NCBI GenBank assembly: GCA_022821085.1 | Contig: JAJEEG010000006.1 | Location: 1,509,330 to 1,573,329, forward strand | Direction of reading: 5' to 3' | Length of the DNA: 64,000 nucleotides | Source: Candidatus Latescibacterota bacterium | Lineage (GTDB): Bacteria; JAAXHH01 | Part shown: positions 1 to 64,000 of the stretch, piece by piece | Position numbering within the stretch: position 1 is the stretch's first letter | Layout of the letters: each line of letters starts with the position of its first letter | Position numbers and translations under genes: made by a program | The notes under the pieces: generated by a model | Database searches by the model: none | What the model was told of the DNA's origin: nothing | Seen by the model: only the letters and a program-made list of their open reading frames with translations

Positions 1-1251
1 CTGGAACCGCTTCTTGCCGGCCCTCAGGAGCAGGACGCCTTCGTCGTCGAGATCATCCGAATCGAGTACCCGGTCGATGGCGGCCACGCGCTCGCCGTTG
101 ACGGACGCGCCGCCCTGCTGGATCAACCGGCGCACTTCGCTCTTGCTCCTGCCCAGTTCGGCTTCCATGAACAGGTCGACCACGTTGATGCCGGCCTCCA
201 GGCGTTCCCGGTCGATCTCCAGCGTGGGCACGTCCTCCGCCCCCGCCTTCGCGCCGCCGAAAACGCTGCGGGCGCCCCGCTCCGCCTGGGTCGCCGCTTC
301 CTCGCCGTGGGTGATCTTCGTCGCCTCGTAGGCCAGGATCGACTTGGCGTGGCGGATCTTCTCGCCCTCGAGGGCGCCGAGTTCCCGTACCTGCGCCATG
401 GGCAGGAAGGTGAAATGGCCCAGGAGGCCTTCCACGTCCCGGTCGTCCACGTTGATCCAGAACTGGTAGAAGTCGTAGGGCGACGTCATTTCCGGATCGA
501 GCCAGACGGCGCCTTCGGCCGTCTTGCCCATCTTCTTGCCGTCCGACAGGGTCAGCAGGGGCGTGGTAACCGCCTGCGCGGCCGCCCGTTCCTTGCGCCG
601 GATCAGGTCCACGCCGGCGACGATGTTGCCCCACTGGTCGTCTCCGCCGAACTGCATCGTGCAGCCATACTCCCGGAAGAGCATGAGGAAGTCGAAGGCC
701 TGGAGGATCTGGTAGTTGAATTCCAGGAAGGTGAGGCCGGTCTCCATCCGCAGCCTGTAGGCCTCGGCCGTCAGCATCCGGTTTACGCTGAAATGTTCTC
801 CAATCTCCCGCAGGAAGGAGATGTAATTCAGCGTGCGCAGCCAATCCGCGTTGTTCACCATCGACGCCCGGCCCGCCTGGCCCGCCCGGTCCTCGTGGCG
901 GTCGTGGCCGTCGTCGAAATCGAGATAGCTGCTCAGCTGCTTCTTGATCCGGGTGATGTTCTGATCGATGTCCTCCGTCGAAAGCTGGGGACGAAGGGCG
1001 TCCTTGCCGCTTGGATCGGGGATCATCGCCGTGCCGCCGCCCACCAGGGCGATGGGCCGGTGGCCGCCGCGCTGCACGTGGGCCAGCATCATGATCTGGA
1101 CGAGATTGCCGACGTGCAGGCTCTGCCCCGTCGGATCGAATCCGATATAGCAGGTGACGGTCTCGTCTTCGAAGGCCCGGGCCACGGCTTCTTCATTCGT
1201 GACCTGGGAGACGAACCCCCGTTCCTTCAATACTTCGAATGCGCTGGACAT
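1..1251 (-). CDS. tyrS: Tyrosyl-tRNA synthetase (C-terminal end cut by window)
   Basis: Class I aminoacyl-tRNA synthetase that charges tRNA-Tyr in the cytoplasm. The frame is open from an ATG at 1251 to the window edge, 417 codons with no stop, so only the last residues are missing. The HIGH-type motif reads HVGN at residues 46-49, GGDDQWGN lies at about 202-209, and the KMSKS loop is KMGKT at 240-244. An S4-like RNA-binding domain occupies roughly the last 65 residues. The GGDDQWGN plus KMGKT pairing is a known TyrRS variant. An unusual short stretch at about 122-130 (DRAGQAGRA) is encoded by three 9-bp repeats at 866-892 and looks inserted into the catalytic domain. The gene lies 32 bp downstream of an oxidoreductase on the same strand and may be cotranscribed with it. 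Confidence 0.95.
   Translation of the reverse strand, partial: MSSAFEVLKERGFVSQVTNEEAVARAFEDETVTCYIGFDPTGQSLHVGNLVQIMMLAHVQRGGHRPIALVGGGTAMIPDPSGKDALRPQLSTEDIDQNITRIKKQLSSYLDFDDGHDRHEDRAGQAGRASMVNNADWLRTLNYISFLREIGEHFSVNRMLTAEAYRLRMETGLTFLEFNYQILQAFDFLMLFREYGCTMQFGGDDQWGNIVAGVDLIRRKERAAAQAVTTPLLTLSDGKKMGKTAEGAVWLDPEMTSPYDFYQFWINVDDRDVEGLLGHFTFLPMAQVRELGALEGEKIRHAKSILAYEATKITHGEEAATQAERGARSVFGGAKAGAEDVPTLEIDRERLEAGINVVDLFMEAELGRSKSEVRRLIQQGGASVNGERVAAIDRVLDSDDLDDEGVLLLRAGKKRFQ
866..892. repeat. 9-bp repeat x3 inside tyrS
   Basis: Three imperfect copies of a 9-bp GC-rich unit (GCCCGGCCC, GCCTGGCCC, GCCCGGTCC). On the coding strand they give an in-frame Gly/Ala/Arg-rich insert. The same unit type recurs in three other genes and two spacers of this window. 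Confidence 0.7.
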
Positions 1252-1263
1252 GCTGGGAAATTC

Positions 1264-1295
1264 CGATTCACAGGGACAACGATTTACAGGGACAC
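1264..1295. repeat. 16-bp direct repeat x2 spanning an oxidoreductase stop codon
   Basis: Two 16-bp copies, 1264-1279 and 1280-1295, differ at two positions. Read on the minus strand each ends in Ser-Leu-stop: the upstream copy holds the real TAA of the oxidoreductase (1284-1286), the downstream copy a TGA. Confidence 0.75.
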
Positions 1296-2258
1296 GGCCT
1301 GTCCCGTCCGGGATGATTCGTAGATGGCGAGGATGAGCGCAAGGGACTTCTTGGCTTCCTCGCCCGTGATGCGGGGTGTGCCGCCGTGCCGGACCAGGCT
1401 GACCATGTCCTCGATCACGTTGCGCGGACCCTCGTAGGGAAAGGGATCATCGGCTGATTCATCCGGAACATGCCAGGTGTCGACCTTGTTTCCGGCCGTG
1501 ATGACCAGCCCCTGCGTGCCGTGCAGTTCCACGCCCGCGGGGATAGTGACTGGACAGGTCGTCGTCCCCAGGATGGTTCCGACGGCGCCGCTTTTGAACC
1601 GGAGCATGGCCATGCCGAGGTCCTCGGATTCGATGTCGTGGTTGAACACCCCGATCTGGCCCTGTACGCTTTCGACCTCCCCCATGTACCAGCCCAGCAG
1701 GTCGATCTGATGCACGGACTGGTTGATCAGCGACCCGCCGCCGTCCAGCGCCCAGGTGCCGTGCCACCCCTCGTAGTAGGCGTCGTTCCGGAACCACTTC
1801 AGCCGCACTTCGCCCAGGATCATCCGACCGAGGCGCCCTTCGTCCACCGCCTGCTTGACGCGCACGTTGTCGGCCATGTACCGCGCTTCGAAATCGACAG
1901 CCAGGATCACGCCGGCCTCGCGGCAGGCCGCGATCATTCTGTCCGCCCGTTCCAGGCTGACCTCCACGGGCTTGGTGGTAATGACATGCTTGCCCGCCTC
2001 CGCGGCCGCGATGGCGAAGTCCGCATGGGTGCCGCTGGGCGTCATCACGGTGATGACGTCAATATCGTCGCGGTCGAACAACCGGCGGTAGTCCCGGTAC
2101 CAGTCGATACCGTACTCCGCCGCCGCCTTTCGGCCCCGCTCTTCGTCGAGCTCCGCTACGGCCACGAGCCGCGCGCCTTCCGTCTCGCTTATGAAACGGG
2201 CGCGCACGGCGCCCATGCCAAGCCCTATCACGCCGAAACCGACGGGATCGGTGCTCAA
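1284..2258 (-). CDS. Gfo/Idh/MocA family oxidoreductase
   Basis: Predicted NAD(P)-dependent sugar or cyclitol dehydrogenase, 324 aa, cytoplasmic. The N-terminal Rossmann fold shows GxGxxG at about residues 12-17 (GLGMGA). The family's EKP motif is altered to TTKP at about 94-97; the lysine and proline are kept but the usual glutamate is threonine. The C-terminal alpha/beta domain carries the histidine-rich stretch NQSVHQIDLLGWY near 178-190. The start is a TTG at 2258 preceded by AAGGAG at good spacing, and the protein begins cleanly at the Rossmann strand. The substrate cannot be read from sequence. It is one of three paralogous-type genes here, with those at 31591 and 57780. Confidence 0.88.
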   Translation of the reverse strand: MSTDPVGFGVIGLGMGAVRARFISETEGARLVAVAELDEERGRKAAAEYGIDWYRDYRRLFDRDDIDVITVMTPSGTHADFAIAAAEAGKHVITTKPVEVSLERADRMIAACREAGVILAVDFEARYMADNVRVKQAVDEGRLGRMILGEVRLKWFRNDAYYEGWHGTWALDGGGSLINQSVHQIDLLGWYMGEVESVQGQIGVFNHDIESEDLGMAMLRFKSGAVGTILGTTTCPVTIPAGVELHGTQGLVITAGNKVDTWHVPDESADDPFPYEGPRNVIEDMVSLVRHGGTPRITGEEAKKSLALILAIYESSRTGQAVSL

Positions 2259-2346
2259 GTCGAACTCCTTTTCATATCAAGGGATAAGTCAACGCCGGTC
2301 CGGGCGGGACTTCCTCCTGCCGGACCGGCATGCGATGCAACGTCGT

Positions 2347-2694
2347 TCATTCTTCAAACCGGCCCGAACCCACAGTCAGGAATTCGCCCGCCAGCAACTC
2401 TCGAAGGATCTCCACCTTGTTCCCCGTGCGCCGGTGCAGATCCGACAGGACCTCCTCTCCGGCGAGCTCGTCGACGCAGCCGACGTGCTCCACGTACTCC
2501 GCTACGAGATCCTCGTTCCACTCTCCATCGATACTGGCGGTTATATAGACCGAAAAGGTTTTGATGGGCATGGGATATTCATCCGGAATCATCACCTGCA
2601 CATCACGAATCACTTCATTCACCCTGATCGACTGGACGCTTTTCTCCTTCAACTCGCGTATCATATCGTTGAGATCGGTGAATGTAAGCTTCAT
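2347..2694 (-). CDS. Hypothetical protein, 115 aa
   Basis: Small acidic protein of unknown function with no signal peptide or membrane segment. The frame extends upstream to 2784, but the ATG at 2694 is preferred: it follows a GGAGAGGAG ribosome site and the residues before it have no plausible composition. The N-terminal 60 residues alternate hydrophobic and charged positions (KLTFTDLNDMIRELKEK, then VNEVIRDVQVMIPDEYPM) and look like a small alpha/beta domain. No family was recognised. A possible promoter lies upstream at 2839-2867. The gene sits between an oxidoreductase and an AAA ATPase on the same strand, with gaps of about 90 and 280 bp, so it may be transcribed alone. Confidence 0.6.
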   Translation of the reverse strand: MKLTFTDLNDMIRELKEKSVQSIRVNEVIRDVQVMIPDEYPMPIKTFSVYITASIDGEWNEDLVAEYVEHVGCVDELAGEEVLSDLHRRTGNKVEILRELLAGEFLTVGSGRFEE

Positions 2695-2838
2695 GGAAGG
2701 CTCCTCTCCGGCCACGGGCCGTATACCTGCAAATCGGTATGACAGCACAAGAATGAGGGACGCAGCGCAGGCAGGCCTGCTCAACGTGTTGCGACCTGAA
2801 ACTCAACATGATCTTATCGTGGCGTTGGTCTGCATTTC

Positions 2839-2867
2839 AGGCTAAGCGGAAGGAGTGCTTATGTCAA
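2839..2867 (-). promoter_or_regulatory. Possible sigma70-type promoter for the 115-aa gene
   Basis: On the minus strand a perfect TTGACA (2862-2867), preceded by CCGC, is followed after 17 bp by TAGCCT (2839-2844). The -10 is weak. It matches the extended CGCTTGAC -35 seen at other promoters here. Confidence 0.35.
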
Positions 2868-2974
2868 GCGGTTTTTGGCCGGATTGCGTACGGTTGTACC
2901 GGTTGCCGTACGGGTCTTCGAATCGAGCATTACGCATCGGCAATAAACCGTCTTGAGGGTAGGGACCGCAGCCC

Positions 2975-4162
2975 TTATCCCAGTCGACCTTCAACGTCGA
3001 ATTCATCTAGTGCATTTCCGAGACGGGCCAGCGAAAAGACTTCGCCAGCGCTTCGAGATTGCCGGTCCACACCGCCATATACGACCGCTTTCCCCGTAAT
3101 ATCAGGCACCACGTCCGCAACCCGGTTCAGCGCGTCGAAAAAGCCGGAAGTTACCGTTGCGCCGGCCTTGACTTCGATAGCGCATACCCTTTCGCCAACC
3201 CGGTGCAGGACGTCACACTCCAGTCCGCGGACGTCGCGATAAAATGACAGGTTGGGCCGTCTTCCACGGTTGAGACGATGTTTGAGAATCTCCGCGACGA
3301 CCGTGTTCTCGAACAGCGCGCCGCGGAGAGGGTGCGTACTCAGTTGGCCGGCGTGCTCGATGCCGATGAGAAAGCTCGCAAGCCCCACGTCGTAGAAATA
3401 CAATTTGGGCGACTTTACCAGCCGCTTCCGGATGTTGGCGTGATACGGCGATAGCTGAAAGACGATGTAACTGGACTCGAGAATCGTGAGCCATTGACGT
3501 ACGGTAGTATGGGACACCCCGGCATCCGCACCCAGCGAAGAAAGATTGACCAGTTGCCCCACACGGCCGGCACAGAGGCGGACGAACCGTTGGAAACTCG
3601 CCAGGTTGCGAATGTCTCCGATCCTTCTTACGTCACGCTCGATATAAGTTTCAAAGTAGTCGCCGAGCGCCTGACTCGGATCCAGTCCCTGATCGTGAAT
3701 CCGGGGATAACAGCCCGAAAACAGTATTTCGTCGACCTCGTCGGCTGCACCTGCCTGACGCCGTTCGTCCAGCGTAAACGGCAGCAGCCGCAACAGCGCC
3801 GTACGTCCTGCGAGCGACTGTCTGATCGATTTGGACAGTTCGAACTGCTCGCTGCCGGTGAGTACGAATTGTCCGTTTCGGCCGGATTCGTCGACCAGGA
3901 CCTGCAGATATGAAAGGAGTTCGGGGACCCTTTGGATCTCGTCGAGTATCGCTCCATCACCGAGTTTCGAAAGAAATCCCCGTGGGTCCGTCTCCGCGAA
4001 ATGGCGCTGGTCTGGCGCTTCCAGGTTTACGTACTTGAGATACGGGAAAGTCGAACGGCAGAGCGTCGTCTTGCCGGACTGACGAGGTCCGGTTACGGTG
4101 ACTATGGGGTACTGGTCGAACATTCGGACCAGAAAGGGGGTTATTTCACGCCAGATCATCAT
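2975..4162 (-). CDS. AAA+ ATPase with DUF4143 domain
   Basis: Predicted ATPase of 395 aa in the AAA_14/DUF4143 family. Walker A is GPRQSGKTT at residues 25-33, Walker B AILDEIQ at about 71-77, and a sensor-like LTGSEQ lies near 100. The C-terminal part holds the DUF4143 region, with a nuclease-like stretch LECDVLHRVGERVCAIEVK near 325-343 resembling a PD-(D/E)xK core with its terminal ExK. The biological role of this common family is not settled. It is flanked by a small unknown gene on the same strand and a divergent GNAT gene. Two adjacent ATG codons lie at 4162 and 4159. Confidence 0.88.
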   Translation of the reverse strand: MMIWREITPFLVRMFDQYPIVTVTGPRQSGKTTLCRSTFPYLKYVNLEAPDQRHFAETDPRGFLSKLGDGAILDEIQRVPELLSYLQVLVDESGRNGQFVLTGSEQFELSKSIRQSLAGRTALLRLLPFTLDERRQAGAADEVDEILFSGCYPRIHDQGLDPSQALGDYFETYIERDVRRIGDIRNLASFQRFVRLCAGRVGQLVNLSSLGADAGVSHTTVRQWLTILESSYIVFQLSPYHANIRKRLVKSPKLYFYDVGLASFLIGIEHAGQLSTHPLRGALFENTVVAEILKHRLNRGRRPNLSFYRDVRGLECDVLHRVGERVCAIEVKAGATVTSGFFDALNRVADVVPDITGKAVVYGGVDRQSRSAGEVFSLARLGNALDEFDVEGRLG

Positions 4163-4343
4163 GCCGGCAATATACGCAGGTTTGTGACAAATTGCAAGTA
4201 GTACTTTCAGATTTGCAAACCCGAGGCCATGTCGAACCCGAAAGCCACGATGTTTCGCACCTGCTCAGGTCCCGCACGGACAACCTGCGCAAGACCGCAC
4301 TCAAAGCCTGTACAATGCGCGTGCCCGCATGACCAGACCCCGC

Positions 4344-4372
4344 TTGACATCCGGTACCATTCGATCTAAATT
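4344..4372 (+). promoter_or_regulatory. Promoter upstream of the GNAT gene
   Basis: TTGACA at 4344-4349, preceded by CCGC, then a 17-bp spacer and TAAATT at 4367-4372. Transcription starting near 4380 would give a leader of about 150 nt containing the 10-bp repeats. Confidence 0.5.
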
Positions 4373-4400
4373 CCAGTTAAAAGTACAGGTGTCCTGGCAC

Positions 4401-4476
4401 CTTGTCGGGCGCTGTCAGGCGCCGTCGGGCGCCGTCAAGCTACCGTCGGGCGCCGTCAAGCGCCGTCAAGCGCCGC
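4401..4476. repeat. 10-bp tandem repeat in the GNAT leader
   Basis: About seven copies of a 10-bp unit, GTCGGGCGCC or GTCAAGCGCC, with one 1-bp phase slip near 4441. Each copy contains the palindrome GGCGCC, so the RNA could form alternative hairpins just upstream of the GNAT start. Confidence 0.75.
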
Positions 4477-4529
4477 CGGCCGGCAGTTTTCGGCGATGCG
4501 AGGGCACGAAAGCCAAAAGGGAGTCCACC

Positions 4530-5117
4530 ATGCTGCAGGAAATCCTGGCCCAGGAATATCCGAAACAGGAGACGTTGAAGGACGGTACCAAGGTTACGAT
4601 CCGCCCGCTCGAAGCGGACGACGTGGAAGCGCTGTACGCCTTTTTCCAGTCGATACCGCGCAAGGACCGTATCTTCCTGAAGGACGATATCCGTGAGAAG
4701 AGCATCATCCAGGGATGGTGCAGCAATATCGACTGGGACGTCGTCATCCCCATCGTGGCGATCGTGGACGGTGATATCGTCGCCGAGGTATCGCTCCATC
4801 GCGAGCGCCGCGGATGGAAGAGCCATATCGGCAAGCTCCGCCTCGTCGTACACCCCGATTTCCGCCGCCAGGGGCTGGCCGTCGAAATGATCAACGAACT
4901 GATCGCCGTCGCGCTTCACACCGGGTCCATCGAACAGCTCAACGCCGAGTGCATGGTGGACGTCCAGCGCGGCGCGATCCTCCTGCTGCAACTCGTGGGG
5001 TTCGTGCAGCGCGCCATCCTGCCCGGCCAGGTCCGCGACATCGAGGGAAGCGTGCACGACCTCGCCCTGCTTTCCTATACCCTGCGCGACCAGGAAGACT
5101 TCCCGGCGCTGGACTAG
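4530..5117 (+). CDS. GNAT family N-acetyltransferase
   Basis: Predicted acetyl-CoA-dependent N-acetyltransferase, 195 aa. The start is the ATG at 4530, after AAAAGGGAG; the upstream in-frame extension is the repeat-coded leader and is rejected. Acetyl-CoA motif A is LRLVVHPDFRRQGLA at about residues 111-125, with the R-R-x-G-L/x-A pyrophosphate loop. A second strand-helix (LNAECMVDVQRGAILLLQLVGF) follows, as in motif B. The N-terminal part resembles acetyltransferases whose substrate domain begins with KDGTKVTIRPLEADD. The substrate is unknown. The gene is convergent with the ABC permease gene, and its TAG lies in a short direct repeat. Confidence 0.85.
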   Translation: MLQEILAQEYPKQETLKDGTKVTIRPLEADDVEALYAFFQSIPRKDRIFLKDDIREKSIIQGWCSNIDWDVVIPIVAIVDGDIVAEVSLHRERRGWKSHIGKLRLVVHPDFRRQGLAVEMINELIAVALHTGSIEQLNAECMVDVQRGAILLLQLVGFVQRAILPGQVRDIEGSVHDLALLSYTLRDQEDFPALD

Positions 5118-5139
5118 CGCGGGACTGGCGCTGGACCTA
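5105..5139. repeat. Direct repeat carrying the stops of two convergent genes
   Basis: GGCGCTGGAC-TA at 5105-5116 contains the start of the GNAT TAG stop, and GGCGCTGGACCTA at 5127-5139 contains the CTA that is the minus-strand TAG of the permease. The two copies are 22 bp apart. Confidence 0.6.
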
Positions 5140-5946
5140 CCCTTTCACCGCGCCGATGGTGATACTCCGCACGAAATAGGACTGGAAGGCGAGAAAGAAA
5201 GCCATCATGGGCAGGGCCGAAACCGCGGCCCCGGCCATGAGCAGGCCGTAGTCGGTGTAATACTGGTTCTGCAGGGAGTTGAGTCCGATCTGCAGTGTCA
5301 TCATCGAACTCCGGTTGATCACGATCAACGGCCAGAGGAACTCGTTCCACACGCCCATGAAGGTGAAGATGGCGAGGACGCCCATCCCGGGCTTCGCCAG
5401 CGGCAGGATCACCCGCTGAAACACCCCCCATTCCCCGCATCCGTCCATGCGCGCGGCCTCGATGAGTTCCGTGGGCAGCGTCTGCAGGAACTGTTTCATC
5501 AGGAAAATGGAAAAAGGCATGATCAGCGCCGGGACGATGAGCGCCTGGTAGGTATTGATCCAGTCCAGTTGGACGATCAGCGCGTAGAGCGGGATGATGG
5601 TCAGCTGGCTCGGGACGAACATGAGGCTGATCACCGTCCAGAAGATCGTCTGGCGTCCCGGGAAGACCTTCTTCGCCAGCGTGTAACCGGCGAGCGTGCC
5701 GAGCAGCACGTTGGACGCCGTCACCGTGCCCGTCACGATGAGGGAATTGACCATCCAGGTGCCGATCTCGGAACCATTGAACAGGCGGGCGAAGTTGATC
5801 CACGACGCCGGCGACGGCACCATGCTCGGGGGAAAGGCGAGGACCACCGACGGGGTCTGGAACGCGGTAACGACGATCCAGTACAGCGGCATCAGCGTCA
5901 GTACGGCGAAGAGCGTGAGCAGGATCCGGAAAACGTATGGGAACAT
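5137..5946 (-). CDS. Carbohydrate ABC transporter permease (MalG/UgpE type)
   Basis: Inner-membrane subunit of a sugar importer, 269 aa, with about six hydrophobic segments. The first follows the start (MFPYVFRILLTLFAVLTLMP). The EAA loop that docks the ATPase is LIEAARMDGCGEWGVFQRVILPL, beginning near residue 167, with the conserved glycine kept. The ATG at 5946 is chosen because it begins directly at the first transmembrane helix and lies 17 bp after the partner permease stop. A longer upstream frame overlaps that partner and is a shadow. It is the last gene of the unit binding protein-permease-permease; no ATPase gene is adjacent, so a shared ATPase elsewhere is likely. Confidence 0.92.
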   Translation of the reverse strand: MFPYVFRILLTLFAVLTLMPLYWIVVTAFQTPSVVLAFPPSMVPSPASWINFARLFNGSEIGTWMVNSLIVTGTVTASNVLLGTLAGYTLAKKVFPGRQTIFWTVISLMFVPSQLTIIPLYALIVQLDWINTYQALIVPALIMPFSIFLMKQFLQTLPTELIEAARMDGCGEWGVFQRVILPLAKPGMGVLAIFTFMGVWNEFLWPLIVINRSSMMTLQIGLNSLQNQYYTDYGLLMAGAAVSALPMMAFFLAFQSYFVRSITIGAVKG

Positions 5947-5963
5947 GGCCGTCCTGATTCGGA

Positions 5964-6848
5964 TCAATATTCCACGTCGCTGGCCAGCCACTTGTACTGC
6001 AGCACGGCGATACCGGCCAGACTGAGGGAAAGCAGCGTCGCTTCGGCCGACGCCTTTCCGAAGTCGAAGTATTCGAAGGCGTCTGTGTAAATCAGATAGA
6101 CCAGCGTGGTCGTCGCGTAGTCCGGGCCGCCTCCCGTCATCATGAGCACCTGGGTAAACACCTGGAAGGAGGCGATCGTACTGGTGACGAGCAGATAGAG
6201 CACCGTCGGGCGGAGCAGGGGCAGGGTAATCTTCCAGTACTGCCGCCACGGGCCGGCGCCGTCCAGCCGCGCCGCCTCGTAGTAGGTGGAAGGGATACCG
6301 CCCATGGCGGCGGTCAGCAGCACGATGGCGGCGCCGTGCCCGCCCATGATCGCCATGAACATCAGCGACGGCAGGGCCATCTGGGGATCGCTGGTCCACA
6401 GGTAGGGTCCCATCCCCGCGAAGGACAGCACGTAGTTGAGCAGGCCCCGGGCCGGGTTGAACAGCCAGAGCCAGACCAGGGAGAGGATCGCCCCTGACGT
6501 CACCACCGGGAGGTAGAAGGCCGATTTGAAGATGACCTGGGCCCAGGCGTATTTCAGCCCGAAGATGACATAGGCCAGGAACAGCGAGATCAGCAGGCTG
6601 GCGGGCACTACCCCGCAAGTGTACAGGACCGTGATGCCCAGCGCCTTCCAGAACAGGTCGTCCGAAAGCGCGTAGGCGTAGTTCTCCAGGCCGGTCCAGA
6701 CCGGTTGTCCCCCGGGGAAGTAATCGGCGAAACCGAGGAGGATCGTCGCGGCCATGGGCAGCATGTTGAAGACCGCGAAAAGCAGGAGAGGCAGGAGGAG
6801 GAACAGGTAGGCCCAGCGTTCCCTGAAGATCGTTCGAGTGAGGCTCAA
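5964..6848 (-). CDS. Carbohydrate ABC transporter permease (MalF/UgpA type)
   Basis: Inner-membrane partner of the preceding permease, 294 aa, six predicted membrane helices starting at about residue 12 (AYLFLLLPLLLFAVF). The EAA motif YYEAARLDGAGPWRQYWKIT is near residue 187. The WLWLFNPARGLLNY and MTGGGPDYATTTLVYLIY stretches are typical of binding-protein-dependent sugar permeases of the MalF/UgpA group. It begins 22 bp after the stop of the binding-protein gene. Substrate class, sugar or glycerol-phosphate-like, is inferred from the family only. Confidence 0.93.
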   Translation of the reverse strand: MSLTRTIFRERWAYLFLLLPLLLFAVFNMLPMAATILLGFADYFPGGQPVWTGLENYAYALSDDLFWKALGITVLYTCGVVPASLLISLFLAYVIFGLKYAWAQVIFKSAFYLPVVTSGAILSLVWLWLFNPARGLLNYVLSFAGMGPYLWTSDPQMALPSLMFMAIMGGHGAAIVLLTAAMGGIPSTYYEAARLDGAGPWRQYWKITLPLLRPTVLYLLVTSTIASFQVFTQVLMMTGGGPDYATTTLVYLIYTDAFEYFDFGKASAEATLLSLSLAGIAVLQYKWLASDVEY

Positions 6849-6869
6849 GTCGACGGGATCCTCCGGCGC

Positions 6870-8270
6870 TTACTCCGCCCCCGCGCGCAGGCGGCGTTCG
6901 ATGTCTCTGCGAATGAACCGGTTACCCCGCCTGGCCAGGTCGTCGAGCGCCTTCCGCGGCGTGGCCTGCCGGGACATGGCGGCCTGAAACGCACTTAGCG
7001 TCATGCTTACGAGCGGTATGCCGTATCCCTGTATGGCGTCTTTCGTGCCGTAACGCGCCACGCGCAGGACGTATTGCTGGAAGGGATCGTCGTCCCAGAC
7101 GTCCAGTGCGGAATACCTTGTCGGAAGCGTGGACATGGCGTAGGCGGCCTCCCGTTCATGCTGAGTGTTGGTCAGGAACTTCGCCAGGGCGATGGAGAGT
7201 TCGCGTTTTTCCTCGTCCTCCTGCCTGAACACGCACGGTGAGTCGGCCACGACGAAAGCAGCGGGGTCGAGTCCGGGCAGAGAGGGGTACATCATGGGAT
7301 ATAGCTCGATCACACCCTCCTTGATCCTGCCGGTTTCCAGGGCGCGCTCGAAGGAGAGCCGGGTACCGTGGAAAGCCTGACGCATAGCGAGCCGGCCCGC
7401 GGTCCACAGGTCGGTCACGTCGTTGGTGCGCAGCCCCGCGGAGCCCGCAGGCACCACGCCGTGCACGTGTTCCAGGTCCACCATGAACTGCAGGGCATTC
7501 ACGCCCTCCTCGCTGTTGATCACCAGGCTGTCGCCGCTGTCGTTGAACTGCCGCGCGCCGTGCCCCCAGAAGAAGGGCATCTGGTCCTGTTGCGGAGAGT
7601 TGCGCTGAAAGGGCATGGCGAATCCGTATACGTCGATCTCGCCGTCGCCGTCGCGGTCGAAGGTCGTCGCGCGGGCGGCGGCGAGGAACTGCTCGAAGGT
7701 CCAAAGCCGGTCGCCCTCGCTCGGCAGCAGGTGCGTAGCGCCCCGCTCGCGGAAAACCTCGAGATTCGCAATCATGTAACGGTTCCCTCCGATGAAGGGC
7801 AGGAAGTAGTGCTTGCCCTCGTATTCGCTGAATCCGTAGAAAGGACCGAAATCCCTGATGTCTTCCTCGGAGAGATGGTCGTCGAAGGCTTCCAGGAGCC
7901 CGAACCGGGCGTATTTCAGCGCGATACCCGAAGTACTGATCAGGATATCGGGCGGACGTCCCGAAGCCACGGCGATGTCGATCTTCTGAAAGCCGTTGGT
8001 CCAGTCGAGCGTTTCGATGTCGATGTGGATCTTACGGTCCGGATACAGCGCCTTGAAATCGCGGACGACCTTGTTGTACCAGTCCTTGACGGTGTACTGC
8101 GCCCGCCGCGGGTCATCCAGCGGGACGCCGACCAGTTCGTGGCCGGTCACGCCGACCCAGTAATCCTGGGTCCAGAGCATAAGCCGGATCTCGTCCTCGT
8201 CCGGCGGAGCGTCCGCCGCGCAGGCGCACAGTCCCAGAAGGATCATTCCGATCAAGAGAAGTTTTGCCAT
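6870..8270 (-). CDS. Extracellular solute-binding lipoprotein (sugar ABC importer)
   Basis: Family 1 solute-binding protein, 466 aa. The N-terminus is a lipoprotein signal (KLLLIGMILLGLCAC), with lipidation expected at Cys15 or Cys17. The mature part shows features of sugar-binding proteins: a periplasmic fold start with DEIRLMLWTQDYW, the helix region KIDIAVASGRPPDILIST, and aromatic-rich stretches that usually line the sugar site. It binds the ligand outside the membrane and hands it to the two permeases encoded downstream. The ATG at 8270 is followed directly by the signal peptide. Upstream are the 21-bp repeats at the end of the DUF72 gene. Confidence 0.9.
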   Translation of the reverse strand: MAKLLLIGMILLGLCACAADAPPDEDEIRLMLWTQDYWVGVTGHELVGVPLDDPRRAQYTVKDWYNKVVRDFKALYPDRKIHIDIETLDWTNGFQKIDIAVASGRPPDILISTSGIALKYARFGLLEAFDDHLSEEDIRDFGPFYGFSEYEGKHYFLPFIGGNRYMIANLEVFRERGATHLLPSEGDRLWTFEQFLAAARATTFDRDGDGEIDVYGFAMPFQRNSPQQDQMPFFWGHGARQFNDSGDSLVINSEEGVNALQFMVDLEHVHGVVPAGSAGLRTNDVTDLWTAGRLAMRQAFHGTRLSFERALETGRIKEGVIELYPMMYPSLPGLDPAAFVVADSPCVFRQEDEEKRELSIALAKFLTNTQHEREAAYAMSTLPTRYSALDVWDDDPFQQYVLRVARYGTKDAIQGYGIPLVSMTLSAFQAAMSRQATPRKALDDLARRGNRFIRRDIERRLRAGAE

Positions 8271-8297
8271 GGCGCGACCGATTTATGTACAAGCCAT

Positions 8298-8378
8298 TTC
8301 AGAACAGGCTCAACAGGTTTCAGAACAGACTCAACAGGTTTCAGAACAGGCTCAACAGGTTTCAGAACAGACTCAACT
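8298..8378. repeat. 21-bp tandem repeat x4 spanning the DUF72 stop codon
   Basis: Units at 8298-8318, 8319-8339, 8340-8360 and a partial one from 8361 alternate at one position (G or A). On the minus strand each unit reads (N)LLSLF-stop, so the gene's last codons and its TGA (8362-8364) have been copied three more times downstream. There are no unique spacers, so this is not CRISPR. Confidence 0.85.
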
Positions 8379-9180
8379 GGCGGTCGAAATCGGGGGCGAC
8401 CGTATCCAGTCCCAGCAGCCGTTTCATCCGATTGCAATCGGTGGGCGAGTGGCCGGAATAGTAGTTGTTGAAGAACCCGAACAGCGTATCGACCCGGGGG
8501 AGGATGTCGCGCTTCAGCCGTTCCGCCCACTTGATGAGATCCTGGGTGCGGTCCACGACGGATTCCCGGAAGTGACCGATGCGCGGGTCCTCCGTATTGC
8601 CCATCCACCGGATATAGGTGAAATCCGCGGTGATCTCGGGCACGATCGGCATGATTCTGGGATGGTCCTGCATGGTCCAGGCCACGCCGTGCGTCCGGAG
8701 CATGCCGAACACTTCCGGCTTGATCCATGACCCGTGCCTGAATTCGAAGGCGAAGCGGAAGTCGCTGGCAGGCAACAGTTTCAGGAATGATTCCACCCGG
8801 CTGAACGTTTCTGAATTGTACTTGAATCCGGGAGGAAGCTGAACGAGCAGGCAACCGAGGCGCTCGCCCAGGAGGGCCATGCTCGCCAGAAACGGGGTCA
8901 ACAGGTCTTCCGCATCCACCAGTCCCCGTTCATGGGTGATCTCGCCGGGGAGTTTGGCCGTGAAACGGAACGTCCTCGGGGTGCGGTCGTGCCAGGACGT
9001 CACCACTTCCGGTTTTGGGATGAAGTGGAAGGTACTGTCGATTTCGAGGGCGCCGAAGACCCGGGCGTAGTGCTGCAGGAGGACTTTGCGATCGGCGTCG
9101 CGGGGGTAGAAGGATCCGTGCCAGTCCCTGTAGGTCCATCCCATCGTGCCGATATGCAGGGAGCCGGGTTCGAGCGTCAT
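8362..9180 (-). CDS. DUF72 domain protein (YecE-like)
   Basis: 272-aa TIM-barrel-like protein of the DUF72/YecE family, whose biochemical role is not established. Recognisable family features are the start GSLHIGTMGWTYRDWHGSFYP at about residues 6-26, then LEIDSTFHFIPKPE, FRFTAKLPGEITHER, LLVQLPPGFKYN, FAFEFRHGSW and a C-terminal FFNNYYSGHSPTDC. It ends in RQLSLF with its stop inside the first copy of a 21-bp tandem repeat. It lies 93 bp downstream of the E2 gene and may be in the same transcript. Confidence 0.9.
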   Translation of the reverse strand: MTLEPGSLHIGTMGWTYRDWHGSFYPRDADRKVLLQHYARVFGALEIDSTFHFIPKPEVVTSWHDRTPRTFRFTAKLPGEITHERGLVDAEDLLTPFLASMALLGERLGCLLVQLPPGFKYNSETFSRVESFLKLLPASDFRFAFEFRHGSWIKPEVFGMLRTHGVAWTMQDHPRIMPIVPEITADFTYIRWMGNTEDPRIGHFRESVVDRTQDLIKWAERLKRDILPRVDTLFGFFNNYYSGHSPTDCNRMKRLLGLDTVAPDFDRQLSLF

Positions 9181-9273
9181 TTCCGCTCCATGCGGTCAGC
9201 CTCGTACGGCCGGTCAGCCTGGACCGCCGGGATTCGCCCGTTCCGGTGGGACCCGGCGGACGTTGAGACCGGC

Positions 9274-10602
9274 TCAGGCCCCGACCCGGTCGGTATCGAA
9301 GGACTCCAGGTTCTGCGTGATGTCCCGGATGAACCGGGCCGCGTTGAGGCCGTCGATGAACCGGTGGTCGAAGGACAGGCTCAGGAACATCATGGACCGG
9401 ATGGCCAGCGAATCGTCGGCCTGCACGACGACCTGCTTCTTGACGCTACCGGTGGCGATGATGCCCGCCTCGGGCTGGTTGATGATCGGTGTGCCGAAAA
9501 GCGTGGCCCACATGCCCGGGTTCGTCAGGGTGAACGTGCTGCCCTGCAGGTCGTCCGGGGTCAGCTTGCGGTCATGGGCCCGCTTGGCCAGGTCGTGGGC
9601 CGCCGCGGCGATTTCCGCGAAGTCCATCTCGTCCGCGTGGCGGATCACCGGTACGACGACGCCCTTTTCCAGTCCGACCGCCAGCCCCATGTTCACGTGC
9701 TTCCACTGCAGCACCCGGTCGCCGTCCATCGTGGCGTTCAGCATGGGGTTCGCCCGCAGGGCGTCGACGATGGCGGTGATGAAGAACGGGGTCAGCGTCA
9801 GCCGGATGCCGGTCTTCTGCTGGAACCGCTCCCTGGCCTCGTCCCGGTAGCGGACGACATGGGTCATGTCGACTTCCGACACGGAAGTCACGTGGGGAGA
9901 CACCTGCTTGCTGAGCACCATGTGTTTGGCGATGGTCTTGCGCAGGGTGTCCAGGTTCACGACGCGGGCGTCTTCGGTCCCGGCCGGCCGGGAAACCGAT
10001 ACGTATTCCGATTCGTCTTCCTGTTCCGCGGCCGCCTCGGGAATGCGCGACGCGCGCCGTTCCAGATAGGCAAGCAGGTCGTCCCGGGTCAACCGGCCGC
10101 CCTTGCCGGTTCCCTCCAGGGATTCGAGCGTGGCCATGTCTATACGCTCTTCCCGGGCGATGCGAAGCACGAGGGGAGAGTAGAACCGCTCGGAACGCCG
10201 GCGCCTCAACGGCCCCCCGTCGCCGGCCTCCGCGGCCTGCGTCAGTTCATCGGCTTCGATCGTCTCCGCTGCTCCGCCGGCATCACCGGCCTGCTCAGCT
10301 GCCCCGGCGTCACCTGGACCGCCTGGACCGCCTGGACCGCCTGGTCCGCCCGGTCCATCGTCCTCGTCCTCTCCCGTATCGATGACGCCGATGACCTCTC
10401 CGATGGCCACCGTCGTCCCCTCGGCCACCCGGATCTCGCTCAGCACACCGCCCGCGATGGCGGGTATGTCGGTGTCGATCTTGTCGGTGGTGATCTCCAC
10501 CACGGACTCGTCGCGCTCGATCGGATCGCCGACTTTCTTCAGCCAGCGGATGACCGTTCCTTCTTCCACGCTTTCGCCGAGTCTGGGCATCACGATGTTC
10601 AC
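9274..10602 (-). CDS. 2-oxoacid dehydrogenase E2 (dihydrolipoamide acyltransferase)
   Basis: Core acyltransferase of a 2-oxoacid dehydrogenase complex, 442 aa. The order is: one lipoyl domain with the lipoylated lysine in TTDKIDTD (Lys41); a linker containing a collagen-like GPGGPGGPG run at about 83-97 encoded by 9-bp repeats; a peripheral subunit-binding domain at about 139-178; and the catalytic domain ending with FDHRFIDG, which has the active-site His and Asp of DHRxxDG. The start is GTG at 10602. Genes for E1beta, E1alpha and lipB precede it on the strand. Whether the complex uses pyruvate or branched-chain oxoacids cannot be decided here. No E3 gene is present. Confidence 0.93.
   Translation of the reverse strand: MNIVMPRLGESVEEGTVIRWLKKVGDPIERDESVVEITTDKIDTDIPAIAGGVLSEIRVAEGTTVAIGEVIGVIDTGEDEDDGPGGPGGPGGPGGPGDAGAAEQAGDAGGAAETIEADELTQAAEAGDGGPLRRRRSERFYSPLVLRIAREERIDMATLESLEGTGKGGRLTRDDLLAYLERRASRIPEAAAEQEDESEYVSVSRPAGTEDARVVNLDTLRKTIAKHMVLSKQVSPHVTSVSEVDMTHVVRYRDEARERFQQKTGIRLTLTPFFITAIVDALRANPMLNATMDGDRVLQWKHVNMGLAVGLEKGVVVPVIRHADEMDFAEIAAAAHDLAKRAHDRKLTPDDLQGSTFTLTNPGMWATLFGTPIINQPEAGIIATGSVKKQVVVQADDSLAIRSMMFLSLSFDHRFIDGLNAARFIRDITQNLESFDTDRVGA
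10313..10357. repeat. 9-bp repeat in the E2 linker
   Basis: About five copies of CCTGGACCG-type units. On the coding strand they give alternating Gly-Gly-Pro triplets, keeping the reading frame in the flexible linker between lipoyl and binding domains. Confidence 0.8.
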
Positions 10603-10616
10603 GTGCGTTATCCTCT

Positions 10617-10686
10617 CAGTGCTGACGATGTGTGCCCGACGATCTGCGCCACAGCGCCGGACGATCAGTGCTGACGATGCGTGCCG
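10617..10686. repeat. 22-bp direct repeat in the E1beta-E2 spacer
   Basis: TCAGTGCTGACGATG(T/C)GTGCC occurs at 10617-10638 and again at 10665-10686, 48 bp apart. On the minus strand each copy ends in CTGA. The downstream copy overlaps the region before the E2 ribosome site. Confidence 0.7.
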
Positions 10687-10691
10687 GCCGG

Positions 10692-11672
10692 TCAGTAGGC
10701 CAGGAGATCCCGCAGGGCCGTGGTCACCTTCTCCGTGTTCGGCAGGAAGTACTGCTCCAGCGGCGGGCTGAAGGGTACGGGCGTGTCGATGGCCGCCAGC
10801 CTGCGGACCGGCGCGTCGAGATGTTCGAAGGCTTCCTCGGCCGCCACCGCGGCGATTTCACCGCCGAAGCCACCGGTGAGCGTATCCTCATGGACGACCA
10901 GGAGACGGTTCGTCTTCCGGACGGACTCGAGGACGGCTTGCTTGTCGAAGGGCAGGAGGGACCTCAGGTCGAGCACTTCCGTCTCGACCCCCTCCCCGGC
11001 CAGCGTTTCCGCGGCGTCCAGGCTGTGAAAGACCATCTTGCCGTAGGTCACGATCGTCGCATCGCCGCCCTCCCGGCGGACCGCCGCCTTGCCGATGGGT
11101 ACGGTATAGTCCTCTTCGGGGATTTCTTCCCGGATCCGGGGGAAACGGTACAAGCCCTTGTGTTCGAAGTAAAGCACCGGGTTGTTGTCGCGGATCGAAG
11201 ACTTGAGCAGGCCTTTCGCGTCGTACGTCGTGGCCGGCGCCACGACCTTGAGGCCGGGCACCTTGCAGAACCAGGCCTCGGGGTTCTGGGAATGGAACGG
11301 ACCGGCGTTGCCGATGGCCCCCGAGGGACACCGCACCACGAGAGGTACCGCCGCGCCCCAGCGGTAGTGGGTCTTGGCCACGTTGTTGACGAGCTGGTTG
11401 AATCCGCAGGTGATGAAGTCGGCGAACTGCATTTCGGCCACGGGCCGCATGCCCATGAGCGCCGCGCCCATGGCCGCGCCGATGATCACGGATTCGGCGA
11501 CGGGCGCGTCGATCACGCGGTCTTCACCGAAATCGTCCAGGAATCCCTTCGTGATCTTGAAGGCGCCGCCATAGACGCCGATGTCCTCGCCGAGGCAGAA
11601 GACGCTTTCATCCCGCTCCATTTCTTCGCGGAGTCCGGACGAAATGGCTTCAAGGTAGGTTACGGGCGGCAT
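10692..11672 (-). CDS. 2-oxoacid dehydrogenase E1 component, beta subunit
   Basis: Transketolase-like beta subunit, 326 aa, that forms the thiamine-diphosphate site with E1alpha. It starts at the ATG at 11672 (MPPVTYLEAISSGL). A longer upstream frame overlaps E1alpha and is a shadow. The N-terminal pyrimidine-binding domain contains FCLGEDIGVYGGAFK and VIDAPVAESVIIGAAMGAAL, with the glutamate that activates thiamine. Typical downstream features are FNQLVNNVAKTHY and the C-terminal transketolase domain with ATIVTYGKMVFHS and LLVVHEDTLTGGFGGE. It starts 22 bp after the E1alpha stop, consistent with translational coupling. Confidence 0.94.
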   Translation of the reverse strand: MPPVTYLEAISSGLREEMERDESVFCLGEDIGVYGGAFKITKGFLDDFGEDRVIDAPVAESVIIGAAMGAALMGMRPVAEMQFADFITCGFNQLVNNVAKTHYRWGAAVPLVVRCPSGAIGNAGPFHSQNPEAWFCKVPGLKVVAPATTYDAKGLLKSSIRDNNPVLYFEHKGLYRFPRIREEIPEEDYTVPIGKAAVRREGGDATIVTYGKMVFHSLDAAETLAGEGVETEVLDLRSLLPFDKQAVLESVRKTNRLLVVHEDTLTGGFGGEIAAVAAEEAFEHLDAPVRRLAAIDTPVPFSPPLEQYFLPNTEKVTTALRDLLAY

Positions 11673-11694
11673 GGGCAGGTTCCGGTTGGGGACA

Positions 11695-12720
11695 TCAGTC
11701 CGCGTAGACGCCCTGGAGCGCTTCTTCGGGTTCGGGCAGGGGACTCTGTTCCGCGTAATCGACCGCGTCGTCGACGATGCCCTTGACTTCTTCCTGGATC
11801 CCGTCGATCTCCTCGCGGGTGAAGTACTTCCGTTCCAGCAGGAGGTTCTCGGCCTTCGTGACCGGGTCGTTGTTCCACCCGTCCTCCATGATGTCCTTGG
11901 GGACATAGAATGCGTCGTCGTGCTGGGCGTGGCCGAGCAGCCGCGTGCAGCGGGCTTCGATCAAGGTCGGACCGCCGCCCTCCCGGGCGAGATCCACGGC
12001 GTCCCGCGTCGCCTTGTACACGGCGCGGACGTCGGTGCCGTCCACCAGCGCGCCCTCGACGCCGTAACCCCGGGCCCGGTCGACGATGTGCTCGCAGGCG
12101 TACTCGAACCGGGTCGGCGTGGAGTAGGCGAACTTGTTGTTCTCCACGATCAGCACCATGGGGAGCCTGTGCACGGCCGCGAAGTTGAGTCCTTCGTGGA
12201 AATCGCCGATACTCGAGCCGCCTTCGCCGATGTAGGTCAGGGAGACCGCCCCGTCACCGCGGACCTTGCTGGCCAGGGCCACGCCCGCGGCCACGGGAAT
12301 GTTCGCGCCGAGGTGGCTGATCATGCCGACGATGTGGTGGTCCCAGTTTCCGCAGTGCATGTTGCCGTCTTTACCGGCGGTCGGTCCGTTTGCCCGGCCC
12401 AGGTACTGGCACATCATGTCCCGGGCAGTGTGCCCGCGGAGGAAATGGGCGCCGATCACCCGGTGCATGGGGACCAGGATGTCCGCGTCGCCCAGGGCGT
12501 AGGCGCTTCCCGCGGCGATGGCCTCGTGGCCGGCGCCGGCGTAGGCCGCGCCCACGAGCCGGCCCTGCCGGAACAGACGGTAGACGCGCTCTTCGAATTC
12601 CCGTTGAAGGCGCATGGTATGGTAGAAGGTTCGGTAGTCGTCCCGGCCGAGGCCGAGATCGTCGAGGTCGGACGCGGCAAGGTCGGGGTCGGACAGGGCG
12701 GGGGCGGTCTCAACGTTCAT
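11695..12720 (-). CDS. 2-oxoacid dehydrogenase E1 component, alpha subunit
   Basis: Thiamine-diphosphate-binding alpha subunit, 341 aa. The Mg/ThDP motif begins with GEGGSSIGDFHEGLNFAAV at about residue 165 and closes with VENNKFAYST near 192-201. AGAGHEAIAAGSAYAL and HCGNWDHHIVGMISHLGANIP are the usual flanking signatures. The subunit decarboxylates the 2-oxoacid and passes the acyl group to the lipoyl arm of E2. The HxxH/YST pattern is common in branched-chain and acetoin-like E1alpha as well as in pyruvate E1alpha, so substrate remains open. It is followed by E1beta and preceded by lipB, 33 bp upstream. Confidence 0.94.
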   Translation of the reverse strand: MNVETAPALSDPDLAASDLDDLGLGRDDYRTFYHTMRLQREFEERVYRLFRQGRLVGAAYAGAGHEAIAAGSAYALGDADILVPMHRVIGAHFLRGHTARDMMCQYLGRANGPTAGKDGNMHCGNWDHHIVGMISHLGANIPVAAGVALASKVRGDGAVSLTYIGEGGSSIGDFHEGLNFAAVHRLPMVLIVENNKFAYSTPTRFEYACEHIVDRARGYGVEGALVDGTDVRAVYKATRDAVDLAREGGGPTLIEARCTRLLGHAQHDDAFYVPKDIMEDGWNNDPVTKAENLLLERKYFTREEIDGIQEEVKGIVDDAVDYAEQSPLPEPEEALQGVYAD

Positions 12721-12753
12721 GGCGCCTCCTGGGTGCGGTGTGGCATGCGCTGA

Positions 12754-13443
12754 TCATAGTCTCTGCTGCAATTCGGGCAGGCTCGTCTCCTCGAAAGCCA
12801 TGCCGAAGACGTCGCCCAGGTTTCGGAGAAGGCTGTTTTCGACCTCCTCCATCGATACCGTCCGGCCGAGCAGCCGCTCCATCGAGGTGACCTCGCGGTC
12901 GGCAATGCCGCACGGGACGATCCCTTCGTACAAGGAAAGGTCGGGACGCACGTTCACCGAAAACCCGTGCATGGCGATCCACCAGCTGACCCTGATGCCC
13001 AGGGCCGCGACCTTTCGTTCATCCACCCAGACCCCGGTAATTCCCTCCAGGCGGCGTCCCACGATGCCGAAATCCGCCAGGCATCCGATAATCACGGCCT
13101 CGAGGTCGCGCAGGTACCGGTAGACGTCCTGGTACCATGCCGCGATATCGAAGATCGTGTACCCCACCAGCTGTCCGGGGCCGTGGCAGGTGATGTCTCC
13201 GCCCCGGTCCGTTTCGTAGACCTGAATGCCGCGGGTCCGGAGCGTTTCTTCCCCGTAGAGCAGGTGTTCACTGGCTCTCAGGCGACGACCGATCGTGTAC
13301 GTGGGAGGGTGTTCGAGCAACAGGAGCACGTTGTCGATCAGGCCCGAACGACGCGCCGCGAGCAGACTCCGCTGAAGAGACAGCGCCACGCCGTATTCCA
13401 TCGTGCCGGTCCGCTTGGCCCGAACAACCCAGCAAGGCAGCAC
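12754..13443 (-). CDS. lipB: Octanoyl-[ACP]:protein N-octanoyltransferase
   Basis: LipB transfers octanoate from acyl carrier protein to lipoyl-domain lysines, the first step in lipoate cofactor assembly. The 229-aa protein has RGGDITCHGPGQLVGY at 80-95, the conserved lysine in ERKVAALGIRVS (Lys144), MHGFSVNV at 159-166, and the catalytic cysteine in IVPCGI (Cys178). It starts with GTG at 13443, preceded by GAGGAGGG at correct spacing. The neighbouring E2 gene encodes its likely target. LipA, which inserts sulfur, is not in the window. Possible promoter elements upstream (TTGACA 13521-13526; a TATACG-like -10 near 13469) are too uncertain to annotate. Confidence 0.94.
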   Translation of the reverse strand: MLPCWVVRAKRTGTMEYGVALSLQRSLLAARRSGLIDNVLLLLEHPPTYTIGRRLRASEHLLYGEETLRTRGIQVYETDRGGDITCHGPGQLVGYTIFDIAAWYQDVYRYLRDLEAVIIGCLADFGIVGRRLEGITGVWVDERKVAALGIRVSWWIAMHGFSVNVRPDLSLYEGIVPCGIADREVTSMERLLGRTVSMEEVENSLLRNLGDVFGMAFEETSLPELQQRL

Positions 13444-13522
13444 CTGCCCTCCTCATGCACGGCGACCTCGTATATTCCAGGCCCTGTACCCCGGACAACC
13501 TATGTTTTGAGGGTCCGTTCTG

Positions 13523-14365
13523 TCAAGGGTTTTCTCCCTCGACGATGGGTCCGTAGAACTCCACCCTCCGGTCTTCCAGGCGGTCGAGTTCATAGGCCTT
13601 GGCCACGTTCACGATGTGCTTCTCCCGGGCGCCGGCAAGGTCTAGGTCGGCGAAGATGATCTCCTCGCGGGACCGGTCTCCTTCCGCCAGCGTGCGCCCG
13701 GTGAAATCGACGATCTTGCTCTGTCCGATGAAATTGGTCCCGCGTTCCCGTCCGACCCGGTTCACGGCGATGTAATTGACACGGTTCTCGAAGGCGCGCG
13801 TATTGACCACGAACTCGGTGTTGCAGTCCGCGCCGACCGGCCAGTTAGTGGGCAGGGCGATCAGTTCCGCATCATGGAGCATCATCACCCTGGCGCTCTC
13901 CGGAAACGCCGCGTCGTAGCAGATATTGAGCCCGATCTGGCCCACATCCGAATCGTACACGCGAAATGGGCGGTCGCCGGGGGTCAGGAATCGGTCGATC
14001 CCGAGATAGGGCAGATGGATCTTGCGGTAGTGCCCGATCAGCCCGTTGGGGGCGATGAAGGCCGCCGTGTTGTACAAAATCGACCCGTCGGCCTCCAACA
14101 GACCGATGATCACGTGGATATCGAGTTCGCGGCACCGGCGCTCGAGACGCTCCGTGAAAGGCCCGGGTACGGGCTGGGCGTACGCCCGGGCTTCGTCCAA
14201 ATCGTAAAAGCAGTACCCGGTCAGCGCGCACTCGGGAAACACGGCCAGGTCCGACCCCTCGCGGGAGGCCGTCTGCATGGCGTCGAACACCCTGTTGAGA
14301 TTCTGCTCGGTCTCGGCGAGTTTCAAGTCCATCTGAACGCCGGCGACCCGAATGGTGTCTGGCAT
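13523..14365 (-). CDS. Nitrilase-superfamily carbon-nitrogen hydrolase
   Basis: 280-aa amidase-like enzyme with the full catalytic triad of the superfamily: Glu45 in FPECALTGY, Lys115 in HYRKIHLPY and Cys149 in NICYDAAFPE. It is probably cytoplasmic and hydrolyses an amide or nitrile; the substrate is not identifiable. The C-terminal AREKHIVNVAKAYELDRLEDRRVEFYGPI resembles N-carbamoyl-type and omega-amidase-like members. A TATAAT hexamer lies upstream on the same strand (14401-14406) but without a convincing -35. The lipB gene starts 79 bp downstream, so the two may share a transcript. Confidence 0.9.
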   Translation of the reverse strand: MPDTIRVAGVQMDLKLAETEQNLNRVFDAMQTASREGSDLAVFPECALTGYCFYDLDEARAYAQPVPGPFTERLERRCRELDIHVIIGLLEADGSILYNTAAFIAPNGLIGHYRKIHLPYLGIDRFLTPGDRPFRVYDSDVGQIGLNICYDAAFPESARVMMLHDAELIALPTNWPVGADCNTEFVVNTRAFENRVNYIAVNRVGRERGTNFIGQSKIVDFTGRTLAEGDRSREEIIFADLDLAGAREKHIVNVAKAYELDRLEDRRVEFYGPIVEGENP

Positions 14366-14447
14366 TGACCCTCCCGTCTGCCTGCAGCATGTGTTTCAGG
14401 ATTATACGCCTTCGCGGGCCGGAAGTTGCCGTAAGGGAACGGTTACC

Positions 14448-15602
14448 CTATCCCTGACCTTTCCGGTACGCCGGCATGGCGCTCAATCCGGTCGAGGAAG
14501 GATGGAAAAGCCGGGTCAGGTGGGCTTCGATGACGCCCCGGTTGAGATCGGGGCGCTCCATGCAGGCCACGACCAGTTCGTGGTCCACCCGTTCGGTCAT
14601 TTCGGCGATGGCCTTCATGCGGTCGATGGAATTGATGAGGGCCTGCCGGATGGGGATGCGCTCCGGGAAGATGTCGATGCCCATGTAACCCCGGTAACCG
14701 TACATCTTCAGCGCGTACATGCCGGCGAAGATCTGCTCCGGCGATACGATGCCGACCTGCAGGTCCTGGTCGTAATTGCCCAGTGGCTGGCTGTTCCAGT
14801 GCGTGTGAGCCAGCCGGCCTTGCCGGAGGATGCGGCTCAGGGCATAGGGGAAATCCTCGAAGCCCATCAAGACGTGGCCGAGTTCCGGGTTCAGGCCCAC
14901 GATGGCGTGGCCCTCGTCCATCAGCGCCCGGTTCTCGGGGGCCCGAAGCCGCTCGTCCACGTTCTGGGCCATCAGGATGCCGTCCGTGGTGTTCCGGTAG
15001 ATGTTGTTCCCCCGGGGCTCGTAGGGCTTGGGTTCGATGGCCGTCCGGATCCCGGGCACGGCGTCCAGCGCCTCGGCCAGGCCCGACTCGAAGAGGTCCC
15101 ACATGGCGTAGAAATCGGTCCCGAAATTGAGTTCGTAGCCGTCGCCGCCGGGCCACACGACCATGAAGTCCGTGTCCAGTTCCCTGTTCATCCGCAGCGT
15201 CTCGATCACCCGGTCGATGGCGGCGCGACGCGCCTCGGGTACCGGGGACGACAGGGAACCGAATTCGAACTGCGCGTCCCAGAAGAGGTTGGGGATCACC
15301 GTGATCAGCCGCACGCCGGTGTCCTTTTCCAGTTGTTGGTAGAGATGGGCATTGTCCTCGTTGATCTCGTTGGGATAGTGGGCCTCGATGCCGCACAGCC
15401 CGTATTCCGCCATTTCGCCGGCGATGTCCAGGCGCTCCTCGATGGAATAGGGTTCCATGTAGGCTTCGTGAAACCGGATCTGGGACGGCGAGAAGAACCA
15501 GACGCCGGCCGAGATCTTCAGTTCGAGCGGAAAACTTCTGAGGTGACGCACGAGTTCATCACCACTGCGTACCGTTGCCTGGTCCCGTAGGTCTGCGAAC
15601 AT
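14448..15602 (-). CDS. Xylose-isomerase-like TIM barrel sugar isomerase
   Basis: 384-aa protein of the xylose isomerase-like/AP endonuclease 2 barrel superfamily. Metal-site features are seen in order: IEAHYPNE near 73-80, the region VVWPGGDGYELNFGTD, AIEPKPYEPRGNNIY (a metal-binding Glu and the nearby Lys), GLNPELGH and AHTHWNSQPLGNYDQDL (His and Asp ligands). The last segment strongly resembles true xylose isomerases. It is expected to interconvert an aldose and ketose using divalent metal. The preferred sugar is unknown. It lies 22 bp downstream of the PhyH gene, so the two are likely cotranscribed from the 16546-16574 promoter. Confidence 0.85.
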   Translation of the reverse strand: MFADLRDQATVRSGDELVRHLRSFPLELKISAGVWFFSPSQIRFHEAYMEPYSIEERLDIAGEMAEYGLCGIEAHYPNEINEDNAHLYQQLEKDTGVRLITVIPNLFWDAQFEFGSLSSPVPEARRAAIDRVIETLRMNRELDTDFMVVWPGGDGYELNFGTDFYAMWDLFESGLAEALDAVPGIRTAIEPKPYEPRGNNIYRNTTDGILMAQNVDERLRAPENRALMDEGHAIVGLNPELGHVLMGFEDFPYALSRILRQGRLAHTHWNSQPLGNYDQDLQVGIVSPEQIFAGMYALKMYGYRGYMGIDIFPERIPIRQALINSIDRMKAIAEMTERVDHELVVACMERPDLNRGVIEAHLTRLFHPSSTGLSAMPAYRKGQG

Positions 15603-15623
15603 AGCCGTCTCCTGAAGTAAGCG

Positions 15624-16514
15624 TTAGCCCATGGCGAGTCGTTTTTTCTGTGCGGCAAGCATCTCTTGTTGACGTCTGACGCGTTCAGGCACCAGTCGCT
15701 CCCGCGGCGCGGACGGTTTGAAGTCCAGGCGTTCTCTGCCCAGTCCGGAGAGGACGGCCCTTTCCACCGGAGAGAAGTCCTCGGTGTCGTCGCGATTGAA
15801 ATCCATCGGTTCCCTGAGCGCGACTGGGGGATTGGTGATAAAGCGGGCGCGGCCTGACGGGTTCCGGGACGCGGAATGCAGAATAAACGGATGCAACAGC
15901 ACGACGTCTCCCGCGTTGCCCGTTATCTCCGCGAAGTCCCTGCAGTTTGAAACCAGATGGCCGAAACTGCCGCTGGGCAGCAGGCCCTGTGGATTTTCGT
16001 AAAGATGCCGCGCGACGTGCTTCACCGAATCACAGGCGACAAACGTGCCGCCGCTTCCGGGTAGTATGTCGGACCATACGACGATTGTCAACAATCCCTG
16101 CTCCGGACTGTCCAGGAAGTGCCGGAAGAAATCACCGTCCTTGTGCCAGCCCTCCCGTTGGGTCTCCGGTGGTTCCCACACCTCGTCCGCACCGTATGAG
16201 AAGTTGATGATGAAACCATCTCCCCAGGACGTCCGGGGATCTGCCAGCCGGTCTTCACCGCCCAGCAGGTCGCAGATTGCCTCCCAAGCCCCTGGCGCGA
16301 TTTCGCGAACCGGAATCCGGTTCATCGAAGGAAGATGTACGCGGGGTTCCTCCCAGGTCGCGGCATCGTCGGGATCGTAGCCGAGACGACTGAACGCTAA
16401 CGCGCGCCAGTCGGCGGCCAGTTCCCGCGAAAAACAGTCCCGCAGGACGACATGCCCGCGTCGAATGAAATGGTCTACGTCTGATTCGGTCAGCGCTTTA
16501 CAGGACTTCGACAT
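15624..16514 (-). CDS. PhyH (phytanoyl-CoA dioxygenase) family protein
   Basis: Fe(II)/2-oxoglutarate-dependent oxygenase, 296 aa. The iron-binding HxD is in GWHKDGDFF, the distal His in LLHPFILHSASRNPSG, and the following Arg of SGRARF would bind 2-oxoglutarate. The open frame reaches 16574, but the strong promoter at 16546-16574 places the transcription start near 16539, so the ATG at 16514 (MSKSCKALTESD, after AGAGAG) is the sensible start. Hydroxylation of a small molecule is expected; the substrate is unknown. It is cotranscribed with the TIM-barrel isomerase gene, hinting at catabolism of an unusual carbohydrate or related compound. Confidence 0.88.
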   Translation of the reverse strand: MSKSCKALTESDVDHFIRRGHVVLRDCFSRELAADWRALAFSRLGYDPDDAATWEEPRVHLPSMNRIPVREIAPGAWEAICDLLGGEDRLADPRTSWGDGFIINFSYGADEVWEPPETQREGWHKDGDFFRHFLDSPEQGLLTIVVWSDILPGSGGTFVACDSVKHVARHLYENPQGLLPSGSFGHLVSNCRDFAEITGNAGDVVLLHPFILHSASRNPSGRARFITNPPVALREPMDFNRDDTEDFSPVERAVLSGLGRERLDFKPSAPRERLVPERVRRQQEMLAAQKKRLAMG

Positions 16515-16545
16515 GATCTCTCTGGAGTTGAGGTGTTCCATCAAG

Positions 16546-16574
16546 ATTATAGGAGTGAAAAAAGCGCCTGTCAA
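16546..16574 (-). promoter_or_regulatory. Strong sigma70-type promoter for the PhyH/isomerase pair
   Basis: On the minus strand TTGACA (16569-16574), a 17-bp spacer and TATAAT (16546-16551): both hexamers are perfect. It fixes the PhyH start downstream of about 16539. Confidence 0.75.
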
Positions 16575-16601
16575 CAGGGAGTTCCGGCTTCAAATGAGCG
16601 C

Positions 16602-16631
16602 TTGACATCCGAAGTGAATTCTCCGTATTTT
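16602..16631 (+). promoter_or_regulatory. Probable promoter for the UXS-like/MoxR gene run
   Basis: TTGACA at 16602-16607, preceded by GCGC, then 18 bp and TATTTT at 16626-16631. It diverges from the PhyH promoter and gives a leader of about 50 nt before the TTG start at 16687. Confidence 0.45.
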
Positions 16632-16686
16632 CCACCTTTATCCTGCAGGTTTACGTGACCTTCCATGCCACGCAAAGGAAACGTCA

Positions 16687-17625
16687 TTGCGCGTTGTCGT
16701 AACCGGTGGTGCGGGTTTTCTGGGATCCCATCTGTGCGACCGTCTGCTGGCGGACGGCCACCGGGTCGTCGCCGTGGACAACCTGATCACGGGCCGGACC
16801 ACGAACATCTCCCATCTGCTGGAAAACGATGGATTCACCTATCTTCAGCGGGACGTTTCGGAATACCTGGACATCGAAGGCGAGGTGGACTTCGTCATGC
16901 ACTTCGCCAGTCCGGCGAGTCCGATCGACTTCGAGCGCGTCCCGATCCAGATCCTGAAGGTCGGCGCCCTGGGTACCCACAACGCCCTCGGGCTGGCCAA
17001 GGCAAAGGGCGCGGGCTTCTTCCTCGCGTCCACCTCGGAGGTCTACGGCGACCCGCAGGTCAATCCCCAGCCGGAGAGTTACTGGGGCAACGTCAATCCC
17101 ATCGGCGTAAGGGGGGTCTACGACGAGGCCAAGCGCTTCGCGGAGGCCCTGACCATGGCCTACCACCGGAAACACGGCATCGACACGCGGATCGTGCGGA
17201 TCTTCAACACCTACGGTCCCCGGATGCGACCCGCGGACGGCCGCGTCGCGCCGTCCTTCATCACCAAGGCGCTTCGGGGAGAGCCGCTGACGATCTTCGG
17301 GGAAGGGCGGCAGACCCGCAGTTTCTGCTACTACGAAGATCTCATGGAAGGCATCGTGCGGCTCATGCGTTCCGGCGAGCACGATCCGGTGAACATCGGG
17401 AACGAGAACGAGATCACTATCCTCGAACTCGCCCACACCATCATCCGCCTCTGCGGATCCAGCAGCGAGATCGTCTTCCGGCCCCTTCCCCAGGACGATC
17501 CCCAGCTGCGGCGACCCGACACGACAAGGGCCCGGGAGATCCTGGGCTGGGAAGCCGCGGTACCCCTCGAAGAAGGCATGAAGAAAACCATCGCGTATTT
17601 CAGATCCCTGGACGGGAACGCCTGA
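16687..17625 (+). CDS. NAD-dependent epimerase/dehydratase, UDP-glucuronate decarboxylase-like
   Basis: Extended short-chain dehydrogenase of 312 aa. The Rossmann motif GGAGFLG is at residues 7-13 and the catalytic YDEAK (Tyr145, Lys149) lies in [20 protein letters not shown], a signature of UDP-xylose synthase. HFASPASP and [12 protein letters not shown] are also typical of that group. The expected reaction is UDP-glucuronate to UDP-xylose for cell-surface glycans. The start is TTG at 16687, with AAAGGAA upstream. It precedes the MoxR gene by 30 bp. A 14-bp perfect palindrome surrounds its TGA stop (17620-17633). Confidence 0.87.
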
Positions 17626-17655
17626 TCAGGCGCCCGACGGAAAGGACCCCGGCCG

Positions 17656-18693
17656 ATGACGACGAGCGGCACCGCGCAGCACGCAACCGAAGAGGGACCC
17701 CGGCAGGTACGCATAGAAGCATTCCAGGAGGGACGGGAGAAGATTCTGGCCGAAGTGCGCAAGGTGATCACCGGCCAGGAGGAAGTCCTGGAACAGGTGC
17801 TGATCGCCCTGTTCGCGGGAGGGCACTGCCTCGTGACCGGCGTGCCCGGGCTGGCAAAGACGCTGCTCATCAAGACCTTCGCCGAGGTGCTGGACCTTGA
17901 GTTCCGGCGCATCCAGTTCACCCCGGACCTCATGCCGGCCGACATCACCGGGACCGAGATCCTGGAAGAGGACAAGGCCACGGGGCAACGCTCGCTGACC
18001 TTCATCAAGGGCCCGATCTTCGGCAACATCGTGCTGGCGGACGAGATCAACCGGACGCCGCCCAAGACCCAGGCCGCCCTGCTTGAAGCCATGCAGGAGC
18101 ACCGCGTGACCGCCGGCCGCACGACGTTTCGGCTGGACGAACCCTTCTTCGTCCTCGCCACCCAGAACCCCATCGAGCTGGAGGGGACCTATCCCCTGCC
18201 CGAGGCGCAGCTCGACCGGTTCATGTTCAACATCCACATCGAATATCTCGAGGAAGACGACGAAGTGGCCGTAGCCCGGACGACGACCTCCGCCGAAACG
18301 GTCTCGGTCGATACCATCCTGTCGGGCGAAGTGGTCCGGGATTACCAGCGCCTGGTCCGGGAAGTCCTGGTCTCCGAACAGGTTGCCCGGTACGCCGTTC
18401 GCCTGGCTTCCGCGAGCAGGCCTTCCGGCGAGGAAGCGCCCGAATTCGTGAAGAACTGGGTATCCTGGGGGGCCGGCCTGCGCGCCTCACAGTACCTGAT
18501 CCTGGGCGCCAAGGCCAGGGCCCTGCTCGACGGCCGCGGCCACGTTTCCTGCGACGACATCCGCGCGCTCGCCCATCCGGTCCTGCGGCACCGGATCCTG
18601 ACCAATTTCTATGCCGAGGCGGAGAAGATCACCTCCGAGGGCATCGTCGACCGCCTGCTCGAGACCGTGCCGGCGCCGCAGTCCGGCATGTAA
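17656..18693 (+). CDS. MoxR family AAA+ ATPase
   Basis: 345-aa ATPase with chaperone-like roles in its family. Walker A is TGVPGLAKT at about 61-69, Walker B IVLADEIN at 125-132, followed by RTPPKTQAALLEAMQE and the sensor ATQNPIELEGTYPLPEAQLDRF, all hallmark MoxR segments. MoxR proteins act with VWA-domain partners, and here DUF58 and BatA/VWA genes follow directly. The stop region is imperfectly duplicated: GTCCGG(C)ATGTAA-like segments recur up to 18729. Confidence 0.94.
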   Translation: MTTSGTAQHATEEGPRQVRIEAFQEGREKILAEVRKVITGQEEVLEQVLIALFAGGHCLVTGVPGLAKTLLIKTFAEVLDLEFRRIQFTPDLMPADITGTEILEEDKATGQRSLTFIKGPIFGNIVLADEINRTPPKTQAALLEAMQEHRVTAGRTTFRLDEPFFVLATQNPIELEGTYPLPEAQLDRFMFNIHIEYLEEDDEVAVARTTTSAETVSVDTILSGEVVRDYQRLVREVLVSEQVARYAVRLASASRPSGEEAPEFVKNWVSWGAGLRASQYLILGAKARALLDGRGHVSCDDIRALAHPVLRHRILTNFYAEAEKITSEGIVDRLLETVPAPQSGM

Positions 18694-18756
18694 GCCGGCC
18701 CGCGGTCCGGCGTAAAACACGGCATGTAACCCTTAGTTCCAGCCAAGGGCACCGTA

Positions 18757-19794
18757 ATGGCCGAAGTCCCCCGCTTCCTGGATCCCAGGACCCTATCCAG
18801 TCTCTCCTCCATGGAAATGCGCGCCCGCATCGTGGTCGAAGGGTTCGTATCCGGCCTCCACAAGAGCCCGTACCGGGGCTTCGGCGTGGAGTTCGTGGAA
18901 TACCGTCAGTATACGCCGGGCGACGACATCCGGCACGTGGACTGGAAAGCCGTGGCGCGGTCGGACCGGTACTACGTCAAGGAATACGAGGACGAAACGA
19001 ATCTGCAGTGCGTGATACTCCTCGACCGCAGCGCGTCCATGGGATACGGCGGGCAGCGGTCCGGGCGGTCCGGGCGGTCCGGGCGGTCCGGGCGGTCCGG
19101 GCGGTCCGGGAGAGCAGGCCGAGCAGGACTGTTCGGGCGGTCCCGGCGGTCCGGTGCGACGAGACAGGACGGGCAGGAAGGGCAGGCCGAAGCGACGAAC
19201 GCACTGGACAAGCTCGAATACGGATCCTATCTCGCGGCTTCCCTGGCGTATCTCATTCTGCGGCAGGGGGACGGGGTGGGCCTCGTCACCTTCGACCAGG
19301 CCGTACACAACTACCTGCCGCCCAGTTCGAAGAACACCCAGTGGCTTGCCATCCACTCGACCCTGGATGAACTGCGCGCGGACGAAGGGACCGATATGGG
19401 CAGGCCCCTGCACGAACTCGCGGAGTCGATGCCGAGGCGGGGACTGGTCATCCTCATTTCCGATCTGATCGACGACGTCGAGCAGATGATGAACGCCCTG
19501 ATGCACTTTCGGTTCAAGGGTCATGAAGTGCTGGTCTTTCACATCGTGGACCGGGAAGAACTCACCTTCCCGTTCAGCGAGACCGCGCGGTTCGACGACC
19601 CGGAGACCGGCGAACGGATCACGGTGGCGCCGTCGGCCATCCGGGCGGATTACCTGGCGGCGGTGGAGGAGTTCATGGAATCGATCAGGACCGGATGTGC
19701 GAAGATCCAGGTCGATTATGAGCGCATGGAGACCGACCGGCCGCTGGATTTCGCGCTTTTTTCCTATCTGAGCAGGCGCATGGTGAAACGGTAG
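18757..19794 (+). CDS. DUF58 domain protein (VWA-like)
   Basis: 345 aa. The N-terminal DUF58 region shows EFVEYRQYTPGDDIRHVDWK at 47-66, and a von Willebrand A fold begins with the metal-site motif DRSAS at 90-94. Immediately after this strand the protein carries an Arg-Ser-Gly repeat at about 101-118, then a Gly/Arg/Gln-rich run to about 145, before the VWA fold resumes at LDKLEYGSYLAASLAYL. The insert is encoded by 9-bp repeats and is probably a surface loop. Likely the metal-binding client partner of the MoxR ATPase upstream. Confidence 0.9.
   Translation: MAEVPRFLDPRTLSSLSSMEMRARIVVEGFVSGLHKSPYRGFGVEFVEYRQYTPGDDIRHVDWKAVARSDRYYVKEYEDETNLQCVILLDRSASMGYGGQRSGRSGRSGRSGRSGRSGRAGRAGLFGRSRRSGATRQDGQEGQAEATNALDKLEYGSYLAASLAYLILRQGDGVGLVTFDQAVHNYLPPSSKNTQWLAIHSTLDELRADEGTDMGRPLHELAESMPRRGLVILISDLIDDVEQMMNALMHFRFKGHEVLVFHIVDREELTFPFSETARFDDPETGERITVAPSAIRADYLAAVEEFMESIRTGCAKIQVDYERMETDRPLDFALFSYLSRRMVKR
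19057..19110. repeat. 9-bp tandem repeat x6 inside the DUF58 gene
   Basis: Six near-perfect copies of CGGTCCGGG, translated in frame as repeated Arg-Ser-Gly. A degenerate tail with related units continues to about 19160. Confidence 0.9.
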
Positions 19795-19830
19795 GGCTTC
19801 ACCCGCGCATCTCCCTCGCAGGTACGCGTC

Positions 19831-22005
19831 ATGGACCTGGCCTTCCTGAACCTCACGTTCCTCTTCGGCGCGCTGGGCGCGGCCGTCCCGCTGGTCCTGC
19901 ACCTGGTGCGAAGGCAGCGGGCCGGGATCCACGTGTTCAGCATGGTCCGTTTCCTGATCTCGTCCCAAAGGGCCATCGTCCGGCAACAGCGATTCCGCCG
20001 TATCCTGCTGTTGCTGCTGCGCATGGCGGCCTGCGCGATCCTGGCCGTAATTTTCGCGCGACCCTTCCTCCGGGATCAGGACGAGACCGTTTTCGCGGGC
20101 ACCCAGCCTGAAGCGGTGTCCATCCTGGTCGATACCTCCTACAGTATGGGATACGGGAACCGCATCGCCCTGGCGAAGCGGCGGGCGGCCGAGATCCTGA
20201 ATGAATTACAGACCGGCGACCAGGTCGCGCTGCTGACCTTCGCCGTCCAGGCACGGGTGGTAAGGGAAATCGGGCCGAACCAGGCCGAACTGCCCATCCT
20301 GCTGGACACTCAGGTCAACGCGACATTTCAGGCGACGGACTACGTGGAAGCGCTGCGTGCCGCCGACGACCAGCTGAGCGGGTCGGACTTCGACCGCCGG
20401 ACGGTCTACCTCGTTTCCGATTTCCAGCAATCCGGCTGGAATCCACGGTCCGGCGGATGGAGGCTCAGTCCGGGCGTCCAACTCCGGATGATCGACGTGG
20501 GGGACGCGCAGGACGAGAATTCCGCCGTCACCGGCGTGGAGATCCCGACCGTTGCCAGTTCGGAATCGCCGGCCGCAGCGGCAGCGGAGGACCGCACGCC
20601 GGACGCGTCGGCCACGCCGACCGGGGATGGCACATTATCCAGGCAGGAACGCGCGCTGTCCGGGGATGGCCGTACGCTGGACGTGGCCGTCCGTATCCGT
20701 AACTTTGGGCAGGCGCTCTTCCGGGACGAGGTCACGCTCCGGGTCAACGGGGTCGAGACCGGGAAGCGGCGGGTCGATTTACCCCCGCAGTCCGGTCGGG
20801 TGGAGATCTTCCGGCAGACTTTCAGTGCGGCCACGAATACGGGCGAGGTGATGCTGGGGGATGATGGACTCCCGGTGGACAACCGGTTCTACTTCACCGT
20901 GAACGCGCCTACGCCCGTGCGGGTCCTCTGCCTGGAGGAGAGATCGCGGCCGAACCGTCCGTCCGAGGCCGCGTACTACCTGTCCCAGGCGCTGTCGCTG
21001 CGCCGGGATCCGCCGGTCGTCGTGGACGTACGGTCCGCGGACGCGCTGGCCGTGTCCGATCCGTCGGAATACGACGTGGTCATCTCGGCCAACCTGTCCG
21101 TCCTGCCGAGGGCCGCGAAGGACAGGCTGACCGGGTACGTACGATCGGGCGGCAGTCTGATAATCGCCTTGAACCCCGCCGTGTCTTCCGGTATATTTAA
21201 TTCATCCTTCGGCGAACTGCTGCCTGGACGCATAGCATCGCTTTCGTCCCCGGACGGTCCGCGAGACCGGTACCGGTTGCTGACGGACGTGAACTACCAG
21301 CACCCCGTCTTCCAGCCCTTTTCCGGTCCCCGGCACGGTGATTTCGGTACGGTAAGATTCTACCGCACGGCACGGTTCGAGCCCGACTCCTCGGCGTCGG
21401 TCCCGGCTCGTTTCGATGACGGCGCCGCCGCCGTGGCGGAGAAGCCCCTGGGAAACGGCCGCACGTTCCTGGTCCTTTCCACCTTCGACCTTGCGTGGAC
21501 CGATTTTCCCATACGGGAGGTGTTCGTTCCTTTTCTGTACGAGAGTATAGACTACCTGGCCTCCCGGGGAACGATGCACGAGCGCGGGGCCGGGTTGTAC
21601 CGGCTGGCGGGGGAGGCCGTCAGACTGCCGGACGACGCGCGGCACGTGGTTCTTCCATCCGGCGAACAGGTCCCGGTGGAAACGTCCCGGTCGGGCAGGA
21701 AGCTGTTCACGCAGACGCGGCATCCGGGGTTGTACCGGGTGCAGTCGGCGGGAGGGCAGCAGACCTTCGCGGTCAACCTCGACACCCGTGAATCCGACTT
21801 CACCAGGATGGACGCGGAAGCCTTCGCCGCGGCGATGATCAATCCCGTGGCTACGAGTCCGGAAGCACGGGAAACAGCGTCGTGGGACCGGCTGGTCCGG
21901 GACGCCGAAGTGGAACGCCGCCAGGGGCTTTGGTGGATCCTGGGGTTCACGCTCATCGCCCTGGTCCTCAGTGAGACCCTGCTGGCGAATCGAACGCACA
22001 GGTGA
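19831..22005 (+). CDS. BatA/VWA-domain membrane protein
   Basis: 724 aa. The N-terminal BatA region has two hydrophobic segments (about 6-27 and 57-77) around a basic loop (HLVRRQRAGIHVFSMVRF). A VWA domain follows with the metal-site motif DTSYS at 101-105. The middle contains a beta-rich segment resembling a CARDB-like fold (VAVRIRNFGQALFRDEVTLRVNG) and then a glutamine-amidotransferase-like region (YDVVISANLSVLPRAAKDRLTGYVRSGGSLIIAL). A final transmembrane helix sits near the C-terminus (LWWILGFTLIALVLSETLL). Large parts are therefore expected outside the cytoplasm. It overlaps no neighbour but is 3 bp from the next gene, indicating one operon with MoxR and DUF58. Confidence 0.88.
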   Translation: MDLAFLNLTFLFGALGAAVPLVLHLVRRQRAGIHVFSMVRFLISSQRAIVRQQRFRRILLLLLRMAACAILAVIFARPFLRDQDETVFAGTQPEAVSILVDTSYSMGYGNRIALAKRRAAEILNELQTGDQVALLTFAVQARVVREIGPNQAELPILLDTQVNATFQATDYVEALRAADDQLSGSDFDRRTVYLVSDFQQSGWNPRSGGWRLSPGVQLRMIDVGDAQDENSAVTGVEIPTVASSESPAAAAAEDRTPDASATPTGDGTLSRQERALSGDGRTLDVAVRIRNFGQALFRDEVTLRVNGVETGKRRVDLPPQSGRVEIFRQTFSAATNTGEVMLGDDGLPVDNRFYFTVNAPTPVRVLCLEERSRPNRPSEAAYYLSQALSLRRDPPVVVDVRSADALAVSDPSEYDVVISANLSVLPRAAKDRLTGYVRSGGSLIIALNPAVSSGIFNSSFGELLPGRIASLSSPDGPRDRYRLLTDVNYQHPVFQPFSGPRHGDFGTVRFYRTARFEPDSSASVPARFDDGAAAVAEKPLGNGRTFLVLSTFDLAWTDFPIREVFVPFLYESIDYLASRGTMHERGAGLYRLAGEAVRLPDDARHVVLPSGEQVPVETSRSGRKLFTQTRHPGLYRVQSAGGQQTFAVNLDTRESDFTRMDAEAFAAAMINPVATSPEARETASWDRLVRDAEVERRQGLWWILGFTLIALVLSETLLANRTHR

Positions 22006-22008
22006 CCC

Positions 22009-25000
22009 ATGTCTACGGAACGGTCCATTCTGCAGGATGCCCTGCGTAGCGTACTTCGCCGCTGGCGTGCCATGCTGGTTTTCCGCGGCGTCTCGGTGAT
22101 CGCCATCGCCGCGGTCATGCTCTTCCTCATCGGTGTGGCGGCCGTTCATTTCCTGGACCCCGGCGGACTGGCCAGGATCCTCTTCCTGACCGCCGCCGCG
22201 GGTACCCTGGGCTGGCTCGTTTTATGGTTTCTGTTCGTGCCGCTCCGTCAGACACCCACGGACCTGCAGATCGCCCGTTACATTGAAGAACGCCACCCCG
22301 CGCTGAACGACGCCCTGGTCAGCGCCGTGGAATACGGCGACACGGATCTCCGGCGGCCGCAGAAGGACCTGATGGACCAGGTGCTGGAATACGTCGCCGG
22401 TTACGCCGAACAGATCAAATTCAAGAAAGTCGTGGATCGCAGGCGCCACGCCCGCCTCCAGGCTGCCGCGGCCTGCGCCGTCCTGGTCCTCGCCGTCCTG
22501 ATCCTGCTGGAACCCAGTTATTTCGGCCGGACCGCCCTCCGGCTGGTGTCATGGACCCAGTTGGAACCGGCCTTGCCCGGCGGCATTCGGGTCGAACCCG
22601 GCGACACGCGGGTGAGACGCGGCGACAGCCTGACCGTCACCGCCGTCCTGGGCAGCGGTCTTGCCCCGGACCCGAGCCTGTTCGTCCGGTTCGGTCAGGA
22701 CGAAGACTGGTCGACGCAGGAACTGTACGCGACGGACGGCGAACGGACTTTCGCCGCCGAAATCCACGGGATCGTCGAGAACGCGCGGTACTACGTCGCC
22801 GTGGCCGAAACCCGGTCGGGTGAGTTCCTGATCTCCGCCATCGATCCACCCTACATCGAACGGATCGACGCCAGGTATGACTTCCCGGACTACATGGAAC
22901 TCGTCTCGAAGACCGAGGAAGACCGCGGAGACATCACGGCGCCGGTGGGCACGCGGGTCGCCCTGCGCGTCACGGCGAATAAACCGGTGGTTTCCGGCGA
23001 GTTGCGCTTCAGCGACGGCCGGTCCGTTGAACTGGAAGTGGCCGGAGAGGACCTCGAGGGATCCTTCGTCGTGCGCGAGGATCTTTCCTACTCGATACAC
23101 GTGGTGGATTCGGACGATTTCGCGAACGACGACCCGGTGGAGTATTACGTCCGGGCGCTGCAGGACCGCGCGCCTCGAGTGGCCATCCTCGAACCGGAGA
23201 GAGACACGCGCGTTTCCCCCGTCGATGAAGTCATGATCCGGGCCGAGGCCGAGGATGACTTCGGCCTTGCGGCCTTTTCCATCAACTACGCGGTGAACGG
23301 CGGCGACGAAGTCGTCGTGGACCTGCGCGCCTTGCAGCGCGAATCGAGCGGCACGGTCTGGGAGGGAGAGCACATCGTTTACCTCGAAAACCTCGGGGTC
23401 CAGGCGGGCGATTTCGTCGCCTACTACGCGGAGGCGGGCGATCGCAGGAGCGAGGGCGGCACGTCCGCGACGGATATCTACTTTATCGAAATCAAGCCAT
23501 TCGATGCAACCTTCCGCCAGAGTGAAGGCGGAGGTGGAGGCGGCGGGGGCGGAGCAGGGGACGACGTAATGCAGACGAGGCAGCTCTCCCGCAAGCAGAA
23601 GGAGATCATCTCGGCGACGTGGCGGGTCAAGCGGACACTCGCGGCGGAACCCGGTACCCGGGTGGAAGAGGATCTCGAGGCCATCGCGGCGGTACAGGAC
23701 GGGCTGCGGGGGCAGGTGCAGGAAGCGCTCGCGTTCATGCGCTTCATGGTCGGTGTCTCACAGGAAGCAATGAAGATGGTCGAATCGCTGGAACTGGCGC
23801 AGTCCCCGATGGCGGTGGCTTCCGAAGCGCTCCGGTCCGGAGCGGTCGACGAGGCCCTGGCAAGCGAACGCGAAGCGCTCATGTACCTCACGAGGCTCGA
23901 TGCGCAGATGCGGGAGTTCACGGTGAGCCAGCAACGCGGCAGGTCGGGCAGGGCCCCGCTCGATCTGTCGGACACCTCCGAACTCGAGCTGGACGACGAG
24001 CGGAACAGGTACGAGGTCCCGGATCAGCCGGCCCTGGAACGGGAGCGAGAGCAGAGCATCGACGAGCACCAGCAACGGGTCCAGGACCTGGCCAGGCGCC
24101 AGGAGCGGGTGAATGAAAGGATGCAGAAGCTGGCGGACGACGAAGACCGGCAGGAAGCCGAGCGCCGGAGGGAACTGGACCGGCTGACCAGGGCCCAGCG
24201 GGATATCAGGGCGGAGACGGAGGAGATCGCCCGGTCACTTTCCGGGGCACGGAATCCCTCGGACGCGCGTGGCTCGCAATCGGGGACACAACGTCCCATG
24301 CTGGATCAGGCGGACCGCGACCTCCGTGAGAGCTCCGAGTCGATGGGCGAATCGATCGAACAACTGCGCAGGGACCGCCTCGAGACGGCGGCGGAGGGCG
24401 GCGCCCAGGCTGCGCGTCATCTGGCCGACGCGTCCAGCCAGCTGCAGCGGGCCCAGGGTGCGTCGCTGGAACGGTTGGCGCGGGAGGCCGTGAAGCAGGC
24501 GGACCAACTTGCCGTCCGGCAGGAGCAGCTCGAACGGAACGTCAACGCGCTGAAGGAGGAGAAGGAGGCCGGTTTCGAGGGCATTCTCAATCGCCTGGAC
24601 GCGATCGATTCACGGCGCGGCGGGTTGGACGAGTCATCGAAGGAGCGGCGACTGGACCGCTTCCTGCGCGATCAATTAAGGGGTTTGGAAGGGGCGAAGG
24701 AGGAGATCCGTTCGGACCTCGAACGCCTCGAGAAAGACCTGGATTTCCTTGCCAGGAGTGCGTCCCGGGTGCAGCCCGAGACGGCGGCGGCGGCGGACCG
24801 GGCCGTCGACATGATCGATGACGAACGGTTAAGCGAACAGATCGAGCGGTCGAAGCGCCATTTGAACCGGAATTCCCTAGACCAGTCCGCCCGCTCGGAG
24901 ACGGAGATATCCGCGGCGCTGGACAGGCTCGCGGAAATGGTCCGCACCGCGCAGGACAAGTTGATCACCCGGGACATGGATCATCTCGCCAGGACGCAGG

Positions 25001-25434
25001 ACAGCGCGCGGGAAGCCATGTCCGAATGGCAGGACCTGCAGCGCCGGCTTTTCCGGTTAAACCGCGGCATTCCCAATTCAGAGACGCTCGACCAGATCTC
25101 CCGGGACTACCAGCGTCAGCTGCAACGCCTTCGGGACCTTTCGGGACAGGTCCCGCAGATGTCCCGGGAGTCGCGGCAGTTGCAGGATGACCTGGACCGG
25201 GCAATAGCGCTGGGTGACGAACCGTGGAAGATCGACCGGGGTGGGTGGAACGAGCTCCACCTGAACATGGCCCGCAGCCTCGTGGACTACTACGATGGCC
25301 TGCGCGCGGAAGTCCGGGACATGCGCCGGAGGGAACGACTCTATCTCGCACGGGAAGAAGACGTTCCGCCGGGGTACCGGGACATGGTGAACGACTACTT
25401 CGAGAATCTCTCCAGGAACGGGAACCGCAACTGA
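22009..25434 (+). CDS. Large DUF4175-like membrane-anchored coiled-coil protein
   Basis: 1141 aa. Two hydrophobic helices near the N-terminus (about 24-46 and 54-76) are followed by a cytosolic-type helix region and a third helix near 146-166. A long beta-rich domain spans about 170-500 with Ig-like segments (IRVEPGDTRVRRGDSLTVTA, ITAPVGTRVALRVTANKPV). A glycine run (GGGGGGGGGAGDD) near 505 leads into a very long charged coiled coil to the end, full of Glu, Arg and Gln. This layout matches DUF4175-type proteins found downstream of MoxR/DUF58/BatA genes. Function is unknown; a scaffold across the envelope is a guess. Its TGA lies in a 12-bp duplication. Confidence 0.85.
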   Translation: MSTERSILQDALRSVLRRWRAMLVFRGVSVIAIAAVMLFLIGVAAVHFLDPGGLARILFLTAAAGTLGWLVLWFLFVPLRQTPTDLQIARYIEERHPALNDALVSAVEYGDTDLRRPQKDLMDQVLEYVAGYAEQIKFKKVVDRRRHARLQAAAACAVLVLAVLILLEPSYFGRTALRLVSWTQLEPALPGGIRVEPGDTRVRRGDSLTVTAVLGSGLAPDPSLFVRFGQDEDWSTQELYATDGERTFAAEIHGIVENARYYVAVAETRSGEFLISAIDPPYIERIDARYDFPDYMELVSKTEEDRGDITAPVGTRVALRVTANKPVVSGELRFSDGRSVELEVAGEDLEGSFVVREDLSYSIHVVDSDDFANDDPVEYYVRALQDRAPRVAILEPERDTRVSPVDEVMIRAEAEDDFGLAAFSINYAVNGGDEVVVDLRALQRESSGTVWEGEHIVYLENLGVQAGDFVAYYAEAGDRRSEGGTSATDIYFIEIKPFDATFRQSEGGGGGGGGGAGDDVMQTRQLSRKQKEIISATWRVKRTLAAEPGTRVEEDLEAIAAVQDGLRGQVQEALAFMRFMVGVSQEAMKMVESLELAQSPMAVASEALRSGAVDEALASEREALMYLTRLDAQMREFTVSQQRGRSGRAPLDLSDTSELELDDERNRYEVPDQPALEREREQSIDEHQQRVQDLARRQERVNERMQKLADDEDRQEAERRRELDRLTRAQRDIRAETEEIARSLSGARNPSDARGSQSGTQRPMLDQADRDLRESSESMGESIEQLRRDRLETAAEGGAQAARHLADASSQLQRAQGASLERLAREAVKQADQLAVRQEQLERNVNALKEEKEAGFEGILNRLDAIDSRRGGLDESSKERRLDRFLRDQLRGLEGAKEEIRSDLERLEKDLDFLARSASRVQPETAAAADRAVDMIDDERLSEQIERSKRHLNRNSLDQSARSETEISAALDRLAEMVRTAQDKLITRDMDHLARTQDSAREAMSEWQDLQRRLFRLNRGIPNSETLDQISRDYQRQLQRLRDLSGQVPQMSRESRQLQDDLDRAIALGDEPWKIDRGGWNELHLNMARSLVDYYDGLRAEVRDMRRRERLYLAREEDVPPGYRDMVNDYFENLSRNGNRN

Positions 25435-25454
25435 AGGTCCGGCTGAAGGTACCC
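25431..25454. repeat. 12-bp duplication spanning the DUF4175 stop
   Basis: CTGAAGGTCCGG (25431-25442) and CTGAAGGTACCC (25443-25454); the first copy contains the TGA stop at 25432-25434. Confidence 0.55.
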
Positions 25455-25487
25455 GATCTCGGAGACCTGCGGCCCTCTCGCGACAAC

Positions 25488-26489
25488 ATGCCCACCGCAT
25501 TGATCAGCCATCCCGATTTCCTCCTGCACGATACAGGTCCCTTCCATCCCGAACGGCCGGACCGCATAACCTCGGTGCTGGCCCACCTGGGCGTATCCGG
25601 CGACGTTACTGCCGGCACGCAGCAGGCCGGCACGCAGCAGGCCGACGTTCAGCAGACTGAGGCACAGCAGTCCGGCCTGCTGTGCCTCACGCCCGCTCCG
25701 GCCGATGATGCGTGGATCAAGGCCGTCCACGACGCGGCCTATGTCGACGCCGTGGCGGACTGGTGCGGGAAGGGTTACCGAAATCTTCCCACCGGAGACA
25801 CCACCCTTTCCTCCACATCCGAGACCGTGGCCCGGCTGGCCGCCGGCGCGGCCATGCGGGCGGTCGACGCGGTGTTGTCCGGGGAAGCGGAACGCGTATT
25901 CTGCGTCGCCCGGCCTCCCGGGCACCATGCCGAATCCGACAGGGGAATGGGTTTCTGCATCTACAACAACGCCGCCGTCGCGGCCCGTTACGCCCAGTCG
26001 CGGTTCGGGGTGGAACGGGTGGCCGTGCTGGACTGGGACGTCCATCACGGGAACGGGACCCAGGAGATTTTCGAGGAAGACCCGTCCGTGTACTATTTCA
26101 GCGTTCACCAGTCTCCCCTCTATCCCTTCACCGGCGCGGAGCGGGAAAAGGGGACGGGCGAGGGGACGGGCTACACGATGAACGTCCCGGTCTCCGCAGG
26201 ATCCGGCGACGAGGTTTTCATCGATGTTTTGCGTGGCATGATCTTGCCGGCTATGAAAGCCTACCAGCCGGACCTCTTCATCCTTTCGGCAGGATTTGAC
26301 GCCCACGTGGAAGATCCGCTCTCCGGCACCCTGGTCACGGACGCGGGTTTCCGGTCCATGTCCCGCCTCGTGCTGGACTTCGCGGAAGACGCGTGCGGGG
26401 GCCGCCTGGTTTCCGTCCTGGAGGGCGGCTATGACCTCGAAGCCCTCGGCCGGTGCGCCGCGGACCACGTAGGCATGATGAACGCCTGA
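25488..26489 (+). CDS. Histone deacetylase family amidohydrolase (class II / acetylpolyamine-type)
   Basis: 333-aa zinc-dependent deacetylase. Family signatures are HPDFLLHDTGPFHPERPDR at 8-26, the catalytic tandem histidines in ARPPGHHAE (His146-147), DWDVHHGNGTQ at 182-192 with zinc ligands, and SAGFDAH with the third ligand. Substrates in bacteria include acetylpolyamines or acetylated proteins; which applies is unknown. The ATG at 25488 is chosen because it starts at the conserved N-terminus, although its ribosome site is weak. A repeat-coded loop (AGTQQAGTQQADVQQTEAQQ) at about 42-61 is unusual and lies before the first helix pair. Confidence 0.9.
   Translation: MPTALISHPDFLLHDTGPFHPERPDRITSVLAHLGVSGDVTAGTQQAGTQQADVQQTEAQQSGLLCLTPAPADDAWIKAVHDAAYVDAVADWCGKGYRNLPTGDTTLSSTSETVARLAAGAAMRAVDAVLSGEAERVFCVARPPGHHAESDRGMGFCIYNNAAVAARYAQSRFGVERVAVLDWDVHHGNGTQEIFEEDPSVYYFSVHQSPLYPFTGAEREKGTGEGTGYTMNVPVSAGSGDEVFIDVLRGMILPAMKAYQPDLFILSAGFDAHVEDPLSGTLVTDAGFRSMSRLVLDFAEDACGGRLVSVLEGGYDLEALGRCAADHVGMMNA
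25611..25670. repeat. 15-bp repeat x4 inside the HDAC-family gene
   Basis: GCCGGCACGCAGCAG twice perfectly (25611-25640), then two degenerate copies. They keep frame and give repeated Ala-Gly-Thr-Gln-Gln-like pentapeptides. Confidence 0.8.
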
Positions 26490-26545
26490 CTGTATCCAGG
26501 TGGATGCATGGCGGGGCGTTTCCCCCTGTCAGTGGGAGTCGAACA

Positions 26546-27499
26546 GTGCAATACAGAATCCTGGGCCGGACCCGTTTGCGCGTTTCCGAAGTCTCCCTCG
26601 GCACGGTCGAGCTGGGCATGGAGTACGGCCTGAAGGCGGGTGGCGAACCCGGCGTGCCCGCGGAGTCCGATGCCCGGGTCCTGCTCAACCGGGCGCTCGA
26701 TTCGGGCGTAAACTTCATCGACACCGCGGCGCTATACGGAAACAGCGAGGAGATCATCGGCCGGGCGCTCCGGAGCCGGCGGTCCGAATACGTGCTTGCC
26801 ACCAAGTGCGTGCACTGGCTGGAAGAAGGACTGGATTACGCCGAATCGAGACGGAGCATCGCCGCGTCCATCGACCGGAGCCTGACCAGGCTGCAGACAG
26901 ATCACATCGACCTGCTGCAGGTACACGGCCGGGACCTTCTTGAGCTGGAACTTCGCATGATCCGTGACGGCGAGGTGATGGAAGAGCTCGACCGGGCCCG
27001 GGAGGCGGGCAAGGTCCGCTTTGCGGGATATTCGTCCTACAGCGAGGAAGCGGCGCTTGCGGCCATCGAGGATGGGCGTTGGGACACCCTGCAGATACCC
27101 TTCAACATCCTGGACCGCCGTTACCTGGAACGCGTCATTCCCGAGGCGCGCCGGCGCGGCGTGGGCGTCATCGTGCGGTCCGCGCTGCTGAAAGGCGCCC
27201 TGACCGAGAAGAGCAGGTTCATGCCCGAAAGGCTGAAACCCCTCATCGCGCACATCGACCGGCTGGTCGCAATTCAGTTCGCGACCCCATACAGCTTGCC
27301 CGAACTGGCCCTGCGCTTCGTCCTTTCGATCCCGGACGTCTCCACCATAATCGTCGGCGCCGACAAAATCGCGTACCTGGATGAAGCCGTTTCCGTGTCG
27401 AACGGCCAGCCCCTGAGTGAGGAAATACTACTGGCGTTGGAAGATATGGCGCTGGATGATCCCTACCTGCTCAATCCGGGGAACTGGGGCATTCCCTGA
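26546..27499 (+). CDS. Aldo/keto reductase
   Basis: NADPH-dependent carbonyl reductase of the AKR family, 317 aa, TIM barrel. The catalytic tetrad can be assigned: Asp and Tyr in FIDTAALYGNSE (Asp57, Tyr62 approx.), Lys in VLATKC (about 88) and His in LLQVHGRD (about 123). The C-terminal SIPDVSTIIVGADKIAYLDEAV is the usual cofactor-binding segment. The start is GTG at 26546 with GGGAG before it; the upstream in-frame extension overlaps the HDAC gene and has no ribosome site. It is convergent with lexA, 10 bp apart. Confidence 0.92.
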   Translation: MQYRILGRTRLRVSEVSLGTVELGMEYGLKAGGEPGVPAESDARVLLNRALDSGVNFIDTAALYGNSEEIIGRALRSRRSEYVLATKCVHWLEEGLDYAESRRSIAASIDRSLTRLQTDHIDLLQVHGRDLLELELRMIRDGEVMEELDRAREAGKVRFAGYSSYSEEAALAAIEDGRWDTLQIPFNILDRRYLERVIPEARRRGVGVIVRSALLKGALTEKSRFMPERLKPLIAHIDRLVAIQFATPYSLPELALRFVLSIPDVSTIIVGADKIAYLDEAVSVSNGQPLSEEILLALEDMALDDPYLLNPGNWGIP

Positions 27500-27509
27500 A
27501 CGCCGCCAC

Positions 27510-28127
27510 TCAGTCCATTCTGCGGTACACCCCGACCACCTTGCCCACGATGGACACCTCATCGGCGATGATGGGTTCCATGGTCGGATGGGCGGGCACG
27601 AGTTCCACGCGGTCGTTGCGCCGGTAGAATCGTTTGACCGTGGCCTCGTCTTCCAGCAGCGCGACGACCGTTTCGCCCGTCTCGGCCACAGGCTGCTCAC
27701 GGACCAGGACGTAGTCGCCGTCCTTGATTCCGTCTTCTATCATGCTGTCTCCGTGTACCTCGAGGGCGAAGACATTCCCGTCCTGCTTCACCATGCCTGA
27801 CGGAAAATCCATGTACTCCTCGACGTTCTCTTCGGCGAGAATAGGCAACCCGGCGGCTACGCGGCCGAGGACGGGGACCCGGACGACGTCACCGGCACCC
27901 GGCGCCGACCCGTCCCTGGCCCCAACGATTTCTATCGCGCGGGGTTTCATGGGGTCGCGGCGGATATGGCCCTTTTTCTCGATCGCCCGTAGGTGGTCGT
28001 AAGCCGCGCGGGTACTGATTCCGAACTGCTGTGCGATCTCCCTGACACTGGGTGGATACCCTATCTTGCCGACCTTTTTGCGTATGTAATCGTAAACGTT
28101 CCGCTGCTTTTCCGTCATCGCTTTCAT
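27510..28127 (-). CDS. lexA: LexA repressor
   Basis: SOS repressor, 205 aa. The N-terminal winged helix-turn-helix covers about 1-65 (GYPPSVREIAQQFGISTRAAYDHL as recognition region). The self-cleavage site is Ala92-Gly93 in GRVAAGLP. The catalytic Ser128 lies in VHGDSMIEDGI and Lys165 in EATVKRFY. RecA-stimulated autocleavage would relieve repression of DNA-repair genes. The ATG at 28127 follows GGAG at 9 nt. The gene has a very strong promoter at 28199-28227, and autorepression is expected by analogy; a possible operator half-palindrome lies between the promoter hexamers. Confidence 0.96.
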   Translation of the reverse strand: MKAMTEKQRNVYDYIRKKVGKIGYPPSVREIAQQFGISTRAAYDHLRAIEKKGHIRRDPMKPRAIEIVGARDGSAPGAGDVVRVPVLGRVAAGLPILAEENVEEYMDFPSGMVKQDGNVFALEVHGDSMIEDGIKDGDYVLVREQPVAETGETVVALLEDEATVKRFYRRNDRVELVPAHPTMEPIIADEVSIVGKVVGVYRRMD

Positions 28128-28198
28128 GAGATTGAACTCCCTGAAGCTTCGTGCGCGAGGTATGGTGATTCTTGAGGATCTAAGTCGGCTGTCAGCAA

Positions 28199-28227
28199 AT
28201 TATACACAACATACGGTTAGTCGTCAA
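28199..28227 (-). promoter_or_regulatory. lexA promoter with a possible operator in the spacer
   Basis: TTGACG (28222-28227), 17-bp spacer, perfect TATAAT (28199-28204) on the minus strand. The spacer contains AACCGTATGTT (28208-28218), a short AAC-N5-GTT palindrome reminiscent of, but not identical to, Gram-positive LexA boxes. Confidence 0.7.
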
Positions 28228-28372
28228 TAAAAAAAAACGAACTCCGTCATGGGCCAATGGCGACACCTCGAACGACGGTATACCCGGGACGGTGCAAAAA
28301 TCATGTGCGCAGGCCGCCGGCCGGCGTATATATTGATTCGACCGATCACGACCGCATGAACCGGAGACCGCC

Positions 28373-28720
28373 ATGCCTGTAAATGAAATGATCCAGACCA
28401 TGCTGGAGGAACTGCGCCAGATCGCCGACACCGAGGTGCACGTGGGCAAGCCGATGCAGATCGGCGATGCCTGGGTGGTTCCGGTTTCCAGGCTGTCCCT
28501 GGGGTTCGGCGCCGGAGGATTCGGCGGCGAGGACAATCAGAAGAAGGGGGCCGGGGGCGGCGTTTCGGTCGAGCCGGTCGCCTTCCTGGTCATCCAGCAG
28601 GACCGCGCGCAACTGCTGCACATGAATTCGCCCAGCAGCCCCATGGGCAAGTTGCTGGACATCATGCCGGACGTCATCGAGGAATTGAAGAGGTATACCC
28701 GAAAAGACGGCGATCAGTAG
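28373..28720 (+). CDS. GerW/YtfJ-family protein
   Basis: 115-aa protein with the compact YtfJ/GerW fold features: an N-terminal helix (VNEMIQTMLEELRQIADTEVHVGKPM), the strand DAWVVPVSRLSLGFGAGG, a glycine-rich loop, and SVEPVAFLVIQQDRAQLLHM. In Bacillus, GerW is a spore germination protein, but homologues occur in non-sporulating bacteria, where the role is unknown. There are no other sporulation genes here, so no spore function is inferred. It is divergent from lexA and overlaps the 3' end of the OPT-like transporter by 7 bp. Confidence 0.85.
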   Translation: MPVNEMIQTMLEELRQIADTEVHVGKPMQIGDAWVVPVSRLSLGFGAGGFGGEDNQKKGAGGGVSVEPVAFLVIQQDRAQLLHMNSPSSPMGKLLDIMPDVIEELKRYTRKDGDQ

Positions 28721-30708
28721 ACCAGGGGCGCCACGGTCTTGGAAATCAGCGCGATAGCGACCGTGGCCATGCCTACCAGCCCCGTGCCACAGGCGTAGCC
28801 GGCCGCCAGGACCGGCGTGTACCGCATCCATCTCCGCCTGCCGAATTTCCGCTCCATGTAGTACCTGCCCAGCAACGCGCCCAGAAACTGGGGGATGAAG
28901 GCGTGGGGCACCGTGCCCACGCTGGCGATCACGCCGAAGATCAGCATGACGGGAAGGTTGAAGGCCGCCAGGACGGCGTAGGCCAACACGCCGAAGGCCG
29001 CGCCGCCTACCATGTACGGGACCTTCAACGCCTCGATCAGGTAGCTCGACTCGAACCCCGAACCAGCCGTGCTGGAATACCACAGCGCCTGCATCGTGGC
29101 CTGTTGCTGCCAGAACTTCTGCGCGTAGGGATAGGCCTGCGACGGTATCGGCGCGAGTCCCCAGACGAAGTGCCAGAACAGCAGGCTGCAGACGAGCAAG
29201 ACCGGGATCATGACCAGTTCCGCCTTCAACACGCTTGTGAACCGGGTGCCGGTCAGTTCGACCTCGCGAAAAGCCTGGGCCTGGCCGCCGTAGTTGAAAA
29301 TCGGGATCGGCGCGAACCAGATGTCCACCCCCTTGTAGCCGCTGAGAATAAACGTGGCCTCCTTGATCAGGGGAAACTGCAAATCAGCGCCCGTGATGGC
29401 GCGCAGGCGGGCGCTCGCGTAGGAGCTGAGCGGCGTATAGAAAAATCCGTAGAACACGAAAAAGAGGATAGGGAACCCGGGCACCAGGCGCCAGCTCAGG
29501 ACGACGTAGCCGACCGTCAGGAGCAGGAAGGCGCCGAAAATCAGGGAAATAGGAAAATCCCCCCGGCCGGGTGGCGTGGTTTTCCTGGCGGCCGGGCTCG
29601 TGTTCGAACCTTCGCGCCCTGCTCCGCCCGACCGTTTCCTGAGTCCGGACAGGATGCTCCATCCACCGATCAGGGCGACGGCGAATCCCGTGCCGATGCG
29701 TACGCTCATCCAGAAATCGATATCGTTGACGAGCGTGGTCTGGATGGCGTCCATGCCCGGCGACCACGTGCTCAGGATACCGAAATCGTAGAGCAGCGGG
29801 TTGACGACCACCGTAAGCAGCGCGCCGACGGCGGTACCGACCACGATCCAGAAGGGCAGCACGAATCCCGTCAACACCGGCCCCAGTCCAAGTTCAACGG
29901 CCATGGCCGCGGCGGGTAGGATGTTCTCCGTATTGCGCGTCAGGTCGGCGAAGGGAATGGGAATCAGCGTGATCGGCTCTGCCAGCAATGCGCCCGTTAC
30001 GGCCGGTATGCCGATGTAGAACGCGCCGAAGACGAGTCCCAGCATGGCTCCTATGCTGAAGGCACGCCATCGCCACGATTCCTGTCCCGCGGAACTCTCC
30101 GCCAGTGCCGTGGCGCCCTCCGCCTGGATCGGGGCCAGGGGGAAGGGCAGCCGTTCCACGTCCGCCGTTACGCGGAAGAGTCCGTAACCCAGGGTGAATG
30201 CGCTCGCCCGGTTGAAGATGTGGAGCACGGCGATGAGCAGGATGGGCACGAGCCACTCACCGTGCAGCAGCGTGCGCAGGACGATGGCTTCGGAGTCTCC
30301 CCCGGGGGAGATCCACGAGGGGATCTGGTCGTCGATGCCGAAGGCGCGCGCGCCGGGGGACTGGACGAAGTACTGGTACCAGATGAGCTGGGCGAAGGGG
30401 CCGCCGGACAGCGCCAGTCCCACGCCGGCGGTGAGGCTGGCCGCCACGTAGTACAGCATGTAGATTTCCTGGCGGCTGAGCGTGGTGAAGGACCGGCGCG
30501 CGACTTCGATGAACAGGATGATCGTGGTCCATTCCGCCGCGGGCCCGAGGCTCTGCCCGGCGATCAGGTTCAGATAGATCGAGCCCGGGATCATGAACAG
30601 ACCCAGAAAGACGATGCCGATGACCGTCTTTACGTTGAAACCCTCTTCGTAGACCTGGGGTTGGTCGGAAAAGGCGGAGGCTGACAGGTCGTCCTTGACG
30701 AGGGTCAT
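28714..30708 (-). CDS. OPT-like (oligopeptide transporter superfamily) integral membrane protein
   Basis: 664 aa with about 14 hydrophobic segments distributed along the length, starting at about 27 (VKTVIGIVFLGLFMIPGSIYL). Features resemble uncharacterised OPT-superfamily proteins of bacteria: EVARRSFTTLSRQEIYMLYYVA, SPGGDSEAIVLRTLLHGEW and FPLAPIQAEGATALAE. It probably imports peptides or metal chelates, but no substrate is shown. A basic, low-complexity loop is seen near 360-388. It lies 21 bp downstream of a small lipoprotein gene on the same strand, sharing its strong promoter. Confidence 0.8.
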   Translation of the reverse strand: MTLVKDDLSASAFSDQPQVYEEGFNVKTVIGIVFLGLFMIPGSIYLNLIAGQSLGPAAEWTTIILFIEVARRSFTTLSRQEIYMLYYVAASLTAGVGLALSGGPFAQLIWYQYFVQSPGARAFGIDDQIPSWISPGGDSEAIVLRTLLHGEWLVPILLIAVLHIFNRASAFTLGYGLFRVTADVERLPFPLAPIQAEGATALAESSAGQESWRWRAFSIGAMLGLVFGAFYIGIPAVTGALLAEPITLIPIPFADLTRNTENILPAAAMAVELGLGPVLTGFVLPFWIVVGTAVGALLTVVVNPLLYDFGILSTWSPGMDAIQTTLVNDIDFWMSVRIGTGFAVALIGGWSILSGLRKRSGGAGREGSNTSPAARKTTPPGRGDFPISLIFGAFLLLTVGYVVLSWRLVPGFPILFFVFYGFFYTPLSSYASARLRAITGADLQFPLIKEATFILSGYKGVDIWFAPIPIFNYGGQAQAFREVELTGTRFTSVLKAELVMIPVLLVCSLLFWHFVWGLAPIPSQAYPYAQKFWQQQATMQALWYSSTAGSGFESSYLIEALKVPYMVGGAAFGVLAYAVLAAFNLPVMLIFGVIASVGTVPHAFIPQFLGALLGRYYMERKFGRRRWMRYTPVLAAGYACGTGLVGMATVAIALISKTVAPLVY

Positions 30709-30729
30709 GCCCTGGCGCTTTCGTTGGCG

Positions 30730-31212
30730 TTATGGATCCGCGGGGGGCTCGACGTCAGGCAGTTTCAGCCAGACGTCCGTGACGCTGAAAAACCTGCCCG
30801 AGACGTGGCGGACGTCCTCGGAGTTGCGGACCAGCCTCAGGCCGTCGAACGTAAAACGGTCCTCGTACTGCTGGTTGTCATCGGTCACGAAGTAGAACAC
30901 GTTGTCCAGCACGCTCCAGCGTCCGTTCTGGATATTGACCGTCGTGGAATCCGATACGATGGTCGTATCGACCTGGCCGTACCGGCCGTCGGTGCTGAGG
31001 CGGAGGCGACCCCGTACCAGCGGGGGGACCAGCACGATCCGTTCCTCCGTGCTGCCGGAATCCGTCTGTACGGTGGTGTTGACCGTTCGGCTTTCGAGAT
31101 CGTAGTTACCCACGAGGGGTCGGGCGACGTTGCCGGGACCGACAACGTCCTCGGAGCATCCCGCGATCAACGCGCTGAAGAGCACACCGAAAGTCAGGAT
31201 CTGCTTGATCAA
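30730..31212 (-). CDS. Small lipoprotein, unknown function
   Basis: 160 aa with a lipoprotein signal (LIKQILTFGVLFSALIAGC) and lipobox ALIAGC. The mature part is about 140 residues, rich in Thr, Val and Asp, with alternating strands typical of a small beta-barrel or lipocalin-like fold (VGNYDLESRTVNTTV, GRLRLSTDGRYGQVDTTIV, NGRWSVLDNVFYFVTDD). An ATG at 31236 opens the frame, but the TTG at 31212 is preferred: it follows GGAGAAAACC and begins exactly at the signal peptide. The transporter gene follows 21 bp downstream, so the lipoprotein may assist it or simply share regulation. Confidence 0.75.
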   Translation of the reverse strand: MIKQILTFGVLFSALIAGCSEDVVGPGNVARPLVGNYDLESRTVNTTVQTDSGSTEERIVLVPPLVRGRLRLSTDGRYGQVDTTIVSDSTTVNIQNGRWSVLDNVFYFVTDDNQQYEDRFTFDGLRLVRNSEDVRHVSGRFFSVTDVWLKLPDVEPPADP

Positions 31213-31343
31213 GGTTTTCTCCGGCGGGTTGACCATGGAATGGCGCCACGGAACGGGACATGGGATGGCGCAATGTATGATGTATTCCGACGGCGATGTT
31301 GACCGATTTCGCGCGGCCGGCTCATCGGTCCGGGACGATTGAG

Positions 31344-31372
31344 ATTATAGGCACGCGCCCTGTGAACGTCAA
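31344..31372 (-). promoter_or_regulatory. Strong promoter for the lipoprotein/OPT-like pair
   Basis: TTGACG (31367-31372), preceded by TCGC, 17-bp spacer, perfect TATAAT (31344-31349) on the minus strand. Confidence 0.75.
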
Positions 31373-31405
31373 GCGATTACAGGTACCTCCGGCGGCATAT
31401 TTCGC

Positions 31406-31434
31406 TTGACGTTTACCGGTCCGAGGATTAGAAG
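31406..31434 (+). promoter_or_regulatory. Possible promoter for the oxidoreductase at 31591
   Basis: TTGACG (31406-31411), preceded by TCGC, 17-bp spacer, TAGAAG (31429-31434). The leader would be about 150 nt. Confidence 0.4.
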
Positions 31435-31590
31435 TGATGGGCATTTGCCAGGTGGAATTCCCGTAGTTGCATGGCGACGGATCACGAGGCCAGGGTACGA
31501 GGCCTGGCAACGCGTTCCGCTGCGGCTTTGACGCGGCGGGACCGAACTTTCGAGTTACGGTAAAGCTACCGCACAGCGGAGGCGAATCCC

Positions 31591-32694
31591 ATGGCGGCGC
31601 TCAAGGCCGGCATCGTAGGCTGCGGAAACATCAGCGGCGTGTACTTTGAAGCGGGACGCAAGTTCGAGGCGTTCGACGTGGTCGCCTGCGCCGACATGGT
31701 CCCGGATCGGGCGCGGGCCAAAGCCGCCGAATACGAGGGTGTCGAAGCCCGTTCGGTGGAAGCCTTGCTGGAAGATCCCGCCATCGAAATCGTCATCAAC
31801 CTGACCATTCCCGCCGCCCATGCCGAAATCGCCCGGGCCGCGCTGGAACACGGTAAATCGGTGTATTCGGAGAAACCCATGGCGGTCCGGAAGGAAGACG
31901 GACGCGCCTTGCTCGACCTCGCGAAGCGCACCGGCAGGCTAGTGGGCGGGGCGCCGGACACCTTCATGGGAGCTGGTATACAGACCTGCCGCAAGCTCAT
32001 CGACGACGGCTGGATCGGCGAACCCGTGGCAGCCACGGCCTTCATGTTGAGTGCGGGGCACGAAAGATGGCATCCCGATCCCGCATTCTTCTACAAGCCC
32101 GGCGCCGGGCCCATGCTGGACATGGGACCCTATTACGTTACGGCCCTGGTCAATCTGCTGGGGCCGGTCGCCCGGCTCACGGGCGCCGCGCGCATCACCC
32201 ATCCCGTGCGCACCATTACGAGCGAGCCCCTTCGCGGAGAGCAAATCGAGGTCGAGGTACCCACGCACCTGGCGGGTCTCCTCGAGTTCGAGAGCGGACC
32301 CGTCGGGACGATCGTGACCAGTTTCGACGTGTGGCACCACGAACTGCCCCGCATCGAGATCTACGGATCGGAGGGTTCCCTGAGCGTGCCCGATCCCAAT
32401 TCCTTCGGCGGGCCCGTGAAACTGCGCCGGGGCAGCGCGGAGAACTGGACCGAAATGCCCCTGAGCCACGGTTACGAGGAACAGAGCCGCGGCCTGGGCG
32501 TGGCGGACATGGTCTACGCCTTGCGCTCGGGTCGCCCGCACCGGGCCAGCGGCGAACTCACCCGCCACGTGCTGGATGTCATGCTGTCCATCGAGGAATC
32601 GTCGGAATCGGGACGGCACATCTCACTGGAAAGTACCTGTGTCCGGCCGGCCCCGCTGCCGCTCGGGCTGGCGCCCTATACCCTGGATCCCTAG
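31591..32694 (+). CDS. Gfo/Idh/MocA family oxidoreductase
   Basis: 367-aa NAD(P)-dependent dehydrogenase. The Rossmann motif GIVGCGNISG is at residues 7-16 and the family motif SEKPMAV near 92-98 is intact. GAGPMLDMGPYYVTALVNLLGPV is the usual C-terminal domain signature with the catalytic-site histidine replaced by a tyrosine-tyrosine pair in this position. The substrate is unknown. It is followed 6 bp later by the DUF815 gene, so the two share a transcript. Confidence 0.9.
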   Translation: MAALKAGIVGCGNISGVYFEAGRKFEAFDVVACADMVPDRARAKAAEYEGVEARSVEALLEDPAIEIVINLTIPAAHAEIARAALEHGKSVYSEKPMAVRKEDGRALLDLAKRTGRLVGGAPDTFMGAGIQTCRKLIDDGWIGEPVAATAFMLSAGHERWHPDPAFFYKPGAGPMLDMGPYYVTALVNLLGPVARLTGAARITHPVRTITSEPLRGEQIEVEVPTHLAGLLEFESGPVGTIVTSFDVWHHELPRIEIYGSEGSLSVPDPNSFGGPVKLRRGSAENWTEMPLSHGYEEQSRGLGVADMVYALRSGRPHRASGELTRHVLDVMLSIEESSESGRHISLESTCVRPAPLPLGLAPYTLDP

Positions 32695-32700
32695 ACTTTC

Positions 32701-33654
32701 ATGGCCGATCACCCCGCAAGAACCCTCTCCGATCTGCTGCCACGCCTCGAAAGGCTGATGGGCCGCATTGAATCGCTGGTTGCTGCCTATACTGGAGGAC
32801 GGACCGGGCGGACCGGGCGGACCGGGCAGACCGGGCAGACCGGCCGGTTCGGCGAGGCCGACGATGTTTTCGCCGACTCCATCGCGTTCCGGTGGGGGAA
32901 GCGTGGAGGAAGGGGCTGCCTGGAACCGATCGTGCACCCCGACCTGGTGGACCTGGTCGATCTCTTCGGCCTGGACCGCGAGATCGGGATCCTGGAACGG
33001 AACACCCGCCAGTTCGTCCGGGGGATGCCCGCGAACAACGTGCTGGTCTGGGGGGAACGGGGCACGGGCAAGTCTTCGGTGGTGAAGGGCCTTCTTGCCC
33101 GGTTCGCCGGCGAGGGCCTGCGCATGATCGAAGTCCGCCGGCAGGACCTGACGGATTTGCCCGAGATCGTCGAGCTTCTCTGGGACCGACCCGAGCGATT
33201 CGTCCTGTTCTGCGACGACCTGTCCTTCATGGAAGACGAATCCATTTATCTCGAACTCAAGGCGCTCCTTGAAGGCAGCCTTTCCGCCCGGCCCGACAAC
33301 GTGCTCGTCTACGCCACGTCGAACCGCCGGCACCTGATGCCGGAGAAGCTTGCCGACAACACGCCGCGGTTCAGCCCGGACGACGATGAAATCCACCCCC
33401 AGGAAACCGTGGAGGAGAAGGTCTCGCTGAGCGACCGGTTCGGCCTGTCCATCGGTTTCTACCGGATTACCCAGGACACCTATTTCCGGATCGTCCGCCA
33501 TCTCGTCGATCAGCGCGGCCTCGACATGGACGCCGGATTGCTGAGACGGGAATCCCTCCGGTGGCTTCAGCGCGCCAGCGGCCGTTCGGGCCGGGTGGCG
33601 CGGCAGTTCGTGGACGACCTCGAGGGCCGGCTCAAGCTGGGCGAATTGCCGTAG
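32701..33654 (+). CDS. DUF815 AAA+ ATPase
   Basis: 317-aa P-loop ATPase of the DUF815 family. Walker A is WGERGTGKSS at about 117-126 and Walker B FVLFCDDLSF near 167-176. YATSNRRHLMPE and DRFGLSIGFYRITQDTYF are conserved family segments. An N-terminal Arg-Thr-Gly/Gln-Thr-Gly insert at about 33-48 is encoded by 9-bp repeats and is not part of the family core. The role of DUF815 proteins is not settled. It overlaps no other gene and closes the short operon. Confidence 0.88.
   Translation: MADHPARTLSDLLPRLERLMGRIESLVAAYTGGRTGRTGRTGQTGQTGRFGEADDVFADSIAFRWGKRGGRGCLEPIVHPDLVDLVDLFGLDREIGILERNTRQFVRGMPANNVLVWGERGTGKSSVVKGLLARFAGEGLRMIEVRRQDLTDLPEIVELLWDRPERFVLFCDDLSFMEDESIYLELKALLEGSLSARPDNVLVYATSNRRHLMPEKLADNTPRFSPDDDEIHPQETVEEKVSLSDRFGLSIGFYRITQDTYFRIVRHLVDQRGLDMDAGLLRRESLRWLQRASGRSGRVARQFVDDLEGRLKLGELP
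32801..32845. repeat. 9-bp tandem repeat x5 inside the DUF815 gene
   Basis: GGACCGGGC three times, then AGACCGGGC and AGACCGGCC. In-frame product is repeated (Arg/Gln)-Thr-Gly. Confidence 0.9.
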
Positions 33655-33735
33655 TTTCAGGGACGGCGCACACCGGGCGAATGGCCTCGGATTCGAACCC
33701 GCCGCGATATTTTGGTAACCGCGTTTCTTTCCCGC

Positions 33736-33764
33736 TTGACACGTTATTTTGCACTACCTAATCT
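33736..33764 (+). promoter_or_regulatory. Probable promoter for the molybdenum hydroxylase operon
   Basis: TTGACA (33736-33741), preceded by CCGC, 17-bp spacer, TAATCT (33759-33764). It lies in the 239-bp spacer after the DUF815 gene, leaving a leader of about 120 nt; nothing else was recognised in that spacer. Confidence 0.42.
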
Positions 33765-33893
33765 ATGTAAATGCATGATTTTGAGTATCGCTGCATGTTT
33801 GCCGATTGAGCCCGCGTATATCCGGGTGTCCGGTTTTACGACGATTTCTATATCGCAGTCAACTATTCAAGGTTAACAGCAAAGGAGTGTGTC

Positions 33894-34766
33894 TTGCACG
33901 CATTCGACTACGCCACGCCCGAAAGCGTGGCCGATGCGGTGGTAATGCTCAGCGATCACGGGAAGAACGCCTGTGTGCTCGCGGGCGGCACGGACCTGAT
34001 CGTGCAGCTCCGGGAGAATCGCAGGCGTACCGATCTCGTGGTGGACGTCAAAAAGATCGCCGAACTGAACGCATTGTCTTACGACGCCGCGACGGGCCTT
34101 ACGATCGGGGCGGCCGTCCCCTGCTACCGGATCTACGGGGACGCGGAAATCGCCGCGGCCTATCCGGGACTTATGGACGCGGCCAGACTGGTGGGCGGTA
34201 CGGGGATCCAGGGCAGGGCCAGCCTGGGCGGGAACCTGTGCAACGCCTCCCCGGCGGGCGATACGATTCCCCCCATGATCGTCCTTTCCGGCGAGGCGGA
34301 AATCGCCGGCCCGAACGGAACGCGGAAAGTAGCCGTGGAAGACTTCTGCACGGCGCCCGGCCGCACCGTGCTGGAAGACGGCGAGTTCCTGGTGTCGCTC
34401 CATTTCCCGGCACCACTAGCGAATTCCGGCGCCTTCTACCGGCGCTTCATCCCCCGCAACGAGATGGACATCGCCGTGGTCGGCGTGGGAGCGTCCGTCG
34501 TGCTCAGCGGAGACCGGTCCTCATTCGTGTCCGCACGCATCGCCGTCGGCGCCGTGGCCCCGACGCCTCTCTTCGTGCGTGAAGCCGGGGAGGCCCTGGC
34601 CGGACAGCCCGTGTCCGACGAAACGATCCGGCGGGCGGCCGACCTCGCCCGCGACGCGGCCCGGCCCATCAGCGACATGCGGGGCACCGCCGAATATCGC
34701 AAGCATCTGACCAGCGTATTGACGCGCCGGGTTGTGGAAGGCGCGGTCCAAAGAGCCAAGGAGTAG
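33894..34766 (+). CDS. Molybdenum hydroxylase FAD-binding subunit (CoxM/XdhB type)
   Basis: 290-aa medium subunit of a xanthine dehydrogenase/CO dehydrogenase-type enzyme. FAD pyrophosphate contacts are AGGTDL at about 30-35 and GGTGIQGRASLGGNLCNASPAGD at about 101-123. The C-terminal domain with RGTAEYRKHLTSVLTRRV is typical of the CO_deh_flav_C domain. It passes electrons from the 2Fe-2S subunit to an acceptor. The TTG start at 33894 is supported by AAAGGAG. The three subunit genes follow in the order medium, small, large, with short spacers. Confidence 0.93.
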   Translation: MHAFDYATPESVADAVVMLSDHGKNACVLAGGTDLIVQLRENRRRTDLVVDVKKIAELNALSYDAATGLTIGAAVPCYRIYGDAEIAAAYPGLMDAARLVGGTGIQGRASLGGNLCNASPAGDTIPPMIVLSGEAEIAGPNGTRKVAVEDFCTAPGRTVLEDGEFLVSLHFPAPLANSGAFYRRFIPRNEMDIAVVGVGASVVLSGDRSSFVSARIAVGAVAPTPLFVREAGEALAGQPVSDETIRRAADLARDAARPISDMRGTAEYRKHLTSVLTRRVVEGAVQRAKE

Positions 34767-34772
34767 CCGTCG

Positions 34773-35243
34773 ATGTCGAAAAAAGTACACGTACAGACCA
34801 CCATAAACGGAGAAGCCGTCGATTTCCTTTGCGAACCGCGCAACAGCCTGCTCGAGGTGCTCCGCGACGACCTGGATCACACCGGCGCCAAGGAAGGCTG
34901 CAACAACGGCAACTGCGGGGCGTGCAACGTGATCATGGACGGCAGGCTGGTCAACTCATGCTGCGTCCTGGGCGTCGAAGCCGACGGATGCGAGATCACG
35001 ACCATCGAAGGCATCGGTTCGGCCGCCAACCTCCATCCGCTGCAGCAGAAATTCCTCGAGCACGCGGCGCTGCAATGCGGAATCTGCACGCCCGGGTTCA
35101 TCGTTTCCGCGAAGGCATTGCTGGACGAGAATCCGAATCCCACGGAAGACGAGGTGCGCTACTGGCTCGCCGGCAACCTGTGCCGCTGCACGGGGTACGA
35201 CAAGATCGTCCGCGCGGTCCTGGACGCCAGGAACGGCGCCTGA
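34773..35243 (+). CDS. Molybdenum hydroxylase 2Fe-2S subunit (CoxS/XdhC type)
   Basis: 156-aa small subunit with two [2Fe-2S] clusters. Plant-type ferredoxin cysteines are 43, 48, 51 and 63 (C-x4-C-x2-C-x11-C in EGCNNGNCGACN...NSC). The C-terminal helical cluster uses Cys102, 105, 137 and 139 (QCGICTPG and LCRCTGY). All eight ligands are present, so it should be functional. It relays electrons between the molybdenum centre and FAD, and is encoded between the two partner subunits. Confidence 0.95.
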   Translation: MSKKVHVQTTINGEAVDFLCEPRNSLLEVLRDDLDHTGAKEGCNNGNCGACNVIMDGRLVNSCCVLGVEADGCEITTIEGIGSAANLHPLQQKFLEHAALQCGICTPGFIVSAKALLDENPNPTEDEVRYWLAGNLCRCTGYDKIVRAVLDARNGA

Positions 35244-35281
35244 TTGATCCGAAGGTATTGACTCAACGGAGGGAACGAAAC

Positions 35282-37558
35282 GTGTCACAAAACGGACATA
35301 AGGTCATCGGCACCCGTCCGATTCGCCACGACGGGGTGGACAAGGTCACCGGCCGTGCGATCTACGGAGCCGACATACAGCTGACGGGACTGCTGCACGG
35401 CACCGTCAAGCGCAGCCCCCATCCCCACGCACGGATCAAGAACATCGACACCAGCCGCGCGGAGGCCCATCCGGGCGTGCGGGCCGTCGTCACCGCCCAC
35501 GACCTCCCGCAGATCGCGGACAAGCTCGCCGACCTGGGCGAGGCGATCGTCAACCTGCGCGACGCCAGCAACAACGTGCTGGCCTACGGCAAGGTCCTTT
35601 ACAAGGGGCATGCCGTCGCCGGAGTGGCCGCGATCAACCTGCACGTGGCGCAGGAAGCGGTGGAACTGATCGACGTGGAATACGAAGTCCTGCCCCACGT
35701 GACGGGTGTGCTGGAGGCTATGGAAGACGGCGCGCCGATCCTGCACGAGGACATGAAAACCACGTCCATGGGCGAGGAGACGGACAAGGTCAGCAACATA
35801 GCAAACCACTTCCAGCACAAGATGGGCGAACCGGACGACGGTTTCGCGGAAGCCGACGTGGTGATCGAGCGGGAGTTCACGACCCAGACCGTCCACCAGG
35901 GCTACATCGAAACCCATAACGCCACGGCACTCTGGAACGAAGAAGGCCAGCTCACCATCTGGACGAGCACGCAGGGCGCCTTCTCGGTGCGGGACCAGAT
36001 GGCCGAAATCCTCCAGATGCCCGTTTCGAAGGTCAAGATCGTGCCCCTGGAGATCGGCGGCGGTTTCGGCGGCAAGATTTCCGTCTACCTGGATCCGGTC
36101 GCGGCGCTGCTGTCGAAGAAGACCGGGCACCCGGTCAAGATGACGATGACCCGCGACGAGGTTTTCGAGGGAACGGGCCCGACGCCGGGCTCCTACCTGA
36201 AGGTCAAAATGGGCGCCACCAGCGACGGCCGGCTCACGGCCGCAACAGCGTATATGGCCTACGAGGCCGGCGCCTACCCCGGCTCGCCGGTCGGCGCGGG
36301 CGCGGGTTGCATCTTCACGCCCTACGACATACCCAACGTGCAGATCGACGGCTACGACGTGTGCGTGAACAAGCCCAAGACGAACGCCTACCGGGCACCG
36401 GGCGCCACCAACGCGGCCTACGCCACCGAAACCGTCGTGGACGAGATCAGCGAAAAGCTCGGCGTGGACCCGCTCGAGTTCCGGGTGAAGAACGGCGCGA
36501 AGGAAGGCACCCGCCGGGCCGACGGTCCCGTGCACCCGCGTATCGGTTGCATCGAGACCACGGAAGCCGCCCTCAACAGCGAGCACTACCGGTCATCCCT
36601 CGCGAAATCGGCGAACGGCAAGGTCCGCGGCCGGGGCGTCGCCTCGGGTTACTGGTTCAACTTCAACGGCGGCCGGTCGGCCATCTCCGTGAGCATCAAC
36701 CCCGATGGCACCATCAACATGCTCGAGGGTTCCACGGATATCGGCGGGTCGCGCGCGTCCATCGCCATGCAGCTGGCCGAGACCATCGGCCTCGAAGCCA
36801 CCGACATCAAGCCCTACGTCGTGGACACGGACTCGATCGGCTATACCGACGTGACCGGCGGCAGCCGCACGACTTTCGGAACGGGCTACGCCGCCCACGC
36901 CACGGGCCAGGCCCTCATCCGGGAGATGAAGGAACGGGCGTCCAAACTCTGGGACGTGCCCGCGGATGCCATCGACTTCGAGGACGGGGTCTTTTCCTAC
37001 CGGGATGACGCGGAGAAGCGGGGCAGCTTCAAGGAAATGGCGAGCCAGGCCGGAGATGCCGGCGGTCCCGTGGTGGCCCAGGTCAGCACGAATCCCGACG
37101 GCAGCGGAGGCGGCGCCTTCGCCACCCACGTCGTCGACGTGGAGGTCGACCGGGAAACGGGCAAGGTGGATATACTTCGGTATACCGCGGTGCAGGACGC
37201 CGGAACGGCCATTCACCCGAGCTACGTGGAAGGCCAGATGCAGGGCGGCGTGGTGCAGGGCATCGGCTGGGGACTGAACGAGGAGTACATCTACAACGAC
37301 GACGGTTCCATGACCAATGCCAGTTTCCTGGACTACCGCATGCCCACGACCCTCGACCTGCCGATGATCGAGACCATCATTGTGGAAGTGCCCAACGAAT
37401 CCCACCCCTACGGCGTCCGGGGCGTCGGCGAAGTGCCGATCGTACCGCCGCCGGCCGCCCTCGCCAATGCCATCTATGACGCGACGGGCGTGCGGCTGCG
37501 CGACCTGCCCATGTCACCGCCCCGGGTCCAGAAGGCCCTGGCGGAGAACGGCGGGTAG
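35282..37558 (+). CDS. Molybdenum hydroxylase large subunit (CoxL/XdhA family)
   Basis: 758-aa molybdopterin-binding catalytic subunit. The GTG start at 35282 follows CGGAGG; the longer upstream frame overlaps the 2Fe-2S gene and is a shadow. Characteristic segments are GGGFGGKISVYLDPVAALL, TMTRDEVFEGTGP and VDEISEKLGVDPLEFRVKN. Near the active-site loop it reads NAYRAPGATNAAYATE, not the AYxCSFR loop of true (form I) CO dehydrogenase, so CO oxidation is unlikely and an aldehyde, purine or aromatic substrate is more probable. The C-terminal glutamate motif GVGEVP(I) with the catalytic Glu is present. Confidence 0.93.
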   Translation: MSQNGHKVIGTRPIRHDGVDKVTGRAIYGADIQLTGLLHGTVKRSPHPHARIKNIDTSRAEAHPGVRAVVTAHDLPQIADKLADLGEAIVNLRDASNNVLAYGKVLYKGHAVAGVAAINLHVAQEAVELIDVEYEVLPHVTGVLEAMEDGAPILHEDMKTTSMGEETDKVSNIANHFQHKMGEPDDGFAEADVVIEREFTTQTVHQGYIETHNATALWNEEGQLTIWTSTQGAFSVRDQMAEILQMPVSKVKIVPLEIGGGFGGKISVYLDPVAALLSKKTGHPVKMTMTRDEVFEGTGPTPGSYLKVKMGATSDGRLTAATAYMAYEAGAYPGSPVGAGAGCIFTPYDIPNVQIDGYDVCVNKPKTNAYRAPGATNAAYATETVVDEISEKLGVDPLEFRVKNGAKEGTRRADGPVHPRIGCIETTEAALNSEHYRSSLAKSANGKVRGRGVASGYWFNFNGGRSAISVSINPDGTINMLEGSTDIGGSRASIAMQLAETIGLEATDIKPYVVDTDSIGYTDVTGGSRTTFGTGYAAHATGQALIREMKERASKLWDVPADAIDFEDGVFSYRDDAEKRGSFKEMASQAGDAGGPVVAQVSTNPDGSGGGAFATHVVDVEVDRETGKVDILRYTAVQDAGTAIHPSYVEGQMQGGVVQGIGWGLNEEYIYNDDGSMTNASFLDYRMPTTLDLPMIETIIVEVPNESHPYGVRGVGEVPIVPPPAALANAIYDATGVRLRDLPMSPPRVQKALAENGG

Positions 37559-37594
37559 GCGCGGAGCGGGGAAGCGTAACTAAAGTGAAGACGC

Positions 37595-37630
37595 AAAGGG
37601 CGGGGGAGGATGCTCCCGCCCTTTTGCTTT
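37595..37630 (+). terminator. Intrinsic terminator after the large-subunit gene
   Basis: Stem AAAGGGCGGG paired with CCCGCCCTTT (inner AG/CT pairs with a small bulge, GATG loop), followed by TTTTGCTTT. Only 25 bp separate its end from the MoaD-like start. Confidence 0.8.
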
Positions 37631-37655
37631 AATTGTAGATCGCGGAAACAAACCC

Positions 37656-37928
37656 ATGGCCACCATCTACATCCCGTCCCTCATGCGCGACCTGACCGGC
37701 GGCAAGGAGATCATCCAGGTCGAAGGGGCCGACATGCGCCAGATCATCGCCAATCTCGAGGCGACGTACCCGGGTTTTAAGCAGAGGCTGCTCGAAGAAG
37801 GCACGCAGCGGATTAAACCCAACATCGCGGTCATGATCGACGGCCGGAACGCCCGCCGCATCCTGCTCGACAAGGTGAACGAGAAGAGTGAGATCCACTT
37901 CCTGCCCGCGATCAGCGGAGGAATTTGA
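37656..37928 (+). CDS. MoaD/ThiS family sulfur carrier-like protein
   Basis: 90-aa beta-grasp protein of the ThiS/MoaD family. The pattern ATIYIPSLMRDLTGG, then INLEA-like helix (MRQIIANLEATYPGF), NIAVMIDGRNARR and FLPAISGG is typical. The C-terminus is GGI rather than the free GG used for thiocarboxylation, so it would need trimming or may act differently. Located just after the molybdenum hydroxylase, molybdopterin sulfur transfer is the natural guess; other family members serve thiamine or cysteine synthesis. The terminator immediately upstream implies transcription by read-through. Confidence 0.85.
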   Translation: MATIYIPSLMRDLTGGKEIIQVEGADMRQIIANLEATYPGFKQRLLEEGTQRIKPNIAVMIDGRNARRILLDKVNEKSEIHFLPAISGGI

Positions 37929-37941
37929 GGGGAATTTGAGG
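37920..37941. repeat. 11-bp tandem duplication spanning the moaD-like stop
   Basis: GGAATTTGAGG at 37920-37930 and again at 37931-37941, perfect. The TGA stop (37926-37928) is in the first copy. Confidence 0.8.
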
Positions 37942-37947
37942 GATAAC

Positions 37948-40398
37948 CTACAGCTTACGGTTCAGCTTGAGCAGGTGATCGACGGTCAGGACCTTGTTGG
38001 CCGCGGAACCCCGTTGGCCGGCCGACTTTCGATTCGCCGGTTTCTTTCTCCGGTTCTTTCGTGAGACTACCTTCCCGGACGCTTCCGTCTTCCCGGAGTC
38101 TTCCGCCTTCAAGGACGCATCACCCTTCACGGAGTCTTCCGCCTTCCCGTCCGTACTCGCATTCCCCGCCGCCTTCACATTCCCGCCGTCGGACCGCTCA
38201 TCCTGCCTGCGCTTCGATGACCGGCGCCTACGACGTCGCTCGGGCTTCCCGTTGCCACGTTCCTTGCCCTCCCGCATCGACAGCGAGATCCGGTTTCGTT
38301 CATGGTCTACGCCGAGCACCCGCACCTCGACCAGCTGCCCCACCTTGACGGCTTCGCCGGCATGCTTGACATACCGGTCCACGAGCTGGCTGATGTGCAC
38401 GAGCCCATCGAGGTGGACCCCGACGTCCACGAAAGCACCGAAGTTCGTGACGTTGGTCACGACGCCGTTGAGCCGCATCCCCTCCTTGACTTCATCGATG
38501 CTATGGACCCCTTCGGTGTACTGGACGGGTTTGAACTCGTCGCGGGGATCGCGCCCGGGCCGCGCCAGTTCTTTCAGGATGTCTTCGAGGGTAGGCAGCC
38601 CGACGGTCTCGTTCACGTAGGTGTCGAGGTCGATGCGGCCGCGGACTTCTGAATCGTCCATGAGCTCCCTAACGCTGCAACTTTGATCGGAAGCCATCCG
38701 GTCTACGATTTCGTAGCTTTCGGGGTGCACGGCACTGGCGTCAAGGGGGTTTTCGGCGTTCCCGATTCTCAGGAAACCCGCGGCCTGCTCGAAGGCCCGC
38801 GGGCCGAGGTTCGGCACCTGCTGCAGATCCGTCCTCGAAGCGAAGGGACCCGATTTCTCCCGGTGGACCACGATGTGCTTCGCAAGCGCGGGCCCGATGC
38901 CGGATACGTAGGAGAGGAGCTGGGCGCTCGCCGTGTTCACCTCGACGCCGACGTTATTCACGCAACTCGTCACCACGTCGTCCAGGCTCTTCTTCAGCGA
39001 TGCCTGGTCGACGTCGTGCTGGTACTGCCCGACGCCGATGGACTTGGGATCGATCTTGACCAGTTCGGCCAGGGGATCCATGAGCCGGCGGCCGATGGAG
39101 ATCGCCCCGCGCACCGTGACGTCCAACCGGGGGAATTCCTGCCGGGCCTCGACCGACGCCGAATAGACCGAAGCGCCGCTTTCGTTCACGAGCACGATGG
39201 ACGGATCCCCTTCCAGCTCGATCGTGCGGAGGAACTGGGTAGTCTCCCGGCCGGCCGTCCCGTTTCCTACCGCGATGGCATCGAATTCGTACTGCTCGTG
39301 CAGGGACCGCACGATCCGCGCCGCCCTTTCCTTCTTCTTGTCCCCGGAATGGGGAAAGATGCTGGCCCGGTCCAGCAGTTTGCCCTGCTCGTCGAGGCAT
39401 ACGATCTTGCAGCCCGTGCGAAAACCGGGGTCGACCGCCATGATGCGGCGGCGGCCCAGGGGTGGTGCCATAAGCAGTTCCCGCAGGTTCCGCGCGAAAA
39501 CGAGGGTTGCCTCCTGCTCGGCTTTCTGCCGGACATGGGACCTCAACTCCGTTTCGAGGGAGAGCGAGAGCAGGCGGCGGTACCCGTCGGTAACGGCCAG
39601 ACGGACTTGTTCGGACGCGGGACCTTCTCCCTTGACGAACAGCTCCTCGAGCCGCGCGATCGCTTCGCCCTCAGGCGGGGCGATGGTCATGCGCAGCACG
39701 TCTTCTTTCTCGCCGCGCCGCATGGCGAGCACGCGGTGAGAAGGCGCTTTCACCGCCGGCTCGGACCAGTCGAAATAGTCCCGGAACTTGATCCCCGACG
39801 ATTCCTTCTCCGCGACCACCGTGGACCGGATGACCGCCTTTTCGTGGAACAGCCGGCGCAGGGCCGACCGTGCCGCCGTATCTTCATTGATCCATTCGGC
39901 GATGATGTCGCGCGCGCCGGACAGGGCGTCCTCGGCGGTATCGACTTTCTTTTCCGTATCGACGAAGGCCGCGGCTTCGGCTTCCAGATCCATTTCCCCC
40001 TGCCCGAAGACGCGTTCCGCCAGGGGTTCCAGGCCCCGCTCCCGGGCGGCCGTGGCACGCGTGCGCCGTTTCGGCCGATAGGGGAGGTAGGTATCTTCCA
40101 GCGCGGTCAGGGTTTCCGCGGCGCGTACCTTCGTTTCCAATTCGTCCGTGAGCAGGGCGCGGTCCTTCAGGGAGGCAAGGATCGAGGCCCGGCGCTTCTC
40201 CAGTTCCCGGAGCTGGCCGATCCGGTCGCGTATTGCCGTAACGGCCACTTCATCGAGCGAACCGGTCCTTTCCTTGCGGTAACGCGCGATGAAGGGCACC
40301 GAGGCCTCTTCGTCCAGCAGGCGCGCGACGGCTTCCACCTGCTCGGGCCGGATCCCCAGTTCGCCGGATATCTTCGTGATGTGCGTGTCGTCACTCAT
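37948..40398 (-). CDS. tex: Tex family RNA-binding transcription accessory protein
   Basis: 816-aa Tex homologue with the expected order: helical N-terminal region, YqgF/RNase H-like domain (RRRIMAVDPGFRTGCKIVCLD near 317-337), helix-hairpin-helix motifs (LLSYVSGIGPALAKHIVVHR and FASRTDLQQVPNLGPRAFEQ), and a C-terminal S1 RNA-binding domain (LNGVVTNVTNFGAFVDVGVHLDGLVHISQL near 645-675). Beyond S1 it has an added low-complexity tail of about 95 residues, strongly basic (ERRRRRRSSKRR) then alternating Lys/Glu/Asp/Ser repeats (DASLKAEDSGKTEASGK). Known Tex proteins act in transcription and RNA handling. The tail may extend RNA or protein contacts. Confidence 0.95.
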   Translation of the reverse strand: MSDDTHITKISGELGIRPEQVEAVARLLDEEASVPFIARYRKERTGSLDEVAVTAIRDRIGQLRELEKRRASILASLKDRALLTDELETKVRAAETLTALEDTYLPYRPKRRTRATAARERGLEPLAERVFGQGEMDLEAEAAAFVDTEKKVDTAEDALSGARDIIAEWINEDTAARSALRRLFHEKAVIRSTVVAEKESSGIKFRDYFDWSEPAVKAPSHRVLAMRRGEKEDVLRMTIAPPEGEAIARLEELFVKGEGPASEQVRLAVTDGYRRLLSLSLETELRSHVRQKAEQEATLVFARNLRELLMAPPLGRRRIMAVDPGFRTGCKIVCLDEQGKLLDRASIFPHSGDKKKERAARIVRSLHEQYEFDAIAVGNGTAGRETTQFLRTIELEGDPSIVLVNESGASVYSASVEARQEFPRLDVTVRGAISIGRRLMDPLAELVKIDPKSIGVGQYQHDVDQASLKKSLDDVVTSCVNNVGVEVNTASAQLLSYVSGIGPALAKHIVVHREKSGPFASRTDLQQVPNLGPRAFEQAAGFLRIGNAENPLDASAVHPESYEIVDRMASDQSCSVRELMDDSEVRGRIDLDTYVNETVGLPTLEDILKELARPGRDPRDEFKPVQYTEGVHSIDEVKEGMRLNGVVTNVTNFGAFVDVGVHLDGLVHISQLVDRYVKHAGEAVKVGQLVEVRVLGVDHERNRISLSMREGKERGNGKPERRRRRRSSKRRQDERSDGGNVKAAGNASTDGKAEDSVKGDASLKAEDSGKTEASGKVVSRKNRRKKPANRKSAGQRGSAANKVLTVDHLLKLNRKL

Positions 40399-40423
40399 GT
40401 GGTTTTTTCGCCTCGCATATCGG

Positions 40424-41629
40424 TCACGCGTCCAGAATCTCTCTCAACCGCCGGGCTACCTGTTCCGGTTCGCCCGCCTTCAGGCAAACCGGGCCGAAGA
40501 GCACGATCCCTTCCGATACCCTCCCAGTATTGGCCTGGATGGGGGGATCGCCCCCCTGCAGTTCGAGGACCACGGCCAGGGCGGTCTTGGCCGCCACGGA
40601 TTCGTCCAGTTTCAAAACGGCCATCGGCACCTCGCTGGGCCTGCTGTCGGTATCGATCGTGAACCGCCCTCCGGGAATAGCCCCTGTGGCGGCCACGAGT
40701 TCGTCTATACGGTCCCGCCACGCCGCGGCGCGCGCTTCCAGGTGTTCGCCGGCAAAGTGCTCCAGTGCGGTCAGCAGGCCCACGATCTGTTCCTTGCCGA
40801 CCTTGCAGGGCCTTCCGATGCCGTGGTGCGGCGCGCCGGGCAGGACCGACTTGTCGATGAGGGATACCGGAGGGTCCCACTGCGGCTTCAGTACGTCCAT
40901 GTCCAGGTGCTGCAGCGCCACGCACATGATGAGGTCCCGGCGGCCGCAGAGGATGCCGGAACTCTGGGGACCGCCGATGGCCTTGCCGCCGCTGAAGGCC
41001 ACGAGGTCGGCCCCCTGTGATATGAACGCCTGCAGGTTCGACCGTGGAGGCAACTGTCCCGCGGCGTCGACGATCACCGGTACGCCGTGGGCGTGGGCGA
41101 CTTCGACGACTTCTTCCAGGGGCGGCAGGGAACGGGGATGGGCGACGTAGCACACGGCCGCCGTGCGGTCCGTGATGGCGTCGGCGATCTCCCATGCTTC
41201 GGTGTCCCGCACGCCGGCCCCGCTGTACCGGTCCGCGATCCCCACCTCGACGAGTTTAACGCCGACGGACCGGATCGCGTGGTCGTAGAAGTTCCGCTGG
41301 CTGCGGGACATGATGACTTCATTCTTCATGCCTTCCGTGTCCGGCAGCCGGTTCATCTTGCCGGGGTCCGGGCCGGTGACGCAGGCCGCGGTGCCCAGTA
41401 GGAGTCCCGCCGCCGCGCCGGAAGTGACGTACCCCGCTTCCGCTCCGGTGATCTCCGCGATCACCTCGCTCGCGCGGGCCTGGAGTTCGGCGATGTCGAC
41501 GCAGTACTGCGACGCCTCGCGCATGGCGTCGGCGACTTCGGGATCCATGATGCTGCCGCTGAGCCGGGTGGATGGACCCGAAGCGTTGATGATCGGCCGG
41601 ACGCCGATGCGTTCGTAAATGTTGGGCAT
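40424..41629 (-). CDS. SelA-like / fold-type I PLP enzyme
   Basis: 401-aa pyridoxal-phosphate enzyme related to selenocysteine synthase and D-glucosaminate-6-phosphate ammonia-lyase-like proteins. It begins NIYERIGVRPIINASGPSTRLSG, typical of that group. The cofactor region is AGYVTSGAAAGLLLGTAAC, VPVIVDAAGQLPPRSNL and the PLP lysine in LVAFSGGKAIGGPQSSG. It is more likely a small-molecule lyase or aminotransferase than SelA, since no selenium genes are present. Two in-frame ATGs exist, 41644 and 41629; the second follows CAGGG at good spacing and matches the family start. Confidence 0.87.
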   Translation of the reverse strand: MPNIYERIGVRPIINASGPSTRLSGSIMDPEVADAMREASQYCVDIAELQARASEVIAEITGAEAGYVTSGAAAGLLLGTAACVTGPDPGKMNRLPDTEGMKNEVIMSRSQRNFYDHAIRSVGVKLVEVGIADRYSGAGVRDTEAWEIADAITDRTAAVCYVAHPRSLPPLEEVVEVAHAHGVPVIVDAAGQLPPRSNLQAFISQGADLVAFSGGKAIGGPQSSGILCGRRDLIMCVALQHLDMDVLKPQWDPPVSLIDKSVLPGAPHHGIGRPCKVGKEQIVGLLTALEHFAGEHLEARAAAWRDRIDELVAATGAIPGGRFTIDTDSRPSEVPMAVLKLDESVAAKTALAVVLELQGGDPPIQANTGRVSEGIVLFGPVCLKAGEPEQVARRLREILDA

Positions 41630-41756
41630 GCAAAACCCTGGCATGATTCGAAGGATGGTGTTTCGAAAGCGCCACTAATGCTATTACATCGTCCCGTGGT
41701 TTGCAACCTGTTTTTTCGCGGTGACGGCCGGGGCACGCCGATCTGCCAGTAATGAA

Positions 41757-41785
41757 TTGACTTGGACCGTCGATAGAGGTACTTT
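41757..41785 (+). promoter_or_regulatory. Possible promoter of the menaquinone gene run
   Basis: TTGACT (41757-41762), 17-bp spacer, TACTTT (41780-41785). The -10 is weak; it is the best candidate in the spacer before 41860. Confidence 0.35.
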
Positions 41786-41859
41786 GAACGGGTGGAAATA
41801 CCATCGCGCCGTGGCGAGCAACCCCATGCCGAACCGAAACCTTTCCAGACTGCAATCCA

Positions 41860-43305
41860 ATGGCCCACAAAGACTTACAATCGTTCGTCGATCTGCTTCG
41901 GAATGAAGGTGAGTTAAAGGAAATCACCGCGGAGATCGATCCCGAGCTGGAGATCAGCGCCATCGCGGACCGCGTGGTCAAGCAGAACGGGCCGGCATTG
42001 CTCTTCACCAACGTAAAGGGCCAATCCGGCATACCCGTGCTGATCAATACCTTCGGGTCGAAACGCCGCATGGAGCTGGCCCTGGGCACCGAGGACCTGG
42101 ACGACATCGCGGCCGAAATCGCCGACCTGATCAATCCCCAGGTACCCGCCTCTCTTGTGGGAAAACTGCAGCTCCTGCCCCGGCTCGCCCGTTTGAAAGA
42201 CACCCAGAGCAGGACCGTACGCAACGGCCTCTGCCAGGAAATAGTCGAGACGGACACGGCGTCTCTCGAGAACATTCCGGTCATCAAGTGCTGGCCCGGC
42301 GACGGCGGAAGGTACATCACGTTTCCCCAGGTGATCACGAAACACCCCGGGAAGGGCACGCGGAACGTGGGCATGTACCGGCTGCAGATCTTTGACGGGA
42401 AAACCCTGGGGCTTCACTGGCAGCGACACAAGGGCGGCGCGCATCATTACCGCGTCGCGGAAGAGATGGGAGAGCGGCTGGAGGTCGCCATCGTGCTCGG
42501 TCCCGACCCGGAAACCATGTACGCCGCCACGGCGCCCCTGCCCGACGAGATCGACGAGTACATGCTGGCCGGATTTCTTCGCAGGCAACCGGTCGAGCTG
42601 GTGAAGTGCAATACGGTGGACCTGGAGGTGCCGGCCAACGCCCAGATCGTCCTGGAGGGCTATGCCGAACCCCATGAACGGCGCGTGGAAGGACCCTTCG
42701 GAGATCACCAGGGCTACTACTCGCTGCCTGACGAGTACCCGGTGTTCCACCTCACCGCCATCACGCGGAGAAAAGACGCCATCTATCCGACGACCATCGT
42801 CGGACCGCCGCCGCAGGAAGACGGGTGGATCGGGAAGGCCACGGAACGCATCTTTCTTCCCCTTCTCAAGACCACCTTGCCGGAAATCGTGGATATCGAC
42901 CTGCCCGTCGAGGGCATTTTCCACAACCTCGCCATCGTATCCATCGACAAGCGCTATCCGGGCCACGCCCGGAAGGTGATGCATGCCCTCTGGGGCCTGG
43001 GGCAGATGATGTTCACCAAGGTGATAATCGTTGTGGACAGGGACGTGGACGTGCATAATATGCGGGAGGTCGCATGGCGGGTCGGCGTTGCCATCGATCC
43101 GAAGCGGGACCTGCTGATCAGCGAGGGTCCCTGCGACGTCCTGGATTTCGCCGCGCAGACCGCCGACGTGAGCGGCAAGCTCGGCATCGACGCCACCGAG
43201 AAATGGCCGGACGAGGGTTTCGACCGCGGGTGGCCGGAAATCCTGCGCATGCCCGAAGAGGTCGACCGGCGCATCGACAAGCTCTGGCCGGAACTGGATT
43301 TGTGA
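41860..43305 (+). CDS. UbiD family decarboxylase (probable MqnL)
   Basis: 481-aa prenylated-FMN-dependent decarboxylase. UbiD family segments are SLVGKLQLLPRLARLKD, NVGMYRLQIFDGKTLGLHWQRHKGGAHHYR, LEGYAEPHERRVEGPFGDHQGYYS, and the conserved Glu-Arg-Glu type active site is expected in this last region (RRVEGPFGDH). Lying directly before mqnE, mqnC and mqnA it most likely removes a carboxyl group late in the futalosine menaquinone pathway, as MqnL does. UbiX and the prenyltransferase are not here. The gene begins after a weak ribosome site near 41848. Confidence 0.88.
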   Translation: MAHKDLQSFVDLLRNEGELKEITAEIDPELEISAIADRVVKQNGPALLFTNVKGQSGIPVLINTFGSKRRMELALGTEDLDDIAAEIADLINPQVPASLVGKLQLLPRLARLKDTQSRTVRNGLCQEIVETDTASLENIPVIKCWPGDGGRYITFPQVITKHPGKGTRNVGMYRLQIFDGKTLGLHWQRHKGGAHHYRVAEEMGERLEVAIVLGPDPETMYAATAPLPDEIDEYMLAGFLRRQPVELVKCNTVDLEVPANAQIVLEGYAEPHERRVEGPFGDHQGYYSLPDEYPVFHLTAITRRKDAIYPTTIVGPPPQEDGWIGKATERIFLPLLKTTLPEIVDIDLPVEGIFHNLAIVSIDKRYPGHARKVMHALWGLGQMMFTKVIIVVDRDVDVHNMREVAWRVGVAIDPKRDLLISEGPCDVLDFAAQTADVSGKLGIDATEKWPDEGFDRGWPEILRMPEEVDRRIDKLWPELDL

Positions 43306-43320
43306 CACAGGGAGACGCCG

Positions 43321-44487
43321 GTGTTTGAAGCACTGATCGCCAAAGCGGGACTGGAAGACATCCACGGGAAAGTCATGGCGGGCGAACGGCTGTCGGCCGA
43401 TGACGGCAGGAGGCTGTACCGGCACGACAACCTGCCGGCCGTCGGCTACCTGGCCAACCTGGTGCGCGAGCGCATGCACGGCGACCGGGTCTACTTCGTG
43501 CGCAACCAGCACCTGAACTACACCAACATCTGCAACAAGAGCTGCCTCTTCTGTTCCTTCTACGCCCTCCCGAAGGACCCCGAGGGCTACGTGCTTTCTC
43601 CGGACGAAATCCGGGCGCGGATGGAAACTTACGCGGACATACCCATCTCCGAGATCCACATGGTCGGGGGCGTGAATCCGAAGCTGCCCTTCGCCTACTA
43701 CCTGGACATCGTCAGGGCGATCAAGGAAGTGCGGCCGGGCGTGTCGCTCAAGGCCTTCACCATGATCGAGCTCGAACAGATCCGGAGAATCGCCAGGAAG
43801 TCCATGGCCGAGATCCTGCTGGACCTGAAGGAAGCGGGGGTGGACGCGCTGCCCGGCGGCGGGGCCGAGGTCTTCAGCGAACGGGTGCACGAGGAGCTGT
43901 TCCAGGCCAAGTCGGACTCGGACAAGTGGCTCGAGACCGCGCGCGTCGCCCACCAGGTGGGGCTGCCCTCCAACGCCACCATGCTGTACGGCCACGTGGA
44001 GCAGACGGAAGAAAAGGTCTATCACCTCATGAAACTGCGTGAACTGCAGGACGAGACGAACGGGTTGCTGGCCTTCATTCCCCTGTCGTGGCATCCGGAG
44101 CGCACGGCCATCGACCACCTGCCCGGGCCGACGGGCCAGGCGGACCTCCGGGAAATCGCGGTGTCCCGCCTGATGCTGGACAACGTGCCCCATATCAAGT
44201 CGTTCTGGATCATGAATACCCCGGCGGTTACGCAGGTGGGACTGTGGTACGGCGCGGACGACATGGACGGAAGCGTCCTGGAGTACGAAATCACACGGGA
44301 TCCCGTTACCGACCGCGTCCAGGCCTTGACCCATACGCAGATGCTCGACATGATCGGCGAATCGGGACGACAGCCCGTCGAACGCGATGCGCTCTACCAT
44401 ATCGTCGACCAGCCGGATACGATACGGCCGGCCTACCTTGAACCGGCCGGGAGCGTGGCCGAGGAAGCCGCGGCCGGCGCAGGATAG
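43321..44487 (+). CDS. mqnE: Aminofutalosine synthase (radical SAM)
   Basis: 388-aa radical SAM enzyme that joins the chorismate-derived 3-enolpyruvylbenzoate product to SAM, giving aminofutalosine. The 4Fe-4S motif is CNKSCLFC, Cys71, 75 and 78. Other MqnE features are HMVGGVNPKLPFAYYLDI, ALPGGGAEVFSERVHEELF and IPLSWHPERTAIDHLPGPTG. The GTG start at 43321 follows GGGAG. It lies 15 bp after the UbiD-like gene and 40 bp before mqnC. Confidence 0.95.
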   Translation: MFEALIAKAGLEDIHGKVMAGERLSADDGRRLYRHDNLPAVGYLANLVRERMHGDRVYFVRNQHLNYTNICNKSCLFCSFYALPKDPEGYVLSPDEIRARMETYADIPISEIHMVGGVNPKLPFAYYLDIVRAIKEVRPGVSLKAFTMIELEQIRRIARKSMAEILLDLKEAGVDALPGGGAEVFSERVHEELFQAKSDSDKWLETARVAHQVGLPSNATMLYGHVEQTEEKVYHLMKLRELQDETNGLLAFIPLSWHPERTAIDHLPGPTGQADLREIAVSRLMLDNVPHIKSFWIMNTPAVTQVGLWYGADDMDGSVLEYEITRDPVTDRVQALTHTQMLDMIGESGRQPVERDALYHIVDQPDTIRPAYLEPAGSVAEEAAAGAG

Positions 44488-44527
44488 AAAGCAGCATGAC
44501 ACGCGGGACGACACGCAGGAACACACC

Positions 44528-45652
44528 ATGATCGCAGACATCGCCGAAAAGGTCATGGCCGGGACCCGGTTGACCGCCGAGGACGGGCGCCGGCTTTTCC
44601 AGCACCCGAACGTCACCGAACTGGGCATGCTGGCCGACCACGTGCGTCGCGAAAAGCATCCCGATCCCGTGGTGACGTACAACATCGGGCGTAACATCAA
44701 CTATACCAACGTGTGCTGGGTGCGGTGCAAATTCTGCGCGTTCTACCGCCCGCCGGGAGACCGGGAAGGCTACACATTGCCCGACGAGGAGATCTTCGCC
44801 AAGGTCGAGGAACTGATCCGCGTCGGCGGCGATGCGCCCGAATCCTGCGAGATCCTCATGCAGGGCGGGCTGAACCCGAAGCTGAAGATCGACTACTACG
44901 AACGGCTTTTTTCCGAGATCACCCGGCGCTATCCCGCGGCCTATCTCCATTCGCTTTCCGTGGCCGAGATCGTCTACCTCGCCCATATCTCGCGGATCAC
45001 GGTGGAAGAAGCGCTGGTCCGCCTGCGCGAGGCCGGATTGAAGTCGCTGCCCGGCGCCGGCGCCGAGATCCTGGACACCGAGGTCCGCGACGCCATCGCC
45101 TACCGCAAGGAGACGGTGCAGGAGTGGCTGGACGTGCACCGACTGGCCCACCGGCTGGGCATGAAATCGACGGCAACCATGATGTTCGGATCGGTGGAAA
45201 CCGTCGAACACCGGTTGAAGCACCTCCTGCGGGTCCGCGAAGTGCAGGACGAATCCCTGTCCGGTCGGGACGGGTATTTCACGGCGTTCATCGCCTGGAG
45301 TTTCCAGCCCGAGGGCACCGAACTGCCCGGTACCCGGAAGGCCACGGGATACGACTACCTGAGAACGGTGGCGATTGCCCGGCTCATGCTGGACAATATA
45401 TCGAACATCCAGGCGTCCTACGTGACCCAGGGACCGAAGATCGCACAGATCGCTCTGGGCTATGGGGTGAACGATTTCGGCAGTACCATGATGGAAGAGA
45501 ATGTCATCAGCGCCGGCGGCACGAGTTTCGTGATGCCCACCCCGGAAATCGAACGGTTGATCGGCGACGCGGGATTCACTCCGAGACGGCGCAACACGCG
45601 GTATGAATTCGTGGAAAACAGCGCGATGGAAAAACAAGAAGCCGCGATGTAA
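44528..45652 (+). CDS. mqnC: Dehypoxanthine futalosine cyclase (radical SAM)
   Basis: 374-aa radical SAM enzyme that forms the second ring of the naphthoquinone precursor. The cluster motif is CWVRCKFC with Cys63, 67 and 70. Family signatures are YNIGRNINYTNVCW, ILMQGGLNPKLKIDYYE, LPGAGAEILDTEVR and GGTSFVMPTPEIERLI. The ATG at 44528 is chosen after GGAACACACC; the longer upstream frame overlaps mqnE. Together with mqnE it commits this organism to the futalosine route. A 67-bp spacer separates it from mqnA. Confidence 0.95.
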   Translation: MIADIAEKVMAGTRLTAEDGRRLFQHPNVTELGMLADHVRREKHPDPVVTYNIGRNINYTNVCWVRCKFCAFYRPPGDREGYTLPDEEIFAKVEELIRVGGDAPESCEILMQGGLNPKLKIDYYERLFSEITRRYPAAYLHSLSVAEIVYLAHISRITVEEALVRLREAGLKSLPGAGAEILDTEVRDAIAYRKETVQEWLDVHRLAHRLGMKSTATMMFGSVETVEHRLKHLLRVREVQDESLSGRDGYFTAFIAWSFQPEGTELPGTRKATGYDYLRTVAIARLMLDNISNIQASYVTQGPKIAQIALGYGVNDFGSTMMEENVISAGGTSFVMPTPEIERLIGDAGFTPRRRNTRYEFVENSAMEKQEAAM

Positions 45653-45719
45653 GTCCCTGGGGCGCCTGGATGATCACCGCCGGAAGGCGTTGACGGAGCA
45701 ACCGGCGGACGATTGAAGC

Positions 45720-46526
45720 ATGGCCAACAAAACCCGTCTTAACGCCGTAAGTTACCTGAACACCAGGCCCTTGACCTACGGCCTGGAACACGGCGGCCCG
45801 GATCACGGATTCGAAATACGCTACGATATCCCCTCGGTGTGCGCCAGGCAGGTGAGAACGGGCTTTGCCTCGGCGGGCGTCATCCCGTCGATCGAGTACG
45901 CGCGCGATGGGGCCGGCTACGCCATCGTTCCCGAGGTCGCCATCGCTTCCGACGGTCCGGTCGGCAGCATCCTCCTGTTCCACGGGGTGCCGGTACATCG
46001 GATCCGTAGCGTGGCGATGGACGCGAGTTCCCGAACCTCGGTCGCCCTGGCGCGGATCGTCCTGCAGGAGCAATACGGAATTGAAATCGACGCCTTCGAC
46101 CATCCGCCGGACGTTTCCGCCATGCTGGAAGGGGCTGACGCGGCCCTGGTCATCGGCGACCCGGCCCTTGAAAGCACCAGCCGGGCCGAACCCCGCATTG
46201 ACCTGGGGCAGGCTTGGCGGGAACTGACCGGATTGCCTTTCGTGTACGCCTTCTGGGCGGGAAAGGACGGGAGTCTCACACGCAGTGAGGTTGAACGGCT
46301 GATCGAATCGAAGGAGCAGGGCGTCATCGCCCTGGACGAGATCGCCGAATTACATGCCGGGAACCGTTCCCGGCCCACGTCTTTTTACGCGTCGTACCTG
46401 AAGGACAACCTGACCTACGACCTGGGTGACCGCGAGCGAAGCGGACTCATGGCGTTTTACGGCCTGGCCCATGCCCGCGGCCTGATCCCGGCCGTACCGG
46501 AACTGCGGTTCTATCCGCGTCATTGA
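45720..46526 (+). CDS. mqnA: Chorismate dehydratase
   Basis: 268-aa MqnA/MqnD-family protein of periplasmic-binding-protein II fold. It converts chorismate to 3-[(1-carboxyvinyl)oxy]benzoate, the first step of the futalosine pathway. The start LNAVSYLNTRPLTYGLEHG matches the family N-terminus, and CARQVRTGFASAGVIPSIEYAR and LVIGDPALE are also conserved. A substrate-binding loop is expected around the Asn12-Thr13 region. MqnA is normally told from MqnD by length and by the N-terminal pattern; both point to MqnA. It is followed directly by a DUF362 gene. Confidence 0.93.
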   Translation: MANKTRLNAVSYLNTRPLTYGLEHGGPDHGFEIRYDIPSVCARQVRTGFASAGVIPSIEYARDGAGYAIVPEVAIASDGPVGSILLFHGVPVHRIRSVAMDASSRTSVALARIVLQEQYGIEIDAFDHPPDVSAMLEGADAALVIGDPALESTSRAEPRIDLGQAWRELTGLPFVYAFWAGKDGSLTRSEVERLIESKEQGVIALDEIAELHAGNRSRPTSFYASYLKDNLTYDLGDRERSGLMAFYGLAHARGLIPAVPELRFYPRH

Positions 46527-46537
46527 AGGAGAAGACC

Positions 46538-47497
46538 ATGGCATCGACAACGACGGTCGGAATCGGTACGGGAAGCAACCGGCGGGAGAACGTGCGCCTG
46601 GCGGTGGAACGCTCCGCCCCGCATTTGGCCTCCCTCATGCGGGAAGAGGTCATGCTCAAGCCCAATTTCCTCTCCGGCACGAACCCGGTGGTATGCACCC
46701 ATCCGGACGCGGTCCGCGGCGTGCTGGACGTGATCATGACCCTGCCCGAAAGACCCCGGCGGGTCCTGATCGCCGAGGGCGGGAACGAGACCGTACCCGG
46801 GGAGTGCTTCCGTCACATGGGGTACGCCGACATCCCGGACGAATACGACATACCCATCGAGCTGGTGGACCTGAACCAGGAGACACGGTGGCGCAACACC
46901 CGGGTGTACATGGTCGACGGCACATGGACCACGGTAAGGATGCCGCGTACCGTGCTGGACTGTCCCTGCGTCATCTCGGTCGCCGTGGCCAAGACGCACG
47001 ACGGCGCCATGGTTACCCTGGCGCTGAAGAACCTCATCATGGGCACGATCCTGAAGAAGGACCGCATCAAGGTGCACGGCTACACGACCCACCACGACCG
47101 GCGCCACCCCCAGGAGGCGCGGGCCCTCAGCAGGAACCTGATCCGTCTTGCCCGCCACCTCTACCCGCACTACAGCGTGGTGGACGGCACGGTGGGCATC
47201 CAGGGCAACGGACCGGGCGGTACCGACACGGTGCCTCTCGGGCTGGCGGCGGCCGGTGAGGACACCATCGCCGTGGACGCCGTCATCTCGAAGGCCATGG
47301 GATTCGAGCCGCTGGAAGTGGGCACGGTCTTCTACGGGGATGCCGTCGGGCTGGGCGTGGGCGACCTGGCGCGCATCCGCGTCGCCGGCGGCCGGCTGGA
47401 TGAGCTCGCCCTGTCCTTCAAGGGCCACGAATCCATCGACTTGCAGCGCCAGTGGGCCATCGAAGGGGCGTGGGAGACGGCGGCGGTCGGGGGATGA
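46538..47497 (+). CDS. DUF362 domain protein without ferredoxin cysteines
   Basis: 319 aa. DUF362 core features are LKPNFLSGTNPVVCTHPDAVRGVLD, VLIAEGGNE, ISVAVAKTHDGAMVTLALKNLIMGT and VVDGTVGIQGNGPGG. Many DUF362 proteins end in a 4Fe-4S ferredoxin domain; none of the cysteine pattern is present here. The start at ATG 46538 follows GAAGGAG. Its role is unknown; placement after mqnA, 11 bp away, suggests a transcriptional link with menaquinone genes. Its TGA stop lies in the first of three 17-bp repeats. Confidence 0.88.
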   Translation: MASTTTVGIGTGSNRRENVRLAVERSAPHLASLMREEVMLKPNFLSGTNPVVCTHPDAVRGVLDVIMTLPERPRRVLIAEGGNETVPGECFRHMGYADIPDEYDIPIELVDLNQETRWRNTRVYMVDGTWTTVRMPRTVLDCPCVISVAVAKTHDGAMVTLALKNLIMGTILKKDRIKVHGYTTHHDRRHPQEARALSRNLIRLARHLYPHYSVVDGTVGIQGNGPGGTDTVPLGLAAAGEDTIAVDAVISKAMGFEPLEVGTVFYGDAVGLGVGDLARIRVAGGRLDELALSFKGHESIDLQRQWAIEGAWETAAVGG

Positions 47498-47533
47498 CCG
47501 CGGTCGGGGGATGACTACGGTCGGGGGATGACC
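47483..47533. repeat. 17-bp tandem repeat x3 spanning the DUF362 stop
   Basis: Units 47483-47499, 47500-47516 and 47517-47533 (GCGGTCGGGGGATGACC and near copies). The TGA at 47495-47497 is in the first unit. Confidence 0.85.
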
Positions 47534-47571
47534 GGCGCGTGAGAATCCGCGGCGGCCGGCGGCTGAAGCGG

Positions 47572-48774
47572 TCAGTGCACAGGAAGCGCGTCCACGACGC
47601 GAAGCACCTCTTCTTCCGTGTTGTAGAAATGCGGGGATATGCGGATACCGCCTCCGCGGCGCGCGCCGATGATCTGGTGGCTCCGCAGTGTCCGGTGCAG
47701 GATTTCGGTCTCGTGTACCGGACTGTCGAACGTCACGATGCCCGACCACTCGGATTCGCCCCGGGGGCTCAGAACCCGGTAACCCGCGTCGCGCAGCCCG
47801 TCGACCAGCCGGTCGGTGAGCAGGCGCAGCCTCTCCCGCACCACCTCGATACCCACCTCCAGCAGCAAATCCAGGGAAGCGCCCAGCGCGTATATACCCA
47901 GTGTATTGTGGGAACCGCACTCGAATCGCCGCGCCGTCGGCGCCGGCGTCGGATCGTAGGCATCGTAGTTGCCGGCGTCGGCCACCGAATTCCAGCCCAC
48001 TTCGTAGAGCCTCAGCCGTTCCGTCAGGTGCGGCGCGCAATAGAAGATACCGATCCCTTCCGGACTGAGTAGCCATTTGTGGCCGTCGGCCGTGAGCAGG
48101 TCGATGGACATTTCCGCCACGTCCACCGGCGTCTGCCCGAGCGACTGTATGGCGTCGACGACGAAACAGATGTCCTTCTCACGGCACAGCGCGCCGATCG
48201 CCGCAAGGTCGTTGCGGAAACCGTTCCCGAACTCGACGTGGCTGATGGAGACGGCGCGCGTCCGCGCATCGATCCGCTCCGCGATCGAATCCACGGTGAG
48301 CCGGCCGTCCACGGACTCGACCATCCGTGTTTCCACGCCGTGTCGCGCGAGATTTAGCCAGGGATATACGTTGGAGGGAAATTCCAGGTCGTTCAGGACC
48401 ACGTTGTCGCCGGAACGCCAGTCGATGCCGTTGGCGGCGAAACACAGGCCTTCGGTCGTATTCTTGACGAAGGCGATCTGCTCGGGTGTGGCGTTGATCA
48501 GGCGGGCAGACCGCGACCGGGCCGTCTCGATGGCGGCTTCCCAGTCGCGATAGTTGGAGGCGGCGTGTTCGCTATAGTCCTCCACGTAGGCGCGCACGGC
48601 CTCGCGGGCGCGCATGGGCAACGTGCCGACCGCCGCATGGTTCAGATAGGTGCAGTGATGGACGACAGGAAATTCCTGGCGGATGCGGTCCAGGTTCAAT
48701 TCAGGCCGGTCCGGTTCGACGGGACGGAGTTCGGTGTTCGACAAGGTAGAGACTGGTGCCGGAACGTGCGGCAC
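47572..48774 (-). CDS. Class V aminotransferase (cysteine desulfurase/epimerase-like)
   Basis: 400-aa fold-type I PLP enzyme. NHAAVGTLPMRAREAV starts the conserved core; the PLP region is VDAIQSLGQTPVDV and the Schiff-base lysine in LTADGHKWLLSPEGIGIFY. It resembles isopenicillin-N-epimerase-like and SufS-related proteins, so cysteine desulfurase activity cannot be excluded, though no partner Suf gene is near. The GTG at 48774 has a poor ribosome site and the first about 25 residues are low in information, so a start near 48700 is possible. Confidence 0.85.
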   Translation of the reverse strand: MPHVPAPVSTLSNTELRPVEPDRPELNLDRIRQEFPVVHHCTYLNHAAVGTLPMRAREAVRAYVEDYSEHAASNYRDWEAAIETARSRSARLINATPEQIAFVKNTTEGLCFAANGIDWRSGDNVVLNDLEFPSNVYPWLNLARHGVETRMVESVDGRLTVDSIAERIDARTRAVSISHVEFGNGFRNDLAAIGALCREKDICFVVDAIQSLGQTPVDVAEMSIDLLTADGHKWLLSPEGIGIFYCAPHLTERLRLYEVGWNSVADAGNYDAYDPTPAPTARRFECGSHNTLGIYALGASLDLLLEVGIEVVRERLRLLTDRLVDGLRDAGYRVLSPRGESEWSGIVTFDSPVHETEILHRTLRSHQIIGARRGGGIRISPHFYNTEEEVLRVVDALPVH

Positions 48775-48799
48775 GGCAGCCTGTTCGACGACGGTCCGA

Positions 48800-49132
48800 T
48801 CAGAAACTCGCCGCGGCGTCCTCCGCCGAGTCGAAGATGTTGAAAACGGAATCCAGGCGGGTAACGACGACCAGCACGTTGTGCGTGCGTTCGCTCAGGT
48901 TGGCCAATTTCAGGTCGCCTCCGGCTTCTCTGAGGGTCTTGGCACTGCCCACGAGCGCACCGACGCCCGAACTGCTGATGAGGTTCAACCTGCCGAGGTC
49001 GACGACGGCGCCGGTCGTGCCCTCGGCCTTCAACGCCCTCACGCGGTCATGGAATGCGGACACTTCGGGATCGCCCAGAAAGCTGCCGACCAATTCGATA
49101 ACCGGTATACCGTTAATCCTGCTTTCGTTCAT
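48800..49132 (-). CDS. STAS-domain anti-sigma factor antagonist
   Basis: 110-aa STAS domain protein. The regulated serine is expected in LISSSGVGALVGSAK near residue 55-58, the standard phosphorylation site that a cognate anti-sigma kinase would modify. GTTGAVVDLGRLN and LKLANLSERTHNVLVVVTRLDSVFNIFD complete the fold. It would bind and release an anti-sigma factor when dephosphorylated. No anti-sigma factor or sigma gene is close by, so partners are elsewhere. A modest promoter candidate is at 49189-49217. Confidence 0.9.
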   Translation of the reverse strand: MNESRINGIPVIELVGSFLGDPEVSAFHDRVRALKAEGTTGAVVDLGRLNLISSSGVGALVGSAKTLREAGGDLKLANLSERTHNVLVVVTRLDSVFNIFDSAEDAAASF

Positions 49133-49188
49133 TGCACGCCTCCGTCTATACGCTGCTGAAACAAAAACCAGCCGTTGGATGGTGTAAC

Positions 49189-49217
49189 ATTAAACACCGC
49201 GTACCCGGTTTCCGCAA
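49189..49217 (-). promoter_or_regulatory. Possible promoter of the STAS gene
   Basis: TTGCGG (49212-49217), 17-bp spacer, TTTAAT (49189-49194) on the minus strand. Confidence 0.3.
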
Positions 49218-49320
49218 GGATAAATTGCGCGGGTCGCAGCAGGCCCGAAAGGAGCGCGGACGGCACGAAAAGCGGTGCGGACGACCGGGCTTACGGCCGG
49301 CTTCACCGGCGGCCGGACGG

Positions 49321-51015
49321 TCACGGATTCGACGTGAAAACGGCGGCCCCGGCTTCTATGGCGTTGTAGCCCGGGCAGTGCCCGTCCTCGATGTAGGGAC
49401 AGGGACTTCGGGCGATGATCACGCGGACGCCCGACTGGCGCAAGCCCCGCCCGATCACGTCGCGCGCCCGGGCCTCGTCCCAGGGATCGATGGTCTCGTT
49501 CAGCGAGACCGGGCAGGCTTCCACGATGCCGTCGATGCTGAGCGGCAGTGTCTCTCGGCCCGGTTCGGATCCGCCCAGGTTGGGCGTGCCCTGGAACCCG
49601 GACAGGGCCGTCGTGGCGTTGTCCAGGATGAGGATGAGCAGATCAGACCCCTGGTGGGCCACGTTGAAGAGTGCGTTGGCGCTCAGGTGAAAGAAGTCGG
49701 AATCCCCTACGACGGCGATCACCGGGTCGGTCACACCGGCCAGGACGAGTCCCGACGCGATGCCGATGCTCGACCCCATGGAGTACTTCACGTCGAGCAT
49801 TTCGAAGGGCGGGGTAGCGATCTTGATCGCGCAACCGGGGTCCACCACGTACACCGGCGACTGGCCGAATCGCCCGCTCAATTCGCGCAGGATCTCGAAC
49901 ACGGGCGTATAGGGACAGTTTTCCGGCAGGCCCGCCTCACTGGGCAGGTCCTTGTGTTCCGCTTGCGGCGGGAAGTCGCGGTCCGGCTTGAATCCGGGGA
50001 CGAATCCGCCCAGGGCCTCCGCGATCTGCCCGCGGAACAACTCGCCTTCCCGCGACACGGACCCGTCGTGCTTGCCGCTGATCGGCGTCGAAATCTTCGC
50101 GTCATAGCAAACCGACTTGATCAGTGTTTCGAGAAAGGGTTCGTTCTCCTCCAGGACCAGGGCCTTCTCGGTGTTGCGGAGAAAGCGGGTGATCTGACCG
50201 GTAGGCAGCGGCCACAGAGTGGACAGCTTGAGGATGGACAGGCCGGAGGTATCCACCCCTCGAAGCACGTCCATCAGCTTGGTGTGGATCACGCCCGCGG
50301 CGATAATGCCGGTCTTCCCCGTGCCGGTGACCTGGTTGAAGCCTGCGGATTCGAACCGCTCGGCGACCCTGTCAAGGCGTTCGTGCAGCCGACGATGCAG
50401 CTGGACGGCGTTTCCGGGCACCGATACCCACCGCATGGGATGCCGTTCGAAGGCATGGGGCCGCACGCGGGCCGCACGGGGGATTTCTGGGGGCTCCACT
50501 TCTTCTTCCAGCGCGCCGTACGTCTTCGTGATGCGCACGATGACGGGCAGCTGCGTCTCGCGGGACAGCCGGAAGGCCTCCCGCGTCATCGTGATCCCTT
50601 CGGAGGGCGTCGCCGGTTCCAGCATGGGCAATTCGCTGCCCCAGGCGATCGGGCGGGTGTCCTGGTCGTTCTGGGTGGCCCAGGCGCCCGGATCGTCTCC
50701 AAGCAGGATGACGAGCCCGGCGCCCGCGTCCGTCAGGTTGGCCACCATGACGGTATCCAGGGCGACGTTGAACCCGACGCCCTTGCAGCCCATCAGGGCC
50801 GGGACGCCGCCGATGGAAGCGCCCACCGCCGTTTCGAAGGCGACCTTCTCGTTGGTGGACCATTCCACATACAGTCCGTGACTCTCCGAAAAGCCGCGCA
50901 GAAACTCGATGGTGCTGCTGCTCGGCGAACCAGGATAGCTCGTCGCCACCGCGACGCCCGACTGCAACGCGCCGTAGGCGATGGCCTGGTCACCGGTGAT
51001 ACGCATCCCGGCCAT
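49321..51015 (-). CDS. Indolepyruvate:ferredoxin oxidoreductase alpha subunit-like, truncated
   Basis: 564-aa thiamine-diphosphate-dependent 2-oxoacid oxidoreductase of the IorA type. The N-terminal pyrimidine domain has SYPGSPSSSTIEFLRGF and WSTNEKVAFETAVGASIGG; the C-terminal ThDP-binding domain has YSMGSSIGIASGLVLAG and the metal motif GDSDFFHLSANALFNVAHQGSD...LDNATTALSG. Full-length IorA ends in a ferredoxin domain with two 4Fe-4S clusters; here the protein stops after RSPCPYIEDGHCPGYN, with only two cysteines. No IorB gene is adjacent. It likely oxidises an aryl- or other 2-oxoacid to acyl-CoA only if partners are supplied elsewhere. Confidence 0.87.
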   Translation of the reverse strand: MAGMRITGDQAIAYGALQSGVAVATSYPGSPSSSTIEFLRGFSESHGLYVEWSTNEKVAFETAVGASIGGVPALMGCKGVGFNVALDTVMVANLTDAGAGLVILLGDDPGAWATQNDQDTRPIAWGSELPMLEPATPSEGITMTREAFRLSRETQLPVIVRITKTYGALEEEVEPPEIPRAARVRPHAFERHPMRWVSVPGNAVQLHRRLHERLDRVAERFESAGFNQVTGTGKTGIIAAGVIHTKLMDVLRGVDTSGLSILKLSTLWPLPTGQITRFLRNTEKALVLEENEPFLETLIKSVCYDAKISTPISGKHDGSVSREGELFRGQIAEALGGFVPGFKPDRDFPPQAEHKDLPSEAGLPENCPYTPVFEILRELSGRFGQSPVYVVDPGCAIKIATPPFEMLDVKYSMGSSIGIASGLVLAGVTDPVIAVVGDSDFFHLSANALFNVAHQGSDLLILILDNATTALSGFQGTPNLGGSEPGRETLPLSIDGIVEACPVSLNETIDPWDEARARDVIGRGLRQSGVRVIIARSPCPYIEDGHCPGYNAIEAGAAVFTSNP

Positions 51016-51059
51016 GTAACGCTCCCGCTAGGGCGGAACCATGCTTGAATGAACGCGTG

Positions 51060-51089
51060 AATATAGGTTTTGCGGCCCATGCCGGTCAA
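51060..51089 (-). promoter_or_regulatory. Promoter for the IorA-like gene
   Basis: TTGACC (51084-51089), preceded by TCGC, 18-bp spacer, TATATT (51060-51065) on the minus strand; a leader of about 40 nt. Confidence 0.55.
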
Positions 51090-51124
51090 GCGATATCCAT
51101 CGGGGTAAACGGGCCAGAAACCGC

Positions 51125-51153
51125 TTGCGACCGTTCCGCCGTCCGGCTATATT
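51125..51153 (+). promoter_or_regulatory. Promoter for the class V aminotransferase at 51332
   Basis: TTGCGA (51125-51130), preceded by CCGC, 17-bp spacer, TATATT (51148-51153). Leader of about 170 nt containing the repeats. Confidence 0.5.
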
Positions 51154-51188
51154 TGACGCGTTTCCCTTCAAGGCATCGCACCCGGACC

Positions 51189-51248
51189 GCATGCACCGAA
51201 AGCGCATGCACCGGAAGCGAATGCACAGGAATCGCGCGCACCGACACC
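51189..51248. repeat. 15-bp repeat x4 in the aminotransferase leader
   Basis: GCATGCACCGAAAGC-type units at 51189, 51204, 51219 and 51234. They contain ATG codons, so an upstream short reading frame coding Met-His-Arg-Lys-Arg repeats is open. Confidence 0.75.
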
Positions 51249-51331
51249 GCACGATGCGGTATGTTCGTGCCGGTCCTTCGGTTCGACGTTTTTCGCTCCT
51301 GAAGATCCACGCGGGCGACGGAGAAATGGAG

Positions 51332-52606
51332 ATGGCAAAACAGCGTCAGGCATCCGGACGGAAAAAGGCGGACGACGGCCGGTCCAGACGGTCCGTCAGC
51401 ATGGCGGACACCATCGAGGAACTGGACGGGATCCTGGCCAACGCCGGACCGGCCGAAGCGGACAACGAGGACTACTGGCGGGCGGTGAGAGCCCAGTTTC
51501 CCTATAACGGCTCCATACACTACACCAACAACGGGACGATCGGCATTCTGCCCCACATGGTCCTGCAGGCCCAGATCACGGTCCTGAAGGAGACGGAGAT
51601 CCAGGACGGGGATACCGGGGGCGTCGACTATCCGGCCCCCCACGAAGCCCACGAGAAGCTGGCCGCGCTGATCAACGCGGACCCTTCCGAGGTCGCCATC
51701 ACGCGGAATTCGACCGAGAGCATGAACATCATCGCCCTCGGCCTCGACCTGAATCCGGAAGACGAGATCCTGACGACGACCCACGAGCACTACGGAGGCT
51801 GGTCCTGCTGGCAGCACCGGCACGCACAGTTCGGTAACCCGATCCGTAAGCTCGACCTGTACGATCCGCCCGAAGACGAGGACGAGATCGTCCGGCTGTT
51901 CGAGGAAGCCATCCGGCCGGAAACCCGCGTGCTCAGCTTCTGCCACGTCACCTGCACGACGGCCTGGCGCCTGCCCGTCAAAAAGATCTGCGCCATGGCC
52001 CGCGAGCGCGGGCTTATCACGGTCGTCGACGGGGCGCAGTCGGTGGGCATGATCGGGGTCGACGTGAAGGATCTCGGCGGCGACTTCTACGTGAGCAGCA
52101 CGCACAAGTGGCTGTTTACGCCCAAGGGCACGGGCCTGCTGTACGTGGATGACGCCGCACAGGACAAGATCGGACTGGGATACTACACGGGCGGCGGCCG
52201 GCCGACGGCGAGGCGGTTCGAGAACAACGCGTCCCAGAGTCACGCGCCGCTGGTGGGGTTCGCCGTGGCCGTGGATTTCCACAACGCCATCGGCACCTGC
52301 CTGGTCGAGGACCGCGGCGCGGCCATGGCGAAATGGCTCAAGACCCGCCTTTCCGACATACCCGGTGTCCGGGTCTGGACGCCGATGAACCGCGCGCTGT
52401 CCGCGTCCATGGTATCCTTTTCCATCGCCGGCATGACTTCCTCCGACGTAGGCACGCCGCTTCGGGAAAGATACCGGGTCCACAGCCGAGGACTGTACGA
52501 AGGGGGCTACCACGGCGCACGCATTTCCTGCGCCATGCATAACAGCTACGAAGAAATGGAGCGAGTCGCCGGCGCCGTCGAAGAAATCGCGGATAACCGG
52601 TGCTAG
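51332..52606 (+). CDS. Class V aminotransferase-family PLP enzyme
   Basis: 424-aa fold-type I PLP enzyme. Core motifs are IHYTNNGTIGILPHMVLQAQ, AITRNSTESMNIIALGL, VVDGAQSVGMIGVDV and the PLP lysine in VSSTHKWLFTPKGTGLLYV. It is distinct from the gene at 47572 though of the same superfamily. The ATG at 51332 follows GGAG at 8 nt; an ATG at 51326 is too close to it. The first 40 residues are basic and of low information. It lies divergent from the IorA-like gene. Exact reaction unknown; sulfur transfer or amino-acid degradation are both open. Confidence 0.86.
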   Translation: MAKQRQASGRKKADDGRSRRSVSMADTIEELDGILANAGPAEADNEDYWRAVRAQFPYNGSIHYTNNGTIGILPHMVLQAQITVLKETEIQDGDTGGVDYPAPHEAHEKLAALINADPSEVAITRNSTESMNIIALGLDLNPEDEILTTTHEHYGGWSCWQHRHAQFGNPIRKLDLYDPPEDEDEIVRLFEEAIRPETRVLSFCHVTCTTAWRLPVKKICAMARERGLITVVDGAQSVGMIGVDVKDLGGDFYVSSTHKWLFTPKGTGLLYVDDAAQDKIGLGYYTGGGRPTARRFENNASQSHAPLVGFAVAVDFHNAIGTCLVEDRGAAMAKWLKTRLSDIPGVRVWTPMNRALSASMVSFSIAGMTSSDVGTPLRERYRVHSRGLYEGGYHGARISCAMHNSYEEMERVAGAVEEIADNRC

Positions 52607-52674
52607 AGGCGTAACCAAACCGGGTTCATTCTAACGTCGTCCGAACAGGTGCAAATAACGCGGGAGAACGTACC

Positions 52675-54357
52675 ATGTCCGATACTGCACTTACCATAAA
52701 GGCCCTGAAGGAACAGTTGGGTGATGCGTTTGCTGAGAACGTCGTCCTGCGCATCAAGCGCAACGGCGCGTACGTGGAATTCACGGGGTCGGAAGCGGCC
52801 CGCCGGGCCGACGCGCTCGCCGGACTGCTCGCCTCCCTCGGCCTGCAGCACGGCGACCGGGTCGCGCTGCTGGCGGCCAACCAGCCCGAATGGGGCATCG
52901 CCTACCTGGCGATCGTGGGGCACGGGATGACGGCCGTACCCATCGATCGGCTGTTGAAACCCGGTGAATACCAGCGGATTCTGGAGGATTCCGGTGCAAG
53001 GGCCATCGTGGTGTCGGACGCCTTCCGGGACGACTTCCATTCCATCGCCGGTTCCCTGCCCGAACTCAAGCACGTGCTGAGCCTGGAAGAGGTGATGGCC
53101 AGCGAGAGCGATGCCGCAGCGCCGGACAGCCAGGTCAGCCCGGACGACCTCGCCGTCCTGATCTACACCTCGGGCACGACCGGCCGGCCCAAGGGCGTGA
53201 TGCTGTCCCACCGCAACATCATGTCCAACGTGGTGGCCGCCAGCCAGGTCATATCCATCACCTCCGACGACAGTTTCGTATCCGTGCTCCCCCTGCACCA
53301 TACCTTCGAGTGCACCGCCGGGTTCCTCGCGCCGGTCTACAACGGCGCCATGGTGTCCTACGTGGGCAGCCTCAACTCAAGAGACATCGTCGAGACCATG
53401 AAGGACTCCAGGGCGACGATCATGCTGGCGGTCCCGCTGCTGTACGAGAAGATGTACCAGGGGATCATGCGCAAGGTCGGCTCCCAGCCCGCGGTCACGC
53501 GGACCGTGTTCAACCTCCTGATGGGCGTGGTGAAACTGGGCGAGAAGTTCAACAAGCGCATGGGCACGGCCCTGTTCCGGAGCCTGCGCGACAAGGGCGG
53601 ACTGGGGACCATCCGGTTCTTCGTGTCCGGCGCCGCCGCCCTGCCGCCCGAAGTGGCCGAGGGATTCGATCGGCTGGGTCTGCGCATCCTGCAGGGTTAC
53701 GGGCTCACGGAAACCTCTCCGGTCGTGTCCGTGCACCGCGTGGAGCAACCTCCGAAACCCGATTCCGTCGGACCGCCCATCAACGGCGTGGACGTGGAAG
53801 TCGTGAACCCGGACGACACGGGCGTGGGTGAGATCGTCGTGCGGGGGGACAACGTGATGCTGGGCTATTACAACAATCCCGAGGCCACGGCCGAGGTGCT
53901 CAAGGACGGCGCGCTGTATTCGGGCGATTCGGGTTGGATAGACGACGACGGGCATATCCACATCGCGGGCCGGCTCAAGAACGTGATCGTCACCCGGGCC
54001 GGCAAGAACATCTATCCGGAGGAAATCGAGGGTGAACTCGTCCTCAGTCCCTACATCGCGGAGGCGCTCGTCTTCGGCGCCGAGAACGCGGAGTCGGGAG
54101 AGGAATACGTACGTGCGGTCGTGGTCCCCGATTTCGAAGTCCTGGAAGAGGAGGGTACGCCGGACGACGACGAGACCCTGACCGCGCTCATGAACCACGA
54201 AGTGCGGGAGCGTTGCAGGAACCTCGCGGACTACAAGCGCGTCAGAGAAGTGGAGCTGCGCCGGGAAGAGTTCTCGAAGACTTCCACCCGCAAGATCAAG
54301 CGTTTTCTCTTCAAGACCGGACAGGAAAGCCCCGCGGAGGACACCGCCGGCCAGTGA
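52675..54357 (+). CDS. Long-chain acyl-CoA synthetase / AMP-dependent ligase
   Basis: 560-aa ANL-superfamily enzyme that activates a carboxylate as an acyl-adenylate and then a CoA thioester. The P-loop is YTSGTTGRPKGVMLSH near residues 163-178. LQGYGLTETSPVVS is the A5 motif, SGDSGWIDDDGHIHIAGRLKNVIVTRAGKNIYPEEIE contains the hinge aspartate and A8 region, and the catalytic lysine lies in the C-terminal TRKIKRFL. Chain length specificity cannot be read. Its start is 69 bp after the aminotransferase stop, so a shared transcript is possible. Confidence 0.93.
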   Translation: MSDTALTIKALKEQLGDAFAENVVLRIKRNGAYVEFTGSEAARRADALAGLLASLGLQHGDRVALLAANQPEWGIAYLAIVGHGMTAVPIDRLLKPGEYQRILEDSGARAIVVSDAFRDDFHSIAGSLPELKHVLSLEEVMASESDAAAPDSQVSPDDLAVLIYTSGTTGRPKGVMLSHRNIMSNVVAASQVISITSDDSFVSVLPLHHTFECTAGFLAPVYNGAMVSYVGSLNSRDIVETMKDSRATIMLAVPLLYEKMYQGIMRKVGSQPAVTRTVFNLLMGVVKLGEKFNKRMGTALFRSLRDKGGLGTIRFFVSGAAALPPEVAEGFDRLGLRILQGYGLTETSPVVSVHRVEQPPKPDSVGPPINGVDVEVVNPDDTGVGEIVVRGDNVMLGYYNNPEATAEVLKDGALYSGDSGWIDDDGHIHIAGRLKNVIVTRAGKNIYPEEIEGELVLSPYIAEALVFGAENAESGEEYVRAVVVPDFEVLEEEGTPDDDETLTALMNHEVRERCRNLADYKRVREVELRREEFSKTSTRKIKRFLFKTGQESPAEDTAGQ

Positions 54358-54396
54358 GGGAGCTTCCGCGATCCCCGGAAGGCGGAATCACGATCC

Positions 54397-55395
54397 ATGG
54401 ATAACAGGCTACACCCACCCGATTCGGATCCGGCGCCGCATTCCTCGAAGGATACGCTCCCCCATGCCCTGCAGCCGGACGAATCCGGAGGGCACCGCAC
54501 GCACTGGCGCCGCCCCGCCGTCCTGTTCGCCTGTACCTTCCTGACCACCCTGATCTCCGGCACGATCATGGAGCACCCCGCGGTCCCCCCGCTGGTGGTG
54601 CTGTTCACCCTGGCGACCGTCCCGTCGCTCCTGCTGGACGGTTTGCCCTTCTCCCTGTCGGTGCTCGGCATCCTCATGGCCCACGAGATGGGCCACTATC
54701 TCTACGCCAGGTGGTACGGCGTTTACACCTCCCTTCCTCATTTCATTCCATCGCCCTTCTTCTTTATCACGCCGAATCCGGGTACCTTCGGCGCTGTCAT
54801 CGTGACGAAGGCGCCCTACCCGAACCGGCAGGCCCTGATGGACATCGGCGCCGCCGGTCCCATCGCCGGATTCATCGTGGCGGTCCCGATCATGGCGTAC
54901 AGCCTGGTCGGCGCCCGGGTGGATCTGATTCCCGGTGAGGGGGAGGGACTTTACCTGGGCGAACCCCTGGTGTTTCAGGCGCTCGCCTACCTGATTCACG
55001 GCCCGCTGCCCGAGGATTACACCATTTACCTCGATTCCGTGGGCCTGGCGGCATGGTTCGGCTGCCTGGTCACCATGCTCAACCTGCTGCCGGTGGGCCA
55101 GCTGGACGGCGGCCATATCCTGTATGCCTTCACGGGGGGCGCGGCCGGAGGCAGGCGCCTGCAGAAGAACCTCGCGCTCGTGAGTTTTCTGGCGCTGGCC
55201 GTTCTGGGGTGGTATTCGCCGGGGTGGTGGGTGTTCGGGGTGCTGCTGTTGTTGATGGGCAGGTTCAGCGGTTTCCGTCATCCCGCGCCGGTGGACGACG
55301 CGGCGCCGCTACCCGGGCACAGCAAGTGGCTGGGCTGGCTCTCGGTCCTGGTCTTCATCCTGACCTGCATGCCGGTACCGATCTCGTTTACGTGA
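54397..55395 (+). CDS. Site-2 protease family (M50) membrane metalloprotease
   Basis: 332-aa intramembrane zinc protease. The zinc motif HEMGH is at residues 96-100 within a hydrophobic helix, and the third-ligand motif LDGGH at 236-240 follows MLNLLPVGQ. GAAGPIAGFIVAVPI resembles the typical helix next to the active site. About seven hydrophobic segments are visible. The N-terminal about 40 residues are soluble and acidic. It could act in regulated proteolysis of a membrane anti-sigma factor or a similar target; none is adjacent. Confidence 0.92.
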   Translation: MDNRLHPPDSDPAPHSSKDTLPHALQPDESGGHRTHWRRPAVLFACTFLTTLISGTIMEHPAVPPLVVLFTLATVPSLLLDGLPFSLSVLGILMAHEMGHYLYARWYGVYTSLPHFIPSPFFFITPNPGTFGAVIVTKAPYPNRQALMDIGAAGPIAGFIVAVPIMAYSLVGARVDLIPGEGEGLYLGEPLVFQALAYLIHGPLPEDYTIYLDSVGLAAWFGCLVTMLNLLPVGQLDGGHILYAFTGGAAGGRRLQKNLALVSFLALAVLGWYSPGWWVFGVLLLLMGRFSGFRHPAPVDDAAPLPGHSKWLGWLSVLVFILTCMPVPISFT

Positions 55396-55465
55396 TCGCG
55401 GGGCCTTATAGTGCGGCGCGATGCAACGCGTCCCGGGGGCCGGTGCAGGCGGGCCAAGCGATTAG

Positions 55466-55512
55466 GGCGGGCCGGCGCGGGCGGTCAGGGCGGTCAGGGC
55501 GCTTCGGGCAGG
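55466..55512. repeat. 9-bp GC-rich repeat in the M50-TPR convergent spacer
   Basis: GGGCGGGCC, GGCGCGGGC, GGTCAGGGC, GGTCAGGGC and GCTTCGGGC-type units between two convergent genes (spacer 55396-55514). Related to the in-frame 9-bp repeats. Confidence 0.6.
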
Positions 55513-55514
55513 CA

Positions 55515-56270
55515 TCAGCTGATCAGCAACCGTTCCAGTTTCTTGTGGATTCGTTCGTCTTCACCGTCGATACGATGAGCCTTGAGCAATTCGTCGATCG
55601 CCCGGGCGTTTTCGCCCATGATCTCGAAGATGGACCCCAGCGCGTAGTGGGCCGCGAAATTGGTGGCGTCGAGTTCGAGCGCCTTCTGGTACTCTTCGAC
55701 TGCCAGTTCCCATTTCTCCTGCCGGACGAAGATCTCCGCGAGACTCATGTGGATTTCCGAGTTGTCTCCGTCCCATCGCAAGGCTTCCCGGTATGCGGCG
55801 ACGGCCTCGTCGTACATGGTCCGCCGTTTGTATACCAGGCCCAGAAGATTGTAGGCGGCGCCGTCCCGGGGTGAACGGCGGATGACCTCACGGAAGCAGT
55901 TGGTCGCCTTCTCGAATTCCCCGAGATAGCAGTAGATACGGCCCAGGTCCTGGAAGAGGGCGTCCGTTCGGTATCCGCCCTCGAGAGCGTTCAGCATATA
56001 GCCGCGGGCTTCGCTGTAGCACTCCTGCTTCATGTAGATCAGGCCGATATCATACTGAACCGCGACCTTTTTCGGATACGCCCGCGCGCACTTGCTGAGC
56101 CATTCGAAGGCTTCGCTCGTGCGGCCGGTATACATGAGTCCGAGACCCAGGCCTCGCAGGGTCCAGTAGTCGGCCTGTTTCCGCTCTACGCGCTCGAAGC
56201 AGAGGCGCACGATGGTCTCGTAGTCCTTCTGCGCCAGGAGGAGCTTGAGCTTATGAGACCAGAACCACAT
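55515..56270 (-). CDS. Tetratricopeptide-repeat protein
   Basis: 251 aa made of about six TPR units. The typical Gly/Ala/Tyr/Pro positions are visible, for example GLGLGLMYTGRTSEAFEWLSKC, QDLGRIYCYLGEFEKATNCF and YNLLGLVYKRRTMYDEAVAAYREAL. The region looks like a protein-interaction scaffold. The start at 56270 (MWFWSHKLK) is downstream of the promoter at 56362-56390; the frame opens farther up but that part is leader. No signal peptide or catalytic domain was recognised. Confidence 0.88.
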   Translation of the reverse strand: MWFWSHKLKLLLAQKDYETIVRLCFERVERKQADYWTLRGLGLGLMYTGRTSEAFEWLSKCARAYPKKVAVQYDIGLIYMKQECYSEARGYMLNALEGGYRTDALFQDLGRIYCYLGEFEKATNCFREVIRRSPRDGAAYNLLGLVYKRRTMYDEAVAAYREALRWDGDNSEIHMSLAEIFVRQEKWELAVEEYQKALELDATNFAAHYALGSIFEIMGENARAIDELLKAHRIDGEDERIHKKLERLLIS

Positions 56271-56361
56271 ATTGTCTACTCTTTCACGAACGGCCGGCAC
56301 CGTAGAAGAGGGTTCGATTCCGGAGGAACGGGACACGCGGCGCCAACATCCCGATACCCAG

Positions 56362-56390
56362 AATATACGGCGGTTAGGCTGGAGTGTCAA
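56362..56390 (-). promoter_or_regulatory. Promoter for the TPR gene
   Basis: TTGACA (56385-56390), preceded by CCGC, 17-bp spacer, TATATT (56362-56367) on the minus strand. Leader of about 85 nt. Confidence 0.65.
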
Positions 56391-56490
56391 GCGGACCTGC
56401 CCGAACCCGACTGACTGGGAATCAGGCCGTTACTTACGGTCCAGGGAAGTGGAAAATGGAGGTCGGAATCAGATGGTGAGAACACGATAA

Positions 56491-57093
56491 ATGACGGCCA
56501 GGGAAGAAGTTACGGGTATCATCCTCGCAGGGGGAAAGAGCAGCCGGTTCGGCTCGAACAAAGCGCTCAGCCGGATAGATGGCGACCGGTTGATCGAACG
56601 GCTCTGCCGGACGGTCGGCTCGGTGACCGGACGGATGATGCTGATCACCAACACCCCGGCGGACTACGCCTTCCTGGGGCTGGAAAGCCGGAAGGACCTG
56701 GTCCCCCGCTGCGGGCCCATCGGCGGCATCTATACCGCACTCAGGTCCGCGCCGACACCTCTGTGCCTGTGCGTCGCCTGCGACATGCCCTTTGTAAGGC
56801 CTGCGTTCCTCGAATACATGGTAGAGCGGTCGTCCGGCTACGACGTGGTTGTCCCCATGAACGACGGGCGCGAGGAACCGCTGTGCGCGGTTTACCGGGA
56901 GACCTGCGTCCCGGCGATCGAGGACCGGATCCAGGCGAAAAGATACAAGATCGCCGGGTTCTTCGACGCAGTCCGCGTCCTGCGCCTCGTACCGGAAGAG
57001 GGTGGGTTCCACGATGCCGACATGTTCTTCAACATCAACGACAGGGCGGACTACGACGACGCGCTGAAGCGCATGACGGACCAGGCGCGCTAG
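56491..57093 (+). CDS. mobA: Molybdenum cofactor guanylyltransferase
   Basis: 200-aa nucleotidyltransferase. The nucleotide motif LAGGKSSRFGSNKAL at 12-26 is of MobA (GTP) type, LAGG rather than LAAG; the usual aspartate before the lysine is Asn. GPIGGIYTALRSAP, VACDMPFVRP, EPLCAVYR and NINDRADYDDAL are the remaining family blocks. It attaches GMP to molybdopterin, yielding the dinucleotide form. Bacterial Cox/Xdh-type enzymes often use the cytosine form, so whether it serves the operon at 33894 or another enzyme is open. Its TAG stop lies in an 18-bp repeat. Confidence 0.9.
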   Translation: MTAREEVTGIILAGGKSSRFGSNKALSRIDGDRLIERLCRTVGSVTGRMMLITNTPADYAFLGLESRKDLVPRCGPIGGIYTALRSAPTPLCLCVACDMPFVRPAFLEYMVERSSGYDVVVPMNDGREEPLCAVYRETCVPAIEDRIQAKRYKIAGFFDAVRVLRLVPEEGGFHDADMFFNINDRADYDDALKRMTDQAR

Positions 57094-57112
57094 CCGGACC
57101 AGGCGCGCTAGC
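57077..57112. repeat. 18-bp tandem repeat x2 supplying stops of two convergent genes
   Basis: CGGACCAGGCGCGCTAGC twice (57077-57094 and 57095-57112). The first CTAG gives the mobA TAG (57091-57093); the second gives the rsmI TAG on the other strand (57108-57110). Confidence 0.85.
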
Positions 57113-57776
57113 CGGACCGCCCCTCCACCAGCAGGATGAACTCCCCCCGCAGGCGGCGGTCCCGGGTCTCTTCGCACAGCAAGGACAGCGGACTCCGGTC
57201 GATTTTCTCGTGGAGTTTGGTCAGGTCGTTCGCCAGGGCCGCCCTGCGGTCCCCGAACGCCTCCAGGGCGTCGGCGATGAGCGCGTGCACCCGGTGGGGG
57301 CTTTCGAAATAGATGAGCGTGTCCACACGGTCCGCGTCCGCTTCGAGATACCGCCGCCGGGCCGTGGGCCTGCGGGGCGGGAATCCGCAGAACGAAAAGC
57401 GGTGGACCGGCAGGCCCGAGAGGACGAGCGCCATGACCGGCGCGCTCGGACCGGGGGCCATGCTTACGGGAATTTCGGCCTGGATCGCGGCCTGGACGAG
57501 CCGGTAGCCGGGATCGGCGATGCCGGGCGTGCCCGCATCCGTGACCAGGGCGAGATCCCGTCCCTGTTCCAGGACGGCCAGGGCCTTCGGCACGGCCCGC
57601 TGTTCGTTGTGTTCGTGGTAGGCCATCTGCCGCGCGCTGATCCCGTAATGCTTGAGCAGCCGTCCGGTCCTGCGCGTGTCTTCGCTGAGTACGATATCCA
57701 CACTGCGCAGGATCTCCAGCGCCCGGAGCGTGATGTCGTCCAGATGGCCGATCGGCGTGGCTACCAGGTAAAGCAT
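57108..57776 (-). CDS. rsmI: 16S rRNA (cytidine-1402-2'-O)-methyltransferase
   Basis: 222-aa SAM-dependent tetrapyrrole-methylase-fold enzyme that modifies C1402 of 16S rRNA. The N-terminus [22 protein letters not shown] is diagnostic. [56 protein letters not shown] and [13 protein letters not shown] follow in the standard order. [11 protein letters not shown] is a further family block. It is convergent with mobA, 14 bp apart, and starts 3 bp after the stop of an oxidoreductase gene. Confidence 0.95.
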
Positions 57777-57779
57777 GGA

Positions 57780-58826
57780 CTAGTTCGTCTGTTCGGGGAA
57801 CGGCGCGCGTATGTCGTAGCGGCCGTGTATTTCCACGGGAAGCGCTCCCTCCTCTACCATCAGGTCCAGCGGATTGTCTCCCGTCTGCAGCGGCAGTTCG
57901 ACCACGTCGCGGATACGGGCCGATTCGTAGATCGCCATCATGAGTTCCATGGTCAGTCGGGCTGTTTCGCCGTCGTTGCGGTGTCCTTCGACGCCGCCGT
58001 CCAGCCAGGCAATGAACTCGTCGTACTGGTCGATCTCCACCGGCGGCGGCGTGATGGACTGCCAGTCTCCGGCATGGCGGTTCAGCAGGAGCAGGCCGCC
58101 CTCGGGACCGCGTTTCAGGATCCCCTCCGTACCGTAAATCACGTCGCCCTGCAGTCCCGGATCGGGCAGGTCGCTCTCGTAGGTGCCCCGGACCCCGCCT
58201 TCGAAGGCGATGATCGCCGCACACCGGTCCTCGCACCGCACCCGGCGCTCCCAACGGTCCGTCTTGCGGGTCACCTGTCCGATCACCCAGATCGGAGCGG
58301 GGTCGCCCAGCACGTACATCATTTCGTCCAGCTCGTGGGTTCCCCGGTTGAGCAGGCCGTGGGCGTCCCGGCGCAGCATGGCCGTGGGCGCACCGATCGC
58401 GCCGTCCATCACCAGGCGGCGCGCTTCCACGTTCTGCGGGGTGAACCGGCGCTGGTGGCCGATGGCGAGCTTGACGCCGTGTTGTTCGCAGGACGCCAGC
58501 ATGAGGTCGGCTTCGCGAAGGCTGGACGCCATCGGCTTCTCGCCAAGAATGCCCTTCGCGCCCGCGTCCGCGGCTTTCACGGTGATTTCGGCGCGGACGT
58601 TCTGCCAGGTGGTGATGCTGACGATGTCACAGGCTTCTTCTTCCAGCATTTCCGCGTGATCCGTGTAGGGTTTCGCGTCGAATTCGTCAGCCAGCTTTCG
58701 GGCGTTTCGCTCACTGACGTCGGCGACCGCCACCACGTCGGTCCGCGGCTTCTGCGTCCAATGCCGCGCGTGTGAACCGCCCATTCCTCCGCAGCCTATG
58801 ATGCCGACCCGATATGACCCGGACAT
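57780..58826 (-). CDS. Gfo/Idh/MocA family oxidoreductase
   Basis: 348-aa NAD(P)-dependent dehydrogenase. The start is the ATG at 58826, preceded by AAGGAG; the frame continues upstream but that part overlaps repeats. The Rossmann motif IIGCGGMGGSH is at 9-19 and the family motif GEKPMASS near 95-102 is intact. NRGTHELDEMMYVLGDPA contains the conserved His-x(3)-D/E-type segment of the second domain. It lies 3 bp upstream of rsmI, and a role in catabolism or cofactor repair is not determinable. Confidence 0.9.
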   Translation of the reverse strand: MSGSYRVGIIGCGGMGGSHARHWTQKPRTDVVAVADVSERNARKLADEFDAKPYTDHAEMLEEEACDIVSITTWQNVRAEITVKAADAGAKGILGEKPMASSLREADLMLASCEQHGVKLAIGHQRRFTPQNVEARRLVMDGAIGAPTAMLRRDAHGLLNRGTHELDEMMYVLGDPAPIWVIGQVTRKTDRWERRVRCEDRCAAIIAFEGGVRGTYESDLPDPGLQGDVIYGTEGILKRGPEGGLLLLNRHAGDWQSITPPPVEIDQYDEFIAWLDGGVEGHRNDGETARLTMELMMAIYESARIRDVVELPLQTGDNPLDLMVEEGALPVEIHGRYDIRAPFPEQTN

Positions 58827-59136
58827 GTAAACTCCTTGATTGCGTGTGCTTTCCCGCCTCCGGCGGCCTGCCGTCCCGCGCAATGTACCACTTGCCAGCA
58901 GAACCCGCAACCCCTGATTGGCAGGGTCCGGCACGCCCGGTCAGGGCCGGGCAGGACCGGTGAACCCGGACAGGGCCGGGCAGGACCGAACAGGACCGGC
59001 AAACGCGGCCGCGCCCGGGCAGGACCCGTCACGCCAGGCCAGTACCGGGCGGATCGACCGCCGCAGTTTACTATTATATTGCTCCCCGTTATCGTCGGCT
59101 GTAGGTTAGATCAGTCAAACTGCGGAGGGGAATGAA
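58827..59136. other. Divergent intergenic region with GC-rich repeats
   Basis: 310 bp without a gene. 58921-59050 is filled with degenerate units such as GGGCAGGACC and GGTCAGGGCC. An A/T-rich stretch with TATTATATT follows at 59072-59080. A 9-bp inverted repeat, CCGCAGTTT at 59061-59069 and AAACTGCGG at 59117-59125, brackets it; the second arm abuts the hemE ribosome site. Confidence 0.55.
58921..59050. repeat. Degenerate GC-rich repeats upstream of hemE
   Basis: Irregular 8-11 bp units built from GGGCAGGACC and GGTCAGGGCC. Related in composition to the 9-bp repeats within genes, but not regularly spaced. Confidence 0.55.
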
Positions 59137-60642
59137 ATGGACTACAACGGCCTGCAGGTCGCGACGCTTGACGAGTCGCTGCGGGACGCAATTGGCGCAC
59201 GCGGCGGCAAACCCGTGGTAGCCAGCGCCGACGAATCGGAGAGCGTGGACGCCTTTCTCGACGGCCTGGCCAGGGACGACATCGCCATACTGCTGCTGAC
59301 GGAACCTGAGCATATCCGCGCGTTACTCGGCCGGGCGGCCGCCACGGGCCGGATCGATGTCCTGCTGGATGCCGTCAGGCAGACTGCCGTGGGCTCGGCC
59401 GGGCCGGCCTGCACGGAAATCTGGAGAAACCATCGTCTCTCGGTCGACTTCGAGCCCGACGGTACGGGAGGCGAGGCACTCGTATCAAGCATGGCGCGCC
59501 TGGCGGGCTACCTGGTCAACAAGAAGCGCACGGCCGTGGACGGCGGCGTGGACACCTCCTACTGGCATCGCATCGACATGCGGTGGCATTTCGAGAGCGA
59601 TCCGTACGGCACCCGGGGTGAATCGGCCTTCCTCAGGGCGTGCCGCCGAGAATCGACGGACTATACGCCCATATGGCTGCTGCGCCAGGCTGGCCGCTAC
59701 CAGCGGGCCTATCGCGAACTCAAGTCCGACCTGGATTTCCTGGACATGTGCAAGACCCCGGAGCTCACGGCGGAAATCACGTTGATGGCCGCGGAACGCC
59801 TCGGGGTGGACGCCGCCATCCTCTTCGCGGACATCCTGCCCCTGCTGCAGCCCATGGGGTTCCGCCTGGAATACGTCACGGGCCAGGGACCGGTCATTCA
59901 CAACCCGTTACGGTCGGCCGAAGCCGTGGACCAACTCGAAGAGGGGGAACCGGCGTCCCAGCACTTCGTCTACGAGGCCATCCGCATGGTGCTGCCCGCG
60001 CTGCCGCCCCATATCCCGCTCATCGGTTTTTCCGGCGCTCCCTTCACCCTGGCGGCCTATGCCATCGAAGGCCAGAGTACGAAAGACTTCAGGCACCTCA
60101 AGACCTTCATGTATAACGATCCGGGCGCATGGCATGCCTTCATGTCTAAACTGGCCCGGGCCGTCACGGCTTATCTCAACGAACAGATCGAGGCCGGCGT
60201 CCACGCCGTGCAGCTGTTCGACAGCTGGGCCGGCTGCCTTTCACCCGACGATTACCGGGTGTTCGTACTTCCACATACGGGATACGTCTTTTCCCACCTT
60301 CGCCAGGGCGTGCCCAGGCTTCACTTCGGCGTGGGAACGGGGTCCCTCCTCGAACTGATGCGGGAAGCGGGAGGAGACGTCATCGGACTGGACTGGCGGG
60401 TGGACCTGGCCGAGGCCTGGCGCCGGCTCGAGTACGATACGGCCGTGCAGGGGAACCTCGATCCCGTGATCCTGTTCGCCTCCCCCGATGAAATCCGGAA
60501 ACAGGCCGCGGCCATCCTGCACAAGGCCGCCGGACGTCCCGGCCACATATTCAATCTCGGACACGGCATCCTGCCCGGCACGCCGGAAGACCACGTGATC
60601 GCCCTGGTGGACGCCGTACACGAAATGGGAAGCGGTCGATGA
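59137..60642 (+). CDS. hemE: Uroporphyrinogen decarboxylase with N-terminal HemD-like half domain
   Basis: 501 aa, about 150 longer than ordinary HemE. The decarboxylase covers about 165-501: TPIWLLRQAGRYQRAYRE at 177-194 with the substrate-binding arginines, FADILPLLQPMGF, GFSGAPFTLAAYAIEG, FDSWAGCLSP and GNLDPVILFA. It converts uroporphyrinogen III to coproporphyrinogen III. Residues about 6-125 resemble one half of uroporphyrinogen-III synthase: GLQVATLDESL then GARGGKPVVAS, IAILLLTEPEHIRALLG, TAVGSAGPACTEIW and EALVSSMARL. This segment is too short to be a complete HemD. The next gene overlaps by 4 bp. Confidence 0.88.
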   Translation: MDYNGLQVATLDESLRDAIGARGGKPVVASADESESVDAFLDGLARDDIAILLLTEPEHIRALLGRAAATGRIDVLLDAVRQTAVGSAGPACTEIWRNHRLSVDFEPDGTGGEALVSSMARLAGYLVNKKRTAVDGGVDTSYWHRIDMRWHFESDPYGTRGESAFLRACRRESTDYTPIWLLRQAGRYQRAYRELKSDLDFLDMCKTPELTAEITLMAAERLGVDAAILFADILPLLQPMGFRLEYVTGQGPVIHNPLRSAEAVDQLEEGEPASQHFVYEAIRMVLPALPPHIPLIGFSGAPFTLAAYAIEGQSTKDFRHLKTFMYNDPGAWHAFMSKLARAVTAYLNEQIEAGVHAVQLFDSWAGCLSPDDYRVFVLPHTGYVFSHLRQGVPRLHFGVGTGSLLELMREAGGDVIGLDWRVDLAEAWRRLEYDTAVQGNLDPVILFASPDEIRKQAAAILHKAAGRPGHIFNLGHGILPGTPEDHVIALVDAVHEMGSGR

Positions 60643-62060
60643 AGGTCGTCGTGGTCGGCGGGGGCATCGCGGGATTGAGCGCGGCCCACCGGCTGGCGGA
60701 ATCCGGACGTCCCGGACTGGAAGTGACGCTGCTTGAGCGGTCGGGCCGTTTTGGCGGAACGATACGTACAGTCGAGCGTGACGGCTGCCTGGTCGAACTG
60801 GGACCGGATTCCTTTCTCACATCCAAGCCCTGGCTGTCGGATCTCGCGGGCCGCCTGGGTGTGGCCGACCGGATCATCCCCACCGCGCGGACCCATCGCA
60901 GGTCCCACGTGGTCCATCGCGGAAAGCTGCATCCGTTGCCCGACGGTTTTCTGATGATGGCGCCCACGCGGTTCTGGCCCATGGTGGCCACTTCCCTCTT
61001 CTCGTGGAAGGGCAAGGCCCGGTGCGCTCTGGACCTGGTACTGCCCCGGGGAACCGGAACCGGCGATGAGAGTCTTGGCGCCTTCGTACGCAGGCGGTTC
61101 GGCGGCGAAGTGCTCGAGCGGGTCGTACAGCCCCTCATCGGCGGCATCTACGCGGGCGACCCGGACACCCTCAGCCTGAAGGCCACCATCCCGCGGTTCT
61201 TCGAGATGGAACAGCGTCACCGCAGCGTCATCAAGGCCATGGTCGCGCAGCGGCGCGCGGCCGCGAGGCAACAGCGCGGGACGGCCGGCAGCGGGGCCCG
61301 TTACGGCGAACTGGCTTCCTTCGACCGGGGCATGGAAATCATCGTGCAGGCACTGCTCCGGCAACTGCCTTCGGACGCCATGCATACCCGGGCCGAAGTG
61401 ACGCGTCTGACCCGTGCCGGGAGCGGCTGGAACCTGTCCTGCGGCGAAGGGCGGCGTTTCGATGCGGACGGCGTCATTCTCGCCGTGCCCTCCCGACATG
61501 CCGCGGGATTGCTGCACGGCACCGACACGGATCTTTACGAAGAGCTGGCGGCCATCCCCCACGCGTCGTCGGCCGTCATGAACCTTGCGTACCGGCGTTC
61601 GGACGTGCCCCATCCGCTGGACTGCTTCGGTTTCGTGGTGCCCGCGGTAGAGGATCGGAAAATCATCGCCTGCACCTTCAGCAGCGTGAAGTTTCCGAAC
61701 CGGGCGCCGGAAGGCCTCGTCCTGTTGCGCGTGTTTTTGGGTGGCATGCTCCAGCAGGAGCTGCTCCAATCCGGCGACGAGATCCTGCTGCGGATCGTAC
61801 GCGGGGAATTACGGGACCTGATGGGCATCGAAAACGAGCCGCTACACTCCGAACTCGCGCGCTATCCGGACGCCATGCCCCAGTACCTGGTCGGCCATGG
61901 CCGACGCGTTGAGCGGATCGAATCGCTGCTCGGACGGCATCTCGGGCTTGCACTGGCGGGCAATGCCTACGGGGGCGTGGGCCTGCCGGATTGCGTTCGC
62001 TCGGGAGAACAGGCGGCGGAACGGATCCTGGGCGGAGCGGATCCCGGCCAGTTCACCTGA
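60639..62060 (+). CDS. hemY: Protoporphyrinogen oxidase (HemY/HemG-type, FAD)
   Basis: 473-aa FAD-dependent amine-oxidase-fold enzyme that oxidises protoporphyrinogen IX, or coproporphyrinogen III, by six electrons. The dinucleotide motif VVVGGGIAGLSAAHRLAE spans about 3-20. LLERSGRFGGTIRT and LGPDSFLTSKPW follow, and FVRRRFGGEVLERVVQPLIGGIYAGDP is a clear family segment. The C-terminal LALAGNAYGGVGLPDCVRSGEQAAERIL closes the FAD site. It overlaps the hemE stop by 4 bp (ATGA), showing one operon. It is convergent with and overlaps the HemL-like gene by 8 bp. Confidence 0.94.
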   Translation: MKVVVVGGGIAGLSAAHRLAESGRPGLEVTLLERSGRFGGTIRTVERDGCLVELGPDSFLTSKPWLSDLAGRLGVADRIIPTARTHRRSHVVHRGKLHPLPDGFLMMAPTRFWPMVATSLFSWKGKARCALDLVLPRGTGTGDESLGAFVRRRFGGEVLERVVQPLIGGIYAGDPDTLSLKATIPRFFEMEQRHRSVIKAMVAQRRAAARQQRGTAGSGARYGELASFDRGMEIIVQALLRQLPSDAMHTRAEVTRLTRAGSGWNLSCGEGRRFDADGVILAVPSRHAAGLLHGTDTDLYEELAAIPHASSAVMNLAYRRSDVPHPLDCFGFVVPAVEDRKIIACTFSSVKFPNRAPEGLVLLRVFLGGMLQQELLQSGDEILLRIVRGELRDLMGIENEPLHSELARYPDAMPQYLVGHGRRVERIESLLGRHLGLALAGNAYGGVGLPDCVRSGEQAAERILGGADPGQFT

Positions 62061-63399
62061 CCAGCCTCCTGAAGGGTTCCTTCTTGAGGTCGCACTCCAG
62101 CAGTTCCGCCACGTTGCCGCGTTCCAAGCCTGATTTGATGAGCCCGAAGACCTCGGCAGCCGCCTCGCCCAGTTGACGGACGTCTTCTTCCGTGTGGGCC
62201 ATGGTGACCCGGAACGAGGTCGGGGTAAAGATGCCCCGGCGGGACATCTCCTGGACGAACAGCGTGGAGACGATGGGGGCGAGTTCCGGATCGGGCAGGT
62301 CGAAGGAGAGGCTGGGATTATAGGAAAGTCCGACGCAGGCGCCGGGCAGTCCGGCGCTCGCGAAGGCTTCGTTGATGGTCTTCTTGACCAGTTCGCCCAT
62401 GGCAGCGAAGAAGGCTTCCGAATTCCGTCGCTTCAGTTCGCGAATGGTGGTCAGCGCGGCGGCCAGGCCCACGTTGTCGCTCCAGTAGGAACTGGATACG
62501 AACATCGAAGCGGCGGGCGCCATGGCCTCGCGGGACCCCACGACGGCGCCCATGGCGTATCCGTTCGACATGGCCTTGGCCAGGGTGGTCACGTCGGGCG
62601 TCACCCCGGTATACTCCTGGAACCCACCGATGCGGAAGCGCCAGCCGCAGGACACCTCGTCGAATACCAGCAGCGCGCCGTGTTCGTGGGCTAGCGACTT
62701 GACGGCTTCCAGATAGCCGGATGGCGGGAGTTCGGACCGCGCGGGCTCCATCATGACCGCCGCGACCTGACCCTCGTGCTTTCTCAGCAGGTCCGACAGC
62801 ATGTCCAGATCGCCGTATGTGAAGGGGATGGCGGTGCCCGCGAGGACGCGCGGCACGCCGATCGGCTCGATGCCGGCGAAAGGGTACTCGCCGCTCTCCG
62901 GATCGACGAGGTAGTTTGCGGACTGGTACCAGTCGTGCCAGCCGTGGTAGCCACAGAAGAGGATGATGTCCCTGCCGGTCGTCCCCCGCACGATCCGCGC
63001 CGCCAGGGCGCAGGTCTCTCCCCCCGCCTTGGCGTACCGCACCATCTCGGCGCTGGGGATGGTATCGACGAGTTCCTCGGCCAGTTCGATTTCCAGCGGA
63101 CCATTCAGCGTGTAGATACTGCCCCGGTCGATCTGTTCCTTCACCGCCCCGTCCACCACGTCATCGGCGTGACCCAGGATGATGGCGCTGACCGCGTTCA
63201 TCATGTCCAGGTACTCGTTTCCGTCCACGTCCACGAATCGGGCGCCCTTGGCGCTTTCAGCGTAGACGGGGCTGACGCCGTTGGCAAACTGGCTTGCCCG
63301 GCGGCTGATCAATTGCGTCCAGCCGGGGATCAGATCCTCGGCCCGCCGGTACATGCGCATGGACTGTTCTACGGAACGGGTGACGGACATTTGGACCAT
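62053..63399 (-). CDS. Glutamate-1-semialdehyde aminotransferase-like class III aminotransferase
   Basis: 448-aa PLP enzyme of the HemL/class III group. Features are GARFVDVDGNEYLDMMNAVSAIILGHA, RYAKAGGETCALAARIVRGTTGRDII, LVFDEVSCGWRFRIGGFQEYTGVTPDVTTLAKAMSNGYAMGAVVG with the PLP lysine in LAKAMSNG. True HemL reads VRFVNSGTEA in the second block; here it is RYAKAGGETCA, so it is probably a related aminomutase or transaminase rather than HemL itself, despite the hem genes beside it. The start at 63399 has a nearby alternative ATG at 63390 with a better ribosome site. Confidence 0.85.
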   Translation of the reverse strand: MVQMSVTRSVEQSMRMYRRAEDLIPGWTQLISRRASQFANGVSPVYAESAKGARFVDVDGNEYLDMMNAVSAIILGHADDVVDGAVKEQIDRGSIYTLNGPLEIELAEELVDTIPSAEMVRYAKAGGETCALAARIVRGTTGRDIILFCGYHGWHDWYQSANYLVDPESGEYPFAGIEPIGVPRVLAGTAIPFTYGDLDMLSDLLRKHEGQVAAVMMEPARSELPPSGYLEAVKSLAHEHGALLVFDEVSCGWRFRIGGFQEYTGVTPDVTTLAKAMSNGYAMGAVVGSREAMAPAASMFVSSSYWSDNVGLAAALTTIRELKRRNSEAFFAAMGELVKKTINEAFASAGLPGACVGLSYNPSLSFDLPDPELAPIVSTLFVQEMSRRGIFTPTSFRVTMAHTEEDVRQLGEAAAEVFGLIKSGLERGNVAELLECDLKKEPFRRLVR

Positions 63400-63433
63400 C
63401 CTTTCCTGGTGGCTATGTGTTGCTGCTTCGGGT

Positions 63434-64000
63434 TCAACTACGCGGCCTGTGCCAGGGCTTGAACAGGGCGCGCTGGTCGTCGTCCCAGCGCGCGAAAGTG
63501 GATTCGGTCACATAGGGCAGTTCATCCATGGTCGCCTGGTTCTGCGACAGCATCCAGTAGGGCCCGTAGCCCACGTGGATGGTCTTTCGCACCTGGCCGG
63601 ACCGGTTGGTAACGCCGCCGTGACGCAGGTTTTCCGTGAACAGGATGGCGTCGCCGGCCTCGACTTCCAGCGCGACCATGCCGGGTTCCTCGTCCGGGTC
63701 GCCGCCATAGGGGCAGGGCAGGTTCGTCTTGTGGGTTCCGGGAACGACGCTGAATGCGCCCTGGTCCCGGGAAACATCGTGTATGAAGTAGATCATGCGC
63801 ACCATCATGCAGTCGATACCGTTGGCGTTGAACCCGTACCGGTACTTCTGATTCTCGGGCCGCATGCCGCCGTGTGAGCCCGATTGGTTGCCGCGGTACC
63901 GAATCCGGATCTCGGAGTTGTTGATCGTGGCCCTGCCCTGGACGATCCCGCCGATATAATCCATGGTGCGCGCGTCGTTCACCAGCACGTCGAACCGCTC
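63434..64000 (-). CDS. PhyH family dioxygenase (N-terminal part beyond window)
   Basis: C-terminal 188 residues of a PhyH-type Fe(II)/2-oxoglutarate oxygenase; the frame stays open to the window edge, so the start is off the right end. The core segment DCMMVRMIYFIHDVSRDQGAFSVVPGTHK is typical, and the distal iron histidine and 2-oxoglutarate Arg lie in NLRHGGVTNRSGQVRKTIHVGY. Where other members have an HxD, this protein has SHGGMRPENQ, so iron ligation cannot be assigned with certainty. It differs from the PhyH protein at 15624. It ends 35 bp before the HemL-like gene start and probably shares its transcript. Confidence 0.8.
   Translation of the reverse strand, partial: ERFDVLVNDARTMDYIGGIVQGRATINNSEIRIRYRGNQSGSHGGMRPENQKYRYGFNANGIDCMMVRMIYFIHDVSRDQGAFSVVPGTHKTNLPCPYGGDPDEEPGMVALEVEAGDAILFTENLRHGGVTNRSGQVRKTIHVGYGPYWMLSQNQATMDELPYVTESTFARWDDDQRALFKPWHRPRS

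Follow-up and report, generated by a model that had tools for sequence, protein, structure and literature searches.

What reaction is left to an enzyme that resembles the alpha subunit of indolepyruvate oxidoreductase (IorA) when its ferredoxin domain and its partner subunit IorB both appear to be missing? We addressed this question for a gene in a 64,000-nucleotide stretch of DNA from a Candidatus Latescibacterota bacterium (hereafter the window; G000:C1:1509330-1573329, genome size 3.75-Mb), for which the original prediction had proposed an orphan form with another electron acceptor or one acting as a decarboxylase.

An IorA-like gene and the search for its partner

The gene, hereafter referred to as IORL (stand-alone IorA-like ThDP enzyme), lies at 49321..51015 on the reverse strand and is an ATG-started ORF of 564 aa. 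Its only Pfam domains at E <= 0.001 are POR_N (residues 15-195) and TPP_enzyme_C (411-533), and the IOR_alpha profile TIGR03336 matches it over profile positions 6-535 of 595 (E = 8e-127) with 424 bits, which is less than the equivalog cut-off of 650.9. Since the match stops at position 535, the C-terminal ferredoxin part is absent from IORL, as had been predicted together with the two ThDP domains. We then used a 75-row alignment composed of the window copy, 66 of the 80 IorA-like loci among the matches listed and 8 loci from genome searches (the 14 excluded loci were 11 from Methanomicrobiales/Euryarchaeota and the three over-long frames L083, L102 and L114), and found one Cys past the PC motif in IORL versus 8-10 in the ferredoxin-bearing rows; a further 10-row alignment was picked for contrast and excluded from the counts. 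No ferredoxin motif was present in any of the three frames of the 191 bases 3' of IORL, and the protein stops in the same manner in 15/15 genomes, which excludes a domain masked by a sequencing or frameshift artefact.

IORL was found in 15 of the 16 genomes searched in its phylum (one copy is a contig-edge fragment), with 85-94% identity to the window copy across 11 other genomes of the genus. Of nine comparisons, eight gave a dN/dS ratio of 0.13-0.18 and one was saturated; the tail (residues 530-564; dN 0.09-0.17, dS 0.15-0.27, four comparisons) was less constrained than the whole gene. Given this distribution, the C-terminal end common to all carriers and the low dN/dS, chance is excluded and IORL is a real gene under purifying selection. 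The loss of a domain, a partner and a cluster ligand would also suit a decayed remnant heading for loss, but the same constraint and the retention in 15 genomes make such a remnant exceedingly improbable. Among the matches listed, the nearest named relatives of the gene came from MAGs, at 94% in two records with the title Gemmatimonadetes and at 85-92% in three with the title Candidatus Latescibacterota, and the group name Latescibacterota used here is the title on most records. Two records titled Gemmatimonadetes and one titled Zixiibacteriota (L045, L046 and L051) nevertheless match the window's own genus or family, and their titles are probably outdated or wrong. Sponge-associated Latescibacterota are reported in PMC12993501, whose main text contains 0 occurrences of oxidoreductase or indolepyruvate. 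Rfam gave 0 matches at the gathering threshold within the window.

The search for IorB (gamma subunit) used the profile TIGR03334 (IOR_beta; cut-off 205.8 bits). In the genome of the window it matched frames of 1205 aa (67 bits) and 737 aa (22 bits), neither score coming anywhere near the cut-off, and no free-standing iorB was recovered by this profile; nor does a beta-subunit gene adjoin IORL, as originally noted. The best matches in 14 genomes of the order scored 61-74 bits, always within a frame of 763-1224 aa, and there were 0 matches above the cut-off in 15 genomes searched together (a set that leaves out G005 and G009), the best match never being a free gene in the 14 genomes of the order. 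Scores in the genomes of other clade members (see below) were 43 bits in G047, 33 in G335 and 77 in G199, where the matching frame has 1199 aa. In five genomes that carry ordinary IorA, the match scored 168-234 bits and lay in a short frame on the IorA contig, close to IorA, though only 2/7 genomes of this contrast search exceeded the cut-off, so that the cut-off alone is a poor test for IorB. A motif search of the flanks of 24 orphan stretches found no convincing IorB, and the two matches obtained (L049 and L135) look like chance; in this set L045, L048, L050 and L051 duplicate L126, L130, L134 and L133, respectively, and several contigs are short.

Another OFOR might instead lend IORL its gamma subunit or IorB domain, with IORL acting in trans as an ordinary IOR alpha subunit. 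PF01558 does occur at four places in the genome, one of them in a fused IorAB-like protein of 1205 aa. However, all four domains sit in frames of 510-1205 aa and none stands alone, and a cluster ligand is missing from most clade rows but not from the ferredoxin-less IorAs that keep IorB. We therefore consider a borrowed subunit improbable.

An orphan clade with an altered cluster site

We further placed IORL among its homologs with a 64-row tree, obtained from the 75 rows by removing 14 near-copies and adding 3 rows. The orphan rows (n = 13) form one side of a branch with support of 100/99.9. This clade consists of the Latescibacterota group and at least six other lineages, represented by L029 (G047), L052 (titled Poribacteria), L053 (Deltaproteobacteria), L055 (Cytophagales), L164 (G335) and L165 (G199), and neither a ferredoxin domain nor an adjoining IorB was seen within it. 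The orphan form is thus broader than first proposed. Two circumstances that had been named as speaking against an unusual enzyme were also followed up: the ferredoxin domain is absent family-wide, but iorB-like sequence elsewhere occurs only inside larger frames. The clade is rare, with members in 3/368 genomes outside the phylum (E 1e-82 or better, a threshold that distant members may escape); the extent of the clade outside the phylum is a lower bound, sampling was uneven, and the search in the phylum of G047 covered one genome only. Its inner order is unsure, since the node above L052 has support of 86/59 and L055 and L164 were flagged as long branches; in a quick tree, L029 and L053 likewise drew a warning as long branches joining each other. 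In the literature on IorA without IorB, covered partly by titles and abstract openings, we found no description of such a clade. Elsewhere among the homologs, the 1151-aa IorA-like frame L031 (G050) has a C-terminal end that by eye resembles a pyridine-nucleotide oxidoreductase fusion.

The ferredoxin motif was absent in 11 of the 80 IorA-like loci among the matches listed. Loss of the domain is too weak to be the key change, because outside the clade there are three IorAs without the domain (L037, L044 and L093) that sit next to an IorB-like gene and retain the full set of four cluster Cys. With the OFORs of Sulfolobus tokodaii, which function without a ferredoxin domain of their own by using one cluster and an external ferredoxin (PMC5020499), these loci also show that the claim that known IorA needs both was too strong for the ferredoxin domain.

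We next examined the proximal [4Fe-4S] cluster in 79 rows, that is, the 75-row alignment plus L164, L165, L166 and the fragment L135. The first Cys of the CxxC motif is present in 60/60 rows outside the clade and in 4/19 inside. At this position IORL carries Pro364 (49924..49926, reverse strand, as for all residues given here), as do 15/19 clade rows in total, 13 of which belong to one lineage. The second Cys, Cys367 (49915..49917), is kept in 79/79 rows (19/19 clade, 60/60 others); its assignment comes from MAFFT and from comparing L052 (CDGCPYTP) with the window (PENCPYTP), although hmmsearch aligns Cys367 to either Cys of CxxC. Cys395 (DPGC; 49831..49833; 79/79 rows) and Cys539 (SPC; 49399..49401; 78/79 rows, the exception being L055) fall on the GC and PC motifs of StOFOR beta chains in the profile alignment, motifs that we take to be the other two proximal-cluster ligands. 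Four Cys are reportedly referred to in the title of Yan et al. 2014. According to PMC5020499, Cys12-Cys15 of the conserved StOFOR2 CxGC loop bind the proximal cluster. IORL thus has Cys at three of four ligand positions, whereas L052, L164 and L165 retain all four. A single loss of the first Cys inside the clade was neither supported nor rejected (p-AU 0.067).

An additional Cys, Cys547 (CPGY; 49375..49377), lies +8 from Cys539 in 13/13 Latescibacterota-group rows and, at the same spacing, in L053. It is a possible, putative replacement ligand. If a cluster were held by Cys367, Cys395, Cys539 and Cys547, IORL could still be an oxidoreductase that hands its electrons straight to a free ferredoxin or flavodoxin, a reading that we judge less likely than a non-oxidative reaction but its main and serious rival. 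The spread and spacing of Cys547 agree with it, as does the mode of action of StOFOR with its single cluster, and HpdF, described as having a cluster site of three conserved Cys, is part of an active oxidoreductase (PMC13285125). Candidate acceptors exist as well, as PF12838 has 16 matches in the own genome, including a 130-aa frame on C2 near Kor-like genes, and a 90-aa dicluster ferredoxin-like ORF (L136:801-1073) is the second gene 3' of IORL in G047, after a metallophosphoesterase. The oxidoreductase reading is weakened in that no IorB was found, that L029 has no Cys547 to make up for its lost first Cys and that L055 lost the last Cys. Moreover, the structural model (mean pLDDT 57 for residues 541-550) lends no support to Cys547 lying near the other three, and the tail carrying it is the less constrained part of the gene.

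The AlphaFold model itself, built on the 75-row alignment, had a mean pLDDT of 89.8 and a pTM of 0.90, with residues 548-564 under 50. VIA-align 2 matched it to 14 OFOR-family entries with Z scores of 29.3-34.9 (next best 25.1), and 517-523 residues superposed on seven PFOR entries with an rmsd of 3.0-3.4, so the OFOR-type fold of domains I, II and VI is present in the model. The ThDP/Mg2+ residues are retained (E56, GDS 437-439 and N466). Glu56 of the NEK motif (50848..50850) would be the ThDP-activating Glu: its counterpart in 1yd7 is the second Glu of the EDE motif, and the position is Glu in 60/60 outside rows and in 17/18 clade rows that cover it. The top Foldseek rows (AHAS and HACS) were not accepted as kin of IORL, with TM of 0.26-0.29 and rmsd over 20, and the missing CoA-labelling Lys125 of StOFOR was dropped as an argument, because the aligned Gly473 is Gly in 75/75 rows, ordinary IorAs included. 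Overall, IORL lies outside IorA by the tested features, yet within the OFORs by fold and descent.

Gene order and the class V PLP-dependent partner

On the far side of a divergent promoter-like region, the original prediction had correctly noted a class V PLP-dependent aminotransferase (51191..52606, forward strand; start uncertain, about 51191) and an AMP-binding acyl-CoA synthetase (52675..54357, forward strand), but neither is on the IORL strand. It missed the same-strand genes downstream, namely a single-domain STAS protein of 110 aa (48800..49132, reverse strand), 188 bases 3' of IORL, and a second class V PLP-dependent enzyme (47572..48774, reverse strand). This PLP enzyme lies on the IORL strand and 3' of IORL in 15/15 genomes (L046, L047 and L049 being taken as G008, G001 and G007 in this count), and the STAS gene stands between the two in 14/15, the exception being G014. 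Two promoter-like sites were detected between IORL and the divergent PLP gene versus 0.6 expected: TTGACC-18-TATATT on the reverse strand 5' of IORL (51060..51089), kept in 7 aligned genus loci but not in L050, and TTGCGA-17-TATATT on the forward strand (51125..51153), kept in the aligned genus loci, with only part of it present in L047. The stretches separating IORL, STAS and the PLP gene yielded nothing resembling a terminator. In this lineage IORL is probably co-transcribed with the class V PLP enzyme, although the 188-base gap makes a single IORL-STAS transcript uncertain.

The nearest solved kin of the PLP partner are cysteine desulfurases and a C-S lyase. Its translation has no Cys in the last 50 residues, and we take the C-terminal loop to be the expected place of the catalytic Cys of a type II cysteine desulfurase; the main HMMER alignment to CsdB spans residues 27-354 only, and the true start is probably 12-26 codons further in. 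The partner and IORL may also be linked in occurrence, since G015 has an orthologue of neither (the best PLP match there is 34% versus 61-66% in G012-G014). Against such a link, G015 is only 85% complete, and outside the phylum IORL was not seen with this neighbour: tblastn gave no PLP-gene homologue in L052, L053 or L136, none was seen in the ORF lists of L055, L164 and L165, and the neighbours of clade IORLs in general differ there.

Other genes accompany the unit. In G012 and G014, a mandelate-racemase/muconate-lactonizing-type gene (L133:7405-8529 and L135:3825-4895, 76% alike) lies between IORL and the PLP enzyme, which perhaps hints at the original pathway. In the window, an MqnA-type menaquinone gene (VitK2_biosynth) is directly followed by a DUF362 gene (45720-47494); this pair is convergent with the IORL-STAS-PLP unit and is kept beside it in genus loci with enough flank. 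The second gene 5' of the IorA-like gene of L052 encodes a flavodoxin-domain protein (L052:1656-2087).

L164 stands in another context. The NEK motif is not preserved in it, Pro standing in for Glu56, and about 27 bases separate its end from a glycolate-oxidase-like trio of GlcD-, GlcE- and GlcF-like genes (region L164:6273-12013). Glyoxylate carboligases have Val where the active-site Glu would stand (PMC3534367), and L164 is possibly an OFOR-derived glyoxylate carboligase, to which the GlcD-like neighbour would supply glyoxylate. A STAS plus HATPase protein (L164:3053-3937, G335) is encoded 5' of this IORL; a STAS gene near IORL in two contexts, the Latescibacterota group and G335, is perhaps chance.

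Proposed reaction and comparison with known systems

Considering the sequence evidence as a whole, we give about an even chance to IORL being an OFOR-derived, non-oxidative 2-oxoacid decarboxylase or carboligase that acts on the product of the PLP enzyme. It descends from the alpha subunit of an indolepyruvate oxidoreductase and is now a stand-alone ThDP enzyme: IorB (the gamma subunit) and the intramolecular ferredoxin domain are gone, as is one proximal [4Fe-4S] cysteine of four, while the ThDP/Mg2+ motifs and the OFOR-type fold are retained. The class V PLP enzyme would convert an amino acid to the 2-oxoacid that IORL uses; this substrate would be bound on ThDP and decarboxylated, and the product would be released without electron transfer, either as an aldehyde or after joining to an acceptor carbonyl.

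The non-oxidative reading draws on the ThDP motifs being kept while the clade lacks the ferredoxin domain, an adjacent IorB and, in most rows, the first Cys. It also draws on L164 being without the canonical ThDP Glu, as are glyoxylate carboligases, and on StOFOR1, in which, according to PMC5020499, the cluster is required for oxidative decarboxylation but not for the non-oxidative route to acetaldehyde. The original suggestion of a decarboxylase thereby gains indirect support from the cluster-Cys and IorB losses. The link to the PLP enzyme draws on the shared strand in all carriers and the joint absence from G015. Several observations count against a non-oxidative reaction: three of the four ligand positions remain and Cys547 could be the fourth, L052, L164 and L165 keep all four, HpdF works with three Cys, most Pro364 rows represent a single lineage, and a ferredoxin-like ORF and a flavodoxin-domain gene lie near the genes of G047 and L052, respectively. 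Archaeal PORs with both activities have also been described (PMC4058850 and PMC9405506), and in the latter the archaeal POR/PDC is reported to need CoA for its decarboxylase activity too, which sits poorly with a simple rule; loss of the gamma subunit could therefore hinder both reactions.

More broadly, and only tentatively, nature may here have turned an electron-transferring 2-oxoacid oxidoreductase into a decarboxylase or carboligase that consists of a single chain and possibly tolerates oxygen, as the ferredoxin domain, IorB and, in several lineages, a cluster ligand were lost; at least one member of the clade (L164) would perhaps be a glyoxylate carboligase on an OFOR scaffold. Annotation by best profile match would label such genes IorA, and their hosts would be assumed to oxidise arylpyruvates by way of ferredoxin. 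Should the non-oxidative reading be true, the clade would be a natural parallel to the StOFOR cysteine mutants, which showed that only the oxidative branch depends on the cluster, and would offer a compact OFOR-type decarboxylase or carboligase whose graded intermediates (four Cys, three Cys, no Glu) make the path testable.

Compared with IorA (TIGR03336), IORL has the same order of POR_N first and ThDP PP domain last and the same ThDP motifs, with 30-37% identity over the full length to the ordinary IorA rows of the 75-row alignment, but differs in lacking the ferredoxin domain and a detectable IorB, in Pro for the first CxxC Cys and in scoring under the equivalog cut-off. The ferredoxin-less IorAs (L037, L044 and L093) share the missing C-terminal domain, but unlike IORL they have an adjoining IorB-like gene and four cluster Cys. 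With the two-subunit OFOR of S. tokodaii (5b46 and 5b48), IORL has in common the OFOR fold, one proximal-cluster site and no intramolecular ferredoxin domain (PMC5020499), whereas domain III and the intact CxGC loop are found in the S. tokodaii enzyme only. Finally, benzoylformate decarboxylase, glyoxylate carboligase and acetohydroxyacid synthase are similar in chain length and in the chemistry proposed for IORL and rank high in Foldseek, but with TM of only 0.26-0.29 over the whole chain; unlike these enzymes, IORL aligns as an OFOR (Z 29-35), and its sequence kin are IorA.
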